A DNA stretch of 25,612 nt. Origin: a virus. Under the pieces are notes generated by a model. The model was given only the letters and a program-made list of their open reading frames with translations. It ran no database searches and was not told the DNA's origin. Of the stretch, positions 1-25,612 are shown piece after piece. How positions within the stretch are numbered: position 1 is the first letter of the stretch; each line of letters starts with the position of its first letter. The stretch spans positions 1 to 25,612 of the IMG/VR virus record IMGVR_UViG_3300031251_000093; one strand, given 5' to 3'. Position numbers and translations under genes: made by a program.

Positions 1-81
1 GCCCTGGTCCATGGCCATGCGCACCTGGGTCTTGCCGTTGGTACGGATGAACTTGATGGGGATTTGCCGAATGTCGGTCAT
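1..81 (-). CDS. ParB-like N-terminal domain protein (partial, 5' end only)
   Basis: Only the first 27 codons are present; the gene runs off the left edge. The start is the ATG at 81, one base past the stop of the preceding 57-aa gene. The peptide begins MTDIRQIPIKFIRTNGKTQV and continues RMAMDQ. The pattern of a short beta strand (IPIKFI) followed by R-x-N-G-x-T-Q-x-R resembles the start of ParB/Srx-type domains in phage genes, which bind DNA or act as nucleases or CTPases. It is the last gene seen in the leftward early operon, where replication genes would be expected. Assignment rests on a short stretch, so it is tentative. Confidence 0.5.
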   Translation of the reverse strand, partial: MTDIRQIPIKFIRTNGKTQVRMAMDQG

Positions 82-255
82 CTACTGCTCCTCGAATAGG
101 GCCGGGCCCTGGGAGGCCTTGCGGGCTTCTGCCAGGCGGAGCCGTTCTTCGGCGTCGGCCTTCTCTTTCAGTTCTTGGGGGGTGAGCCAGCCGCGAGACC
201 TGCGGATCAGCTCTGACTTGGCGTGCTGGCGGGATTGGTGCGCGTCGTGCCTCAT
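82..255 (-). CDS. Small hypothetical protein, 57 aa
   Basis: Start ATG at 255 overlaps the stop of the upstream HNH gene in an ATGA, the junction style of this operon, which is the main support for it being real. The product is charged and mostly helical: residues 27-50 are rich in E, K, A and R (LKEKADAEERLRLAEARKAS), suggesting one amphipathic helix, with a short C-terminal tail ending FEEQ. No family is recognised and no catalytic motif is visible. It is co-translated between an HNH nuclease and a ParB-like protein, so a role in phage early functions is inferred only from position. Confidence 0.6.
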   Translation of the reverse strand: MRHDAHQSRQHAKSELIRRSRGWLTPQELKEKADAEERLRLAEARKASQGPALFEEQ

Positions 256-566
256 GCGGCCGCCTTCCGCCGGGCGAAGATGCGCCGGCAGTTGCAGGCA
301 CGGGAGACTTCCTCGAGGTGGGCGGGGTTCCAGCAGGAGCGGACGTTGCAGGTGTGGTCGATCTCCCTGCCCCGCCTGAGCCGGCCCTGGAAGAGGGCGA
401 AGGAGGCCTGGTGCACCCGGATCGTCTCGCCCCGGAAGTGGACCTTGCCGTAGCCGTCCTTGTCCCAGGTGCCCATCCAGATCCAGCACCCAGTGTTCGG
501 CTCGAAATAGGTGTGGGCCGAGAGGCGGTCCTTGACGAGTGCGTCGCCTTCAGTGATATTGGTCAT
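252..566 (-). CDS. HNH endonuclease, 104 aa
   Basis: Start ATG at 566 is preceded by a good Shine-Dalgarno (GAAGGAGG about 8 bases upstream). An in-frame extension upstream is not protein-like and overlaps the CII-like gene. The fold is the zinc-containing HNH_3 type: N-terminal GCWIW (residues 26-30), then GYGKV and a VHQASF helix, then the core EIDHTCNVRSCWNPAHLE with H71, C73, C78, N80 and H83 as catalytic or zinc residues. Such proteins make breaks in DNA and are common free-standing genes in phages. It sits in the leftward early operon, downstream of a 43-aa membrane peptide and overlapping the next gene by 4 bases. Confidence 0.85.
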   Translation of the reverse strand: MTNITEGDALVKDRLSAHTYFEPNTGCWIWMGTWDKDGYGKVHFRGETIRVHQASFALFQGRLRRGREIDHTCNVRSCWNPAHLEEVSRACNCRRIFARRKAAA

Positions 567-595
567 AGATCGGGCCTCCTTCGCCCGGTTGCAGT

Positions 596-727
596 TCAGC
601 CCCGTGAGCGCGGGGCTTTTTTGTTGGTAAGCCAGGGATACTGGCGGGGTTTGGGTGGGCGCAGGCCTGCGATGACCGCCCACGTCATGAGGGCGACCCA
701 TGCCAGGAAGAGGCAGATGGCGGTCAT
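596..727 (-). CDS. Small membrane peptide, 43 aa
   Basis: The ATG at 727 overlaps the stop of the CII-like gene in an ATGA, so translational coupling is likely. Residues 2-22 (TAICLFLAWVALMTWAVIAGL) form one hydrophobic, probably transmembrane helix, followed by a short proline- and lysine-rich cytoplasmic tail. The last codons run through the GC-rich hairpin at 598-617. No homologous family is recognised. Support is the 4-base overlap plus the clean membrane helix. Confidence 0.5.
   Translation of the reverse strand: MTAICLFLAWVALMTWAVIAGLRPPKPRQYPWLTNKKAPRSRG
598..623 (+). terminator. Intrinsic terminator-like hairpin, plus-strand polarity
   Basis: AGCCCCG (598-604), a 6-base loop, CGGGGCT (611-617), then a T run to 622. 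The T run follows the hairpin on the plus strand, so as an intrinsic terminator it would act on rightward transcripts. All recognised genes around it are on the minus strand; in that direction an A run precedes the stem and no U run follows. Confidence 0.5.
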
Positions 728-987
728 GACGCCTTCTCCCGAAGCTCCATGCCCACCTGGTCGGCGAGGTACTCGAGGATCCGGATGTCGCCCGTCGAGG
801 CCATGAACACCGGCAGCAGGTCGATGGGCAGGCAGGAGTCATCCGCATCGGAGGTCCAGTGGGACAGCGCGGAGACCACCACTCCGCAGTCCGCCGCGAC
901 CACCTTGGGCTGGCTCCGGGCAATGGCGACCCGCAATATTTTTTTGACGTCAAAACTGTGGGCGTTGCGGGGAACGACATTTGCCAT
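724..987 (-). CDS. CII-like / Cro-like phage transcription regulator, 87 aa
   Basis: Residues 11-50 (FDVKKILRVAIARS, then a helix-turn-helix with AADCGVVVSALSHWTSD) and the following LPIDLLPVFMASTGDIRILEYLADQ segment match the pattern of phage CII-type activators, in which a lambda-repressor-like HTH is followed by a helix reading 'L-ID-LP-hM--TGD---L-YLA'. The ATG at 987 is chosen over a TTG at 1017: the ATG has AAGG about 9 bases upstream and the extra ten codons have low third-position GC. The TTG does overlap the previous stop (TTGA), so it cannot be excluded. It is the third gene of the leftward operon, the position of cII in lambdoid phages. Confidence 0.7.
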   Translation of the reverse strand: MANVVPRNAHSFDVKKILRVAIARSQPKVVAADCGVVVSALSHWTSDADDSCLPIDLLPVFMASTGDIRILEYLADQVGMELREKAS

Positions 988-1013
988 GAGACTTTGCCTT
1001 GTAGGAAAACGGC

Positions 1014-1211
1014 TCAAATGGACCAGGGGGAAAAGTGGAAGATCTTTGCTTTGTGGAAGAAGGAGAAGAGCCAGGCGGCCTCGTCCTGCGCCACACGGTG
1101 CTGGCGGGAAGGACAGAGGCCGCGGCGGCGCAGCTGCGCCTGGTACTGCGGCTCAGAGGTGAGCGCGGCAGTCGGAGCGGGAATATAATCCCTTTCGATC
1201 GCTGGCCTCAT
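1014..1211 (-). CDS. Hypothetical protein, 65 aa, coupled to the Cro-like gene
   Basis: The ATG at 1211 overlaps the Cro-like stop as ATGA, and the frame has a high third-position GC content like the neighbouring genes, so it is probably translated. The product is basic, with an RRRG stretch near residue 28 and an aromatic C-terminus (WLFSFFHKAKIFHFSPW). No family is recognised. Its place between cro and the CII-like gene is where lambdoid phages often carry small regulators. Confidence 0.5.
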   Translation of the reverse strand: MRPAIERDYIPAPTAALTSEPQYQAQLRRRGLCPSRQHRVAQDEAAWLFSFFHKAKIFHFSPWSI

Positions 1212-1423
1212 GCGGCGCTCGAAGAGGTTGGGAGGTGAGCGGATGCGGTCAACAGATCCCGGGCCAGGATCTTCCCTCCGGAGGCCTCTTCGATCTGGAA
1301 GGCCAGAACACCAGACGGTCTGGCGGTTCGATTCAAAACCTCGGAGAGATGAGTGCGGCTCACTCCGAACCGGATGGCCAGGGCGGTCACGGTTTCAGAG
1401 AAGGGGTGCGAATGCTTGGACAT
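1208..1423 (-). CDS. Cro-like HTH repressor, 71 aa
   Basis: Residues 10-45 form a helix-turn-helix (ETVTALAIRFGVSRTHLSEV followed by LNRTARPSG), with the conserved ALA--FGVS--HLS--L pattern of small Cro/Xre-type DNA-binding proteins; the rest is a short helix and tail. The start is placed at the ATG 1423; an in-frame GTG at 1444 lies inside the operator palindrome. The gene is divergent from the XRE repressor at 1469 and heads the leftward early operon. With the candidate -10 at about 1428-1433, the transcript would begin almost at the ATG, so the mRNA may be leaderless. It probably binds the palindrome at 1434-1448. Confidence 0.75.
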   Translation of the reverse strand: MSKHSHPFSETVTALAIRFGVSRTHLSEVLNRTARPSGVLAFQIEEASGGKILARDLLTASAHLPTSSSAA

Positions 1424-1427
1424 GGTT

Positions 1428-1457
1428 CTAGTGTCGTGTCGCACACGATAAAGTCAA
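1428..1457 (-). promoter_or_regulatory. Leftward early promoter with operator O1
   Basis: On the minus strand: TTGACT (1457-1452), three bases, the perfect inverted repeat TCGTGT-GCG-ACACGA (1448-1434), then CACTAG. The same arrangement recurs at 2930-2960 in front of the rightward early operon, which supports an operator overlapping a promoter spacer. The -10 element is a poor match to consensus, so the exact start site is uncertain. Confidence 0.6.
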
Positions 1458-1468
1458 GCGGAAACGAT

Positions 1469-1882
1469 ATGGACCCAAATCCTTTTTTCAACGACCCTGA
1501 GTTCATGACCATATGGCCACAACGATCTAAATTTAAGGAAGCCGTCCTTTCTTACAGGAAGGCTAAGGGCATATCTCCAGAGCAAATGGCGGATATGTTG
1601 GGGATCAAACCAAGCCACCTTCATGGTCTGCTATACGACAAGCGAGTGGGTCCCAGCAAAGAATTGATCGAGACAGCATCGAAGATCTTGAACCTTCCAC
1701 TTTATGAATTGGCGAATGATGGATCATTGGAAATTTCAGGCGCAGAGCCCAATGCGTCAGACATGGAAAGGTTCATGCTCCGGGTCATGGGTGCGGACCT
1801 TACGAAGCTGACCGAAACCCAAAAGCAGAGTGCATTTGAGGCCTGGCGCGCTATAGTACGTGCCTATGAGCAGCCCAAGTAA
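1469..1882 (+). CDS. XRE-family phage repressor (CI-like), 137 aa
   Basis: Residues 20-65 are an Xre helix-turn-helix (FKEAVLSYRKAKGISPEQMA then DMLGIKPSHLHGLLYDKRVG), followed by helices resembling a short oligomerisation domain. There is no LexA/CI-type peptidase domain (no S/K dyad), so it is not a self-cleaving repressor. The next gene overlaps it by 17 bases and encodes an ImmA/IrrE-type metalloprotease; in ICEBs1 and phi105-like systems such a protease cleaves the partner repressor. The ATG at 1469 has only a weak Shine-Dalgarno. The gene is divergent from the Cro-like gene, and the operator at 1434-1448 lies between them. Its codons are AT-richer than those of the structural genes. Confidence 0.85.
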   Translation: MDPNPFFNDPEFMTIWPQRSKFKEAVLSYRKAKGISPEQMADMLGIKPSHLHGLLYDKRVGPSKELIETASKILNLPLYELANDGSLEISGAEPNASDMERFMLRVMGADLTKLTETQKQSAFEAWRAIVRAYEQPK

Positions 1883-2333
1883 TCCCTTATGGTTTGGTAG
1901 GAAATACCCCTCGATGGACGATCTTCTGGATTTTGCCGAATCCATGGGGTGCAAGGTCGGGATTGCAGCCCTTGGCGAAGGGGCGCTGTTCGTCGCCGGC
2001 GAGGGCCAGGAACCTCCGGTAATCCTCCTACCGGGTGGGGATGGCCTCCTGGTTCACTGGCTGCTCGCACACGAACTGGGGCACCTGGTGCACCATGTCG
2101 GGCCCCGAGGGGAGCTCTCTTACTCCAAGGATGAGGCTACCGCCAATCGCTGGGCCGCCCGAGCTTTGATTCCCCAAGCCAGGATCAAAGCCCATGGCAA
2201 TGCCAGCATGGATACCTTCATCGGTGCCCTTTCTGCCCACTATGAGGAACTCCCCTTATTCGACTGCCCGGCACGGCGCCTTGCAGCCAAGATCGCAGAT
2301 ATCAGGCTCGGTTCACTGGAGGACGTGGCATGA
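1866..2333 (+). CDS. ImmA/IrrE-family metallopeptidase, 155 aa
   Basis: Residues 69-73 are HELGH, the zinc-binding HExxH motif, and E90 in the DEATANRWAARALIP stretch is the expected third ligand; this pattern defines COG2856/ImmA-IrrE peptidases. The N-terminal half is beta-rich. Known members cleave a neighbouring XRE repressor and trigger induction, and the overlapping repressor upstream fits that role. The ATG at 1866 is used; an in-frame GTG at 1860 would add two residues. The gene ends in an ATGA overlap with the membrane OB-fold gene, so all three are probably made together. What activates the protease is not visible. Confidence 0.85.
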   Translation: MSSPSNPLWFGRKYPSMDDLLDFAESMGCKVGIAALGEGALFVAGEGQEPPVILLPGGDGLLVHWLLAHELGHLVHHVGPRGELSYSKDEATANRWAARALIPQARIKAHGNASMDTFIGALSAHYEELPLFDCPARRLAAKIADIRLGSLEDVA

Positions 2334-2848
2334 ATGAAGTGAAGAAGATGGGCATGGGCAAAAAGGTGGGCCTCGGGTGCGGCGGGGCCGTCGTGCTCTT
2401 CATCATCATCGGTGCCCTCGCCGGTCGTGGTGAAACATCCAAAGGTGCGACTGCATCAACCCCAGCCGCCGCTGCAACTCAAACCCAGTCAGCCCCATCA
2501 GCCAAAGACGTGGCAGAGCTTGGCCAGCCGGCAGGAACGGTGGCGACGATCAAGGCCACTGACCTTCACCAGCTCTACAAGCAGAATGAAATTGACGCCG
2601 ATAATCACGTTAAAGGCAAGATCGTCAATATAAAGGGTGTGGTGGATTCCATTTCAAAAGATGCATTCGGCAACTTGTATCTTTCAATTCGAGCGGGGGG
2701 TCTTCTGGGGCTGCATGCTGAGTTCGACGACAACCATAAAGCCGAGCTGGCCATGTTGAAGGCCGGCCAGCAGGTGATCGTCCAAGGCCGGGTCGACGGC
2801 TTCATGATGGACAGCGTCCAGGTTAAGGATTGCCAGATCGTCAAATAG
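2330..2848 (+). CDS. Membrane-anchored OB-fold (tRNA_anti-like) protein, 172 aa
   Basis: A short basic start is followed by one hydrophobic segment (residues 13-31, VGLGCGGAVVLFIIIGALA), then a low-complexity A/T/Q/S linker (35-65) and a globular domain (70-172). That domain reads like the tRNA_anti-like OB fold (PF12869): LYKQNEIDAD, VKGKIVNIKGVV, YLSIRAG, LKAGQQVIVQGRVDG and a final CQIV. Members bind nucleic acid or ligands; the role of membrane-anchored versions is not known. It is the third gene of the lysogeny operon (ATGA overlap with ImmA) and would be expressed in the lysogen, so a role in sensing or superinfection exclusion is possible but only inferred. A terminator follows at 2877. 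Confidence 0.75.
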   Translation: MNEVKKMGMGKKVGLGCGGAVVLFIIIGALAGRGETSKGATASTPAAAATQTQSAPSAKDVAELGQPAGTVATIKATDLHQLYKQNEIDADNHVKGKIVNIKGVVDSISKDAFGNLYLSIRAGGLLGLHAEFDDNHKAELAMLKAGQQVIVQGRVDGFMMDSVQVKDCQIVK

Positions 2849-2876
2849 CCCAGCCTCAATAGAACTGAACGAAACC

Positions 2877-2898
2877 AGCCCCGATTCGTCGGGGCTTT
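2877..2898 (+). terminator. Rho-independent terminator of the lysogeny operon
   Basis: Perfect 8-bp stem AGCCCCGA (2877-2884) / TCGGGGCT (2889-2896) closed by a TTCG tetraloop, then TT before C residues. The U run is short, but stem and loop are ideal and it lies 28 bases after the OB-fold gene. Confidence 0.75.
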
Positions 2899-2929
2899 CC
2901 CATGTTCGAAAAGAGATGAAAATATTTTC

Positions 2930-2960
2930 TTGACGTATGTCGTGTAGCACACGACACTAT
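2930..2960 (+). promoter_or_regulatory. Rightward early promoter with operator O2
   Basis: TTGACG (2930-2935), four bases, the inverted repeat TCGTGT-AGC-ACACGA (2940-2954), then CACTATGGT. The half sites are identical to those of O1 at 1434-1448 and have the same TTGAC box on the same side. It lies between the lysogeny terminator and the rightward early operon, the place of lambda pL/oL. The -10 is weakly defined. Confidence 0.65.
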
Positions 2961-3016
2961 GGTATCGAACGAAGAAACGCAGATCCAACCACCACGAACA
3001 GAACTTGAGCGCCATT

Positions 3017-3115
3017 CCGGGATAGCCCGGATCCCCGGTGGAGGCCTCCACCACCCCGCCCGGAGCTCTACGGGCGGTCCCATCCAAAGGAAAGCCCCCT
3101 GATCAGAGGGGGCTT
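3017..3115 (+). promoter_or_regulatory. Structured 5' leader with three hairpins
   Basis: Between the promoter at 2930 and the first start codon at 3145 are three inverted repeats: CCGGG-ATAG-CCCGG (3017-3030), the perfect 16-bp palindrome GGTGGAGGCCTCCACC (3037-3052) and AAGCCCCCT-GATCAG-AGGGGGCTT (3092-3115). The third looks like a terminator stem but has no U run after it. The rest of 2961-3144 contains no convincing gene. Regulation by antitermination or mRNA structure is an inference. Confidence 0.5.
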
Positions 3116-3144
3116 CCGAAACTGCGCCTCATGCAGGAGGTCAC

Positions 3145-3216
3145 ATGCAGATCATCCGCTTCAACCGGTTCCCGCGCAAGCCCGAACCCACCGCACCGAT
3201 CAAGAGGGCGGCGTGA
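3145..3216 (+). CDS. Leader peptide, 23 aa
   Basis: An AGGAGG Shine-Dalgarno lies 5 bases before the ATG at 3145, the strongest ribosome site in the region, and the stop overlaps the next start (TGATG). The product, MQIIRFNRFPRKPEPTAPIK plus RAA, is very basic and has no known family. Its position as first ORF of the operon and the coupling to the next gene suggest it is translated. Confidence 0.5.
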   Translation: MQIIRFNRFPRKPEPTAPIKRAA

Positions 3217-3377
3217 TGGAGAACGTCCCCTTCCTTCCCCCTGCCCCGCGCCTGACTCGGTTCTGCGCTTGCGGCGAGCCCCTCACCCTCGAGATGGAAT
3301 TCGACCAGGGCGTTTGCGTCGACTGCATGGCCGACATGGCGAAGCTCCATGAGCCCCAAGAAAGGATCTCAGCATGA
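3216..3377 (+). CDS. Small zinc-ribbon-like protein, 53 aa
   Basis: The ATG at 3216 shares a base with the previous stop, and its own stop forms ATGA with the exonuclease start at 3374, so it is locked into the operon. Two cysteine pairs (FCACG near residues 17-20 and CVDC near 34-37) suggest a zinc ribbon. No named family; small zinc-binding proteins of this kind are frequent in early phage operons and may act as nucleic-acid or protein adaptors. Confidence 0.6.
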   Translation: MENVPFLPPAPRLTRFCACGEPLTLEMEFDQGVCVDCMADMAKLHEPQERISA

Positions 3378-4225
3378 ACCTCCCCAGCATCGCCGGCATC
3401 ACCCCCGGCATCCCCTTCGACCAGTACCTGCAGCTGCCCGGCCTCAGCGCCTCGAAGCTGAAGAAGCTCATGAAGTCGCCCCTGGCCTTCAAGTGGGACC
3501 AGGACCACCCGGACACCAGCAGCTCGCCGGCCATGGCCCTGGGCACCGCGGTGCACACCGCCGTCCTCGAGCCCCACCGCATGAAGACCGACTACGTGCT
3601 GTGGGACCAGGGCGACAAGCGCGGCAAGGCCTGGACCGAGTTCAAGGAGATCCACGCCGACAAGCAGATCCTGAGCGCCGCCGAGTTCGACCAGGTCAAG
3701 GCCATGCGCTCCTCGCTGCTCGGCTACGCCCCGGCGGCGCGCTACCTCCAGGACGGCGTCGCCGAGGTCACCATCCAGTGGAAGGACCCCTCGGGCCGGG
3801 CCATGCGCGGCCGGGTGGACTGGATCACCATCGTCGACGGCCAGCTGGTGCTCGTGGACCTCAAGACCACCCGGGACGCCAGCGCGCGGAAGTTCTTCGC
3901 GTCCAGCTTCGACCTGGGCTATCACCTCCAGTTCGCCCTCTACGTGGACGGCTGGTTCTACCTCACCGGTGAGACGCCCCGCTTCGTGGTGCTGGCCGTG
4001 GAGTCCAGCGCCCCCTACGAGCCCGCGGTCTTTGATGTGACCGAGGACGTGCTCGTGCGCGGCCACGACGACTACCGGAACCTGCTGGACACTCTCACGG
4101 CCTGCGAGATCTCGAACACCTGGCCGCCCAGGGCCGAGGCCGAGCAGCCCTTGCTCCTTCCCTCCTGGGCCAGAGCCAAGGACGACGAAGACGTTTCCGA
4201 CATCGGCCTGGACATGGCGGGCTGA
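3374..4225 (+). CDS. RecE-like PDDEXK exonuclease, 283 aa
   Basis: The N-terminal LSASKLKKLMKSPLAFKW (residues 24-41) and ALGTAVHTAVLEP (55-67) match the start of the exodeoxyribonuclease VIII / RecE C-terminal family (DUF3799-like). The PDDEXK core follows: E131 (AEVTIQW), D149 in GRVDWI, D162-L-K164 in LVDLKTT, and YHLQFALYVDG (183-193), whose Q is the conserved motif-IV residue. Such enzymes degrade the 5' strand of double-stranded DNA to leave 3' single strands for annealing during phage recombination. No RecT or Red-beta annealase is recognised in the window; the SSB-like gene two places downstream may take part. The start forms ATGA with the preceding gene. Confidence 0.85.
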   Translation: MNLPSIAGITPGIPFDQYLQLPGLSASKLKKLMKSPLAFKWDQDHPDTSSSPAMALGTAVHTAVLEPHRMKTDYVLWDQGDKRGKAWTEFKEIHADKQILSAAEFDQVKAMRSSLLGYAPAARYLQDGVAEVTIQWKDPSGRAMRGRVDWITIVDGQLVLVDLKTTRDASARKFFASSFDLGYHLQFALYVDGWFYLTGETPRFVVLAVESSAPYEPAVFDVTEDVLVRGHDDYRNLLDTLTACEISNTWPPRAEAEQPLLLPSWARAKDDEDVSDIGLDMAG

Positions 4226-4226
4226 G

Positions 4227-4712
4227 ATGAACGACCTGCGCCCCATCCCTGGATTCGACGGCTACTTCGCCACCGACACCGGCCTGATCATCGGCCGGCG
4301 GGGACGGGCGCTCACCGGGTATCGCAACCCGAAGGGCTACCTGGTCATTTGCATCAGGTCCGCCCAGGGCCAGCGTCCCTTTCCGGTGCATCGCCTGGTT
4401 GCGGCCGCTTTCCATGGCCCGGCCCCTGAAGGCACCGAGGTGAGGCACCTGGACGGTGACCAGCTGAACAATGCCCCTTCCAATCTCAAGTGGGGAACCC
4501 ACCTCGAGAACATCGCCGACAAGTCCGCGCACGGAACCCTCGCCGTCGGCTCGAGCAACGGCAATTCCAAGCTCACCGAGGATCAGGTTCGAACTATCCG
4601 CTCCTTGCGGCTCCAAAACATGAGTTATCCGGCTATAGCCAAGCAATTTGGCGTGAGCCATCAACTGATCCAATACGTCTGCAAACGCGTCATATGGAGG
4701 CACATCGCATGA
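4227..4712 (+). CDS. NUMOD4/HNH homing-type endonuclease, 161 aa
   Basis: Three parts are visible: an N-terminal NUMOD4-like segment (residues 7-45, IPGFDGYFATDTGLI...GY), an HNH_3 core with VHRLVAAAF (54-62), VRHLDGDQLNNAPSNLKWGT (72-91; H74, N81/N82, N86, W89), and a C-terminal helix-turn-helix (115-156, KLTEDQVRTIRSL...YPAIAKQFGVSHQLIQYV) of the kind used for target binding. This is the usual layout of free-standing phage homing endonucleases. It lies between the exonuclease and the SSB-like gene, one base after the first and overlapping the second by 4 bases; its last 100 bases are AT-richer than its neighbours, consistent with insertion. Confidence 0.85.
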   Translation: MNDLRPIPGFDGYFATDTGLIIGRRGRALTGYRNPKGYLVICIRSAQGQRPFPVHRLVAAAFHGPAPEGTEVRHLDGDQLNNAPSNLKWGTHLENIADKSAHGTLAVGSSNGNSKLTEDQVRTIRSLRLQNMSYPAIAKQFGVSHQLIQYVCKRVIWRHIA

Positions 4713-5206
4713 GCAACCTCAAGAAACCCAATACCTACGACCAATTATATCCTGGGCGTTTCCTCAAGGCCGGGCTGTTCGAGGGCAAGTGTGTGACCCT
4801 CACCATCAAGGACGTGAACCTCGAGGAACTGGAGGGAGACGACGGCAAGAAGACGAAGGCCGTCATTTCCTTCGTCGAGACCGAGATGATGCTGGTGACC
4901 GCGAAGACCAACGGCCTGTGCATCAAGGCCATGTTCGGCGACAAGCTCTCGGGCTGGCTCGGGAAGAAGGTCACGCTCTTCCCGTCCACCTGGAACGGCG
5001 AGCCGGCCATCCGGGTCTACGGCAGCCCGGACATCACCGCCGACATGCCCATCAGCATCCAGCTGCCCCGCCGCAAGCCGATCCCCATGGTGATGCACCA
5101 CGTCACCCGGGCGGGTGAGGCCCCGCCGGCGCCGGCCGCCCCGCTTCCTCCTCCCCCTCCGCCCGCGGTCGACGGCCTCGATCCCGACGAATTCTCTCAG
5201 CTGTAG
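4709..5206 (+). CDS. Probable ssDNA-binding / recombination accessory protein, 165 aa
   Basis: The start at 4709 forms ATGA with the HNH gene; an upstream extension in this frame is a shadow of that gene. Residues 15-115 look like an OB-type beta domain (GRFLKAGLFEGKCVTLTIKDV, KAVISFVE, IKAMFGDKLSGWLGKKVTLFPS, IRVYGSP), a family common beside phage RecE/RecT genes. It is followed by a proline-rich linker with runs of P (140-153) and an acidic tip (DGLDPDEFSQL). Globular OB domain, flexible linker and acidic C-terminus are also the plan of bacterial SSB. Function as SSB is inferred, not shown by a signature motif. Confidence 0.6.
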   Translation: MSNLKKPNTYDQLYPGRFLKAGLFEGKCVTLTIKDVNLEELEGDDGKKTKAVISFVETEMMLVTAKTNGLCIKAMFGDKLSGWLGKKVTLFPSTWNGEPAIRVYGSPDITADMPISIQLPRRKPIPMVMHHVTRAGEAPPAPAAPLPPPPPPAVDGLDPDEFSQL

Positions 5207-5213
5207 GTGACCC

Positions 5214-6359
5214 ATGGATGACCTCGAAATCGGCGGCACCACCGCCCCCGTCAAGCCCCTCGCCCGCAAGGGCAAGGCTCCGCGCGTCGACATCGCCATG
5301 ACCGACGGCACCAGCGCCCTCGCGCTGGAGATCACCGTGGAGCAGCAGCCCCTGGAAGGCACCATCGAGCCCGAGCGCCTGGCCACGGTTGAGCAGGACA
5401 AGCGCCTGGCCGTCTTCAGCACCCCGGGCGCCCTCGAGCCCATCCTCACGGTGATCGAGACCGTGGCCCGGAAGCACGTGCCGGACCTCACCACCGACAA
5501 GGGCCGGAAGGCGATCGCCTCCCTGGCCGCCAACGTGGCGAAGTGCAAGGTGCGCCTGGACGACGCCGGAAAGGAGCTGGTCGCCGAGCTCAAGGCGCTG
5601 CCCACCGCCATCGACGCCAACCGCCGGGCCATGCGGGAGCGCCTGGACGCCCTGCGCGACGAGGCCCGCGCACCCCTCACCGCCTGGGAGGAAGGCCAGG
5701 AGCGCCAGCGCCAGTTCGTGGCCGGCATCCAGGCCATGCCAGGGCAGAACCAGGGCGCTACCGCCGAGCGCCTCCAGGAGGTCATCAACGCCCTGAAGGC
5801 CCGGGACCTCCTCCAGGCCCCCGACTTCGCCGAGGAGGTCCTCACGGCCCAGCAGGTTGCCCTGAAGGACCTGGAGGGCATGCTCGCCCAGCGCCGGCAG
5901 GCAGACGCCGACGCCGCCGAGCTGATCCGGCTCCGGCAGGAGGCCCTCGAGCGCCAGGCCCAGGAGGCGGAGGCCCAGCGGATCCGCGACGCCGAGGTCC
6001 AGGCCCGGCGGGACGCCGAGGAGGCCCAGGCCCGGGCGGAGCGGGAGAAGACGGAGGCCCAGGCCCGGCTGCAGGAGGCCGAGGCCTCCGCGGCCCGGGA
6101 GCGCCAGGCGGCCGCCGAGCGCGAGGAGCAGGCCCGCATCGAGGCCACCCAGGAGGCCGAGCGCCGCCAGCGCGCCGCCGCCCAGGCTGAGGCCGACGCC
6201 ACCGCCGAGCGGGAGCGGAACAAGCAGCACCGCCTGAAGATCCACACCGAGGCCCTCCAGGACCTCATGACCAACGCCGGCCTGAACCACGACCAGGCGC
6301 GGGCCGTCATCATCGCCATCGCCCAGAAGACCATCAGCCACATCGCCATTTCCTACTGA
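5214..6359 (+). CDS. Coiled-coil phage early protein, 381 aa
   Basis: An AGGTGA site precedes the ATG at 5214. The N-terminal part (residues 60-160) contains TTDKGRKAIASLAANVAKCK and LDDAGKELVAELKALPTAID, blocks I recall from proteins found next to recombination genes in many temperate phages; residues 215-340 are an almost continuous E/A/R/Q-rich coiled coil; the last 45 residues (LQDLMTNAGLNHDQARAVII...ISHIAISY) form a small conserved helical end. The biochemical role is unknown to me; its place after the exonuclease and SSB-like genes suggests recombination or nuclease control. Confidence 0.65.
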   Translation: MDDLEIGGTTAPVKPLARKGKAPRVDIAMTDGTSALALEITVEQQPLEGTIEPERLATVEQDKRLAVFSTPGALEPILTVIETVARKHVPDLTTDKGRKAIASLAANVAKCKVRLDDAGKELVAELKALPTAIDANRRAMRERLDALRDEARAPLTAWEEGQERQRQFVAGIQAMPGQNQGATAERLQEVINALKARDLLQAPDFAEEVLTAQQVALKDLEGMLAQRRQADADAAELIRLRQEALERQAQEAEAQRIRDAEVQARRDAEEAQARAEREKTEAQARLQEAEASAARERQAAAEREEQARIEATQEAERRQRAAAQAEADATAERERNKQHRLKIHTEALQDLMTNAGLNHDQARAVIIAIAQKTISHIAISY

Positions 6360-6367
6360 GGAGCACC

Positions 6368-6559
6368 ATGAACCCGACGATCACCGCCACTGCCTCCGCC
6401 CCGGCCAAGCAGCGCCCCACCCGTTTCCAGCTCCCCGACGGGACCATCTACCGCGTCGGCAAGGGCGGCGCCTGGATCCGCGAATCCCCTCGCCGCTGCG
6501 AGGCCCGGGACTACAAGGACCTCCACAACAACGGCGTGCGCCGGCGCCAGAAGAAATAG
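6368..6559 (+). CDS. Hypothetical protein, 63 aa
   Basis: A GAGGAG Shine-Dalgarno sits just before the ATG at 6368 and the gene follows the coiled-coil gene after 8 bases. The product is basic, with a central beta-like stretch (FQLPDGTIYRVGKGGAWI) and a C-terminus rich in R and K. No family or motif is recognised. Confidence 0.6.
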   Translation: MNPTITATASAPAKQRPTRFQLPDGTIYRVGKGGAWIRESPRRCEARDYKDLHNNGVRRRQKK

Positions 6560-6564
6560 CGACC

Positions 6565-6897
6565 ATGCGCCCCTGCCCGAAGCCGATGACCTACCGGAAC
6601 CCCCGGATCCTGGACGCCGCCCAGTTCGCGCCCTACTGCATGTGCTGCCTGCAGCCCCAGGAGCCCGGGACGGTCGTGGCCTGCCATTCCAACCGGATCG
6701 CGCACGGCCACGGCACCGGGCACAAGGCGCACGACATCCCCGCCTACCTCTGTCCGCTCTGCCACCACCAGGTGGACGGGCGGCCCGAGGGCGGCCCCCT
6801 CATCCCCCGGGAGCAGCGCGAGCGCATGTTCCTCGAGGCCGTCTACAACACCATGCTCTGGCTCTTGGACTCAGGGCACATGAGGAAAATCGCATGA
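6565..6897 (+). CDS. YbcO-like (DUF1364) putative nuclease, 110 aa
   Basis: Residues 10-12 (YRN) and the core C25-x2-C28, VVACHSNRIAHGHGTGHKAH (37-56), C63-x2-CHH (66-68) match the DUF1364/YbcO family, small zinc-containing HNH-fold proteins in the late part of lambdoid left or nin-type operons. The ACHSN block and the GxGTGxKAHD block are diagnostic. Members are thought to be structure- or end-acting nucleases, but substrates are poorly defined. It overlaps the following zinc-ribbon gene by ATGA. Confidence 0.8.
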   Translation: MRPCPKPMTYRNPRILDAAQFAPYCMCCLQPQEPGTVVACHSNRIAHGHGTGHKAHDIPAYLCPLCHHQVDGRPEGGPLIPREQRERMFLEAVYNTMLWLLDSGHMRKIA

Positions 6898-7091
6898 GCC
6901 GCATCATCCTCCACAGCATCGGCTGGGTGGTCGCCACCGCCCCAGAGGGCCGGCCTGGACCGGGTGTGGACATCCTCTGCAACCGCTGCGGCCGCCGGGA
7001 TCCGCTTCCCACCCCATGTCCCATCGACGCCCTGCCCTATTTCACCAGGGGCTTCCAGGAATTTCACCGCTACTGCAAGGAGAAGCCGTGA
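6894..7091 (+). CDS. Small cysteine-pair protein, 65 aa
   Basis: The ATG at 6894 overlaps the YbcO-like stop (ATGA), and the stop overlaps the next GTG start (GTGA). Residues 29-33 (CNRCG) and a second cysteine further on (TPCPID) suggest a zinc ribbon with a C-terminal helix. Not assigned to a family. Confidence 0.6.
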   Translation: MSRIILHSIGWVVATAPEGRPGPGVDILCNRCGRRDPLPTPCPIDALPYFTRGFQEFHRYCKEKP

Positions 7092-7432
7092 TCCGTCAAG
7101 TCTACGTCGCCGGCAGCTATAGCGCCGACACCCGCACCCGCGAACTCCAGAACGTCATGGCCGCCCTGGTTGCCGCCTGCACCCTCACCAAGCGCGGCTA
7201 TCACTGCATTGTTCCTCACGTCTCGGGCTCGCACCGGGTCACCTGGGACGTGGCCATGGACCGCTGCCGGGCCACCCTGCACGCCATGGACCCGTCCAAA
7301 GACTGCCTGGCCCTGCTGCCCGGCTGGGAGAACTCCAAGGGCGCCCAGGAAGAGCGGCTGATCGCCCTCGCCATCGGCATGGAGGTCTGGGACCTGGCCG
7401 ACCTCACCGGGGAGCAGGTGCTCCATGCCTGA
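7088..7432 (+). CDS. DUF4406, nucleoside 2-deoxyribosyltransferase-like protein, 114 aa
   Basis: A GTG start at 7088 overlaps the previous stop and has AAGGAG 5 bases upstream. The sequence starts with the Rossmann-like YVAGSYS (residues 6-12), contains RGYHCIVPHV (36-45) and ends with CLALLPGWENSKGAQEERLI (73-92), the LPGWE-SKGA--E signature of DUF4406. The family is related to nucleoside 2-deoxyribosyltransferases, which exchange bases on deoxynucleosides; activity of DUF4406 members is not well established. The same operon has a MazG-type domain, so a phage nucleotide-pool function is plausible. Confidence 0.8.
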   Translation: MIRQVYVAGSYSADTRTRELQNVMAALVAACTLTKRGYHCIVPHVSGSHRVTWDVAMDRCRATLHAMDPSKDCLALLPGWENSKGAQEERLIALAIGMEVWDLADLTGEQVLHA

Positions 7433-7529
7433 GATCTTCCTGAGCCTCCGCCTCATAAACTGGAAGGACATTGGCGCGGCCCTGTTCATCGGTTTCGTCC
7501 TTGCCGTCTGCTTCTACGCGTGCTGGTGA
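7425..7529 (+). CDS. Small single-span membrane peptide, 34 aa
   Basis: The ATG at 7425 overlaps the DUF4406 gene by 8 bases and the stop lies 3 bases before the next gene. Residues 14-34 (KDIGAALFIGFVLAVCFYACW) contain one hydrophobic helix. It could be a small membrane regulator, but there is no homology evidence. Confidence 0.45.
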   Translation: MPEIFLSLRLINWKDIGAALFIGFVLAVCFYACW

Positions 7530-7532
7530 ACC

Positions 7533-8294
7533 ATGGCCTACCGCTTCCCTGATTCCAGCTACTGCGGCCCCAAGAAGTCCCGGGTCCCCTTCGAGACGGG
7601 GTACGGGGATGCGGCCCGCGAGGCCTTCCACCAGGTGAGCGAGCGGTTTTTCCCGGACGCCATCGACGAGGTGGATCTGCTCTCAGGGGCCTTCCAACTC
7701 CTGGCCCAGGGCGACACCGAGCTGGCCGCCGACTGGATGGAGGATCTGGCCGCCTACCAGGACCGCGCCGTACAGGCGCTGGACGAGGCTGGCTTCGCCC
7801 CGGATCAGCATTGGCGGGAGCAGTGGGCGGGCGTCGCCATGCGCTACCGGGAGGCGGCCGACAAGGTCCGTTTCACCCTGGACCGTGGCGCCGAGGACTG
7901 GCTGAAGGACGATCCGGAGCGCGGGATCACGCCGCGCGCACGCCGCGAGCTCGTGCGCCTGGTCAAGCTGGTCGACGCCACGTACGTCGATTGCCAGGTG
8001 CTGGACTACTGCCAGGACCTCGACGTGGTGGTGGAGGTGCCCGGGCCCACCCTGCGCGGCACCTTCCACCTGCCGACGATGCTGGCCCACGCCGTGGCCC
8101 GGCTGCTGGAGGACAACCCGGAGCTGCTGCTGGACCAGCCAGCGCCGGCCAAGCAGGCCAAGGCCCCCAAGAAGTCCGCCAAGCCATGCCGCCGGACGCC
8201 AGCCCCGCTCCTCCCCGTCTGGATCCGCGACCCCCGCGGCCACATCGTAGCCGGCGGCATGCCCCTATTCCCCGAATTCCTGGAGGCCCTGTGA
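7533..8294 (+). CDS. Hypothetical phage protein, 253 aa
   Basis: The ATG at 7533 follows the small membrane ORF by 3 bases and the stop forms GTGA with the next gene. The protein is largely helical and acidic in residues 20-200, with a Lys/Pro-rich linker around 205-225 (PAKQAKAPKKSAKP) and a C-terminal beta-like piece (LPVWIRDPRGHIVAGGMPLF). I do not recognise the family or see catalytic motifs. Confidence 0.65.
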   Translation: MAYRFPDSSYCGPKKSRVPFETGYGDAAREAFHQVSERFFPDAIDEVDLLSGAFQLLAQGDTELAADWMEDLAAYQDRAVQALDEAGFAPDQHWREQWAGVAMRYREAADKVRFTLDRGAEDWLKDDPERGITPRARRELVRLVKLVDATYVDCQVLDYCQDLDVVVEVPGPTLRGTFHLPTMLAHAVARLLEDNPELLLDQPAPAKQAKAPKKSAKPCRRTPAPLLPVWIRDPRGHIVAGGMPLFPEFLEAL

Positions 8295-8452
8295 CCACCG
8301 CCGAACTCATGAAGTTGCGTCGCAAGGAAGCCAAGGAAGAAGGCAACTGCCAGAAGTGCTTCACCCGCGAAGCGATGCCAGACCAAACCCTGTGCGGCCG
8401 CTGCGCCGACAAAGCCGACGAATACAAAGCCTCCAGGAGGGCCACCGAATGA
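8291..8452 (+). CDS. Small zinc-finger-like protein, 53 aa
   Basis: A GTG start at 8291 overlaps the upstream stop and has GGAGG in front of it; the stop overlaps the next ATG. C20-x2-C23 and C35-x2-C38 (NCQKCF...LCGRCADK) make a four-cysteine zinc finger, preceded by a basic helix with two K/E-rich repeats. Function unknown; nucleic-acid binding is likely for such a protein but not demonstrated. Confidence 0.65.
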   Translation: MTTAELMKLRRKEAKEEGNCQKCFTREAMPDQTLCGRCADKADEYKASRRATE

Positions 8453-9504
8453 AAATCCCCGTCCACACCCTCACCCCCGACCAGGCCGCCGAGGAGCTCG
8501 AGCTGCTCATGGATGAGCGGTTCCTCGTCGAGGACAAGCCCGCCGAGTTCCACCACTGGAAGACCGAGAACGCGCAGCGCGTGGTCGACCTCGAGGCCTG
8601 GATCCTGATGCACCAGAAGGATGAAACGCCCGCGCCGGCGCCGAAAGCGCAAGACGCCCCCCCCCATCACTTGCAGCCTGAGCCCGCGCGCCCGGCCGCC
8701 ACCAAGGAGAAGCCAATGTCAGACCCCATCCCAACCTCTGATCCCAACGCCGAGCGCCTGGCCGGCCTCCTGGTGAGGTTCAACGAACTAGCCCAGCAGG
8801 TGCCGTCCGCCCAGAGCAGCAAAGCCTGCATGAAGATCCGCCAGAACATGCACAACACCAAGTTCGCCATCCGGTCCCTGTGCAACCGGAACGGCCTGGC
8901 GGTGCCCGAGCTGCAGGAGATCCCGCCCAATCCGTTCTCGGAGGTTCCGCCGCCGGCCGCGCCGATCGTCAAGAAGCCCGCACCGGAGCCGGCCCTACCC
9001 GATACACCCGCGGCAGTGCCTACCGAGCCTGAGCCGTCCCAGGCCGACGTCTATCCGCACTATGCGGACCCCCTGCCCGAGAAGGCCGGCCCGGGCCCCT
9101 ACCTGGAGCCCACCACAGAGCAGATCATCCAGGCAGCCGAGGCGCACCGCGCGGCCCTGGGCCTCTCCACTGCTGACATGGACTTCCGCGACCACAACCA
9201 GCGCGCGCACGCAAACCTGGTCCAGGGCCTAGCGACTCTGCTGGAATCCCAGGGCGCCATCCCCTCCTGGATGCGCCAGGTGCAGGACGAGCTGGCCCGG
9301 GCCCGGGCGAAGTTCCCGTGTGCCGACCATCTCACCCTGGCCATGGCCGAGGAGTCCGGCGAGGTCGTCAAGGCGATGCTCGACCTGCGGGCCGGCAAGG
9401 GCACGCTGCAGGAGCTGCACGCCGAGATCATCCAGACCATGGCCATGTGCGTCCGGCTCCTCGAGGAGGGCGACCCTGCCGTGCTGGGCGAGGCGGTGGC
9501 GTAG
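8449..9504 (+). CDS. Multidomain protein with C-terminal MazG-like NTP pyrophosphohydrolase domain, 351 aa
   Basis: AGGAGG stands 9 bases before the ATG at 8449. Three parts: residues 1-60, a small helical domain; 61-220, long proline/alanine-rich linkers around a short helical domain (100-152); 221-351, a MazG/DUF550-like helical domain with FPCADHLTLAMAEESGEVVK (289-308; E301, E302, E305) and AEIIQTMAMCVRLLEEG (325-341). MazG-type enzymes hydrolyse (d)NTPs to monophosphates using Mg ions held by such glutamates. The second motif has E326 with Q329 where classical MazG has Asp, as in DUF550-type members. An in-frame ATG at 8716 (residue 90) has its own AAGGAGA site, so a shorter 262-aa form may also be made. 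Confidence 0.75.
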   Translation: MKIPVHTLTPDQAAEELELLMDERFLVEDKPAEFHHWKTENAQRVVDLEAWILMHQKDETPAPAPKAQDAPPHHLQPEPARPAATKEKPMSDPIPTSDPNAERLAGLLVRFNELAQQVPSAQSSKACMKIRQNMHNTKFAIRSLCNRNGLAVPELQEIPPNPFSEVPPPAAPIVKKPAPEPALPDTPAAVPTEPEPSQADVYPHYADPLPEKAGPGPYLEPTTEQIIQAAEAHRAALGLSTADMDFRDHNQRAHANLVQGLATLLESQGAIPSWMRQVQDELARARAKFPCADHLTLAMAEESGEVVKAMLDLRAGKGTLQELHAEIIQTMAMCVRLLEEGDPAVLGEAVA

Positions 9505-9506
9505 CC

Positions 9507-9710
9507 ATGGAATCCCTTGCTGAAGCCCTCCCCAAAGAACAGGCCCGAGTCCGCAGGGTCCTGGCCATCTACAAGTCCATCGGCCCCGCCGGGGCCTTCG
9601 GGGCCGCCTTCATTGAGGCCGACCTGGCGGCCGCGGATCGGGCCGTGATGAGCGGCGACCTGGTGGCCATGATCCAAGCCTTCGAAACCCTGAAAACGAT
9701 CAAGGAGTGA
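9507..9710 (+). CDS. Conserved small phage protein, 67 aa
   Basis: The ATG at 9507 lies 2 bases after the MazG-like gene; a longer frame upstream is a shadow of that gene. Two helices are visible: VRRVLAIYKSIGPAGAFGAA (residues 15-34) and AADRAVMSGDLVAMIQAFETL (42-62). I recall this 'YK-IGPAG-FG--hIE--L--ADRA--SGD' pattern from temperate phage early regions, without known function. An AAGGAG near its end serves the next gene. Confidence 0.65.
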   Translation: MESLAEALPKEQARVRRVLAIYKSIGPAGAFGAAFIEADLAAADRAVMSGDLVAMIQAFETLKTIKE

Positions 9711-9714
9711 TCCC

Positions 9715-9948
9715 ATGAAACGCCGCTCCGTCCAACCCCTTCCGCCTCCCCCGCCGCTCGCTCCAGAGCCCATCCTGCTCGAACCCCTGGCCTACTGCGT
9801 CGAGGACGCCGCCCTCGTCATGGCCCTGAGCCGCACTGCGATCTATCTCCTGCTCAAGGACGGCCTGCTGAAGGCTGTGCGCCGGGGGAAGCGGATCATC
9901 ATCCCCCGGACGGAGATCCAGGCCTACCTGGATTCACACGCTGCTTAG
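9715..9948 (+). CDS. Excisionase-like HTH protein (MerR/HTH_17 type), 77 aa
   Basis: AAGGAG lies 7 bases before the ATG at 9715. After a proline-rich N-terminus ([12 protein letters not shown]), residues 27-73 carry the winged helix of excisionase-type proteins: [47 protein letters not shown]. The second-half wing 'G-L-A-R-GK-R-I' is typical of HTH_17 domains. Position near int, with only the alarmone-hydrolase-like gene between, fits a recombination directionality factor, although this domain is also used by other phage regulators. Confidence 0.65.
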
Positions 9949-9989
9949 GTTCCAATCCTATTCCGGGAGCAGGAACCCAGAACCAAGCC

Positions 9990-10020
9990 CCGGCGCGGGT
10001 TTCGGCCCGACCCGCGCCGG
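9990..10020. promoter_or_regulatory. Long GC-rich inverted repeat in the xis-HD intergenic gap
   Basis: CCGGCGCGGGT (9990-10000) and ACCCGCGCCGG (10010-10020) form a perfect 11-bp stem with a 9-base loop. No U run follows on either strand. A second, weaker repeat GGTTCC (9948-9953) / GGAACC (9972-9977) precedes it. The 125-bp gap 9949-10073 is the largest within the early operon and holds no gene. It could attenuate transcription or bind a protein. Confidence 0.5.
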
Positions 10021-10073
10021 CTCCAACGAGGGCCGTTTCTGTCCATCTGCACCACCACCACCCCGGAGCGCCT

Positions 10074-10580
10074 GTGAGCGACCTTGAAATCAGAGCCAAA
10101 GAGTTTGCCACCCTGGCCCATGGGCGCATCGACCAGCGCCGAAAGTTTACCGGGGAGCCCTACATCAACCACCCCGCAGCCGTGGTGGAGATCGTACGCT
10201 CCGTGTCCCACACCCCCGAGATGTTGGCGGCGGCGTGGCTCCACGACACGGTGGAGGACTGCGGGATCGACCTGGACGAGATCCACCGGGTATTCGGTCC
10301 CCAGGTTGCCGAACTGGTGGAGTGCCTGACGGACGTTTCCCGGATCAAGGATGGCAACCGCGCCACCCGCAGGGCGATAGACCGGGCGCACACCGCGAAG
10401 GCGTCCCCCGCCGCCAAGACGATCAAGCTGGCTGACCTGATCGACAACACCCACAACATCGTCGCCCTCGATCCCAACTTCGCCAAGGTCTACCTGCCTG
10501 AGAAGCGGCTGGTCCTCGAAGTCCTCAAGGAAGGCGACCTCACCCTATGGGCGCAAGCCTTCGCCCTCGCCAACCAGTAA
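10074..10580 (+). CDS. RelA/SpoT-type HD hydrolase (small alarmone hydrolase-like), 168 aa
   Basis: The GTG at 10074 has GGAG upstream. The sequence is an HD domain of the RSH hydrolase kind: [11 protein letters not shown] (H33), [20 protein letters not shown] (H57, D58, E61, D62), [17 protein letters not shown], and [14 protein letters not shown] (D121, N125). H33, H57, D58 and D121 are the metal ligands, and E61-D62 is the catalytic ED of ppGpp hydrolases. There is no synthetase, TGS or ACT domain, so the protein resembles stand-alone hydrolases (Mesh1/SAH) that convert (p)ppGpp to GDP/GTP. It is the last gene of the early operon and converges with int, 15 bases away. Substrate is inferred from motifs. 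Confidence 0.8.
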
Positions 10581-10595
10581 CTTTTGTCCAGGTGC

Positions 10596-11954
10596 CTACC
10601 CCTTCTTGATTCCCAGGGGCTGCACCACCAGGTCACCATCGAACCCCAGCACGGGCGCCAAGAGCCGGATAGAATCGGCCTTGGCGCTCGGGCATAGATG
10701 GCCGTAGTGTTTCTCTACCATGCGGGTGTTGCTGTGGCCCAGCTGCTCGGCGACGTAGGCCAGCGGCACCCCCTTGTTGACCAGGGCCGAGGCGTAGGTG
10801 TGGCGCAGCTCGTGGAAGGTGACGGCGGCGATCTCCGCCTTCACGCAGGCCACGGCCATGACCTTCGCCTGGTCGTAAGCCACCCAGCCGTCCCAGTCCT
10901 TCAGGGCATCGGCCCGGCCGGCCCGGGTGGCCGTGTGCTGGAACATCAGCTCGGTCGCCTTCCGGCCGGCGGCGTGGCTGACAAACCACTCCAGCCCCTC
11001 CTTGGTCAGCACCACATGCCGGGGCTTGTAGCCGCCCTTGTTGGCCTTGCCGAACTGGATGAAGAGGCTGCCCTGCGGGTTCAGGTCCCCGACGACCACC
11101 CGGGTGAGCTCGCCGTATCGGGCCCCGGTGTACAGAGCCCCCTTGACCAGGGCCCGGAGCTCCGGCGGGCAGGCGTTGACCAGGAGTTGCTGCTCGTTCA
11201 CCGTCAGGAACCTGACACGGGGCTGGGTGACGTTCTGGAAGGGCTTCACCTGACGCCAGTCCGTGGCCCGGCCGATGCCGCGGGACCGGGCGGCGAAGTT
11301 GAGCGCGGCCTTGAGGTTGGAGAGGATCCGGTTCGCGCTGTCCTTCCGTGCCCGCTTCTCGTCCTCGGTCTCCGGAGCGGCGAGGTGCACGACATCCGCG
11401 CCGGGCTTCCGCGGCGCGCCGGTCTTCCGCCGGGCCAGGGCCGCCAGCGCCTGGTGCCAGTCCCGGACCTTCTTCGGGGTGAGCTTGGCCACGTCGACCT
11501 GGCCCAGGGCCGGGATGATATGGGCCTCGGCGGTCTGCTTCATGATCCGGAGCCCGTGCACGCCGCGCAGCTCCGCGTCGGCGAGGTACTCCGCCCAGGC
11601 GTCGGCCACGGTGTAGGGCCCCTTGTGCGGCACCTCCCCGCCGGCCAGGAGCACGGCCTCCCGGTTCCATGTCTCGAACCGGCCCGCGGCGAGCTTCTGA
11701 GCCTGGGCGAAGGTGAAGATCTTGATCTCGTCCGCGTCCAGGAGGTCGTCGGCCACGCCCACCACCTCCTGCCGGAACTTCTTGGTCTCCAGGTCGTAGG
11801 CCCGGGCGATCCACCGCCCTGCCGCACCGTTCACCGGCCGCTTGTAGAGGATGTAGCAACCCTCAGCCAGGGTGTCCGTGATCCGTTTCCCGATCGGAAG
11901 CGCCAGGCGCTTGGTGCGTGTATCCAGGTCCTGGCTGCGTTTCGTCCTCGCCAC
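10596..11954 (-). CDS. int: Tyrosine-type site-specific integrase, 452 aa
   Basis: A GTG start at 11954 has a strong GGAGGAG site. Residues 1-110 resemble an arm-binding N-terminal region, 114-225 a SAM-like core-binding domain (YTVADAWAEYLADAELR...SANRILSNLKAALNFAARS), and 245-452 the catalytic domain. The active-site residues are visible: R279 (YTGARYGEL), a lysine around 303-306, H381 and R384 (HELRH), H407 (LGHSNT) and nucleophile Y417 (VEKHYGHL). It catalyses recombination between attP and a bacterial attB. The attachment core lies about 150 bases upstream of its start, at the 3' part of a tRNA-Val gene. One copy of the 26-bp repeat covers its ribosome site, so binding by Int could repress its own expression. 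Confidence 0.95.
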   Translation of the reverse strand: MARTKRSQDLDTRTKRLALPIGKRITDTLAEGCYILYKRPVNGAAGRWIARAYDLETKKFRQEVVGVADDLLDADEIKIFTFAQAQKLAAGRFETWNREAVLLAGGEVPHKGPYTVADAWAEYLADAELRGVHGLRIMKQTAEAHIIPALGQVDVAKLTPKKVRDWHQALAALARRKTGAPRKPGADVVHLAAPETEDEKRARKDSANRILSNLKAALNFAARSRGIGRATDWRQVKPFQNVTQPRVRFLTVNEQQLLVNACPPELRALVKGALYTGARYGELTRVVVGDLNPQGSLFIQFGKANKGGYKPRHVVLTKEGLEWFVSHAAGRKATELMFQHTATRAGRADALKDWDGWVAYDQAKVMAVACVKAEIAAVTFHELRHTYASALVNKGVPLAYVAEQLGHSNTRMVEKHYGHLCPSAKADSIRLLAPVLGFDGDLVVQPLGIKKG

Positions 11955-11961
11955 AGCATCT

Positions 11962-11987
11962 CCTCCGGCTCAACAGCGGCTCAAAAC
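11962..11987. repeat. 26-bp direct repeat, left copy (candidate integrase arm site)
   Basis: The segment contains two tandem 11-mers, CGGCTCAACAG and CGGCTCAAAAC, and is identical over 26 bases to 12213-12238 on the other side of the att core. It overlaps the complement of the integrase ribosome-binding site. Tandem short repeats on both sides of the core are typical of arm-type Int sites; duplication of the int leader is the alternative. Confidence 0.7.
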
Positions 11988-12060
11988 ACCACCCGGACGA
12001 GGTTACTACCAATGAGGAAGAACCACACAGCCTCCTAGATTCGATTGGGGTTAATCTTGG

Positions 12061-12080
12061 TGGTTGAGTGTGGTTGAGCC
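12061..12080. repeat. Tandem 10-bp repeat near the att core
   Basis: TGGTTGAGTG followed directly by TGGTTGAGCC. The reverse complement contains GGCTCAAC, the core of the 11-mers in the 26-bp repeats, so it may be another Int or Xis binding site in opposite orientation, about 25 bases from the core. Confidence 0.5.
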
Positions 12081-12102
12081 AGGTTTGGAGGCCTCCCGCG
12101 CA

Positions 12103-12147
12103 TTGACACGGTAGGGGTCGGTGGTTCGATTCCACTCGCGCCAACCA
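12103..12147 (+). other. attP: Attachment-site core: 3' part of a tRNA-Val(GAC) gene
   Basis: The 45 bases fold as the 3' part of a tRNA: anticodon loop TTGACAC with anticodon GAC (12105-12107), 3' anticodon strand GGTAG, variable GGGTC, T arm GGTGG-TTCGATT-CCACT, acceptor strand CGCGCCA, discriminator A and encoded CCA (12145-12147). The five bases before the loop (GCGCA) cannot pair with GGTAG, and no D arm or 5' acceptor strand is present, so this is not a functional tRNA gene. Such a fragment next to int is the usual core of a phage integrating into a tRNA gene, restoring its 3' end. Arms on both sides make it attP rather than attL or attR. Confidence 0.8.
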
Positions 12148-12156
12148 AAAAACACG

Positions 12157-12185
12157 AGGCCCCACATAGGGGCCTTTTGTTATTT
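12157..12185 (+). terminator. Rho-independent terminator after the tRNA fragment
   Basis: AGGCCCC (12157-12163), loop ACATA, GGGGCCT (12169-12175), then TTTGTTATTT. Orientation and distance (10 bases after CCA) are those of a tRNA transcript terminator. Carried on the phage, it would supply a new terminator to the reconstituted host tRNA gene. Confidence 0.8.
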
Positions 12186-12212
12186 ATCGACATTGGCAGA
12201 CCCCAAAAAAGG

Positions 12213-12238
12213 CCTCCGGCTCAACAGCGGCTCAAAAC
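12213..12238. repeat. 26-bp direct repeat, right copy (candidate integrase arm site)
   Basis: Identical over 26 bases to 11962-11987 and in the same orientation; lies 66 bases beyond the core. It keeps the GGAGG complement of the left copy although no gene starts here, which leaves open a partial duplication of the int leader. Confidence 0.7.
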
Positions 12239-12284
12239 CCGTTCCCGGAACTGCCCTGAACCTATTGGGATCACCCTGGACGAA

Positions 12285-12479
12285 TCACGCGAGATGGACG
12301 GAGATCCCGAGGTGCGCGCCCATCTTCTCGGCCGACCTGGAGGCCCCGGTGTAGACGACCCAGGCCAGGCGGGCGAGGTCGGGATGTCCCTTCGCCACCA
12401 GCTGCTCATGCAGGGTGAGGGTGATCAATGCGGCCTGTTCAGCTGAGGCCAGAATCTCAAGCGTCGATGCGTCGTCCAC
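12285..12479 (-). CDS. Hypothetical protein, 64 aa
   Basis: A GTG start at 12479 has GGAG 5 bases upstream. The product is helical: STLEILASAEQAALITLTLH (residues 5-24), LARLAWVVYTGASRSAEKMG (35-54), and looks like a folded protein, not a chance frame. It is divergent from the RHH regulator at 12583 with a palindrome and overlapping promoters between them, and reads towards attP. The family is unknown. In a prophage it would sit at the chromosome end, where lysogen-expressed genes are common. Confidence 0.55.
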   Translation of the reverse strand: MDDASTLEILASAEQAALITLTLHEQLVAKGHPDLARLAWVVYTGASRSAEKMGAHLGISVHLA

Positions 12480-12513
12480 GGTGTCTCCGAAGGGGATTTC
12501 AATAGCCTACCTG

Positions 12514-12548
12514 TTGCCCAAAATAATTGGGCCCCAATATATTGTCAT
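12514..12548. promoter_or_regulatory. Overlapping divergent promoters with palindromic operator
   Basis: Plus strand: TTGCCC (12514-12519), 18 bases, TATATT (12538-12543). Minus strand: ATGACA (12548-12543), 17 bases, TATTTT (12525-12520). Between them lie the inverted repeat GCCCAA-AATAA-TTGGGC (12516-12532) and CAATATATTG (12535-12544). A factor bound here would control both the 64-aa gene and the RHH gene. Confidence 0.55.
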
Positions 12549-12582
12549 TGCGCCTTTTTACAAGTGGCGGCAATCCTGTTGT

Positions 12583-12780
12583 ATGCCAATACGGAAATCA
12601 CCAGGACGGCCCGGGAAAGACGAGCCTTCGGCCCCTTCCCGACGTCGGGGGATCCGGATCCCGTTGGAGATCGACAAGCTACTTGAACAGGTAGCAGCAG
12701 CCAAAGGATTGAGCGTGCATGCAGCTATCCGGGAGGCCATTCAGGCCTGGGTGGACCAGAACCGTGAAACGGACCGTTAG
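12583..12780 (+). CDS. Ribbon-helix-helix (Arc/CopG-like) regulator, 65 aa
   Basis: The start is put at the ATG 12583; the frame is open further upstream but that part overlaps the promoter region. After a basic, disordered N-terminus (MPIRKSPGRPGKDEPSAPSR) residues 22-60 give a beta strand RGIRIPLEI and two helices, DKLLEQVAAAKGL and SVHAAIREAIQAWVDQN, the ribbon-helix-helix plan. Such proteins are dimeric repressors or antitoxins that bind palindromes, and one overlaps its own promoter. The Shine-Dalgarno is weak. The gene lies in an AT-richer accessory stretch between attP and the tail operon. Confidence 0.65.
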   Translation: MPIRKSPGRPGKDEPSAPSRRRGIRIPLEIDKLLEQVAAAKGLSVHAAIREAIQAWVDQNRETDR

Positions 12781-12878
12781 TGCGTCTTTGACGAGATGAA
12801 TCAGGCATTTCTATCCTCGAAAACCAACCTAAACCCCTGGTTCAGGGCAGTCAATCCCACGCAAATCACAGAAAACGC

Positions 12879-13002
12879 TTGCAATTGCCATTTTCCCATG
12901 ATAAAATGCTAGCGTAATATCAACGCACAAGCATTTTTAGCATGATCCAGAGTGTCAAAAGTCGATAATATTTAATGGTTTATTAAATGGTTTGACGCTG
13001 GA
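12879..13002 (+). promoter_or_regulatory. Strong promoter-like sequence and nested hairpins without a gene
   Basis: TTGCAA (12879-12884), 17 bases, TAAAAT (12902-12907) is the best sigma-70-like match seen in the window. AAAATGCT (12903-12910) is repeated inverted at 12930-12937. Further on, TCCAG...GTCAAA (12946-12959) pairs with TTTGAC...CTGGA (12991-13002) around an inner TTTAAT-GGTTT-ATTAAA (12971-12987). The region 12781-13020 holds no convincing ORF and is markedly AT-rich. A small RNA or a binding region is possible. Confidence 0.4.
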
Positions 13003-13020
13003 CCCGCACCCGTTCCAACC

Positions 13021-13938
13021 TCATTTCTTTATGAGGTCATTCATCCAGCCGGCGTCTTCAATCGTTTGGAGGATGGCTTCAGCCGTGATCTGGTTGCCAT
13101 AACGATTCATGTGCACATCCTGATCCGCGACGTGCCAAGAGAAACATCCTTGGATATCTATCCCATTAATTATTCTATTTCTCATCGTAGAGTATAAATC
13201 TGCGTATTTTGCGCTTTCAATCAGAGACGCATCACTCTCATCCTGCCTGGTCGGAACACTCCACGGCATTGGGACACTGATGGTGTCTCCCCCCGAACTC
13301 CAATTGAAATATGGCGGATTAGGGAAAATGATTTTTGAGCAGCCATTTGCCCGTAAGTAGGAAGCAATCAATTCAAGATTACCCTTCGTGCTGATGACCA
13401 CTGGATCCCCCATTGCGGGAAGATAACCAGAAGATCCTTGAATTGTTACGACATCAGCAGCGACGCCAACGACCGTTTCTTCATTCGTGTTGATCGAGAT
13501 CTTGCTTCCAACGGAGAAGCTAGATCCCAGCCCGCTCCCAACCAGGAATGATTTTGTAGATGTGTCAAACGGAGAGGCGACAGCGGTCTGATGGCAGGCC
13601 AGTTGATCATTGGTCCCACCATAAACGACGGCTATTGTAGGTATCTCATACTCAAACATATCCTTGATTCTGCTATACATTTGAGAAGTCGTATTCCCAC
13701 TTATTCCCAAATTCCTTGAAACGACATCTCCGCCCTTTTGATTTATCAAAATGGCAAGCTGAGCCGGGTAGAAATCGTCCATCACCATGCCGTAGCTTGT
13801 GTGGAAGGTATGGCTGTCACCAATAGCGACAATCGCTTTGGGACGGTCCGGAGCTGGTGTGGGCGCCTGACTTGAACCAGCACAGGCAAGCAATAAGGGG
13901 AGGATGATCAGAGCCGAGATCCACTTGGGAAATGCCAA
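13021..13938 (-). CDS. SGNH/GDSL-hydrolase lipoprotein, 305 aa
   Basis: A TTG start at 13938 is supported by an AGGGAGGG site. A basic start and hydrophobic stretch end in a lipobox, LLAC with Cys19, so the mature protein should be lipid-anchored. SGNH blocks: AIGDSHTF (Ser42), SRNLGISGNTTS (block II), VYGGTND (G108, N110), and ADQDVHMNRYG with H276. The Asp normally three residues before this His is replaced by Gln273; D272 and D274 flank it. Residues 124-184 look like an inserted small beta domain of the type seen in phage virion proteins. SGNH enzymes remove acyl groups, often O-acetyls of polysaccharides. It follows the fibre gene by 33 bases, and its DNA is visibly AT-richer. A tail accessory or lysogenic-conversion role is possible. 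Confidence 0.75.
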   Translation of the reverse strand: MAFPKWISALIILPLLLACAGSSQAPTPAPDRPKAIVAIGDSHTFHTSYGMVMDDFYPAQLAILINQKGGDVVSRNLGISGNTTSQMYSRIKDMFEYEIPTIAVVYGGTNDQLACHQTAVASPFDTSTKSFLVGSGLGSSFSVGSKISINTNEETVVGVAADVVTIQGSSGYLPAMGDPVVISTKGNLELIASYLRANGCSKIIFPNPPYFNWSSGGDTISVPMPWSVPTRQDESDASLIESAKYADLYSTMRNRIINGIDIQGCFSWHVADQDVHMNRYGNQITAEAILQTIEDAGWMNDLIKK

Positions 13939-13971
13939 ATCACCCTCCCTCTTGTATGGTTTGTTCCTATT

Positions 13972-16251
13972 CTAGATCCCCTTCGCATCCAGGCGAGCGG
14001 AAAGTTCCTGCACAGCCTTGATGAGGGGAGCCATCAGTTCCTCGTAGCGCAGGCCCTGCCGGCTTTCGGGGTTGGATGGGTCATCCTGGGTCCAGACGGC
14101 GCAATCCCCCACCTTGGCCGAATCCAGCGCAGCCTTCACCTCCTGGGCCAGGAGGCCATAGTGGGTGCGGTTACCTGGGACGGGAGTCACCTTGATCACC
14201 GCCTCCTTCACCAGATGCCCCTCCTCATCGGTCTCGGCTGGCTCCACCACATCCACCTGGTTCCGGCCCACGATCCAGCGGTAGGACACGGGGCGCAACG
14301 CATTAATGAAGGCCAATCCCAGTGGAGAATCCACCACATCGGTCTTCTCGCGGGCGTCGGACGTATTGATTGTCGCGGTGGCGGCATAAAGCTGGGAGGG
14401 CCTGTTGGTGCCATTGCCCAGCGTCACAGCATTGTCCACCGAGGGCTTGAAGGCGTTGGCATCCACCTGCCACTTCGTGGCGCCCGCGATATTGAAATAG
14501 GTCACCGTGAAGCTTTGGAGGGCAGTGGTATTGCACCCAGTGGAGTTGCTGTCGCCGAGGTAGAGGGCAGTCCCGACCAGGCTAACCAGGGTGGTCTTTG
14601 CCGTCGCACCAGCGTTGATCTGCTGGAACGCCTGATTATTGTCGAGGAAGAAATTGGTTCCATGCCATCCGACCGGGCCGCTTCCCGCGTTGATTTCCTG
14701 GGTGACGTTTGAAGAGTCGCCCCCAAACCGAACAAGCTGCGCAGCACCCGCACCGATGTTTCGGCGGATGATGTTCACGCCGCCGCCGTTGTTGGTCAGC
14801 GTCGTGCCGAGCTGCCAAACGGTGGTCTCGTCGATCGTCACGCCAGAACCGCAGTTTGCGGTGACGGTCATATTCCCGGCAATCTGGCACCCGGAGAATG
14901 TGGTGTTCGACTGGTCAACGGTGATCACGCCCTTGATCCGGGCGCCGATGATCTTGGGTCCGCCGCTGCCGGCTGGGGCCGTTCCCGTCATTGTGGAAAG
15001 CTTGCCGAAAGCGCCCCCCATGATGGTGGCCGCCCCGGTGTCGGTCATCAAAACGCCGCCCGTGGATTGGGAGGATTCGATGTTTTCGAGGTGATGATAG
15101 AGGCTGGCGGTGCCGGACACGCCGATCTCGATGTCGTAGCCCGTGCCCGTGACATCAGCCGTTTGCCAGATCGGATTGGAACCGATGATTTCGAGCTGTC
15201 CTACTCCCTGGAAGAGGAGTGCCCGACCATAAGCCCACATCGAACCCGTGTTGACGCACCTGGCGTTCTGGACGGCGGAGGTGAAAACGATATTGTGACC
15301 GGTGAGGGTGGGCGTGGACGCATCACCCATGAATTTCAAGCCGTTCAGCTCGAATTCCCATGGGGCGCTGATTGTGAGGATGGGACCGTTCGCATTTTTC
15401 TTGATCTGGACGAACCCCATCCCGATCAGGCGCTGGCCGGAGGTGCTCGCGGTCAGGTTGTTGGCAAGGTAGGTCCCATCGGGGAAGATGATGCTTCGCC
15501 CACTGTTGATGGCCTTCTGGATGCCCGCTGAAGAGTCATTGGTCCCGGTGGGGTCCACGCCGGGGAAGTCCGTGACGGTGACACAGTCGGCGTTCTTCTG
15601 GGCCTGGGTGCGCACTGCCGCGCCGAAGGCCGCCAGGAAGCTGCCGGAGGACGCGAGCCAGCCAAAGGCGGTCATGCTCTCGCTTGCCACGGTGCCGGGG
15701 ATGGTCGAGAGGTTGTACGTGCCGTTCCCACCCGTGCCCGTCCCAAAGCTGATGATGGTGGTCCCGAGCGGGATCCCCACGCCGGAGACCTGCTGGCCCA
15801 CCTGGAGGATGCCAGCCGTCGCTGTAACGGTGAGCACGTTGGTGGCGCAGCTGGCCGTGATGGCAAAGGGGCCGCTGTCGGGATTGGTGGAATTGTTCGC
15901 GCACAGGTTGACCCAGGAGACCGAAGGGTTGCTCGCGCTCTGAAGCACGGCGCCGATCCCATAGCCGCCGATGGCGGCCGCCAGGGCCGCGCTGAAGACA
16001 TATTCCCCGCCGGCATTGAGCCAGACCGTGTGCTGCGTGATGGCGTTCAGGATGCCGTTCATGTCCTGCCCGCTTGGCGGCACGCCCCCGGCCAGGAGGG
16101 GGAGCATGGTCACGTTGGGGAAGCCGTCGGCCAGCGACGCAGCAGGGGAGACGGAGGCCGTCGGGATGACGTTTTTCCCGCCGAAGTTCGGACCAGAGCC
16201 AGATGCGAACGGCTGCGAGAGCAGGGATGGATAGGTGGGCGCGGTCGTCAT
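13972..16251 (-). CDS. Tail fibre/tailspike with beta-helix and S74 chaperone domain, 759 aa
   Basis: AAGGAG precedes the ATG at 16251. Order: residues 1-120, virion-attachment region (PSGQDMNGILNAITQHTVWL, then NNSTNPDSG); 131-194, an inserted beta module shared with baseplate J and sheath; 223-600, a pectate-lyase-like beta helix starting FPGVDPTGTNDSSAGIQKAI and IIFPDGTYL, the head of many polysaccharide-degrading tailspikes; 631-759, peptidase S74 intramolecular chaperone with SDAREK (Ser631, Lys636), which self-cleaves after trimerisation. It should bind or degrade the host surface polysaccharide. Active-site residues of a depolymerase cannot be picked by eye. Confidence 0.9.
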   Translation of the reverse strand: MTTAPTYPSLLSQPFASGSGPNFGGKNVIPTASVSPAASLADGFPNVTMLPLLAGGVPPSGQDMNGILNAITQHTVWLNAGGEYVFSAALAAAIGGYGIGAVLQSASNPSVSWVNLCANNSTNPDSGPFAITASCATNVLTVTATAGILQVGQQVSGVGIPLGTTIISFGTGTGGNGTYNLSTIPGTVASESMTAFGWLASSGSFLAAFGAAVRTQAQKNADCVTVTDFPGVDPTGTNDSSAGIQKAINSGRSIIFPDGTYLANNLTASTSGQRLIGMGFVQIKKNANGPILTISAPWEFELNGLKFMGDASTPTLTGHNIVFTSAVQNARCVNTGSMWAYGRALLFQGVGQLEIIGSNPIWQTADVTGTGYDIEIGVSGTASLYHHLENIESSQSTGGVLMTDTGAATIMGGAFGKLSTMTGTAPAGSGGPKIIGARIKGVITVDQSNTTFSGCQIAGNMTVTANCGSGVTIDETTVWQLGTTLTNNGGGVNIIRRNIGAGAAQLVRFGGDSSNVTQEINAGSGPVGWHGTNFFLDNNQAFQQINAGATAKTTLVSLVGTALYLGDSNSTGCNTTALQSFTVTYFNIAGATKWQVDANAFKPSVDNAVTLGNGTNRPSQLYAATATINTSDAREKTDVVDSPLGLAFINALRPVSYRWIVGRNQVDVVEPAETDEEGHLVKEAVIKVTPVPGNRTHYGLLAQEVKAALDSAKVGDCAVWTQDDPSNPESRQGLRYEELMAPLIKAVQELSARLDAKGI

Positions 16252-16260
16252 GCTGGCTCC

Positions 16261-16926
16261 TTAATGGGGAAGGGGAACGGTGTAGTAGCCGCCAGAGAAG
16301 AAAATTCCCTGGCCGAATGGTTGGAGGCCGGATCCTTGGAAGCCGAATCCGCTTGGAGGACTAAAGCCGTTGATGAGGTATGCCTGCACACCGGCGGGTC
16401 GGGGGATGGCGCCCGACTGGGTGATGATGCAGAGGCTGCCGATATCGAGGTTGAACTCGAAGAGCAGGAGCATGGCCATGTTGCCCCGATCCAGGGCGTA
16501 GCACTTCCCCCCGGAGCCGAACAGGGTGGTCAGGATCTTGTTGATCACCTGGGCCGAGCACCTCGAGATGTTGGCCAGGGCCTTCATCAAGATCAGGGTT
16601 CGGAAGGTGGTGTCGTTCAGCTTGAAGACCGTGCCGTTCCCGCCGGTCCAGAAGGGGGCCTGGCCGAAGGGCTGCCAGGAAGCGCCCTCTTTGAAGCCCA
16701 GGTATGCGGCCGACTGCAGAGGCATATTGATGGTGCGCTGCACCCCCACGATGCGCCCCAGCACGTCGAGCCCATAGCCCTGGGCCGTGCTCACGTTCCA
16801 AACCATGTTGTAGAAGTTGGTGAGGTTTGTGGACGGGTCGATATAGGCGTTCATGTTGTTGATGAGCGCCATCAGGATCGGGCTGTTCGCGTACTGCGCG
16901 ATGATGGTCTGTTCGAGGTCGATCAT
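16261..16926 (-). CDS. DUF2612 baseplate protein, 221 aa
   Basis: The start overlaps the stop of baseplate J (ATGA). The N-terminal LINNMNAYIDPSTNLTNFYN and the GYGLDVLGRIVGVQR block (50-64) are typical of DUF2612 phage proteins, which occupy the place of P2 gpI between the J wedge and the fibre. TTFRTLILMKALANISRC (105-122) is the second conserved helix. The C-terminus is Gly/Phe/Pro-rich, FGFQGSGLQPFGQGIFFSGG, and resembles an earlier stretch at residues 76-97 (LGFKEGASWQPFGQAPFW). The protein probably links the baseplate to the fibre. Confidence 0.85.
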   Translation of the reverse strand: MIDLEQTIIAQYANSPILMALINNMNAYIDPSTNLTNFYNMVWNVSTAQGYGLDVLGRIVGVQRTINMPLQSAAYLGFKEGASWQPFGQAPFWTGGNGTVFKLNDTTFRTLILMKALANISRCSAQVINKILTTLFGSGGKCYALDRGNMAMLLLFEFNLDIGSLCIITQSGAIPRPAGVQAYLINGFSPPSGFGFQGSGLQPFGQGIFFSGGYYTVPLPH

Positions 16927-18332
16927 GCGAGTGTCAGGGTGACGTTCCCGATGACGGGAAACTGGTTGATGTTCAAGCCCTGGGAGGTGGCGGCGGGCGT
17001 TCCGGTCCCCACCAGGACGCTGAGGATGTTGACTCCGGGCAGGAGTTGGTTAATCGTCGAGAAGAACCGGGAGCCGTAGATCGTGGCGCCGATGCTGGCT
17101 GCAGGCGCACCGCCGTCTTTGCCGTTGAAGGCCATGACCAGGCCGTTTACAGCATCGCTGAGCAGGGCCAGAGCGTTGGAGGGCGGGTTGGAGGCCGCTG
17201 CCAGGGTGACAGCGATGTTGATGGGCGCCGAGATGGGCACCGTAAAGCTCACGCCGTAGGTCGGGTACGGCGCGGGATAGCTCGTGTCCTGGACATAGAC
17301 CGTGGTGGCGGCGGTCATGGCCTCACTGGGAACGATCCCGACCGCGACATTCAGGTTGTAGGTCCCTGCCCCGCCAGTACCGCTTCCCAGGGATGCGATG
17401 CTCGTCCCCGCTGAAATGCCGCTCCCGGAGATGGTCTGGCCCACCACCAGGGCGCCATAGGCGACGCCAGTGACCGTCAGGACCGTTCCGGAGGCGCTGG
17501 CCGTGAAGGAGGCGCTGGGGGCGTAGCTGCAGCCGATGTCCTTCTTCGCCCAGATGGCCTGGGCGATGGCCGCCGGCGTGCCGCCCACCACGGCCACATA
17601 GAGAGAGTTGCCCGGGATGGTTAAGCCGCCGATGAGGGCCGCCGTGTTTGACGGGTTATCCACCAGGTAGGCCGCCGTGACGCCAGTGGCCAGGATCGCG
17701 GCCCGGATCGCCGCCAGGCTGCCGTTGGCGTTCAGCGCCACCGAGGCGGATCGCCGGGCCTCGAACTGCTGTGCGGTCTCCACGGCCTGGCCGAGGACGA
17801 CTTGGATGGGGCTGGTGATGGTGTCCCATCCGGGGATCGTCTGGTAGATCGAGAGGGGCCCAACGAAGGCGATGGGGCCTGTGGCCTGCGCGGCGAAGGT
17901 CAGGGTCACCGTGCCGCCTGCACCGATGGTCCCTCCGGAGGAGCAGGTGTAAAGGTTCCCGGCCGCATCGGCGGCGACGGCCACGCCGGCGGGGATCACC
18001 GTCCCGGCCAGGCCGCCACAGACGCCGGAAACCTGGGTCGAGATGGCCGGAAGCCGAGTCATGAAATACAGGTTCCCGATCGCATCTTGCATCCGGCCCT
18101 GGGCGTACTGGGGATCCACGGAGCTCACAATCGCCAGGAACTGCGCGTTGCAGTCGGCGATGATGGCAGCCAGGCTGCTGGCCAGCTGGCCCTGGGGCGT
18201 GCTCAGGCCCAGGTTGAGTCCGCCCCCGAAGGCGGTGTTGATGTCCGCCTGGGCCGCGGCCAGGATCGTGGCCTCGTCCGGAGCCGTGAAGCCGGTGGGG
18301 CCGAGGGTGGGGGAAGGAACGGTGGTGCTCAT
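16923..18332 (-). CDS. Baseplate J-like wedge protein, 469 aa
   Basis: AGGAGAT precedes the ATG at 18332. Baseplate_J hallmarks: FGGGLNLGLSTPQGQLASSL (residues 35-54), GRMQDAIGNLYFMTRLPA, TVIPAGVAVAADAAGNLY (111-128), QAVETAQQFEARRSASVALN (182-201) and a C-terminal INIAVTL domain. Residues 273-343 are an extra beta module (VLTVTG...LVVGQTISGSGI...GTGGAGTYNL) placed where other J proteins have a short hairpin after 'KKDIGC'; the same kind of module is in the fibre and sheath. J-type proteins form the baseplate wedge ring that starts sheath contraction. Confidence 0.9.
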   Translation of the reverse strand: MSTTVPSPTLGPTGFTAPDEATILAAAQADINTAFGGGLNLGLSTPQGQLASSLAAIIADCNAQFLAIVSSVDPQYAQGRMQDAIGNLYFMTRLPAISTQVSGVCGGLAGTVIPAGVAVAADAAGNLYTCSSGGTIGAGGTVTLTFAAQATGPIAFVGPLSIYQTIPGWDTITSPIQVVLGQAVETAQQFEARRSASVALNANGSLAAIRAAILATGVTAAYLVDNPSNTAALIGGLTIPGNSLYVAVVGGTPAAIAQAIWAKKDIGCSYAPSASFTASASGTVLTVTGVAYGALVVGQTISGSGISAGTSIASLGSGTGGAGTYNLNVAVGIVPSEAMTAATTVYVQDTSYPAPYPTYGVSFTVPISAPINIAVTLAAASNPPSNALALLSDAVNGLVMAFNGKDGGAPAASIGATIYGSRFFSTINQLLPGVNILSVLVGTGTPAATSQGLNINQFPVIGNVTLTLA

Positions 18333-18341
18333 CCGGATCTC

Positions 18342-18692
18342 CTAGAAAGTGACGCCGAGCGCCTGGCCGTTGGTGTCGATCACATTCACGACCCCGGAGA
18401 TCTTCCGGCCCACGAACTTTGTGATGGTGGCCTGGGCCTTCACGACCCCGGGCACGGTGAGGGCCGCCTGCACCAGCAGAGCCTGGATGAGGGACGGCGA
18501 GTAGGGCTGGGCCAGGACGCTGGTGAAGTAGGGGATCCCCTGGGACGTGTCGTAGTAGACCTCCCCTAGGAAGGTAGAGATGGCCGAGGCCACGTCCTGG
18601 GCGATCGCGTTCGGGCCGGTGGCCGTGGCGATGTTGCCATTGGCGTCGATCTCCAGGTCCCAGGCCGGAGAAGAAAGTGCGATCGTGTTCAT
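18342..18692 (-). CDS. gpW/gp25-like baseplate wedge protein, 116 aa
   Basis: The ATG at 18692 overlaps the spike stop (ATGA). WDLEIDANGNIATATGPNAI followed by AQDVASAISTFLGEVYYDTS, GIPYFTSVL, and ALTVPGVVKAQATITKF reproduce the pattern of gp25/gpW-type (DUF2634-like) sheath-initiator proteins. In T4 and P2 this protein nucleates the sheath on the baseplate. Length about 116 aa is normal. It directly precedes J in the operon, as in other contractile-tail clusters. Confidence 0.85.
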   Translation of the reverse strand: MNTIALSSPAWDLEIDANGNIATATGPNAIAQDVASAISTFLGEVYYDTSQGIPYFTSVLAQPYSPSLIQALLVQAALTVPGVVKAQATITKFVGRKISGVVNVIDTNGQALGVTF

Positions 18693-19498
18693 CCGACGGG
18701 CCCTCCGGTGCTGCCGCCGCCCGTCTGGACGCCGGTATGGGTGTGAGCGGTGAGGGTGTGGGAGCCGGACTTGACCTCGGTGTCGGCGGTCAGGGTTCCG
18801 GTGGTATGCAGGTCCCCGGTGCAGGTGGAGGTGCCAGTGATGGCCATGCCCGCCTGCCCGGTGATGGCACCCTGGGCCAAGACGGTGGCCTTGGCCGTGA
18901 CCGCTCCATCCACCTCCATGGTGGACTGCAGCGTCGCCGCTCCGGACACCTGCAGGGTGCCGTTCAGGACCACGTTGGCGTTGATGGTAAAGGTGGTGGC
19001 ATGGAGGTCCGCGGCCGCGCCGGCCTCGATGGAGATCCCCGCGTCGTCCACCACGATGTAGTGGGCCGGGGACTCGGCCATATTCCACCCGCCGAAGTAG
19101 AGCCCATCGGCCATGTCGAAGCGCCGGGCGGAGCCGGGGTTACCCTGGGCGCCGGAGGCCTGCACCGAAGAGATGTCCCGGTCCGCGAAGACGCAGAAGC
19201 CGATGTCGCCTGGCTTGGGGTCGCAGATGACCGCGTTGGCGCCGCCCTGCAGCCGGAAGAAAGGCAACCCGTGGATGGTGGTGTGGGGCACGGCCGAGCC
19301 GTCGCCCGCTACCTGGTTTACCAGGGGCAGGACGTCCACGGTGCCCACGGCCGCGGTGCGCCCGGCGGTGTGCACCGCCACCACCTTTACCAGGGTGGCC
19401 ACGTTCAGCTTGGCCAGCATCATCTGGACCACGAACGACATCTCATTGAACGGGGTGTTCCCGCTGGCCATGCCCTGCTGCCCAAAGACGCCGCCCAT
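18689..19498 (-). CDS. Baseplate central spike (gpV/Gp138-like), 269 aa
   Basis: The start at 19498 is chosen because the preceding gene stops at 19500 and the longer frame is a shadow of it. An OB-like N-terminal domain (residues 10-130: LVKVVAVHTAGRTAAVGTVD, VLPLVNQ, HTTIHGLPFFRLQ, CDPKPGDIGFCVFADRD) matches the Gp138/gpV N-terminal fold; residues 160-255 are a beta-helical needle with repeats such as LNGTLQVSGAATLQSTMEVD; the C-terminus ends with HTLTAHTHTGVQ, the His pairs that hold an iron ion at the tip of spike proteins. It forms the trimer that pierces the outer membrane. Confidence 0.85.
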   Translation of the reverse strand: MGGVFGQQGMASGNTPFNEMSFVVQMMLAKLNVATLVKVVAVHTAGRTAAVGTVDVLPLVNQVAGDGSAVPHTTIHGLPFFRLQGGANAVICDPKPGDIGFCVFADRDISSVQASGAQGNPGSARRFDMADGLYFGGWNMAESPAHYIVVDDAGISIEAGAAADLHATTFTINANVVLNGTLQVSGAATLQSTMEVDGAVTAKATVLAQGAITGQAGMAITGTSTCTGDLHTTGTLTADTEVKSGSHTLTAHTHTGVQTGGGSTGGPVG

Positions 19499-19499
19499 G

Positions 19500-20372
19500 T
19501 CAGTTCCCCACCCAGCTGGCCGAGACCTTGGAGAGCCACTTGCCGCTCGGGTTCTCGCACTCGAGCTCGTGGGTGAGGGCATTGATGCGCCAGGTGCCGC
19601 AGGCGACGGGAACCACGGACTGGACCGCGCAGAGGCCGCCCAGCTTGAGGCCCGGGTTGTAGAGGCAGGAGAACTTGATGCCCTTCTTGTCGAAGATGGG
19701 GTATTCCTTCAGCCCGGTGGCCGCCGAGATCAGCGGGGCGGTCCCGGCCCGGGGGGCGCCCCGGGGGGCGATGAACAGGGTGCCGTCGTCGATCCCGAAC
19801 TCGATCCCCGCGGCGGCCACGACGGCCACGGCCTGCTGGTAGGCGCTGCCGTGGAGGTAGGGGCTCACCAGCTGGGAGGCGACCCCGTTGTTCTCGAAGG
19901 CATAGCCCATCTGGCTCGCCAGGGAGGCCATGATGGTCGCCACTGGCGTGCCCCCCTTGAAGCTAGCGGGCTTCACCGGGGCGATGGCCGGGTAGAAGCC
20001 CTCGAGGGCCTCCAGGTGGAAGAACAGGTTCGGCGGGCTCTGGTAGCTCGTCCAGGCCCCGGTGATCTCTCCCTGGAAGGCCACGGCCAGGCCGTACTGG
20101 TCCCCGGCCAGGATCTGCACCAGGCTCTTGTGGACGGCCAGGGCCTTCGCGGACTTGCCCGGGAGCGTCGTGAGCATGTTCATGTCCGCTTCGAGCATCC
20201 CGTAGACCTTCAGCTTCGCCTTGTTCTTCGAGGGGTGGCCGCCCTTCTCGATCTCCACTTCCATCCGGAGGCCGGTGACCTGCTTCGTGTTGTGCGTGCC
20301 GTCGAAGGTCCCCGAGGTCAACGTGAGGTTGGCCTGGAGGATCTTCTTGGTGAACGATGCGCCTTGGGTCAT
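19500..20372 (-). CDS. Baseplate hub protein (gpD/gp27-like), 290 aa
   Basis: The N-terminal beta domain (residues 12-60; TGLRMEVEIEKGGHPSKNKA, LKVYGM) followed by AGDQYGLAVAFQGEITGAW, and a middle part with GTPVATIMASLASQMGYAFE and GIEFGIDDGTLFIAPRGAPR (190-209), is the plan of tail-hub proteins of the 'late control D' kind, which form a ring below the tube and hold the spike. Four cysteines near the C-terminus are unremarkable. Its position upstream of the spike fits. Confidence 0.75.
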   Translation of the reverse strand: MTQGASFTKKILQANLTLTSGTFDGTHNTKQVTGLRMEVEIEKGGHPSKNKAKLKVYGMLEADMNMLTTLPGKSAKALAVHKSLVQILAGDQYGLAVAFQGEITGAWTSYQSPPNLFFHLEALEGFYPAIAPVKPASFKGGTPVATIMASLASQMGYAFENNGVASQLVSPYLHGSAYQQAVAVVAAAGIEFGIDDGTLFIAPRGAPRAGTAPLISAATGLKEYPIFDKKGIKFSCLYNPGLKLGGLCAVQSVVPVACGTWRINALTHELECENPSGKWLSKVSASWVGN

Positions 20373-20376
20373 GGGA

Positions 20377-20682
20377 TCACTTCTGGTAGATGGAGAGGGT
20401 GCAGTTCTGGCCGCCGAGGGTGACGTCCAGCTGCTGGGCCGGGATGGCCTGCAGGGGGACCTGGAGGGCGGGCGCGCCGGCCTGGTAATAGAGGAGGGCG
20501 AAGCGGCCCCCGGGCCCGATGCCGGTGTAGTCCGGATCGAGCACGCCCTGGTAGTCCGCGAAGGCCAGATGCCCGACGAAGCCCAGGTAGGGGTAAGAGT
20601 CGAGCATCGTGTTGTTCAGGCACACCACACCCGCCCAGAGGATGGTGCCGTCGATGGCGAGGTCGCAGTAGAGGTTGGCCAT
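20377..20682 (-). CDS. Baseplate plug-like protein, 101 aa
   Basis: A short beta protein: DLAIDGTILWAGVVCLNN, HLAFADYQGVLDPDYTGIGP, GGRFALLYYQAGAPALQVPL. Size, beta content and position between the Dit-like and hub genes match the small plug protein described for minimal contractile tails such as cyanophage Pam3; the sequence match is from memory of the pattern only. The ribosome site is weak. Confidence 0.6.
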   Translation of the reverse strand: MANLYCDLAIDGTILWAGVVCLNNTMLDSYPYLGFVGHLAFADYQGVLDPDYTGIGPGGRFALLYYQAGAPALQVPLQAIPAQQLDVTLGGQNCTLSIYQK

Positions 20683-20683
20683 G

Positions 20684-21208
20684 TCAGTCGTTCTTCGCGC
20701 GGGACATGACGTTGTCCCAGGTCACGGGCGGCGGTGCGGGTGGGGCCTGGGCCTGCACCTTGCCGTTCACCGACTTCGAAGCGGAGGTCGGGCTCTTGGG
20801 ATGGGGGATCGTCACCTTCGTGTAGGCCGGCGAGACCTCGCGGATCTCCTTCAGGGCCAGGTCCACCAGGAGGAGGTTCAAGCCGCTCTCGGCGGACTGG
20901 GAGTAGTCGTAGCCCTCCAGGGTGACGTTCAGGTACGTGGCCGTGGGGGTGACCACGTTGTAGAGGTTCGGGGCCCCGAGCTCAGAGGCCAGGGCGGCCT
21001 GGAATGCGCCGATGCGGGCCTTGCCGCCCACCGTGAGGCGCACCTTCACGTTGTTGGGCACGTTCACCTTGTTGTAGCTGGCGAAGCCGCCCTGCTCCAC
21101 CGGGAAGTCGCTCACCTTGGCCTTGTTGCCGATCTTCAGGTCCACGACGCTGTCCACGTCGAACACCAGGCCCCCGTTCAGGTAGTAGACGCCCCAGCCG
21201 TTGGCCAT
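20684..21208 (-). CDS. Dit-like baseplate/tail protein, 174 aa
   Basis: The start shares one base with the tape-measure stop. VSDFPVEQGGFASYNKVNVP (residues 32-51), VKVRLTVGGKARI, NLYNVVTPTATYLNVTLEGY and LVDLALKEIREVSP make the Dit-like N-terminal fold: 'DFPVE-G-F-SYNKV' and 'Y-V-TP---Y-N' are the hallmark positions. The last 50 residues are a Pro/Ala/Lys linker. Such proteins ring the end of the tube and join the tape measure to the hub. Confidence 0.75.
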   Translation of the reverse strand: MANGWGVYYLNGGLVFDVDSVVDLKIGNKAKVSDFPVEQGGFASYNKVNVPNNVKVRLTVGGKARIGAFQAALASELGAPNLYNVVTPTATYLNVTLEGYDYSQSAESGLNLLLVDLALKEIREVSPAYTKVTIPHPKSPTSASKSVNGKVQAQAPPAPPPVTWDNVMSRAKND

Positions 21209-22779
21209 CAGAACCCCCCATCCGCCTGGTCAACCAGGCCGTGCGACTTGATGGCGCCGGGCAGCTCCGCGGCGATCCCCTTGGCGTCGGTCGCCTTGGT
21301 CTCGATGTGGATGGCCCCGATGTGGGTCTCGCGGGTGCTGGTGCTGCTGGACTGGCTGTTGGAGACCGAGGGGTGCTGGGCCATGCCCGCGTGTCCCGCG
21401 TAGGCCGGCTCCTGGCCGTTCCCGGCCATGCCCAGGGTGGCGACCTTCAGGACGATGCTCCCGATCTTGGCCAGCTTGTCGCCGATCCAGCCGAGAGCCG
21501 CCTTCGCGCCGGAAAGCAGCGCCTTCCACATCTTGGCCCCGGCGCCCTCGATGACGAAGAAGGCCCGGAGCAGCTCGTAGACGATGAGCAGGGCGACCTC
21601 GCTGAAGAAGTGGCCGAGGTCCTTGCAGAGCGCCTTGAAGGCAGATTTGATTTTCTCTCCGTTCCCGGTGAAAATCCCCACGACCAGATCCCATTCGTCC
21701 ATGAAAATGGCAAAGAACGACATGATGATGTCCTTCAAGATCCCGATAACGCTCATTACCGTTCCCTTGATGGCGTCCCAGATGCCCTTGAAGAAGGCGA
21801 AGAAGCCGCCCAGCATGGACTGGCCGCCCTCGGTCCACTTCTTGAACTCCAGGTAGACCCAGGCGACGCCGGCGGCGACGGCCGCGATCGCGACGACGAT
21901 CAGGTCGATGGGCCCCAGGGCCAAGAGCCACGCGAAGGCCGCCTGGGCGCCCATGATGAGGGCGTTGACCCCGATGGCCAGGAAGGCCACGCCGATCCCG
22001 ATGAGCGCCGCCTTCACGACGCTGCCGTGGTCGCGGATCCAGGTGGAGATCTTGGCGAAGGCCTCGCCCATCGCCTGCAGGGCCGGCATCACCGCGACCA
22101 GGATCTGCCGGCCCGCGGCCGCCAGGGCCCCCTTGATGTCCAGCATGGTCTGCTCGAACTTCTCGGCGGCTTCGACCTGCTCGGCGCTGGCCACGTTCTT
22201 CTTGACGGCCGCGGTAAGGGCCTCCATGCCCTCCTTGCCCTTCTGGAGGAGCCGCACGGTGCCCTCGTCCAGGCCCAGGCGCTCGCCCAGGGCCATGGCC
22301 TTGGCCCCGGACATGTGCTCCATCTTCTCGGCCAGGAGGCCCATGACCTGGGTGGCGTCCTTGCCCTTCAGCGCGACCTCGGAGATCCCCATGCCGGCGA
22401 AGATCTGCAGGGCCATCTTGGAGCGGGGCCCGTGGATGGCGATCATGGCCAGGCGGGAGTTGAGCCCCTTCAGGCTCTGGTCCATGCCCTCGGCGCTGCC
22501 GCCCACGCGCTTCACGGCGCCCTCCATGGCCTCGAGCTCCTCCACGTCGACGTTGAGGGTCTTGGCCAGGCGGCCCGCGGCCACTTCCGCCTCGAGCTGG
22601 CCCTTCACGAACTCCACCATCGCGCCGGCCGTGGCCATGAGGCCGAAGAACTCCAGGGCGCCCTTGGCGAGCTCCTTGAACGATTCCTTGCCCTTCTCGG
22701 TCGCCTGCTCCAGGTTCCGTTCGAACCGGGAAGAGTCGAGGCCGAGGGTGACCAGGAAGGCGTCAATGACGGTGGACAT
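21208..22779 (-). CDS. Tail tape measure protein, 523 aa
   Basis: Long, mostly helical, with KGKESFKELAKGALEFFGLM at the start, a middle KKNVASAEQVEAAEKFEQTM segment, and strongly hydrophobic stretches (residues 253-312, with ALIGIGVAFLAIGVNALIMG and LIVVAIAAVAAGVAWVYL) typical of tape-measure proteins that insert in the membrane during DNA entry. The C-terminal 50 residues are polar. It starts at the last base of the chaperone stop. At the usual 1.5 Angstrom per residue, 523 residues would give a tail of about 78 nm, short for a myovirus; this is an estimate from family behaviour. Confidence 0.85.
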   Translation of the reverse strand: MSTVIDAFLVTLGLDSSRFERNLEQATEKGKESFKELAKGALEFFGLMATAGAMVEFVKGQLEAEVAAGRLAKTLNVDVEELEAMEGAVKRVGGSAEGMDQSLKGLNSRLAMIAIHGPRSKMALQIFAGMGISEVALKGKDATQVMGLLAEKMEHMSGAKAMALGERLGLDEGTVRLLQKGKEGMEALTAAVKKNVASAEQVEAAEKFEQTMLDIKGALAAAGRQILVAVMPALQAMGEAFAKISTWIRDHGSVVKAALIGIGVAFLAIGVNALIMGAQAAFAWLLALGPIDLIVVAIAAVAAGVAWVYLEFKKWTEGGQSMLGGFFAFFKGIWDAIKGTVMSVIGILKDIIMSFFAIFMDEWDLVVGIFTGNGEKIKSAFKALCKDLGHFFSEVALLIVYELLRAFFVIEGAGAKMWKALLSGAKAALGWIGDKLAKIGSIVLKVATLGMAGNGQEPAYAGHAGMAQHPSVSNSQSSSTSTRETHIGAIHIETKATDAKGIAAELPGAIKSHGLVDQADGGF

Positions 22780-22919
22780 TACTTTTCAGCCCCTTTCTTG
22801 TAGGCCATGGCCTCGTTGTGGTTGTCTACCTGGATGATTTCCAGCATGGTGTAGGCATCCTCAAGGCTATAAACGGTTTGCAGTTCCCGGAGCGTGGCCA
22901 GCCGGCGCGAAACGATCAC
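22779..22919 (-). CDS. Tail chaperone second ORF (G-T-type extension or coupled small protein)
   Basis: The frame -1 to the chaperone is protein-like from its overlap to the TAA at 22779: RIGVIVSRRLATLRELQTVY and SLEDAYTMLEIIQVDNHNEA then MAYKKGAEK. Two readings are possible: a programmed -1 frameshift at the C6 run (22928-22933) adding 49 residues to the chaperone, as in lambda G-GT, or translation restarting at the GTG 22919 that overlaps the stop as GTGA, giving a 46-aa protein. Coordinates here are for the GTG form. The position just before the tape measure is that of gpT in many tails. Confidence 0.65.
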   Translation of the reverse strand: MIVSRRLATLRELQTVYSLEDAYTMLEIIQVDNHNEAMAYKKGAEK

Positions 22920-23389
22920 TCCGATCCGGGGGGCAACATTGACGTAATTGGCGAAGCCTTCATTGCCGCCGGAGCTGGGGAGGTCGAGAGCTTGGCGGCC
23001 AGCGAAAAACCGAGGTGCAGTTCGAGCAGCTCCTTCCGCAGGGTCACGCGCGTCATGACCTCCTCGGTGTCGTCCTCGGTCAGGGCCCGGGTGAACCGGG
23101 GATTCTTGATCGGGTCGGGCTGGATCTGGATGCACCGGAACATCTCGTCGAGGAGGGGCTCCGCGAGCTCCCAATCGAGTCCGGAAAGTGCGGCGAGGCC
23201 AGCGGTGGCCACACCGGCCAGACCAGCCTCAGCGGCCCCGGCAGGCAGCTCCGCGCCCGACTTGGCCAGGGCCAGGAAGGCGCGGGCGGCCCACTTTTCA
23301 GCTTGAGCGGCGCTCATCTCCGTCAGGAGGAAGGTTTTGCCCTTGTCCCGATTCTCGGCTTCGATGGTGACGATCTTCGTTTTGCGCAT
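22916..23389 (-). CDS. Tail assembly chaperone (G-like), 157 aa
   Basis: The gene lies between tube and tape measure, the standard place of the tail chaperone. Residues 9-35 form an amphipathic domain (AENRDKGKTFLLTEMSAAQA, EKWAARAFLAL); the middle is Ala/Gly-rich; residues 90-135 (IQIQPDPIKNPRFTRALTED, DTEEVMTRVTLRKELLELHL) are a helical block typical of tail chaperones. Such proteins bind the tape measure and keep it extended while the tube is built. The 3' end contains a C6 slippery-like run and the stop overlaps the next ORF. Start ATG 23389 has only a weak GGGGAT site. Confidence 0.75.
   Translation of the reverse strand: MRKTKIVTIEAENRDKGKTFLLTEMSAAQAEKWAARAFLALAKSGAELPAGAAEAGLAGVATAGLAALSGLDWELAEPLLDEMFRCIQIQPDPIKNPRFTRALTEDDTEEVMTRVTLRKELLELHLGFSLAAKLSTSPAPAAMKASPITSMLPPGSE
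22928..22934 (-). other. Candidate -1 frameshift site in the chaperone gene
   Basis: On the minus strand G-CCC-CCC is read in frame as two proline codons (153-154) three codons before the stop; after a -1 shift the frame continues with CGG into the conserved downstream ORF. The slip leaves the A-site codon CCC unchanged and the P-site codon becomes GCC, so pairing is imperfect. A TTTTT run further upstream (about 23008-23012) is an alternative. Confidence 0.4.
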
Positions 23390-23392
23390 GGG

Positions 23393-23830
23393 CTACATCC
23401 CCGAAATGACGACGGATTCCCAGGTGATCTCGTATTCCTGGGGCTGCAGGGTCTTCTTGGCGGCGGGCACGTCGCTGTAGCCGGTGAGGCCGCCGTTGTT
23501 GAGCGTCGCCTGGAGGCCGTTGGACTGCATGGTGATGGTGCCCGAGCAGGGGATGGCGTCCCCGGCCGTGTCCATGGCGGCGGCCCAGTTGTCGAACACG
23601 ATGCCGGAGGGGCTGTCCGCCTCGAGCTTGATCTTCATCTTCCGGAGGTGCCGCACGTAGCCCTGGCTCATGTGCCCGTCGGCGCCCAGCCGGGCCTCGA
23701 CCTTCGGGAACTTGTCCAGCTCGAACATGTCGTCCGAGGCGAAGCCCTGGATGATCACCGGGGAGTTGTAGACGCCCGGGATGACCAGCGCGAGGACCGC
23801 GGTGATTGAGGTGATGGTCGGGTTGGCCAT
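23393..23830 (-). CDS. Tail tube protein (DUF3277-like), 145 aa
   Basis: AAGGAG precedes the ATG at 23830. FASDDMFELDKFPKVEARLG followed by ADGHMSQGY (residues 30-58), KMKIKLEADSPSG, MDTAGDAIPCSGTITM and LQPQEYEITWESVVISGM give the beta-rich tube pattern with the conserved 'G-DG' near residue 50 and a closing aromatic strand; DUF3277 proteins are tubes of contractile tails. Size and position directly downstream of the sheath agree. It stacks as hexamers inside the sheath. Confidence 0.85.
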   Translation of the reverse strand: MANPTITSITAVLALVIPGVYNSPVIIQGFASDDMFELDKFPKVEARLGADGHMSQGYVRHLRKMKIKLEADSPSGIVFDNWAAAMDTAGDAIPCSGTITMQSNGLQATLNNGGLTGYSDVPAAKKTLQPQEYEITWESVVISGM

Positions 23831-23840
23831 GGTGAGCTCC

Positions 23841-25556
23841 TTACTGGATGTCGATGGAGGCGAGGTTCAGCTGGTTCACGGAGCCGCCGTCCATGTACCA
23901 AAGCGTGGCGGGGGGGCTCAGCCGGTTGTTCCGCTGGTTCGAGGTGGCCGGGAGGACCTGCAGGTAGTAGCCGTTGTTCAGCAGCGGCTGGTCGATGGCC
24001 AGGCCCGCGGCCGAGTTCACCTGGGCGATCTGCAGGGCGGAGAGAACCACGCCCGTGTTGATGACCCCGGCGGTCAGGCCCGCGGTGATGGGCCCGAGGC
24101 AGGCGGCCTTGATCATCCCGTAGCCCTGGGGGTTGTACGGGACGGCGGGGAGGTTCGTGAACATGTTCACCAGGGCCAGCTGCAGGGCGCTGTTCAGCCA
24201 GATCGCGTTCACGTAGCAGTCCAGCCAACCGAAGACGCCGCTGAGCTGCCCGTTCCAGAAGAACTGGTTCGTGCTGTTGGCGGTGGCCCAGTTCCCGTAG
24301 AAGTTCGTGCCGTTCGCGATGGCATTGGCCGAGGAGACCGGGTCGTTGATGCTGGGGGTGATGCCGGTGCCGGACTTGTAGGCGATGGCCGCCCGGCCGT
24401 TCTTGGCCGAGAAATTGATGCTGGCCACGAAGCCCAGCACGAAGGCCGCAGCGTTGGGGTCCTGGTAGACCGCGCAGGTGCCGCCCAGGCTGCTGACTTG
24501 GCAGTAGTGGCTGATGCAGGTGGTGCTGGCGTTGGTGGAGACGATAGTGGGGTCGGAATCGTAGGGGGCATAGACGAACTGGCCGCCGGTCCCCGCGCAC
24601 CAGGTGGCGAAGGCCTGCTTGTCGGCGATGACCGGCTCGAAGCAGGTGGTGAAGCACGCCCAGTTCGAGGTGTAGACCGCCAGGGCCGTCATGAAGGTGC
24701 CGGGGGTGTTGGCCGCGCTGCCCGGGCTGATGGTGCCGGCGTTGAGGCCCAGGGTGAGGGCGTTGGTGCCGGTGCAGACCGTCACGGTGCTGGTGGCGCC
24801 GGTGGTGGGGCTGGTGATGGTGAAGGCGTTGAAGAGGCTCGACCAGGTGCAGGTGGTGGAGGCCGGGCAACCGCCGGTGACCAGGGCCGCCTGGATCAGG
24901 GCGGCCGCGTTGGAGAGGCTGGTGGCGGTCGAGAGGTTCAGGGCCGCGACGGTGCCGGTGGTGCCGTTCACCGTGCAGATCAGGGTGCCGCTGGTGATGG
25001 CCTGGACCTGGGCCAGGGTCAAGGCGGGGACGGAGGTGCCCCGGAACCAGCCGGCGATGGCGTAGGAGGCGTAGCGGCTGAACATCAGGGCCGTGGGCTT
25101 GAGGGAGCTGCCCGTGTAGCCGTTGAAGTAGACGCTGGCCATCTGGCTCTCAAGGCAGTTCGAGGTCATGGCCGAGGCGGTGGCCTGGGTGAAGCCGGGC
25201 CCGGAGATGGTCACGGTGCCGACGCCCGTCACGGTGCTGTAGGTGCCCAGGGCGGTGATGTAGGTGCCCGGGGGCACGCCCACCGCCGTGAGGGACTGCA
25301 GCTCCTGGCCCACCGCGATCGTGCCCGAGAGGGTCTGGGTGATGGTCAGGGTGTTGGCCACGCAGGTGGCCATGATCGAGGCGTTGTACTGCCCGAAGTA
25401 GGCCTGGACGCTGGCGAGGGTGGGGAAGCTCACCGGGGCGCCGACGGGCAGCGCCGGGTTCTGGCTGAGCATCAGGCCGTTGAGCGCCAGCGGATTCCCA
25501 CCAGACGCCAGGACGGCGGGCACCACGGAAATGATGGTTGAGATGGGGATCGACAT
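23841..25556 (-). CDS. Contractile tail sheath (DUF3383-like), 571 aa
   Basis: AAGGAT precedes the ATG at 25556. The DUF3383 blocks are visible: FPTLASVQAYFGQ (44-56), SQMASVYFNGY (137-147), SRYASYAIAGWFRG, QAITSGTLICTVNGTTGTVA followed by LNLSTATSLSNAAALIQAAL (around 190), FTITSPTTGATSTVTV, and a C-terminal conserved domain with FYGNWATANSTNQFFWNGQL and VYQDPNAAAFVLGFVASINF. Between the 'YFG--N' and 'MASVYF-GY' blocks sits an extra beta module (61-131). It is the first complete gene of the tail operon and forms the sheath that contracts around the tube. Confidence 0.9.
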   Translation of the reverse strand: MSIPISTIISVVPAVLASGGNPLALNGLMLSQNPALPVGAPVSFPTLASVQAYFGQYNASIMATCVANTLTITQTLSGTIAVGQELQSLTAVGVPPGTYITALGTYSTVTGVGTVTISGPGFTQATASAMTSNCLESQMASVYFNGYTGSSLKPTALMFSRYASYAIAGWFRGTSVPALTLAQVQAITSGTLICTVNGTTGTVAALNLSTATSLSNAAALIQAALVTGGCPASTTCTWSSLFNAFTITSPTTGATSTVTVCTGTNALTLGLNAGTISPGSAANTPGTFMTALAVYTSNWACFTTCFEPVIADKQAFATWCAGTGGQFVYAPYDSDPTIVSTNASTTCISHYCQVSSLGGTCAVYQDPNAAAFVLGFVASINFSAKNGRAAIAYKSGTGITPSINDPVSSANAIANGTNFYGNWATANSTNQFFWNGQLSGVFGWLDCYVNAIWLNSALQLALVNMFTNLPAVPYNPQGYGMIKAACLGPITAGLTAGVINTGVVLSALQIAQVNSAAGLAIDQPLLNNGYYLQVLPATSNQRNNRLSPPATLWYMDGGSVNQLNLASIDIQ

Positions 25557-25571
25557 GGCGATTTATCCTTG

Positions 25572-25612
25572 TCAGTGAATGGTTTCGACGTTGACGGGAG
25601 TGACCTTGGCGG
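25572..25612 (-). CDS. 3' end of an upstream structural gene (partial)
   Basis: Only the last 12 codons are inside the window, ending AKVTPVNVETIH and TGA (25574-25572), 15 bases before the sheath start. Too short to assign; by position it would be a head-tail connector or tail completion protein. Confidence 0.5.
   Translation of the reverse strand, partial: AKVTPVNVETIH

Follow-up and report, generated by a model that had tools for sequence, protein, structure and literature searches.

The tail fibre, baseplate J protein and tail sheath encoded by a viral contig each carry a related beta module within an otherwise conserved block. Sequence comparison shows that the three segments are homologous, and the distribution of the module among relatives gives good support to the view that it is a mobile surface domain of the virion. 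The contig (25.6 kb; the whole stretch of DNA that was analysed, here called the window) contains, on its minus strand, the tail cassette of a myophage. Its genes encode the sheath (DUF3383), tube, tape measure, Dit-like, hub and spike proteins, a gpW/gp25-like wedge protein, baseplate J, a DUF2612 protein and a fibre ending in Peptidase_S74. Pseudomonas phages E217 and Pa193, whose virions have been solved, encode relatives of the window sheath, J, tube and hub. The initial annotation had placed the segments at residues 131-194 of the fibre (15670-15861), 273-343 of J (17304-17516) and 61-131 of the sheath (25164-25376); these coordinates translate exactly and all lie on the minus strand. Residues given for the module copies below are the best domain edges.

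15667..15867, minus strand: tail fibre copy of the module, spanning residues 129-195, flanked by NNSTNPDSG and GWL (HMM E 3.7e-20; dozens of fibre homologues with an empty site)
17304..17522, minus strand: baseplate J copy of the module, spanning residues 271-343, located in the hairpin turn after KKDIGC (HMM E 6.6e-22; empty site in J homologues; AlphaFold2 pLDDT 89)
25161..25385, minus strand: tail sheath copy of the module, spanning residues 58-132, flanked by YFG and the ESQMASVYF helix (E 2e-9 with an HMM that leaves out sheath-site modules; HHalign 98.3%; empty site in E217 gp31 and others)
13972..16251, minus strand: carrier, tail fibre with a C-terminal Peptidase_S74 chaperone (Pfam PF13884 E 1.5e-10; phrog_12796 tail fibre)
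16923..18332, minus strand: carrier, wedge protein of the baseplate J type, homologous to E217 gp44 (phrog_6 E 2.5e-48; 8env_J E 1.3e-15)
23841..25556, minus strand: carrier, tail sheath (DUF3383), homologue of E217 gp31 (PF11863 E 2e-101; 9b42_S E 2.8e-18)
16261..16926, minus strand: DUF2612 baseplate protein, module-free here; homologues in L002, L003 and L030 carry one (PF11041 E 3.7e-55)
23393..23830, minus strand: tail tube (E217 gp32-like), inner protein, module-free (PF22764 E 7e-15)

Threonine, glycine and serine make up about 48% of module residues, and this biased composition called for stricter tests of homology. The fibre and J modules are 58% identical over 67 aa (BLAST E 2e-15, z about 20 against shuffles), those of the fibre and sheath 43% identical over 46 aa (z 8 against shuffles), and the J and sheath pair reaches z 4.6 against shuffles; none of 1000 shuffles attained the observed pairwise score. 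A profile built without any sheath-site module retrieved the window sheath module with E 2e-9 (for 15,632 ORFs), while reversed or residue-shuffled ORFs gave no matches to the module profile at E <= 0.01. HHalign comparison of the sheath-only modules with an 11-member set lacking the sheath site gave 98.3% probability. Pairwise scores, profile, profile-profile comparison and controls thus agree with the earlier proposal of a related module in three tail proteins.

The module was also said to interrupt a conserved block in each protein, and module-free relatives do read straight through all three blocks. In fibre homologues without it, NNTTNPDTGGA runs directly into GW. J homologues without it show KKxxGC-xNGN-TTVTV, with a turn of three to five residues at the site, and sheath homologues without it, including E217 gp31, read YFG-xSS-xEAxxA or similar. 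The existence of empty J, sheath and fibre homologues clearly contradicts the alternative that homologues always contain the segment. The module is present in 35 of 59 distinct J homologues (24 empty) and in 24 of 53 distinct sheath homologues (29 empty). In J it occupies four sites, at core positions of about 229-236, 271, 330 and 372, and in the sheath four others, at about 57, 158, 182 and 233, either singly or, commonly, in tandem. Of these, J site 2 and sheath site 1 are the ones occupied in the window; other sites predominate among relatives. The Pa193 sheath gp32 comprises a core domain (residues 23-90) and a flexible domain (91-210) (PMC11042391). The window sheath site aligns to the core (23-90) and the commoner sheath sites to the flexible domain (91-210). 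Because its site falls in the Pa193 core domain, exposure of the window sheath copy is only presumed. More generally, the module has repeatedly entered many virion proteins that are unrelated to one another, at their ends or within turns.

Outer and inner proteins were compared in loci fetched by J or sheath, not by the module, counting distinct homologues. The module occurs in 44 of 127 proteins of the outer set (J, sheath and DUF2612 homologues) and in none of 244 of the inner set from the same loci (tube, hub, Dit-like, tape-measure, spike and gpW-like homologues), the 37 distinct tail tube homologues included; the Fisher p of about 1e-23 overstates independence since the loci are related. 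The contrast is indirect evidence for display of the module on the virion exterior. Genomes tend to have both J and sheath modules or neither (14/4/1/15, p 3e-5, again optimistic for related loci). The E217 sheath encloses the tube, whose sealing cap complex is ringed by an outer nut of gp44, gp45 and fibre (PMC10329688). Trimers of XM1 gp53 sit on the capsid surface (PMC10457771). The proposal of a mobile surface domain is supported by the four sites each in J and sheath, the many empty homologues and the presence of the module in outer proteins but in none of the inner tail proteins tested. The narrower wording, that the domain decorates the tail, is too restrictive, as neck and head proteins carry it too.

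Modelling of the J module by AlphaFold2 with a 72-sequence alignment gave an all-beta structure (pLDDT 89) with long end strands (residues 5-23 and 54-74) and two short strands between them. The alternative named in the initial annotation, that the three segments differ in fold, is thus addressed in part, by a confident fold for the J module. The sheath module, modelled from its 7 orthologues alone, reached a pLDDT of 54, a confidence too low for use, so that its fold is predicted from homology. Matches of that sheath model to Ig-like folds were discarded. The closest solved fold for the J-module model is chain 1 of 8eci, from the capsid of Arthrobacter phage Bridgette (rmsd 1.9, 68 of 76 residues, 25% identity; Foldseek E 8e-3), with a Z of 8.5 that is just above the level common for unrelated folds. 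Translation-factor (IF2/EF-Tu domain 2), E1-FCCH and F1-ATPase barrels follow at Z 5-7, values also common for unrelated folds. No Ig-like fold is among the matches listed for this confident model, although an Ig fold is still conceivable.

At the sequence level, a Pfam scan of the 72 modules revealed no family membership. None of the Ig-like families (Big_1, Big_2, FN3, I-set and similar) scored above cut-off, the sole Ig-like match being Big_1 in one member (E 0.042). A profile search of PDB sequences returned nothing below E 0.1, and no ubiquitin E1 family appeared among the Pfam or PDB sequence matches. The module is a sequence family distinct from Ig-like domains and apparently of a different fold. 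Some databases label such phage segments 'E1 FCCH domain' by structural class; no description of an FCCH domain was found in the phage literature searched. As far as seen, PHROGs contain the module only as part of phrog_21413 and phrog_38233, which match it at profile positions of about 397-472 and 551-622.

An HMM search of the kind outlined in the initial annotation recovered 462 copies in 290 ORFs of 170 loci (72-member profile; 190 related loci searched), with none in the reversed and shuffled controls. The 72-member alignment was too diverse for collection scans, for which an 11-member alignment worked. Carriers in the related loci include baseplate J, sheath, DUF2612 protein, fibre, neck terminator (PF23961), an XM1-gp53-type capsid decoration protein and the head-closure protein Hc3 (68 family members in the sample); phrog_12985 (67 members in the sample) and the head protein family phrog_1912 are further carriers, among others. 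In BFVD predicted structures, matches were found inside an HK97 major capsid protein and in a P22 gp10-like protein, a lambda Stf-like fibre, a pectate lyase protein and a tip attachment protein. Bacterial genomes with such loci belong to Alpha-, Beta- and Gammaproteobacteria, Acidobacteriota, Bacteroidota, Verrucomicrobia and Chloroflexi, and one is an actinobacterium. Many of these genomes are metagenome bins. When four different copies of the module served as tblastn queries, none matched any of 50,697 cultured phage records, a result that does not prove absence since the low-complexity filter probably masks the query. Cultured records with J or sheath homologues were matched only outside the module, and direct reading of four cultured stretches (phiAO1, two of Bcep43, Amjad_SA) showed them to be module-free.

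The copies had been described as diverged and not recent duplications. Consistent with this, DNA of modules from different carrier families matches at 81% at best (448 modules), and module copies group by site, not by genome, which together indicate that the spread seen here is old. Recent copying between proteins of one genome found no support: the nearest neighbour at another site was in the module's own genome for 2 of 91 cases, compared with 3.4% under permutation. Identity between modules is often only 30-50%. In the closest pairs the module dN/dS (0.05-0.14) is below that of the rest of the carrier, and in more distant pairs (0.18-0.47) it is comparable to the carrier. The module is under purifying selection; such values indicate a maintained domain, not a fast-evolving receptor-binding region. 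Charged residues account for 3.1% of modules against 13.2% of the carrier remainder. Conserved positions are glycine, small hydrophobic residues and threonine, i.e. structural, and no conserved exposed polar residues were found that would form a site pointing to a ligand.

These observations are probably best explained by a promiscuous, self-folding beta domain of 65-75 residues that would serve as a plug-in decoration of the virion exterior, with a putative glycan contact. The first and last long strands are predicted to lie side by side, and such adjacent ends would allow the whole domain to replace a surface turn while leaving the host fold undisturbed. Within a clade, copies are passed down at their site, and purifying selection retains them. 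As an E217 tail contains 204 sheath subunits (PMC10329688), one sheath insertion could display about 200 copies per tail, to which a J insertion would add about 12 and the fibres a small number. We favour, tentatively, that the resulting dense and nearly uncharged Thr/Ser/Gly-rich coat makes weak multivalent contact with glycan surfaces, possibly those of the host envelope, capsule, biofilm or particles. Virion stabilisation may be a second role. Adhesion, the function suggested in the initial annotation, agrees no better than stabilisation with modules that bear hardly any charge, show no conserved exposed polar residues and occur in neck and head carriers too. On balance, we lean slightly towards the broader view of an uncatalogued mobile family, unrelated in sequence to Ig-like domains, that would act as a universal exterior tile of phages of soil, water and plant-associated bacteria and whose presence would map the virion surface.

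Stabilisation as the main role, in which the inserted barrels contact one another or adjacent subunits and, like capsid cement proteins, hold the sheath, baseplate, neck and head together, appears rather unlikely, even if it is the strongest competitor. Bridgette has dimeric capsid cement proteins around the penton (PMC13033339), and 8eci chain 1, the best solved fold match, is probably one of them. One head carrier, of the XM1 gp53 type, is itself a decoration protein that reinforces the capsid, neck carriers are not expected to meet the host, and both the frequency of tandem copies and the preservation of modules by selection would suit such a role. Specific lattice contacts are, however, difficult to reconcile with four insertion places per J or sheath family and with modules that often share only 30-50% identity. 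Many relatives do without the module, and sheath subunits have to move during contraction.

Could the domain instead spread simply because it folds by itself and is harmless at surface turns, with no function for the phage? Insertion at turns, the broad range of carriers and the lack of conservation of ligand-like residues would all fit such a tolerated passenger. Purifying selection that exceeds the carrier's own in the closest pairs, the tendency of genomes with a J module to have a sheath module as well and retention at the same site across deep divergence make it improbable. Chance similarity of low-complexity T/G/S-rich sequence, or three integral protein parts, is refuted by the controls: strong composition bias and the failure of module queries to match cultured phages by tblastn, where filter masking is probable, are outweighed by the silent reversed and shuffled ORFs, the held-out sheath match (E 2e-9), the confident J-module fold and the empty sites in relatives of all three proteins.

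The exterior decoration proposed here has several consequences. Insertion sites would show, as a list compiled by nature, where sheath, baseplate, neck and head proteins tolerate a foreign domain, and the outside-only distribution would open the long-standing question of the purpose of such decorations to tests in laboratory phages. The module also accounts for unannotated stretches in environmental phage proteins. Caution is needed in annotating by the module alone, because it is the sole basis on which two PHROG profiles match unrelated proteins. These two, phrog_21413 and phrog_38233, are whole-protein families of unknown or tail-fibre annotation in which the module is not defined as a domain.

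Several known systems resemble the module in part. Bridgette chain 1 differs from it as a separate protein of 124 aa, not an insert, and shows no significant sequence match. The FCCH domain of ubiquitin E1 (Uba1) is a similar small barrel (Z about 5-6, in the common-fold range) with an unrelated function and no sequence match. Smug et al. 2023 described homologous domains shared by unrelated phage proteins, notably receptor-binding and baseplate proteins (PMC10684548). The terms 'tail sheath' and 'decoration' are absent from the main text of that paper, and no single domain spanning sheath, baseplate, neck and head was found described in it. A functional parallel is provided by the promiscuous phage Ig-like domains, known from Hoc (PMC10385173) and as additional domains of sheath proteins (PMC9230969), for which weak carbohydrate binding or stabilisation has been proposed. 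Like the module, they are accessory beta domains on or in several unrelated virion proteins, including the sheath, and are present in some homologues and absent from others. The module differs in having no Ig-like Pfam match, in a confident model that ranks barrels first and in lying mainly inside turns, at several sites per protein family. If this reading is true, the Ig-like domains would be joined by a second family of promiscuous virion domains that is distinct from them in sequence.

Copies of the module, a beta-rich domain of 65-75 residues, were found in three sets of genes from loci related to the window (L-numbers, coordinates within each locus), listed here with a gene of the window itself:

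L051:3037-4239 and L052:5464-6666, XM1 gp53-type capsid decoration protein, three modules past residue 150
L081:2-7597, L106:5910-12797 and L103:5637-11243, very long proteins, 4-9 modules each
L136:3325-5316 and L178:1152-2138, module carriers (head-closure Hc3 gene and phrog_12985 gene)
window 13021-13938, SGNH/lipase-like lipoprotein gene, adjoining the fibre gene

Because the window and L051 sheaths are 94% identical, the window phage probably also possesses an XM1 gp53-type decoration gene with modules, located immediately beyond the contig. The head-closure Hc3 and phrog_12985 carriers occur on many viral contigs, which belong to another phage type. The very long proteins (1869-2532 aa) originate from actinobacterial and Bacteroidota bins and may be either phage fibres or bacterial surface proteins.

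Structure comparison with BFVD models also matched the module to giant-virus proteins (A0A1V0SCQ2 and A0A1V0SDM6 from Indivirus, A0A3G5AJX2 from Sylvanvirus). Among these matches, two Indivirus collagen-repeat proteins share 38-45% identity with the module. They reflect either a broader distribution or mis-binned phage sequence.

After GGTND, and before the core segment that follows, the lipoprotein has a beta-rich stretch of its own (FLVGSGLGSSFSVGSKISINTNEETVVGVAADVVTIQG...). This stretch gave no match with the module HMM and is perhaps a further, unrelated insert.

Among cultured phages, the closest J homologue is that of Acetobacter phage phiAO1 (L190), which is devoid of the module. In the phiAO1 record, catalase, superoxide dismutase, peroxiredoxin and sorbosone dehydrogenase genes are interspersed among phage genes.
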